Positions 1 to 64,000 of a stretch of 64,000 nucleotides of DNA are shown piece by piece. The position numbers and the translations under genes were made by a program. The DNA comes from Clavaria fumosa (taxonomy: Eukaryota; Basidiomycota; Agaricomycetes; Agaricales; Clavariaceae). Numbering within the stretch: the first letter of the stretch is position 1; each line of letters opens with the position of its first letter. The DNA is taken from positions 2,232,001 to 2,296,000 of the forward strand of contig OX637801.1 in NCBI GenBank assembly GCA_951802425.1, given 5' to 3'. The notes below the pieces were generated by a model. The model was given only the letters and a program-made list of their open reading frames with translations, did no database searches and had not been told where the DNA came from.

Positions 1-24
1 ACCTCCGTGATACAATCTGCCCAG

Positions 25-743
25 CTGGTATCGCCCGCCAGAACTGCTCTTTGGATGCCGTTACTATAGTTCAGCCGCCGACGTCTGGTCCGTCGGCTGC
101 ATCTTCGCCGAGCTCATGCTACGCACACCGTACATGCCAGGCGAGAGCGATATGGGCCAGCTCAAGACGATCTTCCGCGCGCTCGGCACTCCCACAGAGG
201 AAGATTGGCCTGTACGCCTTTTCTCCTCCCCTATCGTGTCTTTGCCCTTAACGCATCCCCGGTTCCCGCCAACTCGTTCAATATATGCTCTCTCAGGGTC
301 ACACCTCACTGCCAGACTACGTCCCCGTCGGCCAGTTTCCCAAACCGCCCCTCCGCGAGCTGTTCACAGCCGCGACCGCAGATGCTCTGAACCTCTTGGT
401 CCGATGCCTCACATATGAGCCCAAGCGACGAACCAGCGCCCGCGAGGTCAGTGTCACATTTCTTCTCTAGACCGGATACCCCGCCGACCCTACGCTTGCG
501 TTGCACGAACAGGCGCTGCATCACCCCTACTTTTTCGCGCTGCCATACCCAACCCATCCGTTGAAGTTACCCAAGTGCACAAACGCACCTGGGTTGACAG
601 CGCCTTTAGAAGAGGTCGATGGCAACGTCAACGGCAAGTCCGAGGCCTCAAAACCCAACAGGCTGAAGAGGAAGTTGTCGCTGTCAGACGACGGCCTCGG
701 CGGCAGCCGACCCTTCGCGCGTCGCTTAGATTTTACTCGATGA
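25..743 (+). CDS. KIN28: CDK7/Kin28-type cyclin-dependent kinase, C-terminal part
   Basis: Catalytic subunit of the TFIIH/CAK kinase, which phosphorylates the RNA polymerase II C-terminal domain. The gene is cut by the left edge; bases 1-24 look like the 3' end of an intron (..TGCCCAG). Visible exons are 25-211, 297-446 and 513-743, with 85 and 66 nt introns. The protein begins in the activation segment ([10 protein letters not shown]), followed by [12 protein letters not shown], the CDK7-like [20 protein letters not shown] and [15 protein letters not shown], and ends the fold at [11 protein letters not shown] basic, serine-containing tail of about 45 residues follows. The [13 protein letters not shown] spacing favours CDK7 over CDK1 or CDK9. 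It converges on the nucleoporin gene, with 235 bp between stop codons. Confidence 0.88.
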
Positions 744-978
744 TCAGTTTATTCATTGCTGCTGTCAGTCTGTCTGTAGCCCATCCATTTCATTCAGAGG
801 ATTCTATCTCCCACACTCATGCATACAACAACTTCTCTTCAATTGAGAAGTGTATATATGCGTGTAAATAAGACGTTCCTTTTTCCTCTCGTATGAAGGA
901 AGAAAGTTGCAACATGAGAGAAGAGTATGGCCCAAGACCGAAAACATTCAACCATTTATTATCAGAAACCATTCCGGC

Positions 979-3900
979 CTATGTGGACACGCCCATCGAT
1001 GGCGGCCGAGCAGCCTCACATATCGTGCACTTCTCCTCAGCAGAAGCCGGGTTCGTCAGTCCACACGTCCCACACGTCCAGGTGCCCCCAGCCAGCTTCG
1101 GCGGGGGCTTCATACCCGCGGCCGCCCAGTCAAACCCCGCTGGGGCGCTATCGGCGCCTTGCGACTTTCCAGGAGTTGGGGTCGGGGTCGACGTCGACGT
1201 CGAGAACAGCAAATCGTAGTTCGGCAGCTCGTCCAGGCATTTTTGCATTGCAGCGCTTTGAGCCTTTGCGTGCGACTCGATCGGAGGAAATTCGCTGATC
1301 GTGAAAGAGTACACAGGAAGAGAGTGAAGGCCCCTCTTGAGGGCCTCAGCCTTGGGATCCTGTATCCGCCACAACTGAGCCTGCTTGGTGCTTTCAGGAA
1401 TAGCGGTTGGGGGAAAAGCAATAAGTGCTGCTGGCGCAGAGACGGGAGGTGGCGTGATTGTAGCGGGAGGCATAAAGCTGACAGTAACAGGAGTAGGAGC
1501 GGGGGCAGGAGTAGGCGGGGGAATGACGACGTTGGTAGTTGGAGGAGCGACGGAAGGAACAGGCAGGGCAGCGCTGGGAGGAGGGGAAGCAGCCACAGCT
1601 GGAAACGAGAAAGGGGCGACGGCAGGAATGACAGCAGGAGCGGCGACAGCGTCGACAGGGGGAGGCGTAGCATCTACATCGAGTGGAGTAGCAGTAGAAT
1701 TAGCAAGCGGGATCGTAGCAGGGGGGGGAGTAACGGCATCAGATGTGGAAGTGGCGTCGGCTTCAAGCAGAGGAGTGGCAGGTACGGCCGGCGAAGACGG
1801 AGGCTTGTAGCTGAAACGCAGTTTGGAAGGCTCTTTGGGCGCTGAGGACTTGAGCCCAAAGGGCCCCCCAGACCCTCGACTTTGCGGCATGGCTGTCGGC
1901 TGGACAGATGAGCTGCCAATCGTCGACGACGCCTCTGAACTGGGAGTAAGGTCGTCCTCAGGTGATTCGGCGCCTTCAGCGGTCCGTGTATGGGCGCCTG
2001 TTTTCGTGGTGCTGGTTATTGGCTCAAGAGCCGCAGAGCTTTGTATGACCGGTAACAAAGATGGTGTGCTTTGGGTTACGCCATTAGAGGCGTGATTCTT
2101 CTCATTGACCGATACAACAGTGCCGTTGACAGCGGATGAGCCACTGTCAACTGTATCTGTAGAAGGTGCGATAGGACCCTGCCTTTGCTTCTTCGCGGCT
2201 CGCCGAGGTTCTTCAATAATCTCTTCAACAGTGCTTGAAGACTTCGTCCGAGTTCCATGAATAACAGCATCCCGTGCTTTCTGTCCAGCACCGGTTCGGG
2301 AATCGTTCTCCGTTTCGGTCCGAGGTGCCGCTAGGTTGGAGGGCGGGCGCGAACGTTTGCTTCCCTGTAGGAATCGATGAGGATATGATGTATATGAATA
2401 GAAATTACACACCTTTGGGACAGTAGCTTCAATGATGGTTTGCGTTGAAAGCTTAGGTCCCGCCGCCTCTTCCTCCTGGGGAGCAGGAGAACGTGTGCTA
2501 CGTCTTGTCGCCTTCTTCACAACGGGCATCTTGATAGGGATGGCAGTCTGGTAGGGATTCAGAATCGCATGTTCTTTCTTTGGGGGCGTCACGTCCTTAA
2601 TGAGAGAAGCCATAACATCCGCGGATCTCGTCGGTGCCGCTTTGGGTGGCACGACAGAGGAGGCCGTACCGGCAGGCGGGGAAGATTCGATATCTTCAGC
2701 ACTATCCGCCCACACCTGGCGCAAAGGCGAGGGCACTGCCGGAGCGGTGGGCGAGAAAGCGGACTTGCGAGCAGAGGGTGGTCCAATTACATCGGGCGAT
2801 GCATTGATGGTGAGCGATGGGGGGCGTGACGGTGTTTCTAGCTGCCCCTGATCTGGTTTTTGTATGAGAGACGAAGAAGACTCTGAATTTGTTGGTGCCG
2901 AGGGAGCAGGCGCAGAGACGGGAGGAGCCTGGGTGCTGGGCACCGCGCCGGTGAGTTGCTCCCCACCGACTCGTCTCTTCTTCGCGTCATTCGCGGGGGT
3001 GGTCGTGGGTGGGTCGAGCCTAATACGATTTGAACCAGGCGTGTGTCCGAAAGCGGGAGAGCGATATCGGGTGCGGTTTCGAGCGCTCCTTGGTCCGTCG
3101 AATTTGTAGGGCCCATTTGGGTTGGCTATGAGTTTACGGGCTAGGTCATTGAATGAGGCTGGAGATATGGCGCGGCTCGAATTAGGGTTTGGGGTGAAGC
3201 GGAATTGGCCCGTTCTGACATCCTCCTCTGGAAGATTGAATTATCAGGTCTTGAGTATTGCGGTTAAGGACGGTTAATGTACCCTGTGCTTGGCGAATGC
3301 AGGCAAGCATTCCTGCGCGCTCCATCTCATTGATAGGCTGACCCTGCTTCAGTTCCAAAAACGCGGCAACTTTGGCAATTTGATCTGAAGCCGAAAAAGA
3401 CGACGAATGTTCGGGCATATCATCCATTGATAGCTCTTCTTCGGGGAGATCCTGCGGTGCATTCTGCGATGCATTCGGTGCATTCGGTGCATTAGAGGAG
3501 CTAGCCATAGCACTCTCATAGGCCTGCACAAGAGGACTTATCAAATATTCTGCGTCTAGCCAAACGTAGCAGACTTACCTCGCGTATTCTCACAGTTGGT
3601 GCATAAGGAATGATCGGGCGGCGGTAATCCGGCATATGGGTGACTGGCATATAAGGAACCGGAAGACCAGTGGCCGGAAAAATGTTGGCTGCCAGTGGAC
3701 GAGTGGGAGGAGGGTGAGTGGCAGCTGTAGGGGTGTGAGCAGGCTCCCTGTCGTCACCTCCTTCTGCTGCTTCCCATACCCTGGGTTCGAGAGTGGGTTG
3801 CGACTGCAGTTTTGGCTCCAGTGAAACGCTAGGATCTCCGTCTGAGGAGATCTCTGGAGACGGGTGCCTTTCACTGGGATTATTTGGATTTAACCAGCCA

Positions 3901-4069
3901 AAAAGGCCACCTAGCCATGACTGAAGACGCAGGGGACACTAAGTGAAGGCGATGGGACATCAACGAGCGCGCGACGCACCGATGACTTCGTGTCTTGTTT
4001 CGGCCTCGCATACGGGGACGAACGTTCCTTGCGTTGCGCAGGTCGCAGCACCATTCGACGCACACTCAT
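979..4069 (-). CDS. Nup153/Nup1-like nuclear basket nucleoporin with RanBP2 zinc finger
   Basis: Predicted 957-residue nucleoporin. Exons run 4069-3980, 3920-3579, 3523-3283, 3227-2413 and 2364-979; introns are 59, 55, 55 and 48 nt and the total is 958 codons. The start ATG (4069) opens a basic N-terminus (MSVRRMVLRPAQRKE). Just after exon 1 comes an amphipathic segment, SWLGGLFGWL, like the membrane-binding helices of Nup1, Nup60 and Nup153. The middle is long, Ser/Pro/Ala/Thr-rich and disordered. The C-terminus has one RanBP2-type zinc finger (WTCGTCG..N..CTIC). FG repeats are nearly absent (one GPFG). The 48-nt last intron is in frame and stop-free, so retention would add 16 residues. The family assignment rests on architecture, since sequence conservation in this group is low. 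Confidence 0.68.
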
Positions 4070-4252
4070 CGTCGTCGGGAGTGTCGAGTACAGAGCGGGG
4101 GGGGGGGCGAATGAGTGGCTCGTTGAACAACGCGTTGCAGCGAAGCAGGGTTGATTTCAATCTCCGACTGGATCTGCTTCCTAATTCGGGCAACGCTTTG
4201 GTCGGAGTTTCAAAACGCAACCTTACCGCGGCTTTGCCCCTTAGCCCAGTCA

Positions 4253-4994
4253 ATGCAGCACAGGACTTTCTCGACGCCTTACCCGCTCATCGACGCCGAC
4301 CCGCACTTTTCGCGTGTAGTTCGGTATTTTAGACCGTCTGACTATGTTGTCTGGGGTGCAGGCACCGCCGGCTTTCCCACTGCGCTCTTCTTGTGGGGTA
4401 AATGCTATACTTGCTCTCTTGTATTGGGAAATATTGACCCCAAAGGATTATATGTAGAGTTCGTAGATAAGACCCGAGTGCCCATGCGGACGGTTTACAA
4501 GGTCGGCGGTGTCTTGGGCTTCTTCGGCGGGTTCTTGCTGGCATACCAGCGCTCGACGAGTACGTGCATCCCGATTTCTAGTCGGCCGGCAGCGCACAAA
4601 TTGTGAACCAGAACGCTTCTGGGGCTGGAGTGAAAACAAGCGCGAGGAAGAACGCGACCTTGCCGAGCTCACTCGACTTGCGCGGGAGGGCAAGCCTCTC
4701 TATGGCCACTCAGACCAGCCCCTCAACATCCAAGGTATCGCACATAGGAACTCCGTCTGGTCCGCGCTCAAATTTCGTGCGTACAAGTTATTGGATACTT
4801 TTGTTCGGCATTGTATTCTGAGGGACTGACTCGCCCATAGATGCCATTCCCATGTATGTCATCTATTGATACTAGATACTAGGCTGCCGGTTGTCTCACA
4901 TCGAACAAGGTTCAACTTCGTGAATCACCCATGGCACGGTACCGATCCTGCAAAATACGGAGTTGGCCAAACGACTGACGAACCCCTGGAATGA
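4253..4994 (+). CDS. NADH:ubiquinone oxidoreductase 21 kDa subunit (NUXM/NUO-21 type)
   Basis: Accessory subunit of mitochondrial respiratory complex I, inner membrane. Exons 4253-4397, 4458-4559, 4612-4776, 4841-4853 and 4910-4994 give 169 residues. The start at 4253 gives MQHRTFSTPYPLIDADPHFS, and the family-typical PYPLID, YFRPSDY and AGFPTALFLW follow. A glycine-rich membrane segment (VGGVLGFFGGFLLAY) precedes a charged region (RFWGWSENKREEERD) and ends at NFVNHPWHGTDPAKYG. Exon 4 is a 13-nt microexon. The gene is divergent from the nucleoporin gene, with only 183 bp between start codons, so they may share a promoter. Confidence 0.9.
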
Positions 4995-5151
4995 GTTTTC
5001 TTCATTAGTGTGGGACTATGCTATCGGTATCAGACAGCCCTTGTGCTGGATCTCCCGCCATCCCTCGAAGTGCAGGCTTTATGGAGATTTTATTGAATTG
5101 ATAGAAGAGATCGAAGTTTCCGTCAGGACGACTGCAAACATGGAGGGCCGC

Positions 5152-6762
5152 CTAGATAGCGTATACTTTCTCATGGATACCCGTGAGGCCAATCGAAATG
5201 CTACTATCTAACCCTGCCTCGTTCCCATATACACTCCCAGGCCGCGGCTTGTCTGTCTCGTTGATCTTTGCAATCATCGGCAAATTTGCCCCCGAGCCAA
5301 GATTCAGCAAGTCAATGATGTCTTCAAGAGCCTGAAGCCTGGCCTCAGACGTGGTGTCTTGCATTGACGACTTCGAAAGACTATGCAAATGTGGGAGGAG
5401 AGAGGGATGAATGTTAGATCTCCGTCGATGGGCGGCGAGGCATGGATCCCGCATCCGAGTGTCGGGATCGGTCAGTTTTGCCGAAGGATGGAGAGTGGCC
5501 ACTCTTGGAATATGAGTACTCTGAGCACAAGACGTCTCTGTGCTAGCAAGTACTGAAGCCTCTGAGTTGATGGTCGCTGATATTGAGTCCTTTCTCGGGG
5601 TTTGTGGTAAGCTCGGAGGAGCAAGCTTGATTGCCAGACTTGAACTAGGAAGTGCACCTGCGTGGGGCTGAGCAACACTGTAGCTGCAGGTGGATACGTC
5701 GTAGACGGTCGTAAGCTGTTCAGGGCATACGTTCTTATGCTCTCTTTCCAGCCTCTGTTGGGCTTCTGGTCCCGTCTGTGCGGAGTGGCTCTGGTACACG
5801 GCGAGGTCGTACATGTCGGGGATCGAGATAACATCCGACAATATGTGAGCAGCGTAGAACGACTCCTGAGCTTTAGCGGCGAAAGGGTCGCGTCGCATGT
5901 CGATCTCTCGTAGCAAGGCTTGTTCGTACCCCTCTGGAGAGGTCGGACATGGGCTTGCGGAAGGGAAGTGCTCTTTAGAGCCCAACAAGGAGGAAGATAT
6001 CCTCTGAGATAGCGAAAGTTCGCGCGTACGAAGAGGAGCACCCTTGAAGCCGCGACGCTTACCGAGCCCAGCCATGACAGTATCCCCCGGGTCTGAATTC
6101 CATTGCTTAGTATTGAAGCAGATGAGTGAAGGACGGGGCGAAGGCGTCGTCGGGAGGGAGCTGATCGCGTCGGACGAGGTCGAGTAAATAGACAGACTAG
6201 AAGAGATGGACGGCGAACTTGGCAGCACGTAAGAGGCAGGAATGATAACCGAGATTTCAACCGCTTGTGTTTCTGGGGCAAGACCTTGACCTTGACCTGG
6301 GTCAGTCTGCTGCGCAGAGTTAATGTCCAAAACTCCATCGCGCGAGGTCAAGTCATTGGGATATTGAGATAATCGATCTATCTTGAAAGTTGTGCTGCGA
6401 TTGCCGTCTACTTGACTGGCTGCGGACTCGTAAGAGCGATCTGGCGTGCACTGGGACTTGCAGCCTGGGCCTGGCGGGTCATTTGAATGAAAGAACAGAG
6501 TCGGATATGGTTTGAGAGCTTCCCCGCCGGCAGTCCTAGACATGGGGAAGCTCCTGCGGGGTTCATCGTTGGCACGAGATGCGTCTCTGACCAAGGCATG
6601 GTTCTGGATGACGGTCGTGTCGGCTCGACGAGGAGAGAAAGCGATGGGAAGTTCTGGACATGCAGGACTGCGTTTGGAAGGAGCGAGAAGGAATGTGAAG
6701 GGGAAAAGAACGAGTTGAATGAGAAAAGATAGGCAAGCTGATAGAATCTGCGAAAGGTTCAT
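5152..6762 (-). CDS. orphan Ser/Pro-rich protein with N-terminal hydrophobic segment
   Basis: I do not recognise this protein. It reads as one uninterrupted exon of 536 residues from the ATG at 6762. The reading frame extends 15 codons further upstream but has no ATG there. Residues 2-24 form a hydrophobic segment (QILSACLSFLIQLVLFPFTF), which could be a signal anchor. The rest is low-complexity Ser/Pro/Thr-rich sequence with no clear domain. A central stretch with more charge (EGYEQALLREIDMRRDPFAAKAQ, split in my reading around residue 310) and a C-terminal leucine-rich patch (LQALEDIIDLLNLG) may be helical. It lies between the complex I gene and the PAK kinase gene and diverges from the latter. 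Confidence 0.55.
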   Translation of the reverse strand: MNLSQILSACLSFLIQLVLFPFTFLLAPSKRSPACPELPIAFSPRRADTTVIQNHALVRDASRANDEPRRSFPMSRTAGGEALKPYPTLFFHSNDPPGPGCKSQCTPDRSYESAASQVDGNRSTTFKIDRLSQYPNDLTSRDGVLDINSAQQTDPGQGQGLAPETQAVEISVIIPASYVLPSSPSISSSLSIYSTSSDAISSLPTTPSPRPSLICFNTKQWNSDPGDTVMAGLGKRRGFKGAPLRTRELSLSQRISSSLLGSKEHFPSASPCPTSPEGYEQALLREIDMRRDPFAAKAQESFYAAHILSDVISIPDMYDLAVYQSHSAQTGPEAQQRLEREHKNVCPEQLTTVYDVSTCSYSVAQPHAGALPSSSLAIKLAPPSLPQTPRKDSISATINSEASVLASTETSCAQSTHIPRVATLHPSAKLTDPDTRMRDPCLAAHRRRSNIHPSLLPHLHSLSKSSMQDTTSEARLQALEDIIDLLNLGSGANLPMIAKINETDKPRPGSVYGNEAGLDSSISIGLTGIHEKVYAI

Positions 6763-7327
6763 GTTCCTAGGCGCATAAGGGGAGGAGAGACTTGAAAAGT
6801 CGGACAAATTATGTGATCCATCCAGTACCTGTTAGCCGAGAGATCTGGGCTGACAGCAGTGCTTCAGGCCGAGCCTCTTCCGAGTACAGACACAAAGCAC
6901 GAGAACGGTACAAAGTAATTCATGAGACCTAAAATATAGTTCTTCCAGAGGAGAGCGAGCGCAACTATAACCGAGTTACATTGTACGGTTCGAGTCGCTG
7001 AGTGTGATATGCGCGCCTAGACCGTTTCAAAAGGAGCCAGCGCCGGTGAGGTCGAGCCCAAGCAGTGCAGCGAGCAGTGTTACAGTGCCCATAGAATGTA
7101 CTGTCATCATCCAGTTAACATGATGGCCAATTTACACTGAGATGGTCTGTGTTTCCATAAGTTCATATCTTTTACACACCTGTCATTCACATACCTAGAG
7201 ATAGACACATACACTGTAGCAAATGTAGAGTATCAAGTGGAGCAAACCTGCATGGTGATTGATTATGTTATCGGATGGCAACCACTGCAACCATACAGTA
7301 CCGTTGTCCAGTCCAAGTCAAGTCCCA
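6763..7327. other. intergenic region between orphan gene and PAK kinase
   Basis: No convincing coding sequence. It is the shared upstream region of two divergent genes. An in-frame ATG at 7265 could extend the PAK kinase by 21 residues. Confidence 0.5.
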
Positions 7328-10306
7328 ATGGCTTCTGCCCCTTCCCCTAACCATTTCAATCGTCGTCTTTCTAAACTCATCACCGTCGAATACCACAGAC
7401 CTTCAACAAAAGACATTCAAGCCTATTCAGACTTACTCGAAAAAGAGTCAAATTTCACCGCAAATCAACTGGACAACTTTAACCCAATCCCCTTCCTCCC
7501 CACTAGGGACCCGCCCCCGCCACCACCACAGCACCGTATCAAACAAGGACAGCCTTCTTCGCGCAACACTTCGTTGCTGCAGAAACAGCGCTCAAACCGT
7601 ATACTCGACCCGGATCCCTTTGCCGCCCGTCCATCCACAGCGTCGTCGGTAACGACCAGCGCATCACACTCGAACAGGTTCGACTCACCCATGGCCGCCC
7701 CCGTGGCATCCCCGCGCCGCCCCTCCCGCGTCAACACCGCCACGCTCGACATCCACGACATCGACGATGATATAAACAACGTTTATCCTCATCGCGGCAA
7801 TAGCCTCCATCACAGCAACCACAGCAACCACCACGTGGCCCCCCGCCGCCCGTCTACCCCGCCTACCCCGTCAACAATGACGACCTCTGAAACCCTCTAT
7901 TACCCTGATTACGCGGACACCGCGTTCGACACCCCGCTCTCGCGCGTCGAGCCGCCCATCCCTACCAACACAATCGTTGCCAGCCCTAGCACCATCGTCT
8001 CTTCCCCCATCACCTCTCCGAACCCCAACCACACAATCAATAACCCCCCCAGCGCGCCTATCGGACCCCCTGGCGGGTCGCGCTCACGTAGCGGGACCGT
8101 CACTGCCTCAAAACCTTCCTCGTCTACCCCCAAGAAAGGCGGCGTTCTGGGTTTCATGTCCGACCTTCTCGCGGGCCCCAAGCGCCCAGAGATAAGTACG
8201 CCCTATGATCCAGTGCATCTCACGCACGTTGGGTTCAACTCGAGCACGGGTGAATTCACTGGCCTACCGAAGCAGTGGCAGCAGCTCCTCCAGGAGAGTG
8301 GCATTTCCCGCTCGGACCAGGAGCGCCACCCCCAGGCGGTCATGGATATCGTCAAGTTTTACCAGGAAGGAGGCGCCCACGCCGCCGAGGACGTATGGGC
8401 GAAGATGGGCGCCGTCGCGCCGGACGTGGCGGTTAATGCCAACCCTAATAATACCTATGAGGATGGGTACCAGAAGCCAGTGAGTTCGCTGTCGCTGTCC
8501 TCTCTCGTTATCCCTCAATCTCTCCGTAGCGTGCGCCCCCCCCTCCGCCCGCCCAAACAACTCGCCATCCGTCCCAAGCGTCCTTCGCCTCCACCGCAAC
8601 AGTGGTGTCCAGCACAGCGACGTACCGCGCTGCCCCAGGGACGCCTGGTGCCCAAACGCCCAGCATTAGTACCACGCGTAGCGTCGGCACGGCCAGCAGC
8701 CTCAGCACCGTCGACAGCAGCACCTCGACGCTCTTGGACCGCTCGACCTCGCAGCGCGCGCCGCCCCGCGCCCCTAAGGCTGGTGGGGATCAGTTGCTGG
8801 CACGGTCCAACACGACCAAGGATCGGAGGTCGCCTGCTGCGGCCGCGGCCAGCGCGACGAGTGGGACGAGCACCACTGGGACGGGCACCAGCGCCTCGAC
8901 GCAAGCTTATTATCAGACGGGGGCGTTTTCGTCTGCGAGTGCCGCGGCGGCCAAACCTACGAGGAGCTCGCCTGATGGCACGGCCTCTAAGTCAGCGGGC
9001 GCTGCTGGCAAGGATAGGGATAGGGACCGCGACCGCGACCGCGAACGGGATCGGGACCCTCGCTCGACCGCGGTGCAGAACCAGACACCCAGTCCCGCCA
9101 CTGCCAGTCTAGCGAAAGTCGCAGCGGCGGGTGGGGTGGCGACGCCGCGCAGACGGAAGAAAGAGGACGCGAAAGAGGACGTGATCAAGCGTTTGCAGCA
9201 GATCTGTACGGACGCGGACCCGACGAGGCTGTATCGGAATTTGACCAAAATTGGACAGGGGTGGGTCACACTCTCTTTCATGTTTGGTGCTAGCTGACGG
9301 GTGATGCGATGTAGGGCCTCGGGCGGAGTGTACACGGCATACCAAGTCGGAACGAACCTCTGCGTGGCGATCAAGCAGATGGACCTCGAGAAGCAGCCGA
9401 AGAAGGACTTAATCATCAACGAGATCCTCGTAATGCGTGCATCCCGGCATCCGAACATTGTCAACTACATCGACTCGTTCCTGCACAGGAACGACCTGTG
9501 GGTTGTGATGGAGTACATGGAGGGTGGGAGCCTCACGGACGTCGTCACGGCAAATTTGATGACAGAGGGACAAATTGCCGCGGTGTCGAGGGAAACGTGC
9601 CAGGGCCTTGAGCATCTCCATCGGCACCAGGTTATTCACAGGGATATTAAGAGCGATAATGTGTTGCTGAGCTTGAACGGGGATATCAAACTGAGTGGGT
9701 GGTATTTTTCTGCTGCATCGTTGGTTTACTCATTGATTTTGTAAAGCTGATTTTGGGTTCTGCGCGCAAATATCGGAGGCGAACTCTAAGCGCACGACGA
9801 TGGTTGGTACGCCTTACTGGATGGCGCCTGAGGTGGTCACCCGCAAGGAGTACGGACCCAAGGTGGACATCTGGTCTTTGGGCATCATGGCCATCGGTAA
9901 GATCCTACAACAGCACGCCCGTCCCTCAATTGCGTCATTTCTGGTTCCTTACCACATGTCCTCGACAGAGATGATCGAAGGGGAGCCGCCGTACCTGAAT
10001 CAGAACCCGCTCAAGGCGCTGTACCTGATCGCGACGAACGGGACGCCGACCCTCGCGAACCCGGAGATGCTCTCGCCCGTGTTCACGGACTACCTCGCGA
10101 AGACGCTCGAGGTGGATGTGGAGAAGCGCCCGACCGCGACGCAGCTGCTGCAAGTGGGTTGGCGGCGCTCGACCATTCATTTGTTTCTGCTGATGTGCTG
10201 ATGATGGTGATGATGATTGTAGCATCCGTTCTTCAAGGCGTCGGAGCCGCTAAGGACGCTCGCGCCCCTGATTAGATCTGCGCGCAACGCAAGTAAGAAC
10301 AAGTGA
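7328..10306 (+). CDS. STE20: STE20-type p21-activated protein kinase (PAK)
   Basis: Serine/threonine kinase activated by Cdc42/Rac, acting in polarity and MAP kinase signalling. Exons 7328-8479, 8530-9260, 9315-9694, 9747-9896, 9969-10153 and 10223-10306 give 893 residues. A disordered N-terminus precedes a CRIB/p21-binding domain ([16 protein letters not shown], about residue 290). Next comes a low-complexity linker with a DRDRDRER run, then the kinase domain: GQGASGGVY loop, VAIKQM lysine, HRDIKSDN catalytic loop, DFGFCAQ, and the PAK signature [12 protein letters not shown]. No PH domain is visible, which argues for Ste20 rather than Cla4. The C-terminus is short (SARNASKNK); an alternative intron from 10293 could change the last residues. 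The start at 7328 was preferred over 7265 on context. Confidence 0.88.
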
Positions 10307-11074
10307 TACCCAAAGGTCCGTCCTTCGTTTTTTTTCCTCTTAGTCCCCCGAGCGCACTGACAGCTTGTCTCGCAGGAAGTGCTCAAGTAGCCAAAAAGCA
10401 GAGTCGGACGGGGGGGCTATTGCCGAATGCCCAGCGCATGCAAGCGTACATTTCTTTTTTCTTTTTTCCCCCCTTTCTTTGTGTGCGTATGTGCGCTCCT
10501 TGTCGTTCTTCCCCCCCATCGTCGGGTTGCGTACGATTACCGATTTGTAACCTCTTTTTTCTCTTGCCTTTCTCGTACACGCACACATACCTTTTCCTTT
10601 CCGTTACTGCTGCTGCTGCTGCTGCTGCTGCCTGCTTCCACTCTCCAAAACCCCCGCCACACACCAATCCATTGGCTCCATTGGCACGGCAACATCCTCT
10701 TGTTCCGTGCTTCTCATCTCAAATTTCGTCGTTTATCTAGAAGAAAAGAAAAAATATCGAGTTTCCCTCTCCTGGATTGTCGTGGGAGGTTGGCATGACG
10801 ATCCTTTACGATCTTTTTTTTTTTGTCTTTTACTGCCTCCAGTTTTCTTGTTTCTCCCGCGCAATCCTCACCATAAAATCCACACAAATATACAGCTGAA
10901 TTGTTCTCATTTAGCAGTGAATGTATGATACAATGTGATTTTCCTTTATGATATTCAATAGAGTGTGTTCAGTCAAAGCAAAGCAAAAGCAGAGCAACTC
11001 ATAGCCTAAGATCGTAGTGGGAGACGCTAAAACGTTCGTATATTACTGGAACACATTCACATTCGCAAGCCGTT
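10307..11074. other. convergent intergenic region, pyrimidine-rich
   Basis: Lies between the 3' ends of the PAK kinase and TEL1. It is T/C-rich on the + strand with poly-T runs and includes an eight-unit CTG microsatellite. Frames open across it, but they are low complexity and show no recognisable domain. Probably 3' UTR of both genes. Confidence 0.55.
10607..10630 (+). repeat. (CTG)8 microsatellite
   Basis: Eight uninterrupted CTG units in the region downstream of the PAK kinase gene, outside any supported coding exon. Confidence 0.9.
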
Positions 11075-14000
11075 TCACAGATGCGGGCTCCAGCCTAACA
11101 GACCAGTTCAATAAATGCGTAACAGGACCTGACAGATTTTCTACTCACCCGAGTAGATGAGTGCCAGATTTTCCACGTCTGTCGCTTCCGCGATGAGCTC
11201 GTTGACTGTATATTCGACACTGAGGGTCTTGTCGAGTTTGCGGGCCACCGAGGACAGCGCCCGGTCCGCGGCCTCCTCCGCCGTCCCGCTGTTCATGTCC
11301 AGCCCTATCTCGTGCAGGCGCGTCGCACCGCCGCCGCCGCCGCCGCCCCTGGCAGTGGTTGCGGTGGAGTGCGCTTTCCCTTTAGCCTCTACGTTCTGCA
11401 CTTTGTACACTTTGACTTCGCTGGCGGTCCTGTGGTGCGATATTTTTGTTTCATTTGGCCATGCTAAAGCTGTGGTGAGAATGGGAGAGGGACAGACCAT
11501 TGATGCAGCGGGTCGTGCCGGAATACTTCTAGAACGGTGAGAATGACGTCCGAGCCCTCGCGGAGCACGCGGAGGGTCTCTTCGGCGCAGCGCTGGAAGA
11601 CGCCCTGCGTCCCGGACGTCCCCATCCCGTCCACCATATCCCGCGTCATGCGGAAGGGGACGCGCTCCGGTACCGGTAGCAGCTTTCCCTGGCGCGATGA
11701 TTAGTTCGCTTACGGTCAGGTTGGGCGTGCGCTTACTTGATCGAAGGCAAAGCCAAAATCAATGTGGACAACTTGCCCAGTGCCATTGTCTAGCAGAATA
11801 TTAGAAGTGTGGCGATCGCCGATGCCCAAGATATGTCCGACGATAGAGGTGGTCGCGACACTGCGGGTATAGGTCAGGCGCATTGCGAACCAAGCAATCG
11901 GGTTCTTATGTCTCTCCGTGAAGTAGTGGCGCATGACTGGCTTGACCCTCTCGCACAGCCTTTTGTAGAGCGCAATGATGGGACCGTACGGGCCTTTCTT
12001 GTACTCATCCCGCTTCTCTTTCAGCTGTGCGACGACCGATTCACATTTAAGGTCTTGTGGCCGGTACCTGTTGTAAAAAGCGTGAAACCCCAATAGAAAT
12101 GAGAAGCTAAATGCGAGATAGTACAGGTGATGTGCCTTATGCAACCATGTCTGCAATACGGACGTGTTATTCACGAATTCAAGCATTCCTGCTTGAGCTG
12201 CGAGGGGAATGACTTTGTAAGTTCGGATATTAAGGCTGCGCCTCCTGGTTTCTCTGTCGCGGCGGAGCACAACGTTGACAAGGTCAAACACTTGCTCCAT
12301 CACAGCATCCTGACGTAGGTCGTCATCGCCTTCGCCTTTGAACTATCCCGAGCTGTGAGGCGCGACAGGTAGAGCAGTAAAATGATTCGTACCAATTGCT
12401 TGTATTTAATACCATCGCTGCCTACACAGCGGTTGATTTTTGGCAGGTTGATGCCACCAGCAGTGTCAAAATGGGCGTCGTAGTGATCGATCCAGACGCA
12501 GTCGTTGTATTGCATGGTGGGATCAAGTGGGGTATGTACTGTCAAGACAGGGACCCGCATAGCCCTAATTGTCAGAATTTGAAGGTTTTGGGGAATCTCA
12601 TGTCCCAACTTCCCTCTTTTAAGCCGCTTATCGTTCTTGATAGGAAACTTAGCCCATTCGAGACAGGCGTCACAAACGGTTTCGATGGCGCGAACGCGTT
12701 CGCCGTTGGTCGGGTCTTGACGAAGTTGGTCCAGTATATCACTCGCTGCAATTCCTCTTTCCGTCTGAGTCTTTGTAATGTCCAATCGAGAAGACTGGCG
12801 CCTTGGCTCAGTGGATTCCCTGGAGGGTCCATCTACTCGGAGGCAATAGACCTGATGGATACTGTGAAATGGGTGCTCTCGACACATGCGGATTATGAGA
12901 GCCTGCAGATTTTCCTGGCTCTTCTGCAACTGGGCTGTTTGAGACTGCAACAACCTAGCAGAGAGTTGATGTGCAAGGAAAACGAATTTTCTGGAAGCCA
13001 CACGATTGAGTGCATCACAGACCACGTCCTGAAGTTTTCCATCATCGAAATTTGCGAACCAGAGGGAACACAGTCGTATTGCAGCGTCATCATCAAATTC
13101 GTCGGAGGCTTCCAGACAACGAGCACACATGTCAATTGCCTGGATGAGGAATTTCTCTCGGGCTTCTTCGTGGAGGAGGTATAATTGTTTGTCCTCTTTC
13201 AGTTGGGCTTCAGCCTTCGTTTGATCAACATACATTTTTTGAAACGTGGGAGTTGTCCTGTCGAGCTTTTGGAGCTGAATTCCTCGGTCTCTGATCTGCT
13301 TTGTTTTCAGGTCCACGTAGACGTTCCATCTTTTGGCGTCTGGGGACTTGACGATGTGATTATATTGATGTTCAGCGAAGGTAGCACATTGGTGATAGAC
13401 AGAGGCGTAGGAGGTGCCCAACGAGGCAGACATTTCATGAGGGATGGCCGAGATTTGTTGAATTGCTGGTTCGAAGAAATTTTTGAGAATATCAGTGGGC
13501 TTCTCAAGGCAGGCTTCCGCGGTCCAAGAGCCCTAACACATGTCAATTGCGTGTACTAGGAGATATTGCAAAGATGCATACTAAACGAGCCAACATCATT
13601 GCCTTTTTCGTCGAATCAATGCCAGGTCCTGAGGACGCTTGCAGCACTAGGTCTTTGAGTGATTGAATTGCCGATTTTTGCTCGTTTTGTAACCATAAGA
13701 CATTAGCGAATTCCTGCGACACGTCAAATTTGGTTGTCCGGTCCAATTGTTGGGCCCGCACGATAGAGTTGAGGGCAATCTGTATCTGATCAGCATTCCG
13801 AGCAGCTTCCGAAAGTCGAACAAGACATTTCGTTTCAAGTTCGGCGAGCCCGAGGGCAAACGACGAGACCACTTGGTGATTCCGTTCTTCTTTCTGACGC
13901 GCAGATCGCACGAGAGACATCCGCGTGGCCATAATGCTCTCCAGGTCCGAAAACCTAGAAACCAGCCATCAAAGAAACGTTCTGATCATAGATGTCGCAC

Positions 14001-17000
14001 TCACTCAAAGTCGCAGGAGATACCAGTAAAATCCTCCCAATCGTTTAGATCAACACATTTCATGGCAAGACGATCTTGAGTCAAAGGCTGTCTCCACCGA
14101 CTTACTTGGCGAAGACACATCAAATTCTGAGTAACCTGACGGATTTCAGCCATGTTCTCCAGTCCAACTTCACGCAATCTCCCCATCTCAACCGAGAGTG
14201 CACGTCTGAGTATTAAATCGGCTCTAAGTTGGTCTCTCTCGCGATGCACTGCTCGGAGTGCCAGATAAAGCGAGTTTCGACGATCACCTTCCTCGGCATG
14301 ATCAGGCAAATCCCATGTCTCGGTGCGCCATCCCAGCCAATAGCTCATGCCAGACACACCGTTAGGAACTGAATGCTCTGCAAGCGAGGCTTCTTGAAGC
14401 GTACCGATGGCAAGGTGGTCAAAGCCGAAGGCATGGAAAGATTGCAGAAGTCCCTCTGCGGCTGCAGCGTTTGCCTTCTCTGCTTCAAGGGCGGCACCAT
14501 GAAACCTGAATGCCTTCTCCCACTGCTTCTCGTGATGGAAGCGCTTGAGTAGAAAGTGACGAAGGTCGTTGGATTGGATGCCATAGAATCCGTCCGGTTC
14601 ATCTATATGGCTGTAGATATCGAAGAGCATCTGTTCCACATCGGAATTCTCTCGCTGAGATGGGTCACTGTGCTCCGTGGCAAGTTCAAGGAAAAGTAGG
14701 GCGGTAGTAAATGCGCCGCAAAAAACGGCAGCCTTAGCCAGCAGCGAGAAGTCGATGTCCAACCATTTGTCATAAGCCAAAGCATCATGAGCGCCATCAG
14801 GCTGAAAATTGCGGAGGTGAAGGACTATATCGACCACACATCGCAGTCGCGCGACGGGCTTTGGATCAATATGCAGAATGGACGTGAGGTATTGGGATAG
14901 TAGATTTCGCACTGGCCTTCCCGATTTCCTATTCTCAGCGGCTTCAGCATGTAAGAGGGTGTGAATAAGAACAGGTAACATTTGCTCCGCGAGGATGATG
15001 TCGGATTGCAACAGCGGCGTCAGCTGTGCGTAGAAAAGATTGGATGTGGAAAGGACATCACTGAGTAACGCAGCGAAACTAGATACCCATTCTGGGAACT
15101 CCGTTAATGTCGAGAAAACATCCAACTGGATGAGTTCCATCAAGTCACGATTTGGGTTGCTTCGTGGGATACGAGGGAAAGCCCGCAAGAATTCCAGCTC
15201 ATCACGATATTCTGGTTGCTCGAGATCAAAGATAGTCCAATCTGAGGATGACACGAGAAAGCGGAGCGTGCGGTAGGCGGTATGAACCTGAGCTAATGAG
15301 CTGCAATGCAACATGTCCAGCAGAGATGACACGATAGAGTGCTCAGGCGAGATGGTGTCTTTATGTCCAGATGTCTCCCTGTAGCCAGACATACGCTTAT
15401 GTCCACGGCGATGTCGGTCTCGTACAGATTGCCCCAGATGCTGTTCTGTTCCAAAGCCATCGATACGACCTTTGTTCAAGACTAGCAAATTGGTAAATGC
15501 GTCTATATCCAAATCTTGCAGCTGCTCTGCAGGGGGAATGCATGCCTTGAGGCGCCAGAAGTCCGTCGCAGAGAACTGTTGCTGAGGGTAATCCCGACTT
15601 ATTGCGTGGTCTTGTAACCGCCGTACGAGTCGAAATTTGGAGGACGAGATGCGATGCTCACCAAGAAGGGCAGACAGCGTTTCAGATGTTATATCCTCGT
15701 GGATCTGGGTCAATTCAGGGGATGGTTGGTGTGGCCACGCGGGAAGTGCCTTCGAAACCTGGCCCCGTAGCTTGTGTACTCGACACAAATTGACAGCTTG
15801 AAGATCTATCCATCGCAATAGATCGTGGCCGAGAGCCGAAGTAGGCGTGTCATTGGATCGTGCATGATCATGCGCCGCGCAGGATATCCGAATTAAAATG
15901 TCAGGGAAGCGAGAATCCTTCCGCTCGTTCATCCGATAGCGGACGAAGGACCATTCCAGGACTGACTGTGCTGCCCGTGCGAGGTCAGACTGTATGAGTA
16001 ATGACGAAGCCCCTTGGATGAGTGTATGCAGGAGTGTTGAATCAGTGAAGTCGGTGCGACAATATGCGACCCAGAGACAAAGAGCATTCATCATTCGAAT
16101 CTGCTCGTTGACGAGAGGTGAACGCTGAATGTCAGCGAGAAGTTCGTGCAGAACATGATATGCAATTGCATGCATTTTTGTGCGTATGCTTGGTCTCCAT
16201 TGAAAGAGCCATTCAAGAGCTCGCAGTACAGTGTCAACAGGGAATGCTGGAAGGTTGGGTTCGTGGGTGAGAAAATCGCATGTTCGCCGATGCCGAGTCA
16301 ATTCCAGGAATGCACGAGATGCTTCGCCCGAATCGTCAACGGAACGCAGTGCCCGAATAATAGGACCTTCGCCCGACGTGTTGTAGTCACTCAACGAGCG
16401 GAGGATGGCTGCGACAACTCCATCTACATTTTGGTTGAACAGATCGTCAAAGTCACTCAATTCTGCGATGGATGTTGTCTTGTCGCGTAAAACGCCCTCT
16501 AGCAGGCCCACGATACCCAAGCTTGGTTTGTGGATATCCTCATCAATGCAGGAGACGATTTGAATGCCTATGATATCCCCAAAGCATTCGCGGAGGCCAT
16601 CGGCGATAGACTTGTGCACTGCTCGGCAGTGGTTGGCGAATAATTTTTTGCCGTGGGCCATAGCGTCAGCGTTGGGGCCTGTTGCCAGCACATTAGTAGG
16701 CGTGAAGGCGCGGAACGTCTTTTCGGCACAGTCCCTGCGATCCTCGTATCCGAGCACATGCGGAGGAAATTGTAAGAAGTCATGACCAGCTTGCCGGATT
16801 GAGTATGCAATTTGTGAAGCATATACGTCAAAAAGCGTCGATGGCGCCAGTCCCATCCTCTCGGATACCCCATGAACAATACTAATGACATGCCGATGAT
16901 AAATTTGACCATCACGATGTAGACAGGCTTCCAGAAGATGCCAGTAGGGACCACGCCGCACCGCGGAGCTCACGACCATGATATTACCCAATGCGAGCAT

Positions 17001-20000
17001 GCGAGTCAGCATGAGCTCGAACCTGGATAGGTCAAGCCTTCAACAGCAAGATTGAAAACAAGTTCACTCACTGATTAATTTCCTTAGTTAGATGGTCCAA
17101 GATGTTTGAATACAGCACCATAATGTCAACTTGCGACGATTGAGAATTTGAGATTAACCGTGCGTTGACGATCGCGGCGCGAAATCGGACTCGAATATCA
17201 ACGTCAGCTCCGAGTTGTGGAAGCAAACCAGAAGGCAGAAGGGCTGAGAAGGATTCGTCGCCTTCCGGGCTAGAACCCTCTTCCGCTCTCCAAAATCGCT
17301 GTTCAGGGTCATGGGAAAGGAGATCATCGAAAAAGGTAGCGATAGCATCGCGAATCTTCCAGGAACGAGCAAGCTTCTTCTTGACTAAGTGCGACAGCCA
17401 TTTAAGCAGGGGCAAGATATCCTTAGCAAGACCACCAGTCCCAGTATTCTCCTGCAGCCAATAGCGGAGTGTCGACTGTAGAAAATATATAAGCAAAAGA
17501 AGGGCCCTCTCGCTTCTATCATAGGTGTAATTGTCGTGAACTAGAGATTGGATCTTCGCCAAGAAATCCCCCAGATTGCTAGGACTCAGATGCAAAATTC
17601 CTTGCCGCACTTTGCCGAAGAATACGGGGGCAATAAGAAAGAAATGTTCGTAAGGACAGTTTAGCACTAGTTGTGTGAGTTCTCTGTCACGAGTTGGTTC
17701 ACCGGAAGAGGTCTCCAAAAGCGGACCTGTAGTCAAAAAAGAGACACATATATCCATGACATAGCAGGTCGCACTAGCATTGAGGACCCTAGGAGCTTCC
17801 ATGGCAGCTGCAGCCGTTCCGAAACTCTCGTTGTAGCCAACACCCATGAGGGTTGCACTGCCCGTTTCGCCAGCAACGCGTCGGAGAATATTTTTGAGCG
17901 CCGGAAGGATAGACTGGAAGGTCTTTTGAAGCTAACGTATGTGGAATTTGAGCGATCGAGTCATGAGGTGCACAAGAAAACATACATCTATATCCTGCCA
18001 GACGGTTCGTTGAAACTTTCGCCGCCATTGCTGAGCTTCGTCGCGTTGACTCTCCACAGCCGATCTGAGCGAAGTGAGAGTCTCGGATCTGATACCACTC
18101 CCAACGTCCGGCGGGAGCATTGCTACCCAGGTGTAGACATCACCGATCTCTCGTTCGATGGCAGTCAGTGGATCTAGTCCAAGCAGAACCAGGGCTTGCT
18201 CTTCAATTGTCCACTTCGAGTTGATGAGCAATGGTTGAACCGCTAACAACAGTGCTCCCGCAGCCTGCATAACGCGTTTAGTGGACCGAGTACCGTTGAG
18301 GACGAGGAGGGACTCGAAGGAGAAGGCAAGAATCGCCATATCGACCGACCGACGGGCCCTTTCTGCGGTGCACTTGTGAGCACTTAATCCATGCGCTGCA
18401 TCCCACTCTGATATGAGTGCCTCCAGAGAATGAAGAATGAATGCTGAAACTTTGCGCTCGCGACCGACGGGCTCTACAAGAACAGCTACGCTTGTTGCGT
18501 TGCGTTCGGTGTCTGAAGAACACTTGTAGCGTGCCACTGCCTCATCGATGCGGGGAGATCGTTGGAATGAAGGAAGACGTGCATGGAGCAGAAATTCGCG
18601 TATGACTGCTGTTCCCTTCTCCTCGACCAAGGTATCAGTGATTGGACACTCTGGTAATAAAACTCTGCAGATAAGATCGCTCCTCTTGGAAAAGCCACAT
18701 ATTGCTTCGAGCAGAACCAGCATGTCTGCGACATTATGCAATGCCATCTTTGATTGGCCAGCGCGCTCGCTCTCAATTCGCCAGCTGCCCATCAGCCAGC
18801 TAAGGACTTTCTCCTCCAGCCGCATTCGATACAGCCTCACATCTTGACTCGCCACGGCGAGGCATTTGGCAAAGAATGCGCACACAGAATCGTAAGGGAA
18901 TGAGGGACCCTGAACGTCGACATCCTTCGATAAGCTTTCGATCTCGACCAACACTCGGGATGAAGTGAGCAAGCGCTTCGCATGCAAGAGAAGCACAAAC
19001 GCTGCGTGGCAAGCCGCACGACAGACCATAGGGACATTCGCACGTCGTATCGAGTGCGTCCAAATTGGGTCCCACGTGATAGCATCGCGGCTCCTGCCAT
19101 TGCTGAGGCTTTGCGATTGCGTATTCTGGGTAAAGGTGGTCGGACCTGGTGAGCCATCCATATTGGCAATGGCAGCGAGACATAGAAATGTCCAAGACTG
19201 TACTACTCCGTCTTCAGATGAGACGAATTGCAGAAGAGTGTTGATGATGTCCTGCTGAATGGCATCGTGCAAGATAGACCAGTGTCTGTCAACGAAGAAG
19301 AGAAGTATTTGAAGGTGGTAAGCACGAATGTTCTGTTTAGTCTGTCTCTCGATAGAAGAGAGTAGGGTGATAACTGGATTCTCTAGACGGCGGACACGCT
19401 TTCCTTCGCCAGTGTCCATCTCAGAATGGACTGACTCAGACAATACGAATAGCTATAGCCAATAAGCAAAACGATTCGCATCAACGAATTCGCAACGAAC
19501 CTTCTCCGTACAATCAGCTTGTAATTCCAAAATAGCCCAGGCAAGCGCTTGCCCGGAATCGAATTGCCATCCTGCCCTAAAAGTGCGCGCCACAAAAGGC
19601 CTACCACATTCAGGATCTCCATCCCACACTCTCAGGAAACCAATCTCAAGCCTGAGAGACTCCAAGGATAGCCTGTCGATACCCCATCTGTTCATAGCTT
19701 CACTATCTAGGAGATGCCAGAGTCTTGAGACTCCATCCTTCCAGGCATCGCTTGAATGTTCCTCTGAGGTCAAGAAAGAGAAAAGAGTCCGCAAGACGGG
19801 TACAAGAGCCTCTTTAGTCCACCGCGACTTCGCCCCTGTTCCCCAAAGATCAACCATGCTGGACCACACATGCCGAGCGAATTTCTCTACATCATGTCTT
19901 TTATTCAAAGCGAGGTGCGAGAGTGTCGCCGACACAGAAAGCAGATAATCACGGTGAAGCGAAGTTTCCGTGGGGTAGAGGGATAAGAACCGTTGGAGAC

Positions 20001-20887
20001 GGATCAACACAGCAGAAGCGAGATACGGATGCTCTGGGGAGAGCAGCGGCGCAGTTTGGGATTTAACCAGGACAAGAATAATGGCCGCAAATTCGACTTG
20101 TTCGTTGGAGGCTGCATGAGGAACTTTTTGCCTCCGTCTGGCAGATGGAACGCGTAACGGAGTTGATTGCGGTGAGGAAGGGGAGGTCCCTCGTCTGCGC
20201 TTCCTGCTCTTAGCCGCAAGAGATGTCGAGGGAATATTATCGTTATTTGCATCGTAATCTTGGAACTCGTCATCCGAACCAGTCTGGCCATCAAAAAGGC
20301 TATCCTCCATCTCAATGTCGTTGTCGTCCAATCTACTCCTGAGTGGATCGCACAATAGCACATTGAATGCAAGCTCGAGGATGGTAACCCAGTTGTCATC
20401 ATCCAGATGGTCCATGTGCGGTTGAAAACTGAGAATAGTATTTAGAGCCTTGGCGTAGTCTAGAGCGACCGGCGCATAGAGGTCACCACGATGGACAATC
20501 ATGCTCAAGAGCTGAGCCAAAAGAGCTTTGACCACCTGCATAATTTGGTGAATCAGTCGAGTGTCCAATTCTGAGGATGTCCGAACACACCTTCTTGTTC
20601 AGACGATTGACGACTCTTTCGGTCAGCCAGCGGACAGTAGAAGCTGCTGCTCTGAGTCTACGCTCCGCTACATCACTTGGTTTCTTGTCGTATAAGGCTT
20701 TCTCAGCCGCCACAGCCTCGAAAAGCCGTTGAAAAATGACAAGCCATGTTTTACAACTCCCATCCGAGTCGACTCGCCCCAAGGCACGGTCCTGACTGAA
20801 CGTGTCGCGTAGAGCTGTGATACCTTCTTGACGTTCTTTTATTTTATCGCTCGAAAGCTGAGCTAAAACAGACTTTAGATTACTCAT
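11075..20887 (-). CDS. TEL1: TEL1/ATM checkpoint kinase (PIKK family)
   Basis: DNA double-strand-break checkpoint and telomere-length kinase. Twelve exons: 20887-20591, 20535-19501, 19452-17986, 17931-17072, 17022-14005, 13954-13582, 13532-12393, 12342-12125, 12067-11737, 11688-11498, 11429-11149 and 11094-11075. They total 9,231 nt (3,076 residues) with consistent phases. The N-terminus carries a TAN-like motif (VLAQLSSDKIKERQEGITAL). Helical repeats follow, then a FAT region (SWTAEACLEKPTDIL), then the PI3K-like kinase: FKGEGDDDLRQDAVMEQVF, catalytic loop GHILGIGDRHTSNIL, and HIDFGFAFDQ. LTRD-like MTRDMVDGMG(T)SG and DPLHQW match ATM/Tel1 rather than ATR. The FATC domain ends IYSGWSPHL, its last six residues coming from a 20-nt exon. 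One 57-nt kinase-domain intron (12068-12124) is in frame and stop-free. The gene appears complete. Confidence 0.95.
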
Positions 20888-20976
20888 TTGAAGCTAAGCG
20901 CAGAGAATTGGCAGTAGGATGGAGACAGCATTGAGGAGTACAAAGGGAGGAACACAATAACGCTGCCATGAAAGGG

Positions 20977-20982
20977 ACGCGT
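20977..20982. promoter_or_regulatory. ACGCGT box (MCB-like) upstream of TEL1
   Basis: Exact ACGCGT, 90 bp upstream of the TEL1 ATG. AC GCGT is the binding site of MBF, which drives G1/S genes in yeasts. Function here is inferred from sequence only. Confidence 0.35.
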
Positions 20983-21445
20983 AGGGCGCGTGCAAGATTT
21001 GGAACTCCGACAGGTCTCGTGACTTTCGTCGTTTCTCATCTTCGTTTCCAACGTTTAACTTAACCTTCTAGTCAATCTCAATGCATTGTCCGTACTGTAT
21101 CCACTTTTCCTTCTCTTGATGCTTTTTTCTTTTTTTTCCTGCTCGTTGAAATGCCTCCGTCTGCCCGAGGCGTGCTATATGTCTCCACGCTGCCTTGGTT
21201 CTGGTGATGGCGAATAGCAAGCTAGGTGCTAGGTGACTAACAAACGAGGACGTCCAATGTGAATGTCTCTCAACGATCATCGCTACCTCACATGGTCTGT
21301 ACCGGTACCTCTTACTCTTCCTAATACAATGTCAGATGTGAGCCTTGTTAGCGAACTGGTTTGACAAGACAAAAAATTGTAGAATCACCGCCATCACCGC
21401 CATCACGCGACTATGCGTTGTCGCGCACAAACAACCGTCAATTGA

Positions 21446-21451
21446 ACGCGT
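21446..21451. promoter_or_regulatory. ACGCGT box (MCB-like) upstream of PIF1
   Basis: Exact ACGCGT 32 bp upstream of the PIF1 ATG. It may lie within the transcript leader, which weakens the regulatory reading. Confidence 0.3.
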
Positions 21452-21482
21452 CAAAGACGACCACGCGCCTCTCTGTTCGGAC

Positions 21483-23779
21483 ATGGCCTCAGAAACTAGA
21501 AAACCACAGTCTGGTCTCAAGACCATCAAGCGTGACTGGTCGTTGCCTTCTGAACGCAGCGATGTCGAACTCATTCCATGGGAGCCAAGCCCACCACAAC
21601 CAAAGAGATCGCTCACGGTGGTCGAGCGGCGACTAAAGGACATTCAAGACGCGTTGGCAGGAAAACCAGCCCCAAAAGTTGCCGTTAACGCGTCTTCCGT
21701 CATAGGCAACAAACGTCCGCCGCCGTCTGCTTTGTCTGATGGAACTACCGCCAAACGCCGTTCAACCACACTCCAAGACACAGCTAACCCGGCGCCCAAA
21801 CCGCACGTGCTCACTTCCTCTACGAAATGGTCTTCAACACCTTCCCATCCTGCCAGTCGGAACCCGCTTTCTTCTTCTATTGCTGCTATCATGACCTCGA
21901 CAGATGCTAAGCCTACAAGTAAAGTATCCGACAAGTCTGCCACCATGTTTCTCAGCCAGGAGCAGACCCAGATCAAGAAACTAGTTGAAGAAGGACACAG
22001 TGTATTCTACACAGGAAGTGCAGGTTCGTGCCGCTGATTTGTCTCCTTGTACAACCTTCCAATGGAACTCTTTAGGAACGGGCAAGTCAGTTCTACTACG
22101 AGAGATCATCAAGTCTCTTCGGAGAAAATATGTGCGATCCTCGGATGCCGTTGCAATTACTGCCTCAACCGGTTAGAACAAGTCCAAAACGTGCTTTGGT
22201 CCTGTTTCATGTGCATTTATTCAGGTATTGCCGCATGCAATATCGGCGGAGTCACTATTCACTCCTTTGCGGGTATTGGCCTCGGTATCGAGTCCGCAGA
22301 ACAGCTCGCGCAGAAAGTGAATAGGAACAAGAAGGCGAGCGCCAGGTGGCTACGTACTAAAGTCCTCATCATCGACGAAAGTACGCGCCTCCTTGAAATA
22401 CTCGCGATTAGCCCATAACACATCTCAGTTTCCATGGTCGACGGTGATCTCTTTGATAAGCTCTCGCGAGTTGGGAGCAGCGTGAGGAAAAAGGACGCAC
22501 CTTTTGGTGGTATTCAGGTCTGTTTTTTCCGTTCTCGTCATGAACTCGGTTAACGAACTCAAAACCAGGTCGTTGTCACTGGTGACTTCTTCCAACTGCC
22601 GCCTGTGACAAAAGGCAATGCACAAGTGAAGTTTGCGTTCGAGGCAGCCATGTGGAATCAAAGCATTAAAAGGACGTTCAATCTGACGAAAGTGTTCAGG
22701 CAAAGTGATCAAGGTTTGACTCTCCGCACATACTTTTTGTATGCTCGCCTGACGCAAATCTTAAAGAATTTGTTGATATGCTAAACGAGATGAGATTTGG
22801 AAGGTTATCCTCCAAGTCGATCATCAAATTCAAATCGCTCTCCCGGGAAATAATCTATGACGATGGCTTGGGCGCCACTGAGTTGTACGTACGGCCTTCG
22901 CCTCACTTCGAATCTAACAGGTAACCGCAGGTTCCCTCGCCGCGAGGACGTCGACCGATCAAATAGTACGCGATTGCGTAGCCTGCAGGCCCAGGAAATA
23001 ATATACAAGTCCAAAGACGCCGGGCTGATCAGAGACCTCGACCAGCGGGCGAAGATCCTCGCCAACTTCATGGCCCAAGAAACGCTCGCTCTCCGCGTCG
23101 ACGCGCAAGTCATGCTCATCAAAAACGCCGAAGACATGTCGCTGGTGAACGGCAGCGTCGGGAGAATTATCAGATTTTGCCAAGCCGACGTTTATAACAC
23201 TGAGCTGGACGATGTGCCATATCAGGAAGGTGCCAAAACTATTGGCGCGCCCACTGTTTCTCAGGCTGGCGGTGCCTTGTACCCAGTGGTTGAGTTTTCG
23301 GTAGGGAAGTTGGGCAAAAGAACGGTCTTGGTCAAGCCGGAGTCTTGGAAAGTTGAGCTTCCCAATGGCGAAGTCCAAGCTAGTAGAACACAAGTGAGGA
23401 ACACCTTTGCTACTGATTATCTCAATTGCCGACGTCGCAACTTCACAGTTGCCACTCATCTTGTCCTGGGCTATGTCTATTCATAAATCCCAGGGCCAAA
23501 CTCTCAATCGGGTCAAAGTCGACTTGGCGAAAGTCTTTGAAAAAGGTCAGAGGAACACAGCGGCGATATCTTCAGTTCGCTGATCCAGCGTGATATTCCA
23601 GGACAAGCATACGTTGCACTTTCCCGTGCCACTTCTCTCGATGGGCTGCAGATTCTCAATTTTGACCCGAATAAGGTACCCAACCTTCCTCTTTCTAATT
23701 ATAATAATAAACCCAGGCACTCTAGGTTAAAGCCCATCCCAAGGTAGTAGAATGGAGCAAGACCCTGGAGGTCATCTGA
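21483..23779 (+). CDS. PIF1: PIF1 family 5'-3' DNA helicase
   Basis: ATP-dependent helicase that removes telomerase, unwinds G-quadruplexes and supports break-induced replication; family members act in nucleus and mitochondria. Exons 21483-22023, 22076-22171, 22225-22380, 22429-22517, 22569-22713, 22767-22884, 22931-23393, 23449-23545, 23602-23675 and 23726-23779 give 610 residues. After a disordered N-terminus of about 155 residues come Walker A (GSAGTGKS), [14 protein letters not shown], Walker B (LIIDEISMVDG), [36 protein letters not shown], and the C-terminal motifs [10 protein letters not shown] and [14 protein letters not shown]. It is intron-rich and lacks a Rep domain, so it is a host gene, not a Helitron. 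The ATG at 21483 is the first in frame. Confidence 0.94.
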
Positions 23780-24547
23780 CGAGTAGAAAATACTTCCTCC
23801 GCCTTCGTTACATTATTCTTTTTGTAAGGATCCGCGTAAGCAACTACACGGGCGAATCAGTCACCTTACTGTTGCAACAGAAGATGGCGCTATATATGAG
23901 CGTTCGCCATCAACGCCACGATTATTGTCAGATGGACCGCACCATTACGACCATACCGTTATACGTCATCTATACTACAATTTAACATTGATCAGGTGAC
24001 ACAAGACAAAAGCACGTGATACAAAGACAAACTGCAAACCTCAAATCAGCCGCTGTTATCACACAGAGGCGGGGCCCCCCGAGCGTAGCGAGGGTGGGAG
24101 GATCCAGATAACTGTACATAGCATATGGTCAACTGCAAATTTGCCCAGCCGTAGCGTAGCACGGGTTAACTGCTAGTACGATACAAAATATCATAGTCTA
24201 ACGAACAAAGGATGTCGAGCGGATGGAAACTTCATTATAGATTAGTATCCCTTTTCGAAGTGTATGGTCCCGCGCAACTTGAATGCCGAATGGACTTGCC
24301 GAACTCGACTGGCAGTACAGTATTGTAAATGTAACCACGTTTTTCACACCGTCCATTCCAACACGAAACAAAAACCAAAAAAGATTCAATCTCGCCGCGC
24401 GTAGACTAGCCATGCTTCGCCCCAGTCTCAGCAAATCTGAAAAATGTCAAATTCGATACAAGGCACGCCAAGGCACCGTTAGGCCTGCGACATAGCCACA
24501 GATTAGATTCGATCACCAATCGAGTCCAGACCCTTTATATATATAAT
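23780..24547. other. intergenic region between PIF1 and the RBR ligase gene
   Basis: Convergent 3' flanks with no supported gene. It contains two GC-rich motifs at about 24068-24095 and 24147-24173 that share a GCGTAGCG core, and a TATA-rich stretch near 24535. Confidence 0.5.
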
Positions 24548-27526
24548 TTACAGTATTTCCGGGTAATCTAAACCGATGGACTGGTGAGCACGGTTCATAT
24601 GGTCGTATACCTCTTGTCCACTGCGGAACGTCTTCATACACACCCAACACATGTGCGTCCCACAGGCCGCGCAAGTGATATGATTGCACCCGCCATTCTT
24701 CTCCAGATCAGCCGTGCATGTCGGACACGCCTTGACCCCATTCGCGTCTTTCCATTGCTGCAGCGCCTGGAGCCCGCCGCTGATGTTGTCGATGTGTTGT
24801 GCGCATGTTAGGCCCTCGTGGAACTCGACATGGCATCGTGCGCAGATACGGGCAAGGCACGCTGGGCATTGCAGCACCGTCCCATGGTCTCCCTCGTCGT
24901 TGTGTCTGTAAACGACCCTACAGTCTGGCGTGGGACAGTACTGGAATTCTTTAGTGCGCGCGTGGACATGCGACAAGAAGGATGCCTCGAATAGCATAGT
25001 TTCTTCAGCTGGGGAGAGCAGCTCGCGGATGGTAGAATACGGTACATATGCGCCGCATGGAGAATTCGGAGCAGCCTTTATGTCTGGGTCATCGGCCTGT
25101 GTCTGAACCTCCGCTATGCACTTCACCAAGGTGAAATTTGCGGATTGGCTGTGTGAGCGAAGTAGGTGCTGTAAGCACATCGAGCAGTACGAGTGACCGC
25201 AAGGGAGCCCAATTGGATTGGAAGGGTCACAAAAACACACAGGACAAAGCCCTTCTAGACTTTCCCCGAGCTGTGCCGCGGCCGAGTTATCCATAGCTGC
25301 AACGGCGTGGCGAACCTTGCGCAGATCCTCTTCATCTCCTCGGACAGTTAGCGTCAGCGCGATCACATCTAGCACAAGCTTGTCCGCTCCAATCTCATCC
25401 GCTAATGTCTTCAGACCACCCGTCAACAATGCTTTGAGTTTTTCCTTCCTTAGCAACAACACATGTCGCCGAGCCACAATCTCTTCCAAACGCTGAATGA
25501 TGAGTCGTCTAGCGTGGTCACGGTCGCCGTAGAGATAGAGTGTCCTTGTCCTGGTGTCACATTTCACAAAGCTTGTTGGCTGGACATTGACCTCCGAGAT
25601 GAAATGCTTCCCGTCTTCAGTCTCAAAATACTCGTCCCAGACGTCCTTCCCGTCCAGCATAAATGCTTCCCCGCGAAGCACCTGCTCCAGATCCACTTTC
25701 AACTTCCCAAGCTTTTTGGGATCTGAGCCGTATATCCGGATGCACACAGGATCCACCCCACCTTGCTCTTGATCGTAGTACCGCAATTTGGAAACATCAT
25801 GCCCGGTTTGCAAGTGATCAAGCTCCCCCTTGACTATCCTGAACTGTCCACACGGAATGCTATACTTGATGGAATGGATCTGCTCGACCCACACGATGTT
25901 GTTTCCGAGAAATTCGTGTTTCGTGTTGTGTACTTCTTTAGCTGCTTTGGCGGCCGCATCGGAGTTGCTGAACTGCGCAAATGCTGTGAGCTTGGTTTTC
26001 TTGTTGTCCACTGGTAATATATCGAACGATTCGAGCGGACGGTATTTGCTTAGAAGCTGGCGGAGCCCTTCGATCCCTTCATTTCGCAAATATGTGGGTT
26101 CGCCCAAGGTAACAGAGTTGGACTGAGTGAAGCGTTCAAGATGGGCCAAGTCTGTTTCTAAAGGTAGACCCTTAATTTTAATGGTGGAAGAAGAGCTTGA
26201 ACTCCACGCAAGGCTTCCACGCATCGAACGAACATTGGAGTTCCGGAGCGAGGCAGAGAGCGTGCGCCCATCGAATATCTTTTCTGTTAATTTATCGACA
26301 ATTTTCCGCGCATGGGCCATACTAGGGTAGTTGGCCCAAGCCATGAGAGCCGGAGCAAACCAGCTGAGCTTTACCCGACGGCTGAAGAGAGTACCTGAGC
26401 CGCTCTCGACGGCGCCGCGCAAATTGAGCCGCGCAGCTATCTTCGACTTTTCGCAAGGACGATCATCGAGGTATCGTACCGCCTTGGCGGCTTGGTCACA
26501 ACTTGCAAACTGAAGCGTTGCTGTAGAAGTCGCTTCAAATACATTGAATTTCACAAGCCCCTCCAGGGGTCGCGTGAGGTCCAGCATGTCGGCTTGGGTG
26601 AGGGATTGAGGGAGGTTGGATAGAATGACGTTGGAGGACTCGAAAGGGGTTGTAACCTGCATGACTGAGGCACCGGCACCGAAATGGACTTCGCAGTGCA
26701 AAATTGAGCGCGTAGAAATTGTAGATGATGGAGTGGAGACTGGGACATCAGCCTGGTCCTCTGGGGCGTGATTCAGGACAAGTGCCTCTGATGACAGAGA
26801 TGACTGTGACAGGTATGCGGGTTTTGGTCCTTCGTCCTGAGAGATATTGTGCTTTGCCGTACGCCCATCGGGCTACGCAGAGAATTGAGCCCAACATGCC
26901 TCGCTGGCCACACTAAGAGTAATTGTTAAAAGTACCTTGATAGCGAGAGCAGATTGAACGCTGCGTTCCTTCCAAGATTCTATGACATGCAAAAATGTGC
27001 AAGCCTCACCCTTGGTGCATTGACCTAGGTTGAAATATATGCAAGGGGTTTTGAACGGGGAACCCGTCACCGGGTCCTGCGATGGCGGACTGCATTTAAC
27101 GGTGTTCGGTGTACGAGGATGACGAAATGTACACAGGTCTCCGTTCTTGCACATACCCTTGAGGAAATATTTGCACTGGTCCCGCGGGAAAGCACCTTGG
27201 AGATCACTTTGGGCCGCTGAACGAACAAGTGGTGCATCTCGCTGCATTGTAGCGAGTGGTCGGCGCCATGATTGTGTCTTCGCTTGAGGCGACGTTGGAC
27301 CGGAGGCATCGAGATGGTTGAACAAACAGGCCGAGCCCTGGGTGCACCTTCCCTGCAGGAAAAATTTGCAAATCACTTGATTCGAAGAAGATTGATATGA
27401 CTGCGTATGGACGGGTGGCGGAAAGGCTGCTCCTGGTGTGCTTGCATTTACAATGTCATGAGATAGATGACATTGAGGACCATATCTGCACGTCCCACGC
27501 AAGAAAAAGGGGCATATGGTAGCCAT
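24548..27526 (-). CDS. CCCH zinc finger - RRM-like - RBR (RING-IBR-RING) E3 ubiquitin ligase
   Basis: Predicted 959-residue ubiquitin ligase with RNA-binding modules; exons 27526-26936 and 26836-24548 with a 99-nt intron. The start ATG at 27526 begins directly at the first CCCH finger (CPFFLRGTCRYGPQCHLSH). Three more follow (CKFFLQGRC, CKYFLKGMC, CIYFNLGQC). Downstream, NVILSNLPQSLTQADMLDL resembles an RRM start, with other RRM- or KH-like stretches to about residue 700. The C-terminus is a full RBR: RING1 CPVCFCD..CGHSYCSMCLQHLL, an IBR, and RING2 CPTC..GGCNHITC..C..MCWVC. The GGCNH cysteine (about residue 914) is the predicted catalytic one, as in Parkin and HOIP. The combination is known in fungi, but substrates are unknown. 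Confidence 0.85.
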
Positions 27527-27792
27527 TTGTCGAAGGGCGGGAGACGAGCGCCAACAAGCGGGAATTTGGACATCTGGCCTCGAACATACTGAATCGAACG
27601 CATCGTATATTTGTCTCTGTCGACGCAAGTCAACAAGATTATAGTACCGTTCACAAGCTAAGCCGAAAAACATCCGTTTCAAGATGAGATCAACACGGCA
27701 AGACACCACTGGTCCTGCACGACAGCCAACTATATCGACGGAACGTTCGGCATCGATTGTCCAGCAATTAAACGCCGAGCGGCGTGCGTTTG

Positions 27793-30006
27793 TTAACGCG
27801 GAGTCAAGCCTAGTGGAACTCCAGTCTCCAACTTCGACAAAAACCCCATTATCGCCTGCCTGACCGCTCCGGCGGTCGGCCGCGTTGTCGGGTCGTCCTT
27901 GGACCAACAACAGTTGATATAATCCCAATGCTCCTCTTCGAGAGGAGGTTGAGTGGGACGCTCGGGTAGCTGTTTTCGCATTACCAAAACGGTGACTTGG
28001 TCATTTGTGCGGCGTGAGGAATACGGGATCTCGCCCGATAAAACCTGTGAATAGTTATCAGAATCTCAGTTAGACGACCCGAACTTTAGACACACCTGAA
28101 GCATTATGGACCCGTACGAGAAGATGTCGCTGTGCGTAGTTACCGCAGTATCCTCTTCCATGAGTTCGGGAGCCCGCCACCGAACAGCACCTCTGGTAGG
28201 AGTATCATAAGATGTTTTTTGAAACGCAGGCATGATCATCGAAATCCCGAAGTCGCATAGCACAGCATGTCCTTCGTTATCAATGAGCACATTGCCCTAG
28301 AACCAAGTTGTTCATATGGGTCGCCAAGAACATGTCCATCACGCAAACCTACCCCAGTCACATCTCCATGGATCACGCCTATCTCGTGCACTGCAAAAAT
28401 CGACTGTGGTAAGGCAGAATCATGGTTGACCTGGATAAAAGTGCAAACAGTATTCGAGTCCTTGAATAATATCGTCAAGCTTTTGTTACGTTGAGACAAA
28501 TTGGCTCAATGAATAGTTTCGGAAGAGCTCACAAGGCAAAAACGAGCAAGTAGCGTCAACGCCGTGCTAACGTAGTGGCTTAAATTGCCATTCTCCATCC
28601 ACGGACATATCATGGACGGGAGAGGACTAGAATCGAAAGCTATGCCATACAACGGAAGTATATTCTTGTGCCTCAACCCGCTCCACACTTGAATCTCCCG
28701 ACTCAGACGCTAATCAAGGATTCAGTACTGCAAGAAATGAGGGACAATCAGAAATGATACCCACCATCGCAATTTGCTGTTGGTTTGGGTCCTTGTACCC
28801 CAGACAAAGAACCTTGATTGCCACCTAAGCAGGGTATGATGAGGACGACTGGATTACCAAGTAGCATCGATCAGCACAATACCTTGACGCCTTTCTGACG
28901 CCAAGTGCCAGTGTGGATATTCGCAAATCCTCCCAGTGAGACAGGATAGGAACTGTCACGATCTATATGTTCGGTCAGATCCAAAACTGTATATGTTCTG
29001 CTTTGTATTGAATTTGTGATATCGCCGACGGATGCTAAGTCTCGATGCTTCACAACCGGTGTGAACTCGAGCAAAACTACATTGGGTGACCCAGTTTCGG
29101 GCCTTGCGCGCGCTTGAGGAAACACAGGAGATCGATCCGAGCTCAGACTCGAAATTTGCCGCATTAACTGTGACGGACTGCTTGGCTTGTCCGAGTTCGT
29201 AGCATCGTCAACAGCAGAGGCTTGCTCTTCCGGCACGTCATTTCGGGCTTGCCAAATCCGATCGTTCGACGTAGAGCAACTCAATGGTTCTTCCGTCTTT
29301 GCGGCAGCCGATGATGCCAATGGGGCCAGGCAAGGCGTAAGCGGTGGGGTGATATAAGGATTGGTTTCCGGGAGCGAGGTATGTAGGAGTGCTTCGGTGC
29401 CCCATAGATTCACGGATGACGTTGGAGCGGAAAAGGCACAGACATTGCTCTTGTCCCGGTCCGATGAATGCAACACAACAGGATTTGAGAGATGTGATCC
29501 TTCCGGCCTGCTGGATCTCCCTAGCCTGCCCTGTGAACGAGGGGCATTGGGCATTGACCCATCGATCAGCGATGAATTTAGCGAGGCATCATTCGTTATC
29601 GCATTGCGATTTGAGTGAGCCAAATGAGGTTGTCCGCTGAATGCATTCATTGGTCTTGAGAAGAGGGATCGGTTTAACAGATTACGATGGAGAGTGTCAT
29701 GGTGGACCCTCTTGAAGGCATTTTGCAGGATAGATTCAACCTCCCTTGGCATGCGTATGCCAAAAATTTGGCTGACTGTTGGCCAATCTACAGGCTGGAT
29801 GAACTGTGCTTCATGGGGAGTCGGGGAACGGCAACATCCAGGATATCCGGGGTTCGGGTGGATCGCCTGTTGATTACTTTTAAACCACTGAACCAGTAAT
29901 GAGGCACACAACAGCGGAGAAGATCATTTTTCGCCCACTTTGCAATAACCACAACCATTGAAGTGTAGTGCTGGGTCGAGGTAAAATTATTGGTAAAACG
30001 AGCCAT
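27793..30006 (-). CDS. TKL-like protein kinase with altered catalytic loop
   Basis: Predicted kinase of the tyrosine-kinase-like group that is expanded in Agaricomycetes. The likely start is 30006, joined by an intron 29877-29804 to a Ser/Pro-rich N-terminal region of about 300 residues; this 5' junction is the least certain. The kinase domain shows GGFANIHTG, VAIKVLCLGYKD, HKNILPLYGI, GLEYLHEIGVIHGD, NVLIDN, DFGIS, and TRGAVRWRAPELM. The normal HRDLKxxN loop reads HGDVTGGN here: the HRD arginine and the catalytic-loop lysine are absent, while the Asp, Asn and DFG are kept. The gene has many short introns and ends at LGLTPR. It lies 267 bp upstream of the RBR ligase on the same strand. Confidence 0.75.
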
Positions 30007-30629
30007 TTCGAATTGGGACGCACATTCCGCATTTATTAGATATATGACGTTGTGGCAAGGGTGCGCAACTCTATTGCGACAGATCTCGCGACGGTGGGGG
30101 CAACTTCATGTTTGAAGTGCGTTAGTAGAACACTGGAAAGCACAGCACAGCGCACCTTGGACCTAGGGGTGTAAAAACTTTACACATTTCGCATGGGGGA
30201 ACATTGTCCAGGAACCCGGACAACGATTTGAAGCACATTTGACGGGGCCTACGTGCAGCCTAAGAGGCTTCCCACATCACACTGCAACCAGGTGCTCCAG
30301 CGGACGCGGGTGGACCCAGGGTGTTCTTTGGTGTGTGTAGACAGACGCATTTGCTGCGAGCTTTAACGAGGTTTCCCGCCCATCACCATGTGCTCTGAGT
30401 CAGCCTCGACTTTGCCTTGCAGGATACGCGTGTGCGAAAAAGGGGGGGCACGATAGCCCTTAAACCTAACGCTTGCTGTACGTAAGTATTCTGAGCGCTG
30501 TGCAGCGTTCAGAGGCAGGTGATGTGCGGTAAGACTGTGGGGAATGCGCGGAGGACAGACGAAAGCAGTCGCCGAATGTCATCTCTACTGTGATGTGCTC
30601 CGGCATCCACGACTCAGCAATCCCATCTG
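30007..30629. other. intergenic region between kinase and xylulokinase
   Basis: Divergent upstream region of the two genes. No open frame with a recognisable product and no repeat was seen. Confidence 0.5.
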
Positions 30630-32473
30630 ATGTTCCTCGGATTGGACCTGTCTACTCAACAGCTCAAAGCTGTCCTGATATCTGACACCAGTCAACTTAT
30701 TCACGAGTGTGCTGTACGGTTCGACGAGGATCTCCCATATTTTGGGACTATCAATGGTGCCCTGTACGCACCTGATGGAGCAGTAAATTCCCCCGTACGC
30801 ATGTGGTTGGAGGCTGTCGATTTGCTATTTGAGAGGATGAGGGATGCTGGCGTGAATCTCAAAGCCATCAAAGCATTAGCAGGGGCGGCCCAGGTCTGTC
30901 CGAGTTCATACAGAGTACTCAGCAACGTTGGGGAGGCCTAATACGTCTATCGTCCAGCAACACGGTTCGGTATATTGGTCTTGCGACGCAGAACATATCC
31001 TCGCAACTTTGAACCCGGGACAACCTTTGGCGACTCAATTGTGCCCTTGTGCCTTCGCGTTGCCATTTGCACCCATCTGGCAGGACTCTTCGACAACCGA
31101 GGATTGCCTCAAATTGACGGACCAGGCAGGAGGCGAGCAGGCCTTGGCGGACATGACTGGCAGTCGAGCCTACGAACGTTTCACTGGTCCGCAAATCGCG
31201 AAAGTACGTTTTCATTTATGCCGATAGCCAGCTTTCCTCCAAGCGCTGCTAGGTCCGCCGCATTCATCCAGACGCATACAAGAATACCACCCGCATCTCC
31301 CTGGTTTCCTCGTTCTTGGCCTCGTTGTTTCTCGCACACCTTGCTCCCATTGATGTCGCTGACGCCAGTGGCATGAATCTTATGGATGTTCTCACGTGCA
31401 AATGGGACGACAGACTGCTCGAGGCCTGCGGAGGACCTGATCTTCGTTCAAAGTTGGGTTCGGAGCCTGTGACCGGTGGCACCCTCCTTGGCAAAGTGAG
31501 CGATTGGTGGGTTCGAAGGTGGGGTTTTCATCCGGGTTAGGCCCTCAATCGATCTATTGTCGAGATTGCTCAAATCTCTGTTCAAATGTCAGATTGCATG
31601 GTTGCCCCATTCACTGGGGACAACCCAGCAACTCTCCTGCCCCTCTCAGACTTAGGAGGTGCGATTTTATCACTGGGTACTTCCACCACTTTCCTTCTGT
31701 CAGTACCCCCGAGTGAAATACCACCTCGGAGGCTCACGACCTCGCACCTGCTCGCGCATCCGACTACACCCAATGCGCATATTGCAATGCTATGCTACAA
31801 AAACGGGGCTCTTGCCCGTGAGGAAGTCCGTGATCTGCATGCGGGCGGGGCTTGGAGCAAATTCAGTGATCTTGTGCGGGCTTCTCCACCGGGCAACAAT
31901 GGTTTCTTTGGGTTGTACTTCCCCCTGCCGGAAATTATTCCCCCTAATGTCCGCGGCACCTTTTTCTTCGCAAAGAACGAAGGAGACCTACGGCCGCTCT
32001 CAATCGATGAGATGCCGGCGACCGCGCATCCTCGCGCCATTCTAGAGTCGCAGTTTCTCTCCATTCGATCTCACGTACGAGCAATCTTGTCGCCTCAAGC
32101 ACGGCCGATTAAAAGTCTCATCCTGACTGGCGGGGCGTCTTCTAATCCTACTGTGCAACAGGTCGCGGCGGACGTGTTCGGGTTGGAAGTTTTTGTTATG
32201 AAGAACAACGGGGAGGCTGCCGCAACTGGAGGAGCACTGTTGGCAATGTACACATCGTGGAAGCTCGAAAATGAAGGCGGAACCTTCCAATCAATGATGG
32301 ACACCCTGCGGAAGGACCGTCCGACCAAAGCGACAGTCGTCAAGGTCGCAGAACCAGACGGGAAAGAGTCCGTACGCCTTTTTCAGCAGCTCGTTGAAAC
32401 TTATGCGGCGTGCGAAGCATACATTGTACAGAATTGGAATGTTCTCAACACGGATCCCTCAACTGCAAACTGA
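30630..32473 (+). CDS. XKS1: D-xylulose kinase (FGGY family)
   Basis: Phosphorylates D-xylulose to D-xylulose 5-phosphate, feeding pentoses into the pentose phosphate pathway in the cytosol. Exons 30630-30893, 30958-31203, 31253-31535 and 31593-32473 give 557 residues. The N-terminal sugar-kinase phosphate motif is FLGLDLSTQQLKAV. ALAGAAQQHGSVYW and SGMNLMDV are typical of xylulokinases, VAPFTGDNPATL and LSLGTSTTF form the middle signature, and GGASSNPTVQQVAADVFG the C-terminal FGGY motif. The N-terminal start fits the family with no extension. Length and motifs match fungal xylulokinase closely. Confidence 0.93.
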
Positions 32474-32798
32474 CCGGCATCTCAATCATCGAGGTATTCA
32501 TGGCTGTCTCGGCTGCTCTTGTAACCTGAAATATCAAAACGATAGAGAACACATTATGGTGGCATGACAGCAGTGCATATCATGCGTGGTAGTAAAAACG
32601 GTGGGAGCCCTTGTCGGACGTCGTACTATACATGGAAGAAGCTGCTTTGCCATCGCATGAGCAATCTTCTCTATTAGTACAAAATAATATCCGAACACGA
32701 ATCTACAATGATCCCGTTTGCTGTAGGTGAGCCGCAGTCTGTGAGGTATTTGCACCAAAAGGGTGAATAAAACGGCGGCGAGAAGAAGTATGTTCCGG
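32474..32798. other. convergent intergenic region
   Basis: 3' flanks of xylulokinase and the GHKL ATPase gene. Nothing else recognised. Confidence 0.5.
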
Positions 32799-35700
32799 TC
32801 ACGCCGGCGTAAGCAGCTTCGCGAGTCCCAAGATATGGTTTTCGCAGAGGGCAGAAAAGTAAAACTCGTGTTCCGAATTATGTGGCTGGACTAGATTGTG
32901 TGCAATCTCATGCCCCAAAGTGAAATACCTGGACGGCAGTCAGAGTATATCCACCTTCCAGACGGCAACATACCATGAAGTATATGCCATCTCGAGATTG
33001 CCTTTGTGAACATTAACGTCATCTGAGTCATCATCAATGAGATTGTAGCGTGAAAAAGATAGAGGTAAAGGAAACGCACGCCATGCCTCATAATAGCGAA
33101 GATTGAGGAATATACTGCCATTCCGATTGAATGCGATCCGGCTACCGCTAGTATCGTAAAAAATGTGTAGGCTGGCTGCAGGGAGTTTATAGACGTCGGC
33201 TAGAGGCATGATGATATGGATGAAGCGCGCTAATGCGTCCTTCTTATTGTTGAACAACAAATCGGGATTTTCAATCGCTGGAATGAAGTCTCCATACGTT
33301 GTCTCCAATTATGTCGTGTGACGTACCCGTTGATGTGAACACTTTGATACTTCCCATCTGACCTGCGCAAAGTCAGTAAAGAAGTAGGGTTATAAAAAAA
33401 TAGAATAGACACTTGCCAATAAATTTCAAATCGTCTGCATGGCCAGAAACATCACAATAGCCCTCATTCGAAGTCTCTTTGATCATTTGCATGTGTTCTC
33501 TGTTCCGTAGCAGATGACCCTGCTCCGCGGTACACGCTTTGATAGCTTGATCTAAATTTTTTGCTTTACGGAGTGAAAATGAGAGCGGGCACAGATTGGT
33601 CAATGTGGATGTCATACATATATCGTCCCACGGTGTAATGGTAGGAGTGTTAGATCCACGTGAGATTTGCGATGGAGAGGGATGGTTCTGTATGACCTTC
33701 CGCAGGGACTTCATCATACCTGAACCAAATGTCGATTTAGAATCGGGAGTAACATCTGCAGCATTCACGGCCGGCTGTGATGGCTGCCAGACAAAATCAT
33801 TGGTTTGAGAATGTGGCTCTGGCGGCCGCGCGGGGGGGAGGGGAGGTTGAGACACGAGCATTTCGCTTTCAGCTTGACCTCGCACAGCCTCCCTCGCAGC
33901 TTCTCGTTCTGCTTTTTGCTGCTTTAGTATCCTATCGACTGTATAGTGATGCTCCGTTATGAACGAATACATTTCTGCGTTTTCTCCGCTCACCATTGTA
34001 ACCACGTCTCCTAAGAGAACGCAAGTCCGTAGATAGGATGGTCATGAGTAACAAAGCGTCGCTCGGTTTCTGCGCTTCGAAAAGCAATTTGCACAATGAC
34101 GTCGCGACTCTATAACAGAATGAGTCACCGTCGCAAGCGGTTGAAATGGTTGATATACTAATAACTCACTCGTACATGTCCAATCGGGAGTTCGCCGCCA
34201 AAAGCAAATGAATCGGCCCAACCCCAACTCGCTTCGCAATGGCAGAGGTTTCCTGACTGCGCATCGACTTAACGTTACCAAACTTCAGTGACTTGGTCAC
34301 GGAAATTTTGCCGTATGCGTTTACAACAAAGTTGTTGCCATCGTGTAACCATTTATACGTAACCCGTCTCTGAGAATGGGTATGTTCGTGTAAAAACAGA
34401 GGCAATCTTTCCAAGATAAGTGAGCGAGTGTCCACAGCCATTTTGCAGTCTTTGATTTCGGGAGATGTCTTAAAATCTTCCTGGATCAGGTTGCTCAAGC
34501 GTGGGGCTCCCAGAAAAGCGTAAAATGCTGTCCAACAAATCAGACAGCAATTTCGAAATGAGATGATTGAAATTTTCATACATTCTAGCAAGTCTTCTTG
34601 TGGAGCGGTGAATATGGCATCACCAAAGAGCTGATATCCATTGAGATCATCGGCGATAACAATTTCGGTGGGCTTTCTCAGATCATATTGCATTTCCCAG
34701 TCATCGTCATCAGGCTCTCCGAGGCCTGATTCTGGCTTTCCCTGCACAGAAGAACGAGGCTTCCTTTGTGAGCATAGCAGGATCGGAGCCTTCCGCATGT
34801 CACGCAGGGTTCGTGGTGTTATCTGTTGCCTGTTCAAAGCGATATTGCAGAGTTCCTTCAAGTAACTGCGGCTCAAAGTCAAAAATACTCGAAGATATAG
34901 ATGAGAACACCCTACGTCATACGTCCGTTCACCAACGCATAGAATTTGTGGGGGTCAGCCAGCATTACGCATGCCACTTCTTCCACAGACGGTTCACGTC
35001 TTGTCCCACACGCACCGAGAAAGCTGTTGGCTTGGGGCCCGAAATCGACGAAAACAAACAGATTGGAATGAAAACTCTCAGATCCAGTTCCCAAATAGCA
35101 TTGCTTCGGTGGTAGCCAACGAATCGAGCCCTTATCGCCAGCTTGTTTATTTTCTACGATTGGGACGATCGAGAGCGTTGATAACTTATTAAGCTCTGCT
35201 GGGGAGAAATCTTGCCAGCAGTGAACTTTCAGCTCCAGGTTTATATTGACGTTAGATGTAGCCATACCAATAATACGCCCAGCTAGGATACTGAACCATT
35301 GTTGAGCTTGCGCTATGTCTTGAGGCGGCTTCTTTTCAAGCAACGATACCAACGTTGATGCAGAAGGTTGCTCGGGGATCTTGAGCTTTACAAGGGCATC
35401 CGCCTGATAGTCGGGCTGAACAACCAGGAGCCCCAATAATGCCCATTTCGGACTCGTGTGTACCTAAGGGAGAGGCTGAGCTACGCGACATTCTCCATCA
35501 CAGGTACTTACCTCTTTTGGAGATGCCATGCAAGCTTCATTTCCCCGAAGAGCAGGTACGTATGCCACGTGCGAGAAGTTGGAAGGATTATACTCAGGAT
35601 AACGGGCGGGTAGGTTGTCAATGAGATACTTTAGGGCAATAGGGCGAATGCTTGCATCTGAACTGGCGGCAAGTTTGATTATAATTTCCAAAGGAGGATA

Positions 35701-38700
35701 ACGTTGCAATCCCAGCCGATACAGGAACTTGGCTAGAGTGCGTCAGCGGTGCGTTACATTGAATATTGTTTCACTCACCTTCCTCAGATGATCCACGCCA
35801 TTTCGGAGTCGTTCCCCAATCTATAATCGGCAGACCAAGTTGTCTATGGATATCTGACGGCTCGTACAATTCACGCGCGCGATATCGAGTCTTAGTCTCC
35901 ACGGGGCTGTTTTCTGATTTGAAGGCGCTTGTCATCTCTAGCCGATTCATCTCTAATGGAGTAAGTGTTGATTGCACAGACACAAGGTATTTGGTCAAAT
36001 CTGCGATGGTCCAACCGCCGGTCTTAATCATTCTGAAGACACGATTCAGGGTGTACCATTCCCAGCGGCAAGATTTTAGCATACCTATTAAAAACAACTT
36101 GCAAGTCGACATGTTTACGAACGCCCAGGGTGCTGAGGAGTTTCTCCATGTTCCCTTTGACAGCAATTCCAGAAGGGAATGTCACGATGGGCAAGTCTGA
36201 GAATAGTTTGACATTTGCGAAGTATGCATCTTCGGCTTTCTGTAAACCTTGCAAGGTGGGTATACAGGCGACACTGCCAAGCAATTTGGCCACTTCGGCT
36301 TCCGATTCCTTTGAGAGAGACGGCCAGGCACGAGCTAGGATGGACAGCACGCGTTCTGCCCACAACTCGGAGGACTGGAGATCATGGTGTGGATTTGAGG
36401 CACAGACGGAAGGAGTCGTGATGTGTTGAAGCCATTCCACAATTGAAAAATCTGTCCATGGCAAAGCCGCTGTTAGGGATGAGGGCTGGAAATGCTTGCT
36501 CACGGTGAATGGCAACACATAGTCAGGCAACGGGCCATCAACAGGGATTGAAGCGCCGATGCCCCAATTATTGATGAACTTGCGAATCGTAGACAACGGT
36601 ATGATTCTTTCATCCAACGTGCCCGGGGAGCCAATAGTCAGGACAGCGGCGTCGAGCAGCTTTGCCCGAATATCCGCGATACTCGGATTTCCGCCGCGCT
36701 GGCAGACAGCGATCCACCATTTCAAGCATTCCGTCATCTCTACATCAGAAAGGGGCCGAGAGCGCAGTTCATGCAGCACATCCTCGAAAGTAATGTGCTT
36801 TAATAAATCCCTTTTTTGGAGTGAAGTAACCATGCCACTACATTCGGAGACCGCGTCCGTGGGCAGCAAAGGAATCTCTTTGACGAAGCCTGCTAAACTT
36901 GCATCAGGGAGCCGGATCTCTGCGGCGTTTCGAATGCCAACAGTCGAGATTAATGAGAAAGATTGTTTTTTGGCACAAGCGAAGAATGCCGCCTGAAGCA
37001 GGGCAGACACCTCCGGAGAAGGTGTTGAAGGGTGGAAGGTGAAGAATTTAAGAGCGTGTATAGCCCGATGCGTCAGTCGAGACTGTGTCTCAGGTAAGGA
37101 GGCCGCGGAGGAAGTTCCCCAAAGGTCCCGAACGCGCTCCATTTCCAATTCATAGGCAGCACGAGACAGAAATCCACCAACATAGAGAAGCTCCTTGTTC
37201 CAGACTAAGACGAGCGATTAGCCATATTCGAGGATCACTCCAGAATCCGTACCTGAAACAGTCCGATCCCTGTTGGGTGTGAGATGAAGAAAAGGACTTT
37301 AATTTGAGAAGACTCACACAAGATCAATGGATTCGCGCTCCACTGTTGGTATGAATCTGCTAGACATGTGTCCAGCAAGCCCTGTCGTCTGACCTGTTGC
37401 ATGTCCCTACAAACTGGATTCAGGAGGGATAGATCTTGTTCTGGAAATCGTGCTTACGATGAACACGCGAGAATGGCCCTGACTGGAAGAACATGAGTGG
37501 AACCACAAACGTAAAGCTGAATTTCTGACCCATCGAGGTCCGCGCGAAGTCCTTGGAAAACACTGCGCCCAGCAAAAAGCTGATTCTCATCCTCCTTCGT
37601 ACTTGCTTCGTACTCATCCTTGCCTGTCTTTGAAAGAAGGGGTGTTCCAAGCAGGCCTATTAATGAATGCACAATATGTGACCTACATAGATCAGCTCGT
37701 ATTTGAGTTTCGCTGGTGGGTCCTTCTTTGTGCTCCGTCGTAGTTCATCCTTCGTTTTCCTATCTAATCTCACATCAACGTCTGCCGACAGGATATCGAG
37801 AGAAACGCTGGCGGTGCCGATTTCGAGAAGTTCGGCTTTCCCGACCGATGGCAGCGGACTGAGCGCGCGTTGGGGGGTAACGGAATTAAGAACTGAAGAG
37901 AAAAACCCGCCAGTTAAATATTTGACCGGTTTAGGCGGATTCATGGAGTAGACCCATCGCATGACTTCCGCCTTGACATGCAGGGGTGTAGATCTGATCG
38001 CTTTCACAGTCATGATAGACTGGGGACTTGTCGCTGTCAAACCTGTTGGGATGGAAAGAGGTTTCGGAATCCCCGAGGCCTTGGTCAACTTGGTCAGGCA
38101 GTGCTTATCAAAGTATACGCTGACTTCAGATAGATGAACCATGAAGGTGAGTGACGAGGCAAGGAAACGTATGAATTCTGATGCAGGAGGAATCGGCGCA
38201 GGGTCTCGTAGGGGCATCTCGAATGAAGTTTCAAAGGCCGACTGCGTGGGGGAAGGGAGCATGCCTCGCCTAGCAAAGAGCTACCAAACCGTCGCGTTAG
38301 CCGACGAGGCAGAAATCCACAGATTACGTACGGTATCCTTCTTGTCTTTCCAGTAAAAGCCCATCCATTGCTCTGTGAATGTTGATGAGAATACATTGCA
38401 GCTATGTGATGAGAATGCTGACCGCCTGATGTCACAAATGGTTCCTCCGTTACGGAGAACAGGCTGTAAAACCCTGGGATGCTGTTAATCGATGGGCAAG
38501 GAACTAGCGTACAGGAGCATACCAACTCCGAATGCACCAATCTTTTCCTCGTCAGGATTGCCCTCAGCTACACGTAGTAGCGTCAGAGGCTTTGTCCTAG
38601 CTCAAGCTGGGAATTGCGCACCTATCTTCTTAAGCCGAGCCCAGTCTTCATCCCGGAATAGCATACCATTGTTCCGGAAAACCCATTGATGTACCTACCA

Positions 38701-39038
38701 ATCACCAGTCAGAGCTTTGGAACACAACAAATCCGCTCATCACACACAAGGGCCGTCTTCAAGTCCGGAAGATTCTGAGCGTCAGATTCTGTCGTTTGTT
38801 GTGTCTCGAAGCGTATCTCGACAGCGTTGGACTGCGCGTCATCCGAATTCTGGAGAAGCTCTCTGAAGACTGGATGGTTGAGGGTCGCTCAGGGTCATGA
38901 CGAGGATGCAGGAATTAGTTGCTCACCAGTGAATTCCCCGGAATATCTTGCCAGCACTTTGTCAATCAATGCTCGCTGATTGACTTCCACAGTCTCGTCG
39001 TGGCCAGCAGCCCAAAGAGCACTCTTAGAGTAGGACAT
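32799..39038 (-). CDS. large sacsin/HSP90-like GHKL ATPase protein with C-terminal HEIAH motif (DUF3684-type)
   Basis: Very large intron-rich gene, roughly 1,650-1,700 residues, start ATG 39038. The N-terminus is a GHKL ATPase: ALIDKVLARYSGEF, N-box FRELLQNSDDAQ, DEDWARLKKI, and the glycine box EEKIGAFGVGFYSLFSVTE, then QWMGFYWKDKKDT. The long middle includes NPLILFWNKELLYVGGFLSRAAYE and several helical stretches. A proline-rich insert with PPLPPARPPEP lies near 33.8 kb. The C-terminus has ENPDLLFNN, LRYYEAW, and WYFTLGHEIAHNLVQPHNSEH, where HEIAH fits an HExxH zinc-site pattern. Function is unknown; a chaperone-like role is inferred from the ATPase fold. The junction at about 33.30 kb needs an unusually short 37-nt intron, so the model is uncertain there. 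Confidence 0.82.
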
Positions 39039-39557
39039 GGCCGTACTTGCTCTTCGAGGTCTCTCAATGCAGGTGATGAGAGACAGGGCCGCGCAAGCAC
39101 AGCGACAAGGCAACAATCAGATCCACAGCCGCTGTGCGCAGCCGTCGTACAGCTATGCTTCGAGTTGTCAGACGACGATTCGTCAGCGCGTCAGCGTCTA
39201 TAATGCCAAGTCTGACAAGTCAAGCTAGTCAGGGATCTAATATGGGGACACAGCGCGCCGCTGTTGAGTTTAGAAAGCCGACGGCAGTCTTTGAGCAGTG
39301 CAAGACGAATAATATGTTTAACAATCCAAGCGGGTACAGCTGTAGCATGGACGTTGAGCGCAGAGCGCCTGAGCACTGAACGTTACTGAACGTTGAACAC
39401 TGTTCTGAAACACATGTTGATACCGCCTCTTTGCGTCCAATGGGCCGCTGCTCCTCGTTCAGCATGCCTGTTGTCTTGGAGCGCGCGCCGACATCAGAGA
39501 CGTCACATTACTTCACTCGTTACACCTCGCATTCAACATCCTTTTCCATTCACTGTG
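39039..39557. other. divergent intergenic region, GHKL ATPase gene and PUS1
   Basis: 519 bp between start codons. Short open frames exist on both strands but none has recognisable features. It presumably contains both promoters. Confidence 0.5.
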
Positions 39558-41605
39558 ATGCTCGAGGCTTCTGAGACTTTATCCTCTGACCACGGCAAAC
39601 AACCTTTGAATGTCCAGGACCAGGAGGATATAGATCAGGAGCGCGCGAATAAACGCGTCAAAACGATGGCGCACGCTGAGGAATCCTGCGAAAACCCGCA
39701 AGATGAGAACCCGAGACAACATCCTAAGCAGAAAAACACAAGAAATGCCCGTCATAGATCACGGCGGGGTACGCGCCCGGAGGCAGATCCGGACGCCAAA
39801 GTGGAGAGGGATGTGGAAAAAGCGCTTCGGCTGCCCAAGAAACCATGCGCACTATTGATTGGGTTCTGCGGGTCGGGCTTCAATGGCATGCAAATGTGCG
39901 CGCGACGCGCATTCTGCGTCTCGGCGTGGTTCATTCTTTCTCACAGCCAGCGAAATGTGCGCACGATCGAAGGGGAGCTCTTCGCTGCCATGGTGAAAGC
40001 TGGTGCGGTATCCCAGGACAATGCTGACGATCCCGTGAAGGTACGACCATGCTCTGTCTGCTGCTTGCTGAATCATTGACGCGTGCGTGATCAGGTCAAA
40101 CTGGCGCGAGCAGCTCGCACCGACGCTGGTGTACATGCTGCTGGTAACGTTGTATCACTTAAGATGATCATTAGCATTCCGGGGACCCCAGACGTCGTGA
40201 CGCGAATTAATGAAGAGCTGCCACCTGAAATACGCGTATGGGGATACGTGAGCTTCCGTGTCACGATCGTTGTAATTAAATTCACATGATGTATTCCAGG
40301 CCCGAGTGCAGAAATCTTTCAATGCTCGAACGTACATCATCATTGAAACCCGCGCGTGGGCTCCTCTGACGAACGGGTTACAGATTTTGTGACAGCCGGA
40401 AATACACTTACTTTTTCCCAACCTACTTATTGATCCCACCGAAGCCAGGGAGTGGGCTTCATTCAGTACTGCTTCAACACAGGTTGCCAGATCAGCGCCT
40501 TGGTGCGTCCGCGTCCACTTGTCCAGGGTACGTCAGCGATGCTTTCTGGGACGACATTTCCGGCACTGCTGCTGAAGACCTTACACGGAAACGTAAATGG
40601 CGAATCACTCCTGATCACCTCGCAGCCATGAAAGAGCTGGCCAAGAAGTTTGAGGGCACACATAATTTTCACAATTTCACAGTTGGAAGAGAATACCGTG
40701 ACCCTAGCAACAAACGGCATATGAAGGAGATCAAGGTTTTTCCATCTTTGTCCACTCCCTTGTACAGGTGGTCTCAATAAAATCTCAGATCTTGGAACCT
40801 GCAGTTTGTGACGAAACGGAGTGGCTGAGTGTTTCATTTCACGGCCAGTCTTTCATGTTACACCAGGTGAGCCTTGATATGCGTTTATCGTCCGCCTCTC
40901 AAGCCCAACACGCAGATTGTAAGCAATGAACGGGTGCATTCCTGGCGATTCCTCATCATTTCTGCAGCGCAAAATGATGGCAGCTTTGTTATTGTCCTGC
41001 CGCACAGGCACACCACCAAATGTCATAGACGAAGTATTACCGTTTCCTTGCATGAGCCAAGTTTAGCATCTCATGTCCTGCAGTTGTACGGTCCCCAGGA
41101 GGTCCGCATACCAAAGATGCCTGCCCTAGGATTGCTGCTCGAACACCCGATTTTCGACTCCTACAACGCCAAGGTTTCTGCCACCAGTGAAAATTTGCAC
41201 GCCGACAATGACGACTATCGACCAACAATTGATTTCAGTTTGCATCGCGATGAAATGGAGCGGTTCAAACAGAAGTTTATCTATGATAAGATGCGTAATA
41301 TCGAAGATCATGATGGATTGTGCGTCTTTTTTGATTTGATTCTGTCACGGGTAGCCTTACAATGCATATGCCGCAGATTCGATTCATGGGTACGTTCAAT
41401 TGATGCATACGAAGGCAACGACCTGCTCTACCTTAATCCCCGGGGTGTCATCCCCGCCGATGCATCCATCAGGCAAGGAGAGAAGAGGGGAATTCCATTC
41501 CATGATAAAAAACGATTTGATGCCACCAGCTTTCCACCAGATGATCAGACTAAAGTGGTTGCGGCAGAAGAGGCGGACGACGCAGATGGGTTTGTTGATG
41601 GATAG
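39558..41605 (+). CDS. PUS1: tRNA pseudouridine synthase 1
   Basis: Converts uridine to pseudouridine in tRNAs and some other RNAs, in the nucleus. Exons 39558-39895, 39947-40040, 40095-40247, 40300-40331, 40384-40735, 40789-40866, 40916-40918, 40968-41033, 41084-41319 and 41377-41605 give 526 residues. Family motifs: [22 protein letters not shown], the catalytic [71 protein letters not shown]-like [20 protein letters not shown], and [11 protein letters not shown]. The isoleucine of HQIRKM is supplied by a 3-nt microexon, 40916-40918. The 51-nt first intron is in frame and stop-free. Whether a further short intron lies within 40470-40540 is unclear. Confidence 0.92.
40916..40918 (+). other. 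PUS1: 3-nt microexon (ATT) of PUS1
   Basis: ATT flanked by a consensus acceptor (CACGCAG) and a consensus donor (GTAAGC), with two introns of exactly 49 nt either side. Including it restores the invariant Ile in the HQIRKM motif; skipping it keeps the frame but gives HQRKM. Confidence 0.75.
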
Positions 41606-41680
41606 ATCTGGAAGGCTAAGATAAATTATTTAAACGCGGTCATGTTGTGAAATCACCACGCCTGTAATTTGCTTGGCCTG

Positions 41681-42322
41681 TTACGCTTGGAATTTCCTCA
41701 TCGTTTGAATTTCGTCCAGCAGAGCCTGCAGTCTGTCATCGTCTATCTTGATCAGACTGATGGAACACGATACTGTGAGGACGCGATTGAGGGCACCGTT
41801 GGAGTGGACACAATTCTACCTTGGTATCACACTCTTGGCTTCTTCTGCCGTAGCGGGACACAAATTAGCCAGTTGGGCCGTCTCAAACTGTGTAAGAGCT
41901 GGTTCTCGTCGAAGAGTCCTGCCAAAAGCGTGTAAGTATACAAAAAAGAACAGGCCAGTGATATGGATCGTACTCCCTGACGGCGCTCGCAGAGTCGGTC
42001 GTGTTGAATTTGGCGAAGGTTTTCACATACTCGAGCGTTTTGTTGTAGACACTTACTAAGATCAGACACAGGGACTCAACCCGTCTCTATCCTGCAAAAG
42101 ACTCACGCGGTGTCCGGTGCTTCCTTGTCAAGCCTGTTTTCGAGCAAGTATTTCACCTCCGAAATGAGCAAACAACCAGCGCCCTCGAACTCTGTGCGTA
42201 AAAAAGAAGGGGCGCGTCAGAAACCATTGACTCCAACCGCGCGCCGTAGACTGACCTGGGCCAAGCTTCAGTGCAGAGGCGTCTTCTTCCTCTAGCGGTG
42301 CCCTCTTGGGCCGGGTCGCCAT
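41681..42322 (-). CDS. RPB4: RNA polymerase II subunit RPB4
   Basis: Forms the Rpb4/Rpb7 stalk of RNA polymerase II. Exons 42322-42256, 42191-42107, 42051-41974, 41918-41820 and 41756-41681 give 134 residues. The N-terminus MATRPKRAPLEEEDASALKL and FEGAGCLLISEVKYLLENR match the family. So do TAVYNKTLEYVKTFAKFN, REPALTQFETAQLANLCP and AEEAKSVIPSL, and the protein ends DLLDEIQ-like ALLDEIQTMRKFQA. The length fits a small fungal Rpb4. It converges on PUS1, with 75 bp between stop codons. The exon 3 acceptor (TAAG) is weaker than the others but is required by the reading frame. Confidence 0.92.
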
Positions 42323-42555
42323 AACGTAGCAAGGAATGTCGACTCGACACAGCCACAATAGAAAGCCCGCCCGGCACTGGCACAAACATTTTAACTTACA
42401 ACTATTGTATTGGTGATATCTATTGCTATATGTAGACACAGAGCCCGAACAAGAGAGCAAGGAAGGGTCCGCAGATGCGAGGTTCCACCTAGACCCTCAC
42501 TCAAACAGGGATACACAGTCCAGTCTTCCCAAGCAAAACACGACTATTGCGCCTA

Positions 42556-45308
42556 TCATGTGGGAAGCGCAACCGTAGGGATTTCCCTCGGGACAGCCGG
42601 CGAACCAGCTCCATTCACATCTTGATTCGTCAACGATAACGAAGCCATCTGGCCGACGAAAGCTTCAGCGGAACTTACGTCCGCGCGAGGGCGGTCTTTC
42701 TCCTGAGGGCTGGTCTTGCCGCTGTTCCCGGAGCGTCTTGGGACCTTTGGATTGAAAAGCTCGGCAGCGCCTCTGGGCGGTGGCCTTTCGTACCCACTGT
42801 CGCCTTCTTCTGATTGCGTTTGGATGTTTCCCGTATCTGCTACAAGAGGATGGTGCGCGAGGATCGGGCCCTGAGGGTAATTGTGAGGAGCGAATACAGA
42901 GCGCGTAGAAGATGTATTTGTCCATGCTCCAGCGACGACGGGCGGCCGCTTTTCGGTGGAAGCCGAAATAAATGAGAGCGGTGGGAAATCAGCGGCTTGA
43001 AGCACCGAGGGTGATTGCGAAGACTGATTGTGGTTTTGAGCATTCGACATGCTGCGCATATTGTTGGTGTTCCGAGGGTGCTTGGATGGACTCGGAGACG
43101 GTCTGAGGCCGACCGCCCAGTCAGGGCGAGCAGGCAAAGGATGTTGCGAAGATGTCGTTGACGTAAATGTTCGTCGTGACGAGGATGAAGTAGTTGAAGA
43201 CTGCGGGAGCATGTTGATCAGTTGAAAGACGTGACAACAGCGTCAGAATGATAAAATACCCACGTTAGAGGATGCTTCATCCCCAGCCGGTGTTCCATTT
43301 CCAGAACTACTTCTGCCGCTCGAATTTCCAGAGGGTCGCCTCATCGAACTTAAACGAGGCCCCACCACATCTCCAAAAGCGGACGAGCTGCTCTGGCTCA
43401 AGACGGTTCCAGACCCGTGGCTCCAAGACCTATTTGGTGGAGCGTTACGCTTCGTGGCAGCGCTCGAGCCAGTGCTACTACGAGACGAGGTCCTACTCTC
43501 GGGCGGCCCATGAATATGATTGTTTCTGGCGCCGTCCATTGCATGACCATTCGTGGGCTGTTTGGAGGGTTCGATCGGAAAGTACGGTGGGCCATGCATT
43601 TGTGGAGGTGGAGGCATCATATGGAGGTTGGGCGGAATAGGTGGTTGCCCTTGATAGAATGGTGTAGGGTAAGAGTACGAAGGCATGTAGGGCACTGAGT
43701 AATGCGGATTCTGAGGAGGAAGCATGGATGAAGGAGGTGGAGGAGGAGTCTGCTGTGCCGGGCCCTGTCGGGGGTGCAGACCAGGAGGTGGCACATGTTG
43801 CCCATGCTGGAAGGGAGGAGGATGTACGTTGGGCCAACCGTAGTGATGAGCATAAGGTACAGCTTGTGGTGGTGGGTGATTTGCGGGTCCATACATGTCT
43901 AAAGGAGAGGGATTCATCTGATCTGGGGGTGGTAAGGCGGCATTTGGTTGTGGCCCAGGCCAAGGATACGTCGGATAGTAAGGATATGGTGCAAAGTAAT
44001 GGGGCGGAGGGGGTTGTTGGCCTGGCGCAAGAGGCGGCATAGGATACCACATGCCCATATAGCCTGCACCAGGCGACTGTCCGGGTCCTTGTGCGGGATC
44101 GTATGCCGTCGGGGCGGGCGGTGGTTCGTGCAACGATGCAAACTGAACGGCCGGCGAAGGTGACTGCGAGTTGCGGGAGCTGTCCGGACCGTTGGCCGTA
44201 AACGGAGGAGCGGATGATCGCAAGGCGTTGGCGCCCCGTCGTGGGTCGCGAGACCATTCACTGTCTGCAGTGCGGACGCTCGTTTGGTCGTCCACGTCAT
44301 TGTTGACGCTGTCGCCGCCCCCGCTGGCAGATCCAGAGACCAAGCTATGCGTGGAGGAGCTGGCGCTCAAGTCTTTGTCCTTGCCCTTCTCATCAAAACC
44401 CATGAAGATGCGAGAACGAGCTTCATTATAAGCAGCTTCGCGTTCCTCTATAGTCATTCTTTTCTTGTTACTGCCGCCGGTTGCGTTACTTCGGCCACCA
44501 AGGCTCCCTGATTCGGAAGGTTCTATGTCGGACAAATCTCCATCTTCGCCTCCAATGGAATTGGCTCGTGATTGCGATTTAGGCCGGCGATCTTGAATAT
44601 TGCGTCGCATAATTTTGAAAGTGGGCTGTAGGGTCGGCTCGGCAGGCACTAACTCACAAATTTTTCGAGAAGGACTAGCCATCGGGAGACGATGAAGAGC
44701 CAATTTAGTGAGAGAGCAAAAAGTAGCAACGAATTCACTGACATCCTGCTCTCTGGAGTCAAGGATATATATATGGGCTTGAATCCTCCCTCGCTCTCTG
44801 GAGCCACTTTATAATATTCTGAACAACGATAAACGAGCATACGTTGATAGGAGGTCGATGGCGTAAGTTCGATGCGTGGACTAGAGGATGGTTAGTACCA
44901 AAGTCACACAAGACGCGGCGATGACTCCTCGGCACCCGAAAGAGGCGACGAGGCCTGAATAAGAACGCACCGGCGGTCGTTAAAGAGACTTTCTATTTGT
45001 TCACCAAGCTTCAAGACGTATAGCCTATCCTTGCTTTTCAAGGCCTCGACGATCTGCGAATCGGCGTCATTCAAAATGGGAGGAGCGCCGTCCTGTGAGG
45101 AGTCTCCGTTGGCGGAGTCCACCGGGTCGATGATCGGCGAACGAGATGGGGTTGGAGGTGAGGGGGAGTTCGAGCCAGTCTTGAATGTTGCAGGAAGAGT
45201 GCGGTGGGTGGGGCCGATGCCATTGCGTGTGTTGAGCACAGGAAACGCCTGCGGAGCAGAGGGAGCGCTCGGCATAGAAGGCGGGGTAGAGTCAACCTGT
45301 GGCATCAT
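42556..45308 (-). CDS. R3H-SUZ domain RNA-binding protein
   Basis: Predicted RNA-binding protein. Exons 45308-44971, 44880-44743, 44674-43264 and 43200-42556 give 843 residues. An R3H domain spans roughly residues 85-150 (QIVEALKSKDRLYVLKLGEQIES, then ELTPSTSYQRMLVYRCSEYY). A SUZ domain follows: SRIPSRKICELVPAEPT and then FKIMRR...RMTIEEREAAYNEARSRIF. The rest is disordered, first rich in Pro, Tyr, His and Gln (around 43.6-44.2 kb), then Ser-rich. The order R3H-SUZ-disordered tail matches R3HDM/Encore-like proteins, which bind single-stranded RNA and act in mRNA regulation. The first two introns are 90 and 68 nt. Confidence 0.85.
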
Positions 45309-45761
45309 TGCGGTGGACTCTGAGAGAAAATGAGTAGAATAGAACGCTCAGCCCCTTTGCACAGGTGAATTATTTTACAGGAGAGAACAGTTGCTTGCGG
45401 CTTGACCGCATTTATTTTCCTTTGACAAAGTGAAAATAACACTCACCAAGGCTAGAGAAGAGAGACGGTCAACGCTGACGGTAGATCAGGACTTCAACCA
45501 GTTTAGAGGGCAAGAGGAGGATGGCTAAGCGGCGGAGGTCAAGCAGCAGATAGGGAATGCATCAAGCAGGACTCAGATTCGAGACCGAGCCACAAATATC
45601 GAGCGTGGGTAAATAAGTCACTGTAGGGGCAACTTCCTGCGTCTCAACTAAGATTTTTATATACAGGCCAGTTCTCGTATTCTATGTTGATAGGTTACGT
45701 TCCTTTCACAGGCGGGTAAAGTACTTGGTAGACGTTGAATGACAAACTGGGTTGACACTAG
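45309..45761. other. intergenic region upstream of the R3H-SUZ gene
   Basis: Lies between the transporter stop and the R3H-SUZ start, both on the minus strand. It likely contains the R3H promoter and leader. No gene seen. Confidence 0.5.
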
Positions 45762-47607
45762 TCAGAATGGCTCATTCATCCTTCGAAGATGGCGGACAGA
45801 CCAGAATACACAGATCAAGACACCATACAGCAATAAAGCAATTGACGCCCAATTCAACATTCTGTTAGCGTTCGGATCATGACGAAACAGCTGAGGCTAT
45901 GTGAGACATGGATTGAATTAACAGCAAAAAATCGTTACCTTCCAGTACAACAGTCCAGGAAGAATGAACGAGATGGTGGTCGATCCAGTAGACCCAACAA
46001 ACGACAGAACTGGAATATCACAAAATGTTAATGGCTATGCCAAATATCATCACACCGGAGAATGTTGTTACACTCACCCATCTGCAAATCGTCCACGAAG
46101 TATGCGATACTAAAACTGCTCGCAATGATAGCGCTGGTGATGACTGCGTGTTTCAATGGCGTCATATCCGCTGGTGTATGGAACTCGTCAACTACATCAT
46201 CCTCCTCCTCATCCTGAAGGTCGCTGGCGGGTTTGGGCATGACATGAGCCGCCCCGGCATGGAATACTTTATCCAAACAATTTCGGCAGGGATGGACCTG
46301 AAGAGGATACGAGAATAATACGAGAAGAACGATCGCCGCTTGTCCTACAGCAATGAATAGCGAGGTGGACGGATACATGGCAATAATATTCGCGCCGACC
46401 TATAAGAAAAAGGCATCAGATTTCATGCAACATGGTCTACGGAGGAGCTACAGACTTTAGACCCGAATGTCAAGTAGCCAAACACGGCGATAACCTCGTA
46501 TGTCAAGGTCGCAACACCAATAGAAGCGCCTATAACAACATTCATTCGCTTTTGTGTATTGTCGATAAGCTCGTTGTAGATTGGAAATAACTAAGCAGAA
46601 TTCAACTGTCCGAAGAGCGAGAAGAGAAGGATATTGCTCACGTTTTGAGCGCAGGTGAAGGCAAAAACTTGGACGGGGAGCGTGGAGAAGAAATGTGGCT
46701 TGAAGTCTATGAGCCGAACTTCGCCGGGTTCTATCGTACCCTTACGAGGGCGGAAGTAGCATGTGATAACAATGATCACAAGGTACGCTGCATTCTCGAT
46801 GAAATATGTAGTTTTCAAAACGGGAGCTTACGCACCGACGGCGAACAAGGAAATGTAACTGGTGTGTCTAAGACTGTTGAGTCGACGCAGAAATGCAAGC
46901 GGTATTAGAAGTGCCATATATAGGGTAAGCCAGATGCGCCCAGACAGCATCCAAGCGGGCGGACTCGTAGATGGGGAGGCGAGATCGTGATACAATGATA
47001 CTACGACATTAGGGGACAGGGACTTGATTATGATGAGATAGCTAAGGAGGTTCTTTAACTGAAAGGGGTATCTAAAAAGGATATAACGCGCACCTTATAG
47101 ATACACCAAAGCATTTGATGGCAATGGCGAGGTCAAAAAACACTGCTGCTTGAGGGAACGTGAGGTCGGCGACGGCAAAGAACGACGACTGGCGGTGTGG
47201 AGCTTTGGTCGCAGCGAGCGACAATAGATATAGTCCCAGACCCGCAACACCTCCGGAGAACATGCACGTCAGGATACCAGGAATGACGCCGACTGACGAC
47301 ATCGCCTAGCAAGCGTATTCATCCTCTAAAGCTCTGGAGTTCAGCGGAGACGTACTAGTGGAAACGTCAACATGCCTGCGACAGAAAATCAGTTTCAGAT
47401 CTCAAGTATAAAGTCCCGGACAGTTGCGGACTCACCGCTGCCAATGATAGTGTTAGTGAGGTTGCTCGCGCTGCTCGTGAAGGAGGCATGTCCCTCAGGT
47501 TTTCTGAGCGTCGCGTCGCCGCCAAGTAGCGCACTCAGCTCGCCGTTGTCATGCGTGGGATGGGTGACGTCTAGAGAGTCGTCCGCAACACCGTATATCC
47601 GAACCAT
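45762..47607 (-). CDS. vacuolar amino acid transporter (Avt5/6/7-like, SLC38 relative)
   Basis: Proton-coupled amino acid transporter expected in the vacuolar membrane, about 11 transmembrane segments. The sequence runs through SNLTNTIIGSGMLTFPLAMSS (the family's first membrane segment), GLGLYLLSLAA, AIKCFGVSISYLIIIKSL, WLTLYMALLIPLAFLRRLNSL, VQVFAFTCAQN, NVVIGASIGVATLTYEVIAVFGYLTFG, and the C-terminal LPGLLYWK and LLLYGVLICVFW. A 20-nt microexon, 47376-47357, encodes most of GMLTFPL. An acidic cytosolic loop (DLQDEEEDDVVDEF) interrupts the later segments. The start is placed at 47607 because no ATG lies further upstream in frame; an upstream leader exon is possible. Confidence 0.85.
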
Positions 47608-48106
47608 CTCCTCTTCGGGCTCTGGAGAAGGAGCGTTGTCTAATTTGTCGCCAGGGGGCGATGACCAAGAAAGGAGCTGACTCGGCGCCCGAGCCACGGC
47701 GCTGCAGCAAGGCGGAAACGTGTGGAGCAGCTTGTCGCGATCAGGACATCACTGGCAAGAGGATGCTCAACGCTTCAGTCCGCGAAGGTTCCCTTCAATG
47801 ACCAAGCGCCCCGATAGCCAATACAATACCCTCTTCGTCCGCTGTCACTGATACCATTGGTTATATACTTCGCCTCGGGCATTGTCGACAAGAATTCGTT
47901 GCTTCCAAGCAGACACATTTGCTTCGGACACCCTTGGGATTGTAGGAGAGCGTAATTCTAACTGAGCTGGAATTGGGCTTGCCGATACAGTGTAGCTATC
48001 GTACTCTACGTACTGTGCTCCACCACGGTCCTCTTGCCCACGAGCCCTGACGCGCGTGACCTACAGGCGACTTCTTTCCACTTCGCGTCTTTCTCAATCG
48101 TTTGCA
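47608..48106. other. divergent intergenic region, transporter and POL32
   Basis: Upstream region of both genes. It contains an ACGCGCG run near 48,050 but no exact ACGCGT. No coding sequence supported. Confidence 0.45.
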
Positions 48107-50190
48107 ATGACCTCGACCTCGGGCTCGGTCCAGGACTATCTCGCCAAGCAGCTCTTCATTGAGAAAAATGTAGTGAGTAAACACTCACCTCCTGAGCTTC
48201 ACATCGGAAGAATGTCGAGCAATGAAATCTTGATCAGGTTACCTACCGTTCTCTCAGCCGCGCGTTCGGCATTCACGTTAACGCAGCGAAGAAGTGAGCA
48301 TACCGTGACAGCGACCCATCGCCCGCTTCCCAGCTGACCGATCATGGGCACCGCAGCGAGCTCGCCAGCTTCCACTGTCTCGCGGCCATGTCCGACGCCC
48401 CAACAGCGACTTATCAAATAACCGGCGAGCCATACCTTGTTAGACAGCCCTCCCCACAAGATGAGAACAGCATGAACGTGGATACGGAGAGACGAACTAT
48501 GGACGGGATAGACGGAGATACGAGTATGCCACTCGTGAAGAGCGTCTTAGTCGGAGAACGTCAACTCCAAGGTGTGTGTGCTTGACCCATGGGATGAACG
48601 TTCGACGTGATTAAGGCTGCTTGCAGAAACGAAGTTTCAATTTATGCGTATATCTTCATTGTATGTGTATTGTCTGTCTCCATCTCCCCTACGGGTACGA
48701 TTTCCCTCGCGTGCGACGCGGACAATTGTGACCATCATCACAGGACCCGAACCTTATATGCTCTCCTACCGAAGAGCTCCGTCAAATAGACAATGCGAAG
48801 GGTGCTGAATTCGCTCTTTTAGTCGGGAAGATTGTCGGTGCCCATGTTGAGGTGCGCGCGGGGCCGAGCTTCTGCCGTAAGTATTGTTTTTTGAATCACG
48901 CATGCACCACTCGCAGGAGAAAGCGGGCAAGATCGGTGCACACATTCCAGCCGTTGCTTCGACGTCCAAAATCAGACCGTCCGTGGTCCAGGAGCCAAAA
49001 GCGAAGAATGAAGACACCACAGCCAACAAAGGGAAGGCGAAGTCAGAAGTTCAAGACAAGGAAAAAGAAAGGCCGGAGGCGAAGTACAAGCCAACGGGGA
49101 AGCTCGACTTCAGCCAGGCGAAGTCGAAAGCGGCCAAGATGGCAGAAGCAAAAGAAGCAAAAGAAGCAAAATCAGATGGAGATGCGGGGAAACAGGAAGG
49201 CAGTCATTACACCCACAAACCAGAGCCGAAGAAGGAAAAATTACAAGTAATATTCGCCCAAGCTTCCTTTCAGACGCTCTGTTGATCATCCGACAGAGAG
49301 GCAGGAAGCGCAGATCTGTCGTGTCCGCCATGGCCGACTCGGACTCTTCGCCCGAGGAAGCGCAGGCATTCCGCCCATCGACGTCTGGTGCGGCACCTGT
49401 CGCCAAGTTCCATAGAGGTGTTGTCTTGTCGGACGACGAGGATGTGCCGCAGCCGTCCAGGCGGCGAAACACGGGCGGCAGCGTGCACGCCGACTCTGAC
49501 GCGGAGAGAGAGCTAAGGGCAATGATGGAAATAGACGACGGTACGCTGTGTGCTTCATCTTTTACAAGGGAGTCAACCGCCTCCCTCCTTCCTTTTGCCA
49601 GGCCAAGTCGTCCGCGCGTCTCGAGGACGAGTCGACGTCGCTAAGAGTACTGAGGAGGAGGAAGCGGAGGAGGAGGCTGAGGAAGTATGGGCATCGCCCA
49701 AGCACAAAAGCGATGAAGAGGACGTCAGCATGTCCGACCACCACGCATCAATCGACAAGAAGCTCAGGAAGAAGAAGGTCAAGAAGGTCGTACCAGTTGG
49801 GCAGAACGGTTTGAAGAAGAAGCGGATCGTGAAGAGTAGGATGAAGGTAGACGACAAAGGATACATGGGTATCTCTCGCTGGCTATGTCTGTATTCTCGG
49901 AGCCACTGACGTTCCGCCATCTAGTCACCGAGGACTATTCGGAATACGAGTCCGTTGATGAGGAAGAGCCAGAGCCAGAAGCAGGACAATCAGTCAAAGC
50001 GAAGAAGCAAGGGACCTCGGGCGAAGGCGAGTCGTTTGGTGGTAAGGCAAAGGCAAAAGCGGCGAAAAATGCCCCCGATAAGCCAAGTGCAAAGGGCAAG
50101 GGACTCAAGAAAGGGACTCAATCAAGTCTTGCAAACTTCTTTTCTGCGGCACCACCAACAGGTGCCGCCGCAAAAAAGGGAGCCTCTTAG
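48107..50190 (+). CDS. POL32: DNA polymerase delta subunit 3 (POL32/Cdc27)
   Basis: Accessory subunit of replicative DNA polymerase delta that links it to PCNA. Exons 48107-48172, 48238-48293, 48357-48571, 48627-48694, 48744-48851, 48917-49246, 49297-49540, 49602-49868 and 49925-50190 give 539 residues. The folded N-terminus shows YLAKQLFIEKN, VTYRSLSRAFGIHVNAAKNEL, LYVYCLSPSPLRDPNLICSP, and ELRQIDNAKGAEFALLVGKIVG. The C-terminal half is disordered and Lys/Glu-rich. It ends with a PCNA-interacting PIP box, TQSSLANFFSAAP (Q-x-x-L-x-x-F-F), just before the stop, as in Pol32/Cdc27/p66. Confidence 0.92.
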
Positions 50191-50952
50191 AAGTAGCACG
50201 GAGAATGTCTAAATCGTTCCCTGCGCAATTTGGCTTCTTCTCGAGCCACTTGGGCTACCTTCTTAGCCAGTTTGACAATCACACAATATTACATAAAGCT
50301 GCTTCACATTTGAATTTTATTTCTGGTGAGAATTGAACCTAGTACAACACTGGCAACTATGGATGTAAATAATTGGTAGATAGCCTTGAAACAATATAAA
50401 TAGGCCACTGAAAGACCTGTTCAGGATGGCTACCTGACCCAACATACTACCTGAACATCTTAGTAAGCTGAAGCAAACAGCTGATCAAGGATAATGATCT
50501 AGCATTTGCATTAGCACTGTTCCCCTTCCATCAAGAAGTCCTATAGCTACCTGTCTGTTGTGCCAACATCAAGATCTCTGCTGTGGCTACCTTAGTTGTT
50601 TCCCAACAAACTGATAAACCGTCTAACTTCTACCTATAATCACCAATTTCACCCATACTCTTCAACTCCACTAGTCCCATCTTGAAGAGAAGAAGCCAGG
50701 ACAGGTTTACCTCTTGGAGGACCAGTGGCACCCCTATGTCCAGCAAATAGGGTGATGTAGACCAGGAGAGAAAAATCCAGGGCTGGAAAGGCATCTGTTG
50801 CTCAGAACATTATAGATCTGAGAAACTACGATGCAAAATTTTCTCTAATAAGAAGGGATTACATACAAGTCTGATTTTTCCGACAGTACTGTATTTTACG
50901 AAATATGACGAAGAATGTAGGTGAGGCGTAAAAGTCTCTGAATGTTTCAGTT
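50191..50952. other. AT-rich gene-free stretch downstream of POL32
   Basis: No frame of note in about 760 bp, and clearly lower GC than flanking genes. It has scattered CTACCT and AACAC words but no terminal repeats or transposase could be identified. A degraded mobile element is possible but unproven. Confidence 0.45.
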
Positions 50953-52964
50953 TCAGTTTGCCGTTTCTAAAGTCGTTCTGGTCCTCTCTTTTGGCTTGGT
51001 TTTCTTTCTTTCTCTCAAGCTGGTCATGAGTTGCCGCGTCACTGGCGACAGCTCTGACGACGATGCGGGCGACGGCACAAATCGTAACAACTGCAGCGAT
51101 CGTGCTCGAACAGGCGTACTGGGTGACAAGGGCCTTCGGCTTTCGTCGTAGCCTGGGGAGAGCAGAAGATTAGATCCATCTTTCCTACATGTGGATGGCA
51201 CTCACAACAATTTTTCTTCTCAGGTTCACTACCTCGTGTCATAGCCGTATATGAGAACTCCATCATGCGGTTATTTGAGGCTTGAATAACGTAGGGATCC
51301 GCTGATCCTAGAATGCCGTCTTGTAATTGCTGCTCCTTGTCGAAGGAGGCGCTGAACGATTCGCTGGTTGTAATCGATTGTGATAGTTTGTGTCGGCGCA
51401 ACGGATGAGATGGCAATCTCGTGAACGGATCAGCTTCCATCCGGCAGGCGCTATGGACCGGTACGTCGAAGTTATTTCCGGCGCACATAGTTTCCTTCCC
51501 CGAGGCGATGCTCATTCTCTGGCTGTTTTTGCGGGGCAAGACAAATTTCAGGATCGGGAAACGGGGGCGCGCTATGGATGGCTGCCATCTGTAATGGGAT
51601 ACATCAGCTTGCGGCGTGTTGTCTTTGTGTCCCTCTCTGTCGTCTGGCGTCCTCTTTCCAGAAGGGATATCAAGGGCTCTGTCCTCTGCGGGCGAAGCGG
51701 CTGCTTGTGTTCATGAGTGACAAGTCCGATGTTTCGAAGGGGGAAGTGTGTTACCCGGTTTGTCAGAGTCCCATGAGATGTCGCATGCACCGCTTTCGGA
51801 GTGGCGCGATGCGGGCGACGGATGGTGAAGGGAGAAACTCGACGGCGACAAGTTCTCAAAGTCATTACGTTGTTCCTTAAGAAAACTGAACACTTGAGAG
51901 GCTCTCTGCGGGGCAAGAGGATCATAAGCTTGATAAAGGGTTGATTGCATCTTGTATTCTAGATTTTCTGCCGGCTGTTCAAGCCCGATTTCGTCTATCT
52001 CCACCTCCATTGAAGAAATTGCTATGGTATTGTTCGAGATATCGGCATCTGTGGTCGATAAGGGGTCGCATGACTCATTGCTCGTATTAGGGAAGAGATC
52101 GTGAGGTTCGGAAAGCATATCCCTTGGCGTCCGGACTTGTGCGGACGACAATGTAGATGTGCTCGAAAATCGCTCCCTGATGCGTGTGCTTCTGTCAGCT
52201 AACGTGAATTGGGTAAAAACTGGAAGTGACGGACTCTAAGTACCTCTCTGCCCACGAGATGTCTGACTCTGTTGAGCTTGTATACCCCGGATAACTTGGC
52301 GGTAAAGGAGTGGGACTGCTAAGAAGCTCCCGAAACGTCAAGCCGTTCCCGAGAACACGACTTGCAGTTTGTCCAACAACGGATGGCGGCGTGTTTGAGA
52401 AGACTTCCGAGTCAAGATGTCCATGCTCATCATAAAGTTGGGCTAGACTTGCAATGGACGGGTCGGAACGGAGGACATGTAAACGGCCCTGGTCCTTTGG
52501 CGTCAGGAAACCGAGCCTGAGGGGTGGTGTACAGTTTGGCGTCGCGATTCCTTGATCATGCAGCGAACCGATGGGGGTGCTCGGTGCCGAAGGGTTGCTG
52601 TTCGCGACATGATGGATGGTCACACTATATCCGCTTCTCGCATCGTTGCGAATTGACTCATCGCTGGAGACAAGATGCTCACGTAGTACGCTGTTGATGG
52701 GATGTGCTGATACCAACAAGGTTAACTGGCGTGAAGAGACAAAGAAGAGACCGACGCACGGATGGGGGGCAGTAAAACATAATTAGGCTCTGGAGTAGCG
52801 GCGAGTCGAGCGGAAGAAGATCGCAGCAGACGATGGGCCACGGCCTCTTGGTCTTCTTGCATGAGTCCGGCCTCGGGTGCCATCAGGAAGGCGCACTCGG
52901 ATGCGTGCCTGTCATAGATATTTTTCTTTCCTTTGATAGACAAAATGCGTCTTAAAAAGCCCAT
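50953..52964 (-). CDS. orphan Ser/Pro/Thr-rich protein
   Basis: I do not recognise this protein. It starts at the ATG at 52964 (MGFLRRILSIKGKKNIYDRH), whose basic-hydrophobic N-terminus could bind membranes. Exons continue through LLPPIPHPINSVLREHL, the SDISWAERERFSS region, and a long exon to EPEKKNCCYDESRRPLSP, with four introns. A second SDISWAER-like phrase (CDISWDSDKP) sits about 130 residues after the first. The reading frame is consistent across the junctions I inspected. No domain or membrane segment is clear beyond a possible short C-terminal one. It is divergent from the DUF202 gene, with 208 bp between start codons. Confidence 0.6.
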
Positions 52965-53172
52965 TTGTGTACCTGTAGCTTGTGGTTTAGACGATGCCAA
53001 AAAGTCCAGGAGAAGAGAAGGAAACCGACAATTTCGAACTTGCTACAAACAAGGTGTAGACACAAACAACACAAACAAACAGAGGCAACCCAAGTCGCGT
53101 CGGGCTCAATCCGTCAGATGACCACCAGCAGTCGGGTGTGCGAGTGTCCGTCGTACTGCTTCCTGTGCCCCC

Positions 53173-53766
53173 ATGGATCATGAATCTTTAGCTTTTCATA
53201 TGTCCACGACGATTCCAAACGACGGTAGTGCTGCCAGGGACTATTGCATGCTTGAGCGCAACCTGTTAGCTCATTTTAAGGTCAGAAACAAGCTCACTTC
53301 TAACACATATCACACGAGGCCTCATTTCAAATTTCAGCTCGCCCTCTTGCTCTCCCTCATCTCAGCTTCTGTTCTCCTACAAGCAAAGTTGAGCTCAATC
53401 CAGGAAGCCTTGTCGACAACGTTGGCTTTCGATGTGTCGCATGCCGGGATCCCAATGGCGACGGTCCAAATGCTGGCGTCACTAGTGGTGCTTGGCGCCG
53501 GCCTATGGGAGTACTATTGTGGCATCAGAGACCTCAGGTACGAACCACCGCTCTCACAATCTTGCTTGCCTTGTTTGAAGTCGTCTATGACTATCCAGAG
53601 ACATGAGAGCCTTCCTTGCGGCTACTAAGTAAGTACACGTGCTGGCCATGATCACAATTTACAGGCCAACCATGTTTATAGACCTCATTTCGGTATTATC
53701 ACTGCAATCTCCGGCGTGGTGTTGGCCACTTGCATTATTCTACTCGCAAGCGAGCAGCAACTTTAA
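53173..53766 (+). CDS. DUF202 small membrane protein
   Basis: 140-residue membrane protein of the DUF202 family. Exons 53173-53280, 53338-53537, 53599-53628 and 53682-53766 sum to 141 codons. The family signature DYCMLERNLLAHFK precedes a first membrane segment (LALLLSLISASVLLQAKL). A second follows (VQMLASLVVLGAGLWEYY), then RDMRAFLAATKP and a third (FGIITAISGVVLATCIILL). Exon 3 is only 30 nt. The same domain occurs at the membrane end of VTC polyphosphate polymerase subunits and in stand-alone fungal proteins; the role of the stand-alone form is unknown. Confidence 0.85.
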
Positions 53767-54064
53767 ATTGAAGAGACCCGACATCGGTATTGCGCGGTGA
53801 GGATGAGGGCCTTTTGTGCTCCATCTCCTCAACGGGAGGTTCGATTTATCGTATTCACGACATAGAGTAAGTAACACGCACGACGATGTTTGTTCTCATG
53901 TTTGTTGTTGTATTGTAACGCTGTGACTGTGACATTACGAGCATATTCGAAACCAACCAACGATTCTTTTGACCAAATAAATTACTGTACTCTAATAAAC
54001 GGTCGTCTGTCTCTCTTTCTTCCCTTCCGTTTATTCACTCCACGCTCTCTGCTCGTTGTTCGCA

Positions 54065-56288
54065 ATGAGGATCAGCCAGAAAATCGAGAAGTCTTCCAAA
54101 GCCGACAAAATTTGGTGGTCGTTTGAATACTTTCCACCACGGACGGCGCAGGTTAGCTGAAATCAAGGGATTTGCCGCATGTGTACTCACGTTGGATCCG
54201 CTAAAAGGGTTTACAAAACCTCCTAGATCGGATTGAACGCATGAGAGCTTGGGGTCCCGAATTCATTGATATTACATGGTGAGTTCGCATTGGAGGTTTC
54301 AGGGAACGTAGCGCTGAGCGACCGTTCTGGGGCTAACGTAGGAATGCAGGAGGCAGAACCTCAGAACTTACATCCGAGATGGTAAAGACTTGCCAAAGTA
54401 TCATCGGAATCGAGACGTGCATGCACTTGACCTGCACAAACATGCCGAAAGAAAAAGTCGACATCGCGTTAAGTGTAAGTAGACTCGACGGCATCATGCG
54501 CCTCTTTGCTTCTTGCTGACTGCGCACCAAAAGGAGGCCAAGCAACACGGTTGCCGCAATGTCCTCGCCTTGCGCGGTGATCCTCCCGCCGGACAGGATA
54601 CTTGGCAAGCGGTAGAGGGTGGCTTCATTCACGGCGTCGATCTCATCCGGCACATCTACGGCATATATGGGGATTATTTTGATATCGCCATTCCAGGCTT
54701 CCCCCAACATATCCTCCTCCCTAAAACAGAATTTGACCTTGAACTCAAGTATCTCAAAGACAAAGTCGACGCTGGCGCCAAATTCATATTCACGCAGATG
54801 TTCTACGACGTCGGCGTGTTCATTGATTGGGTGAAGGCCGTCAGGGCTGCTGGAATAACCATCCCAATTGTACCAGGCATCATGCCGATACAAACGTGGA
54901 ATGGTTTCCAGCGGGCCACCAGTCTCGCACAAATCGCCCTCCCGCAGGATCTCCTGGATGCCTTGGATCCTTACAAAAATAACGACGAGAAGGTCAGGGA
55001 GATCGGTACAAAATATGTCGCTAATATGTGTAGAAGAATCCTGGGTGCCGGCCTCGGGATTCGGGGACTACATTTCTATACCATGAACCTAGAGAAAGGG
55101 ACAAAGATGTTACTCCAAGAATTAAATCTCGTGCCTAGGATTGAGACTATCAAACCATTGCCTTGGAGACAGGTATGGCATGTGCTTTATCCGCTTGTTA
55201 CGCATGTCCCACTGACCCCAACAAGTGTCTTACACCGAATCGCCGACAGGAGACGATTCGCCCCATCTTCTGGGCGAATCGTACGAAGTCGTACATATCA
55301 CGCACTGAAAACTGGGATGAATTTCCCAACGGCCGCTTCGGCGACTCGAGGAGTCCCGCATACGGTGAACTGGACGCTCATGGCGTCCCGATTAAGCAGA
55401 CTGTGCGTCCATGGTCTCTTCCTACAGTCCAGATTAACTTACGTGGCACGGTATTTGGCAGAAGGAGGCTTCCATCCAATTATGGGGTGAACCCAAGAGC
55501 TTCTCGGACATACAGTCCCTCTTCTCTCGTTTCTGCACCAAACAACTTGCTGCATTGCCATGGTCAGACCAACCTCTGGCTACGGAGACCTCCGCCATCG
55601 CCCTTCAGCTCGCGAAACTCATCGATATCGGCTTCCTGACTATTAATTCGCAGCCCGCTGTCAATGGCGCGCACAGCGAGGACCCTGTCTTCGGTTGGGG
55701 ACATCCTCAGGGCTACGTTTACCAAAAAGTGCGGCTATTATCTTTGTCTTAGCTTTATCCCCAACCGATTTGCGTCACTCTTAGGCGTATCTGGAGTTTT
55801 TCGTCAAGCCAGACCTGCTGGATCTCCTTCTCATGCACATTGAACGCGATATCAACATCACTTATTACGTGATCAATAAGCAAGGGGACCTCAGGACGAA
55901 CACGCATTCCGAAGGACCGAACGCTGTGACGTGGGGTGTCTTCCCTGGCAAAGAGATTATCCAGCCCACCATTGTTGAAGCAGTAAGCTTCATGGCATGG
56001 AAGGTTACCTGATTTCTGTTTCCGACCATGTGTCGTGCGGCTGATATCCAGAACGTTTAGGATGAGGCCTACGAATTAGGACAGCAATGGGCGCAGCTCT
56101 ACGAGCCCGGCTCGTGCGCTCGCGCGCTCATTGCCGACCTGATGGAAACTTGTCTCCTCGTGAACGTCGTCCATAATGACTTCAAGGATCCCCATGCCAT
56201 ATTTGCTCCGTTCCTCAAAGCCGGGGAGGAGCATGCCAAACGATCCTCCGCACCGGCGGATTCTATTATCAATGGGCAAGCGCATTAG
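54065..56288 (+). CDS. MET13: methylenetetrahydrofolate reductase (MET13 type)
   Basis: Reduces 5,10-methylene-THF to 5-methyl-THF for methionine synthesis, using FAD. The N-terminal catalytic barrel shows [70 protein letters not shown], and PIVPGIMPI. The C-terminal regulatory domain shows [54 protein letters not shown] and [23 protein letters not shown] and the C-terminal [12 protein letters not shown] pattern fit yeast Met13 better than Met12. The first intron lies at 54152-54218 and several more follow; I did not fix every later junction. It ends INGQAH at 56288. Confidence 0.92.
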
Positions 56289-56633
56289 ATATCCATTTTT
56301 TGTCATCTCCAGCCGCGCCATCTGCCCAGTTTTTCTCTTCTCTCCCGGGTTCAACCCCCGTCATCATCAACCCTCATTTGCCTAGGCTGCGTTCATACAG
56401 CGCTGGTGGATTGCATCAACTGCACAATTGTATCCATATCACAATAGCAGATATCACCATTCTTTACATGCCTTCCTCATAAGATCATTTCGAATCAATA
56501 TTACATCACATCCGAGAAAAAGTAATCATTGCTAGTGGGTGGTGGCCCCACAGCTAATGAGCTCGGGATGTCAACCATTTCTCCGGATAAGTCTAGTTTG
56601 AGCTCGTCAGAGTCCAAACACGGCAATGAAATT
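56289..56633. other. convergent intergenic region
   Basis: 3' flanks of the reductase and ELMO genes. No gene or repeat seen. Confidence 0.5.
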
Positions 56634-59493
56634 TCAAGCTCTCTTACCCAATAGCTTGATCTTCAAACCAATCTCGGTTAGAGCCTCGACGAATTCTGCC
56701 GTCTCTCTCGAAGCGACATGGCCGCCATCCCGGCGGAGCATGTTGAGGCCATCCGTCCAGTCAGCCCACCGTGACTGGTCAGGAGCAATCTGATCCGCCA
56801 GGGATTCGCCGTTGGTGCTCAACAACGAAAACGACAAGGGCGACGCGACGAGGGACGGGGTATCAATCGTGTCGCGCAACACATTGGGCGGCGGCGCACA
56901 TGTCCCCGTGGCGATCTCGCTGATGGCGGCAATCTCAATTCGTTCTGGCAGGTCTTCGAGACCATGTGGGAGGGCGAGTTTGACCGGACTGTCAACGTAA
57001 TGGAGGTATTTGTGGCCGTTGTCCTGGAGGGTTTAGAGAGGGGACGTGTATCAGCGTGGACCCAAAAAATCCAGACCGTAGATGTTATCATACGAGTTTC
57101 AGAAATCTCCACGGGCGACTCGGGCGGCGCACGGTGTCCCTCGGGGCTGGCGATGACAATGAAACCGCATTCACAAACCAGGCGCCCTGCAATAGACAAT
57201 GTATCCTTTGTAGCCGGACGAACTCGTACGATTCTTTGTAAAGTTGGGCCCGGAGGTTTCTGTGAACACGGTGTTCAAAGAGGAGGCGAATCGTGGCTGT
57301 AGAGCAGGCATACCGAACAGGAACCTTGTTCAGAAGATCGTCTTCTTGTTCAAGCTCTTTCATCTGTCGCTCGCGGACGGCGCGATATTCACATTCAAGA
57401 AAATCTGCTTCCACCTCATGCCATTCACGGGCATTTTCACGCCGCAACGCAATCTTGATCCTGAATCCGAACATTGGCTTCAGTTTCTTTTCTACCAGAT
57501 AAAGAATGTGCCACGCACTGGCTGCGAGCGAGGGCCACCACTCGTGGGAGATCGCCGAATGAGGCGCCGCTCTCGTTCCACATGCGGTGGAAGAAAAGGA
57601 ATGCGAGATTATGGACACGATAGAAGTTCAAGAAGAAAGGCTGGAACGTCGTGGACGTCGAGTCTATATGGACAGGCAACATCAGAATGGCTCATCAGAG
57701 TGCGAAAAGGTACGACGCACATCCGGGTGCAAAGATCTGCCAATGTTCCGAGAGGAGCTCGACCAGTTCATTCGATGCCTTGGCAATCGGACATCGGCGT
57801 TCCGGAGGTCGGCTGAGCTGTTCCAGTACAACCTTTTGTAAACAGTCAGGGCCGGGGTTGATGGAGTACATGTGAGTTCTTACCTTCGAAAAGTAGTCAG
57901 TGTCGCTCTGAACAAAATGTCTCTGTGGTCATGGAACTTTAAGAATGGTTGTGACAATGAGCTGGAGGTCACAAACCAGGCAGTCCAGGCCTAAGACTCC
58001 GACATCAGCAAACTCTTGGACCAAATCCTCGCTGTCAAAGCCTAGCTTCCTCCACTCAAACGGCAACCCTGTCTCATCCATATCTTCTGTCAAGTTTGCG
58101 TTCTCCCATATATAATTGAGCGCAGCCGCATGCGAAGGCTCCTGTTCCGGTTCTACAAGCGTGGTCTTCTTTCGATGCTGAACGCGAACCATATTGGCTT
58201 GGAAATCGAGTATGCAAGACGTGAGGTCTTCTATGGTATGGGATGTCATGAGGCGCTGAAAGGCGAATTATCAAGTGATGCACTAGAGCGTGAAAGAAAA
58301 TAGATCAAGTCCGCATACCACTACTGCTTTCTGTATATTCAGCTTCTCCAGCTCCATGATGAATTCGCCCCATCGTACATCATCACTCGCATGTGAGAGC
58401 AACGAGTTGATCAACATCATACTGATTTGGGTAATTACGTTTTGCAAGCGCGATGACAAAATTCAGAGAAATAAGCGCACCTGTTGAGCGCCATTGCGGT
58501 GTCCGCGCTCCCGAGTCGGCTGACGACAGTCTCCAGCAGCGCTTTCTCCTTCCTCATCTGTTCGTATACGACGGAAAATCCAAACCGGTACACGCTTCCA
58601 GCCATAGCGACTGGAGCGGGCTTGTTAACATTTGACGGTACTGGACCAGGGGCGTTTAATGGGTCGGCTTCAACAAGTTTCTTAAGAATTGCGGTCGCAG
58701 GACGGCAGACGTTGATCAAGGACTGCGGAGGAGACAGGATTTGCACGACTCTGAATATGAAAGCGTCGTCAAGGGATCCCCATCCATAGTCAAGATCCAT
58801 TAAGTTTTGCATGGCTGTCAATGCGTACTGCGGGAGGGTTTTAGCCTCTTCAGCCTCCATAGCAAAGGAAAAACTCACAGCAAGGGTATTACCGTAGCTA
58901 TAGTGGATTATGTCCACGAGTTGACTGAGCCCTTCACGCGCGAGAAATTCGTGCACGAATTGTTCTTCCTGTGTCAGTAAGCCGTTGGTATTATAGGAGC
59001 GGACAATCACGGGGAACAGAGTTACGCGAATGAATTTTTGTAGTGAGTATATAGTCAATCTCAAACTTTTCTCTTCCCGCAAGCTGAGCTTGTCGACAAT
59101 ATTTTTTGCTTCGACTGAGGGAGCGCTACAAAGCCTGTGAGATGCATTATTAGTCTCACGCACGATATGCTGGTACGAAACAGTGAAACGAGAACGTTTC
59201 ACGCACTTGAGCGTCCCTCTCGTCTTGGTTTTCTTCCGCAGATTCTCGTTGGTGACCAGTTCACCTGTCTCGTCTCTCAGCGCGTACCTCGAAGGAGCAT
59301 CGAGTATTTTCAAATTGAAGCATAGCTGTTCGATAACCTCCTCGACCTTGAGCGAGGGGTCGATGCGCACGCGAATGGTGACACCACCGTCGGTGTTTAC
59401 GAGGTTGGTGGGTACTACCGGTTTACCTGGGGGCCGACTTAGGGCAGGAAGGGGAATGGATCTGGACGCTGTTGGGCTTGCCACCTGAGACAT
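56634..59493 (-). CDS. ELMO/CED-12 domain protein
   Basis: Predicted ELMO protein; in animals and fungi these partner DOCK-type exchange factors to activate Rac. Start ATG 59493. The N-terminal ubiquitin-like region (VTIRVRIDPSLKVEEVIEQL) is followed by an armadillo-like helical region, including EEQFVHEFLAREGLSQLVDII and FIFRVVQILSPPQSLINVCRPA. Next come an ELMO-domain stretch (EWRKLGFDSEDLVQEFADVGVLGLDCL), FLNFYRVHNLAFLFFHRMW, a basic region (GFRIKIALRREN), and a PH-like C-terminus (YLHYVDSPVKLALPHGLEDL and LPERIEIAAISEI). It ends LKIKLLGKRA. Several exon junctions between 56.9 and 58.4 kb are estimated only. Confidence 0.8.
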
Positions 59494-59840
59494 CTATCTC
59501 TGACTGAAAGGACGGAAAGGGGGGTGAGCTTGTTTCGTTCGTGGTATATCCGTGAGGTGGACACGTACATCTTGGATGCAGAAAAGAAAAGAGATGAGCT
59601 AGCAGATGCGCGAAGTGTACAGCCACCGCTCTTTAGCTAAGGCACGCACGCAGTAGAACATCTCATAACTCATAATGTCGTTAAGCATAACTTTCATATT
59701 GCATAGGTTTTGGGTATAATGCATAATTCATAATGCATAGGCTTTGCAGCACAATATGCAATATCAGATCCAAGCCATAAGGCCAAATTCTCTAGATTAT
59801 GCGGCACATTTGAGCCCAACACCACTTCGGCCAGCATTAC
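59494..59840. other. AT-rich intergenic sequence
   Basis: Upstream of ELMO. Repeated CATAA/CATAG words around 59,670-59,750 but no tandem unit of fixed length. No gene. Confidence 0.4.
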
Positions 59841-60363
59841 ATGCCCCAAGTAGAGCCTACACAAAGGCCCGGCCCAAACCCGCACCCTACACCAGCCGAA
59901 AGCTACAAGAGCCAGCTCAAAGAACGCCGCAGGATCCTTGGGACCCTGCCAACTCTAGAGGAGCTTGTCAATCCACCTGAGGAAAAGGACTCTGACAACT
60001 CACAGTTCGAATTCAAGGGGGGTGACATAGAAATTGTTGCTGAAGTGCGCTGTCAGTTGGCTGTTGAGTCCGGATAATTCCTCAAGTCGATTCAGTGAAG
60101 AGGGCGAAGAGGGAGAGGATGATACAGAAAATTCAGGAGATGTCAGCAATACAGATGTGATGCAACTGTGTCGAGAGCTGGAGAGCCATTGCACACTCAA
60201 ATTTGGTGAGTTCGAGCCTGCCCTTGAGCTCTCGCAACATCTCCGTTGCTTCCGGGGCTACTTGCAGAAGGCCGCAGTTGAGAAAGTCGAGCAGATGACG
60301 CTTGTGATAGGTGGTATTGGAAGTAAAATGTTACATAGTGTAGGTTTGCAATATGCGTTATGA
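59841..60363 (+). pseudogene. acidic hypothetical fragment, possibly mobile-element derived
   Basis: Two partly overlapping frames (59841-60077 and 60034-60363) encode a Pro/Glu-rich stretch (SYKSQLKERRRILGTLPTLEEL) and an acidic stretch (EEGEEGEDDTENSG). A helical segment with ELESHCTLKFGEFEPALELS follows. I could not join them with a convincing intron. The text is protein-like but no domain is recognised. It sits at the edge of the accessory region and could be a remnant of a transposon-borne gene or a small orphan gene. Confidence 0.3.
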
Positions 60364-60625
60364 GATGTTCTAGTACTGTATTATCTTGTCGGGCAGTGAC
60401 GGCGAGGATGACGACAATGAAACGCCGACAACGACGAATTGTTATGCGGCTACTCAGTACTCAGCGACTAGGTTATGAGTACTGTATAACCTTGTTGACA
60501 GACACGTCGCAGGATACCGTTCAGTCATTCATCTCTTCCCTCCTCTTCAACTCCCATCCGTCCACCCACAGACGTCTGCGTGTCGTACACGTCTATCCAT
60601 ATTTTCTCCCGAAGTGATCCCGAAT
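60364..60625. other. intergenic sequence before the microexon gene
   Basis: No supported gene. A near-duplicate word (TACTCAGTACTCAGCGAC / TATGAGTACTGTAT) occurs around 60,455-60,485. Confidence 0.4.
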
Positions 60626-60840
60626 TGACACATGTTTCGCACTGTGCCAGTAAATCGTCTAGCACCCGAACCGTGTTTGGTCACTCGTTGCCCAACGTTC
60701 AATCAATAAAAATGTCAACATCCTCAGCTCCCGCCTCACACGCTCTCTCCACATAACTCCCTTCATCCGCTATGATCCAGTCTTTCCCGTGGTTTTTTGA
60801 GATTACAGCTTGGGCTATGTTTACAGCACTTACTTTTGTA
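60626..60840 (+). repeat. direct repeat copy A: shared promoter and first exon
   Basis: About 200 bp alignable with 63804-64000. It covers the upstream region (GACACATGTTTCGCACTGT, CGAACCGTGT, CAATAAAAATGTCAA) and the first 66 coding bases of the membrane-protein gene. Confidence 0.8.
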
Positions 60841-62619
60841 CCCGACAACCCTTTGAACAAATTTCTTCGATTGTCCTCGGCATTTTCCAACGGTGTGTCT
60901 CCATTTCTGTCACTATTTGTAAATTCACTTAGACTGCCTTCTAGCAAACAACAATCCCAGCAGTGCGTCTCCATTTCTGTCGCTATTTGTAAATTCACTT
61001 CGACTGCTCTCTAGCAAACCCCAATCCCAGCGGTGTGTCTCCATTTCTGTCATTATTTGTAAATCCACTTAGACTACTTTCTCGCAGATGGCAATCCCAG
61101 CAGTGTGTCTCCATTTCTGTCACTATTTGTAAATCCACTTTGACTGCTTTCTAGTTGACCCCAATATTAGTATCGTGGTCAGGGATCCGCCTGCTCTGTG
61201 GATCATCTTGGTCGTAGTATGGAGTTTGCGGTCTCTGTATACCTTACTTCTGGCCTGGTACTCTTTTTTGCGTCGTGACCCTTCAAGGAAGCGGAGACCT
61301 GGGATCGGTTGCGCTCTTCTTGCGTTTGGATTAGTGATTGTGTTTTTTTGTGTGTCCTGCTCCTTGCATCCTGAGATAGTATTCTCATGACTTCTCTCTA
61401 TTCACATTCCCCAATGTCAAACAAAACAAACAGTCGGATGCGTGGTTGCGACATATGTGCTGTGGTGGCTCAAGGCCAAACACCAACTGGCTCTTATGTC
61501 GAGCAATATCTATCTCCTAGATGCATTTATTGGTGCGTATGTGATCATGATGTCGCCCCATGCACCTCGCCTCACCCCTCGCCCCCTTGTCGTCCAGGTG
61601 CAATCGTAACGGGCGCTCTCGCTATCGTGTCAGCATTGATCTTTTTCACTATCTGGGTGTCGGAATTCCCTCTGCCGCGCCGCGATCCCGACGCTGGGCC
61701 TCCACCGGTTTCCAACCAGCCTTGCCCTCCAACGTCTCGCTTATCATCCTCATCATCCAACAATACTGAAATAAGACACTCTCCAACCAACGCTGGGCCT
61801 CCATCAACTTCCAACCGGCCTCCTCCAATATCTGATGTATCAACCAACAATGCTCTAATGGGACTCTCTGTTGGTTTGCAATCTCAGTCGGAATCCTCCC
61901 TACCTGACGCTGGGCCTCCATCGACTTCCAACCAGCTTCACCCTCCACCCTCAACCAGGCACCCAACCAACCCTATATCGACCCAAGGTTTCAGTCAGGA
62001 CTTACAGGGGCATATTCCTCGTGACCCGGAAGCTGCATTGTCTGCAATTTCTGTATCGTCATCTGGACCCCCCCCACCACCCCGGAGACCATCTCGGGGG
62101 CACGAAAGTGCTGGCTCCGATAACCGGCACGAAAGTGCTGGTTCTGATAGCCGGCACGAAAGTGATGGCTCTGATAGCCCCGTTCTAATGACCGAGGTGG
62201 CTCGCCTTGGAGCTCGCTCATCAGCACGCTTTGATCCCTCTGCATTCCCAGTTTCGACCGCGAGTTTGGCCAGCACTCACCGGACATCGACACACACTCA
62301 TGCAAGTCCTCAGGCGCCGTCATCCAACAATGCTGACGCAACGAGACACTCTCCAGTCAATATTCAGTTATCCAGCAATGTACGTATGCCTGCTCGCCCC
62401 GTTCCGTCGGATCCAAACGGTTCCAGATTCCGTGAAGAAACAAACACGGATAGCTCCAGAAATCAACGTATGCCTGCTTACCCCATTCCATCAAATCCAT
62501 ACGGTACCAGATTCCGTGAAGGCATAAGCACGGATAGATTCCGTGAAGACATAAACACGGATGGCTCGCCTTGGACACACGTCTTCCGCAATTTTTCTAG
62601 ACGTCACGCTTCACGCTAG
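60772..62619 (+). CDS. multi-pass membrane protein gene with tandem phase-1 microexons
   Basis: Unrecognised family. Exons: 60772-60892, 60945-60962, 61015-61032, 61088-61102, 61155-61349, 61434-61532 and 61598-62619, total 496 codons (495 residues). All six introns are phase 1. Exons 2-4 are 18, 18 and 15 nt and add the peptides NNNPS, NPNPS and GNPS, ahead of DPNIS in exon 5. The N-terminus (PWFFEITAWAMFTALTF) may be a signal or membrane segment. Further membrane segments are ALWIILVVVWSLRSLYTLLLA, CALLAFGLVIVFFFGCVVATY and GAIVTGALAIVSALIFFTIW. A hydrophilic tail of about 310 residues follows, with repeats: (D/N)AGPPxxSN three times, HESxGSD three times, and RMPAxPxPSxPxGxRFRE twice. Intron 5 (84 nt) could hide another microexon. 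Confidence 0.7.
60891..61163 (+). repeat. 70-bp tandem repeat, four copies, each an intron-microexon unit
   Basis: Units start at 60891, 60961, 61031 and 61101, exactly 70 bp apart. Each holds a donor (GTGTGT or GTGCGT), the shared body CTCCATTTCTGTC..TATTTGTAAAT.CACTT, an acceptor (CTAG or GCAG), and a short exon matching C/A-AATCCCAGC. The period is not a multiple of three, so the whole unit is not translated. Confidence 0.92.
62101..62178 (+). repeat. 27-bp coding repeat, three copies
   Basis: Encodes HESAGSDNR, HESAGSDSR and HESDGSDS in the hydrophilic tail of the membrane protein. Confidence 0.85.
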
Positions 62620-63803
62620 CCACAAGCAATTTTTCCGTCGGTAGACATCAGCATTTGTGAGCGGTTGTGCCAGCCGACAAGAACTGTTCTAGCCTAACCT
62701 CCGTGGTGGCCGAGTTGGACCCCAAAAGGGCAGGTCCTTCCAGACATCCCTATTTGCAACCTCAAAGTCGATCTGCAACTGTATCAATACTCTTGTACTG
62801 TACTTGCAGGGGTCCACATTTTCGATAGCAAGTCTACAGTATAACTAATGTCCGAGTGCCTTGCCCTTGTTTTACACTTTGTACTTGTACTTTTGAAACT
62901 ATTTATGTGAACTGATTCACCTGCAAAATGCCAGGCAAGCGAGCATCAATGTCATACAATAACCTGGACCTTCTCCGAATCCCCAGCCGCCTAGCTCCAT
63001 CCTGCCCGACCTTTTTACTGGGCACTCGGGCTACTCTAGTTGTCGCGGGGGCCGCTTTATGCCTAGCTAACCATCGCAGTCATGTCAGCTGTAGCCTCTC
63101 AACATACATGAAGCCTGTTGCATCCACTCACAGTCGAACTCTTATGCTTTGCTCATGCCTGCCAGTGGAAATCTACCTATGTCCACAGAGACCTCTTGCT
63201 CCGAGTGCCGCTGTCCCAAACCAGAACTCTCCTCTGGAGCGTTCCACCATGACAGCCGTCCTGGGGTCTCGACCTCGACGTACACCCTTCTGCTATGTGT
63301 GACCTTTTGGAGACAAAACACGAGTGTCCAAATATCATGTGGATGTCAGTGCCCTCACCTGCACAAACCTGACGAGATTACAGTTGTGGATTGGCCATGA
63401 AATCCTCGTTGGGCTAGAACGTTGAGCGGGGGTGGCCCCCTGAGAGGCATGGACACCCGAAGGCATGTTTTTCCCTTCCGAGGAGGCGGTCCTCTCATCG
63501 CATATCAGGGATGCAAGACAGTCACTCTCCGCACTTAGGTGGTGAGTGTGCCGACTGGCCAAAGGGTGTGCCTAGGGCCGCGAAGAGCAGAGAGGGTGAT
63601 AACCGGGCAGGCCCTCTTTTTCCAAACTGCCTTGCAGGAAGGTGCGGTGAGCGAGAGAAAGCGAGCCTGTGATATCAGATACTATGCACAGGTCACGAGC
63701 GCTGGGCTCTTGGTGTTCCGCTTACCACTGGCATGCTGTGGGATATGTGAGGCCCGTTTCAACTACTCACACATCTTATTCAGCTTCCATCTTTCTGTCT
63801 CGG
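62620..63803. other. gene-poor stretch between the two family copies
   Basis: The longest frame (62928-63302, 124 codons) has no recognisable feature and is not supported as a gene. Other frames are short. Part may be the eroded 3' end of a further family member or mobile-element debris. Confidence 0.4.
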
Positions 63804-64000
63804 TGACACATGTTTCGCACTGTACAGTAAAACATCTAGCACTCGAACCGTGTATCACTCGTTGCTACCAATGTTCAATAAAAATGTCAAGTCCTCAGTT
63901 CCCGCCTCTCAATATAACTTCTCCCATCTGCTATGACCCTCCTGATTTTTGCGTGGTCTTTTGAGATCGCAGCTCTTGTAATATTTACATTGATTACTTT
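63804..64000 (+). repeat. direct repeat copy B: shared promoter and first exon
   Basis: Aligns with 60626-60840, 3.18 kb away in the same orientation. Conserved words include GACACATGTTTCGCACTGT, CGAACCGTGT and CAATAAAAATGTCAA. Confidence 0.8.
63933..64000 (+). CDS. second copy of the membrane-protein family, 5' end only
   Basis: Begins at the ATG at 63933 in the same position relative to the shared promoter as the first copy. The visible 22 residues (MTLLIFAWSFEIAALVIFTL and on) keep the pattern W-x-FEI-x-A...FT-x-(L/I)-T-F of copy A with many substitutions. The window ends inside the first exon, so nothing can be said about its microexons. Confidence 0.6.
   Translation, partial: MTLLIFAWSFEIAALVIFTLIT

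Follow-up and report, generated by a model that had tools for sequence, protein, structure and literature searches.

A tandem array of 70-bp intron-bearing units with predicted in-frame microexons in a gene of Clavaria fumosa

The 70-bp array and the gene around it

The window analysed here is the whole 64,000-nt stretch of Clavaria fumosa contig OX637801.1 between positions 2,232,001 and 2,296,000. Towards its right end lies a gene, which we call gene A (plus strand, 60772-62619), whose model yields 495 aa and a stop (496 codons) once six introns, all six of them in phase 1, are removed (Table 1). Four of these introns fall within a tandem array of four 70-bp units. Tandem Repeats Finder (TRF) returned the interval 60893-61154 with period 70, 3.7 copies, 86% matches, no indels and a score of 398 (among the eight TRF rows for the window, the sole one with this period), and the array itself is far above chance expectation. 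In pairwise comparison the units are identical at 57-62 of 70 positions (copies 81-89% alike). Every unit opens with a GT donor and has the AG that is used at base 52 or 55, giving GT-AG segments of 52, 52, 55 and 52 nt in units 1-4; unused AGs are also present in each unit, at position 40 and/or 68. The acceptor of unit 3, a GCAG, sits 3 bases downstream of the TAG used by units 1, 2 and 4. The final 18 nt of unit 4 form the start of exon 2, so that this unit contributes no microexon. An earlier note on this DNA had described four tandem units with GT-AG introns of 52-55 nt, and TRF and the unit comparison confirm them; its gene model, with microexons of 18, 18 and 15 nt, phase-1 introns throughout and 496 codons, was reproduced. 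We considered an assembly artefact and set it aside, as the units appear to differ too much among themselves.

Table 1. Positions of gene A, the 70-bp array and paralogue B in the window. Percentiles (donor, acceptor) refer to the strict set of introns described in the text.
Feature	Position	Strand	Basis or remark
Tandem array, four 70-bp units	60893-61172	+	TRF and unit comparison
Unit 1	60893-60962	+	unit comparison
Unit 2	60963-61032	+	unit comparison
Unit 3	61033-61102	+	unit comparison
Unit 4	61103-61172	+	unit comparison
Exon 1, start codon to phase-1 end	60772-60892	+	ATG position matches B and C
Intron 1 (unit 1), 52 nt	60893-60944	+	donor GTGTGT 69th, acceptor TAG 28th percentile
Predicted microexon 1, 18 nt	60945-60962	+	gene A splice model
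Intron 2 (unit 2), 52 nt	60963-61014	+	donor GTGCGT 39th, acceptor TAG 17th percentile
Predicted microexon 2, 18 nt	61015-61032	+	gene A splice model
Intron 3 (unit 3), 55 nt, acceptor GCAG	61033-61087	+	61st, 56th percentile
Predicted microexon 3, 15 nt	61088-61102	+	gene A splice model
Intron 4 (unit 4), 52 nt	61103-61154	+	44th, 17th percentile
Post-array exon, hydrophobic segments	61155-61349	+	hydropathy; protein identity 85% to C, 83% to B
84-nt intron, position common to B and C	61350-61433	+	weak sites (17th, 17th percentile)
Exon, 99 nt	61434-61532	+	gene A splice model
65-nt intron	61533-61597	+	position common to B (73 nt) and C (1151 nt)
Last exon, low-complexity tail, 27-bp and 84-bp tandem repeats	61598-62619	+	TRF and gene model
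Paralogue B, first bases	63933-64000, continuing past the window (G000:C8:2295933 onwards)	+	genome search

The predicted peptides are ANNNPS for microexon 1, TNPNPS for microexon 2 and DGNPS for microexon 3, and together the three predicted microexons make up 51 of the 1488 coding bases of gene A. The five-residue xxNPS peptide that had been proposed for every unit thus holds for microexon 3, while microexons 1 and 2 would add six residues each. All eight combinations of inclusion and skipping of the three microexons stay in frame, as had been claimed. This frame symmetry probably lies within chance, as about one duplicated exon edge in three would have a length divisible by three.

Hydropathy analysis placed strong hydrophobic segments past the array in gene A, one of them near residue 160, and past the corresponding position in a paralogue, B. 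The N-terminus of B is also strongly hydrophobic, and the N-terminal segment of gene A falls below the threshold used. The product of gene A looks like a membrane protein, and a positive-inside reading by eye suggests that the microexon loop would lie outside the cytosol. Tandem repeats are also found in the last exon of gene A, at 62099-62562 (27 bp x3, 84 bp x2, 27 bp x2). The best two named matches of an ELMO protein encoded next to the array gene are from Asterophora parasitica and Mycena chlorophos, both of which are Agaricomycetes.

Paralogues B and C and the family they form with gene A

A search of the genome itself (48.76 Mb in 17 contigs) found two relatives of gene A, which share its contig: paralogue B, whose first bases close the window, and paralogue C, ~260 kb upstream. 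Two queries each at the DNA and protein level, for which the best candidates were scored, gave no further family member in this genome, and genome match counts for the A/B/C family are lower bounds. Seven weak protein matches on contig C11 (L030-L036, 691-1028 kb, E 0.004-0.18) were dropped by eye from their translations; they apparently form a family of their own, having a hydrophobic span and a tail of low complexity, or are chance hydrophobic matches.

At the position of the array, B and C each have a single 48-nt phase-1 GT-AG segment and no microexon, bearing out the claim that unit number can differ (one intron in each of two paralogues, four in A). The acceptor of this segment is GCAG in both B and C, as in unit 3. 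The following exon, the 84-nt intron, an exon, an intron and a long last exon come in the same order in B, C and A, and removing the 48-nt segment and the two later introns leaves open proteins of 358 aa in B and 334 aa in C. Exon 1 of B ends AACCCCAATG and its exon 2 begins ACCCCA. Over 1.17 kb, part of which is 5' flank, B and C are 94% alike. For A and B the figure is 85%, across the 587 aligned columns that begin at the last unit, and the unit introns have 83-88% identity to the B intron outside gaps. Counted as differences, the intron portions show 3-8 changes in 52 positions when one unit is set against another and 6-8 across aligned positions when a unit is set against B, suggesting that the copies are not very young and have not been homogenised. 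The last intron of C holds a near-perfect inverted repeat (L006:2846-3904, 1.06 kb; 524-nt arms, 99% complementary, with an 11-nt spacer), which stretches this intron to 1151 nt.

The placing of the array within a gene, made in the earlier note, looks real: A, B and C share exon order, intron phase and open spliced frames, including the long last exons. Gaps between B and C are a multiple of three in 6 of 8 cases in coding exons and in 3 of 5 in the 5' flank; the two other coding gaps (19 and 38) lie towards the end, in tails that align poorly between B and C. The coding tandem repeats of A and B all have periods that are multiples of three (27, 84, 27 and 66), and the 70-nt period of the intron-bearing unit is no such multiple. 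The family seems prone to repeat expansion. In B, a 66-bp stretch that is missing from C resembles a duplication.

The family is under weak coding constraint (dN/dS: A-B, 0.73; A-C, 0.78; B-C, 0.95). In exon 3 the ratio is 1.22 (A-B) and 1.35 (A-C), on few changes. Across the three copies the 84-nt intron keeps 96-99% identity, and in the A-B comparison its value (96%) is above that of the adjacent exons. This conservation points to patchy gene conversion, to fast protein change, or to a segment that is not an intron. The protein collection yielded no homologue for residues 1-185 of A (1448 candidates, E up to 0.001) or for the opening 135-138 residues of the three copies in alignment (1933 candidates at E up to 10), in a search that reaches only proteins of similar length sharing short words. 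A Pfam search to E 0.1 gave no family, and gene A is missing from the predictions of the self-trained gene model. We read the A/B/C family as real, young and fast-evolving.

Probable splicing and origin of the array

Splice sites were ranked against a strict set of 36 introns from the window (median 55 nt, range 47-105 nt), in which coding sequence was required on both sides and introns >110 nt are excluded by construction. The first self-trained set of 104 introns was contaminated (~10% GC donors), with weak branch motifs in the 93 introns kept initially, and 68 introns were dropped before the strict-set percentiles were taken. The donor of intron 1 ranked at the 85th percentile in the earlier set and at the 69th in the strict set, and the stricter figure is quoted. 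The commonest fungal-type branch pattern occurred in 15 of the 36 strict introns and 8.8 times in shuffles, a moderate enrichment. Measured against the strict set, the donors of the units lie at the 39th-69th percentile and the acceptors at the 17th-56th, with those of units 1, 2 and 4 weak (17th-28th); intron lengths and splice sites in the array are ordinary for the genome. In gene A the unspliced frame meets a stop inside the array, and retention of any single array intron leads to a stop at codon 71-77. Retention of these sites is no sign of function, since a neutral simulation with the observed point changes and no indels left the array fully spliceable and open in ~59% of cases.

The splice-grammar score was -9.9 with all microexons included, -9.3 with one 262-nt intron and -9.5 with microexon 3 alone kept, a tie indicating that sequence alone is insufficient to prove microexon inclusion. 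In fungi with short introns, the spliceosome pairs neighbouring sites across the intron (intron definition). On this mechanistic ground, together with the tiny exons and short introns of Phanerochaete, we predict that the microexons are likely to be included in the mRNA; inclusion would likeliest be largely constitutive.

Because B and C have a single GT-AG segment at this place, the array is either an expansion of an existing intron and exon edge or the larger state from which the paralogues collapsed, and we infer that A gained units rather than that B and C lost them. It is possible that the segment in the common ancestor had both AGs (TAG and GCAG). In the explanation that we consider best, with a probability of about 0.6, a short phase-1 intron and the adjoining exon edge would have been duplicated in tandem, by slippage or unequal crossing-over, leaving gene A with four ~52-nt introns where its paralogues have one. 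The spliceosome would most likely remove these introns singly by intron definition, since each has its own donor and acceptor and is of ordinary length and strength. Three in-frame microexons would result, setting 17 Asn-Pro-Ser-rich residues between the N-terminal and the next hydrophobic segment.

Two other origins were set aside. Recombination between short direct repeats, here the exon 1 end and exon 2 start of B, has its appeal, but neither end is a clean match for the microexons. Introner-like elements are near-identical introns found across many genes, whereas the listed matches of a 578-nt array query in the own genome (at least four) all fell in A, B and C. A 17-nt intron-start pattern gave 109 and 96 matches versus 84 and 89 in the reversed control, a small excess.

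It is unlikely, in our judgement, that the array is a minisatellite within one 262-nt intron, with the donor at 60893 and the acceptor at 61154 in use and the microexons never present in mRNA. The splice-grammar score is on par for the two models, the frame closes equally well without the microexons (478 aa), the three microexons together score as non-coding (-7.1 bits), and the inner sites were often kept by chance in the neutral simulation; a single intron spanning tandem copies of a 24-bp repeat is moreover reported in fission yeasts (PMC4974935, in the part of that source available to us). Such splicing would, however, pass over four neighbouring donor-acceptor pairs whose spacing, 52-55 nt, is the favoured one, and just 2 of the 104 self-trained introns were >110 nt (257 and 258 nt, under a model length limit of 300). 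The repeat introns of Cryptococcus, in the accessible part of their description, are spliced separately with EST support (PMC2395259).

A further idea is that the family is one unspliced frame (135 codons in B, 138 in C) and gene A a copy that the array has broken. B and C are indeed open from the ATG via the 48-nt segment into the 84-nt segment, where they share the same stop; the 48-nt segment is open and a multiple of three, so that it is possibly unspliced there. The conservation of the 84-nt segment and its weak sites in A point the same way, as do the empty homologue search of the protein collection and the near-neutral dN/dS. Against this, when the first 14 codons of each unit are read as coding and compared with B, 5, 6, 6 and 5 codons differ in units 1-4, with 0, 0, 1 and 0 of these synonymous, so that in three of four units every difference is a replacement or a stop. 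The near-absence of synonymous change indicates that the segment is not evolving like an exon, and fits an intron. The long last exons, open in all three copies when spliced, the preponderance of B-C coding gaps that are multiples of three, and the location of the 27- and 84-bp repeats of A in the last exon further argue for a spliced gene, and we hold the unspliced frame to be improbable.

An equally improbable case is that the microexons are skipped combinatorially in a schistosome-like manner, giving up to eight variants of the loop. The eight in-frame combinations would permit it, acceptor strengths are unequal and some of them low, and the residues preceding NPS vary among the microexons. 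Yet neither paralogue has a microexon, there is no sign of regulated skipping, and microexons have changed more than introns but not significantly so (units 1-3: 5/18 vs 9/52 positions; Fisher p = 0.33). The suggestion that the gene generates variants is therefore unsupported. More doubtful still is a contractible array of NPS microexons in an extracellular loop that would yield surface variation, through unit numbers that vary among strains and several skip combinations within each strain; the gene A array alone is no demonstration of a new variation system. The array would offer a testable model of whether fungal spliceosomes, working by intron definition, include such exons automatically.

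Gene A beside known repeat introns and microexons

Schistosome micro-exon genes, as the parts of two sources available to us describe them, have a coding region made mostly of micro-exons; their introns are long, and a signal peptide and alternative splicing are reported (PMC4350168, PMC10526429). Gene A has in common with them a run of tiny symmetric exons, here predicted, in a membrane-associated protein. It differs in the small share of its coding sequence that the microexons occupy and in introns of ~52 nt, and it is fungal, whereas the schistosome families are, on these partial accounts, apparently restricted to platyhelminths. The gene A array works like the schistosome micro-exon genes but is no member of them.

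The statement in the earlier note that no fungal counterpart had been described was wrong, since single microexons, as well as polymorphic, spliced, intron-containing repeats, are on record in fungi. In the accessible parts of the sources, Phanerochaete P450 genes include exons as small as 6 bp, and introns of 45-55 bp are frequent in them (PMC1184071), and a 20-nt microexon in Xlr2 of the ascomycete Trichoderma is reported as a switch in a 2024 paper according to which functional microexons had not been described earlier in filamentous fungi (PMC11121469). The Phanerochaete genes resemble gene A in having very small exons beside ~50-bp introns in a basidiomycete; unlike those of gene A, the Phanerochaete and Trichoderma microexons are not described, in these partial accounts, as copies of one another. 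Searches of the open-licence literature turned up no tandem microexon array from a fungus.

Tandem repeats and an intron also coincide in fission yeast genes, in which a 24-bp repeat, present in two or four tandem copies, is reported to be crossed by one intron (PMC4974935, citing Zhu and Niu); there, according to the same partial source, the repeats are exonic and are spanned by a single intron, unlike in gene A. In the potato case, in the portion available to us, duplication of an existing intron-exon stretch gave rise to a further intron, whose signals were inherited, along with additional coding sequence, as proposed here. That case concerns one duplication in a plant, and gene A would have three extra intron copies side by side.

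The nearest likeness is to CNN00420 of Cryptococcus neoformans, in which ~107-nt repeats, each a whole intron with exon ends, show EST-supported splicing and vary in copy number among strains; the gene also has shorter exonic repeats of ~39 nt (Sharpton et al. 2008, PMC2395259; as given in the accessible part of that paper). On that partial description, both genes hold basidiomycete direct repeats in which each copy comprises a full GT-AG intron and, as predicted for gene A, exon sequence, and both have related copies with fewer repeats, namely strains in Cryptococcus and paralogues B and C, with one each, here. The CNN00420 introns are identical or almost so in a ~107-nt unit, whereas the gene A unit is 70 nt and its copies are visibly diverged; the predicted exon part in gene A is just 15-18 nt. 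What is new relative to CNN00420 is that the single-intron state is visible in two paralogues and that the exon part is so small that each copy is predicted to make a symmetric microexon. The array would be a small case of microexon birth, in which duplicating an intron of ~50 nt along with a few bases of the adjoining exon yields, in a single step, one symmetric microexon per extra copy.
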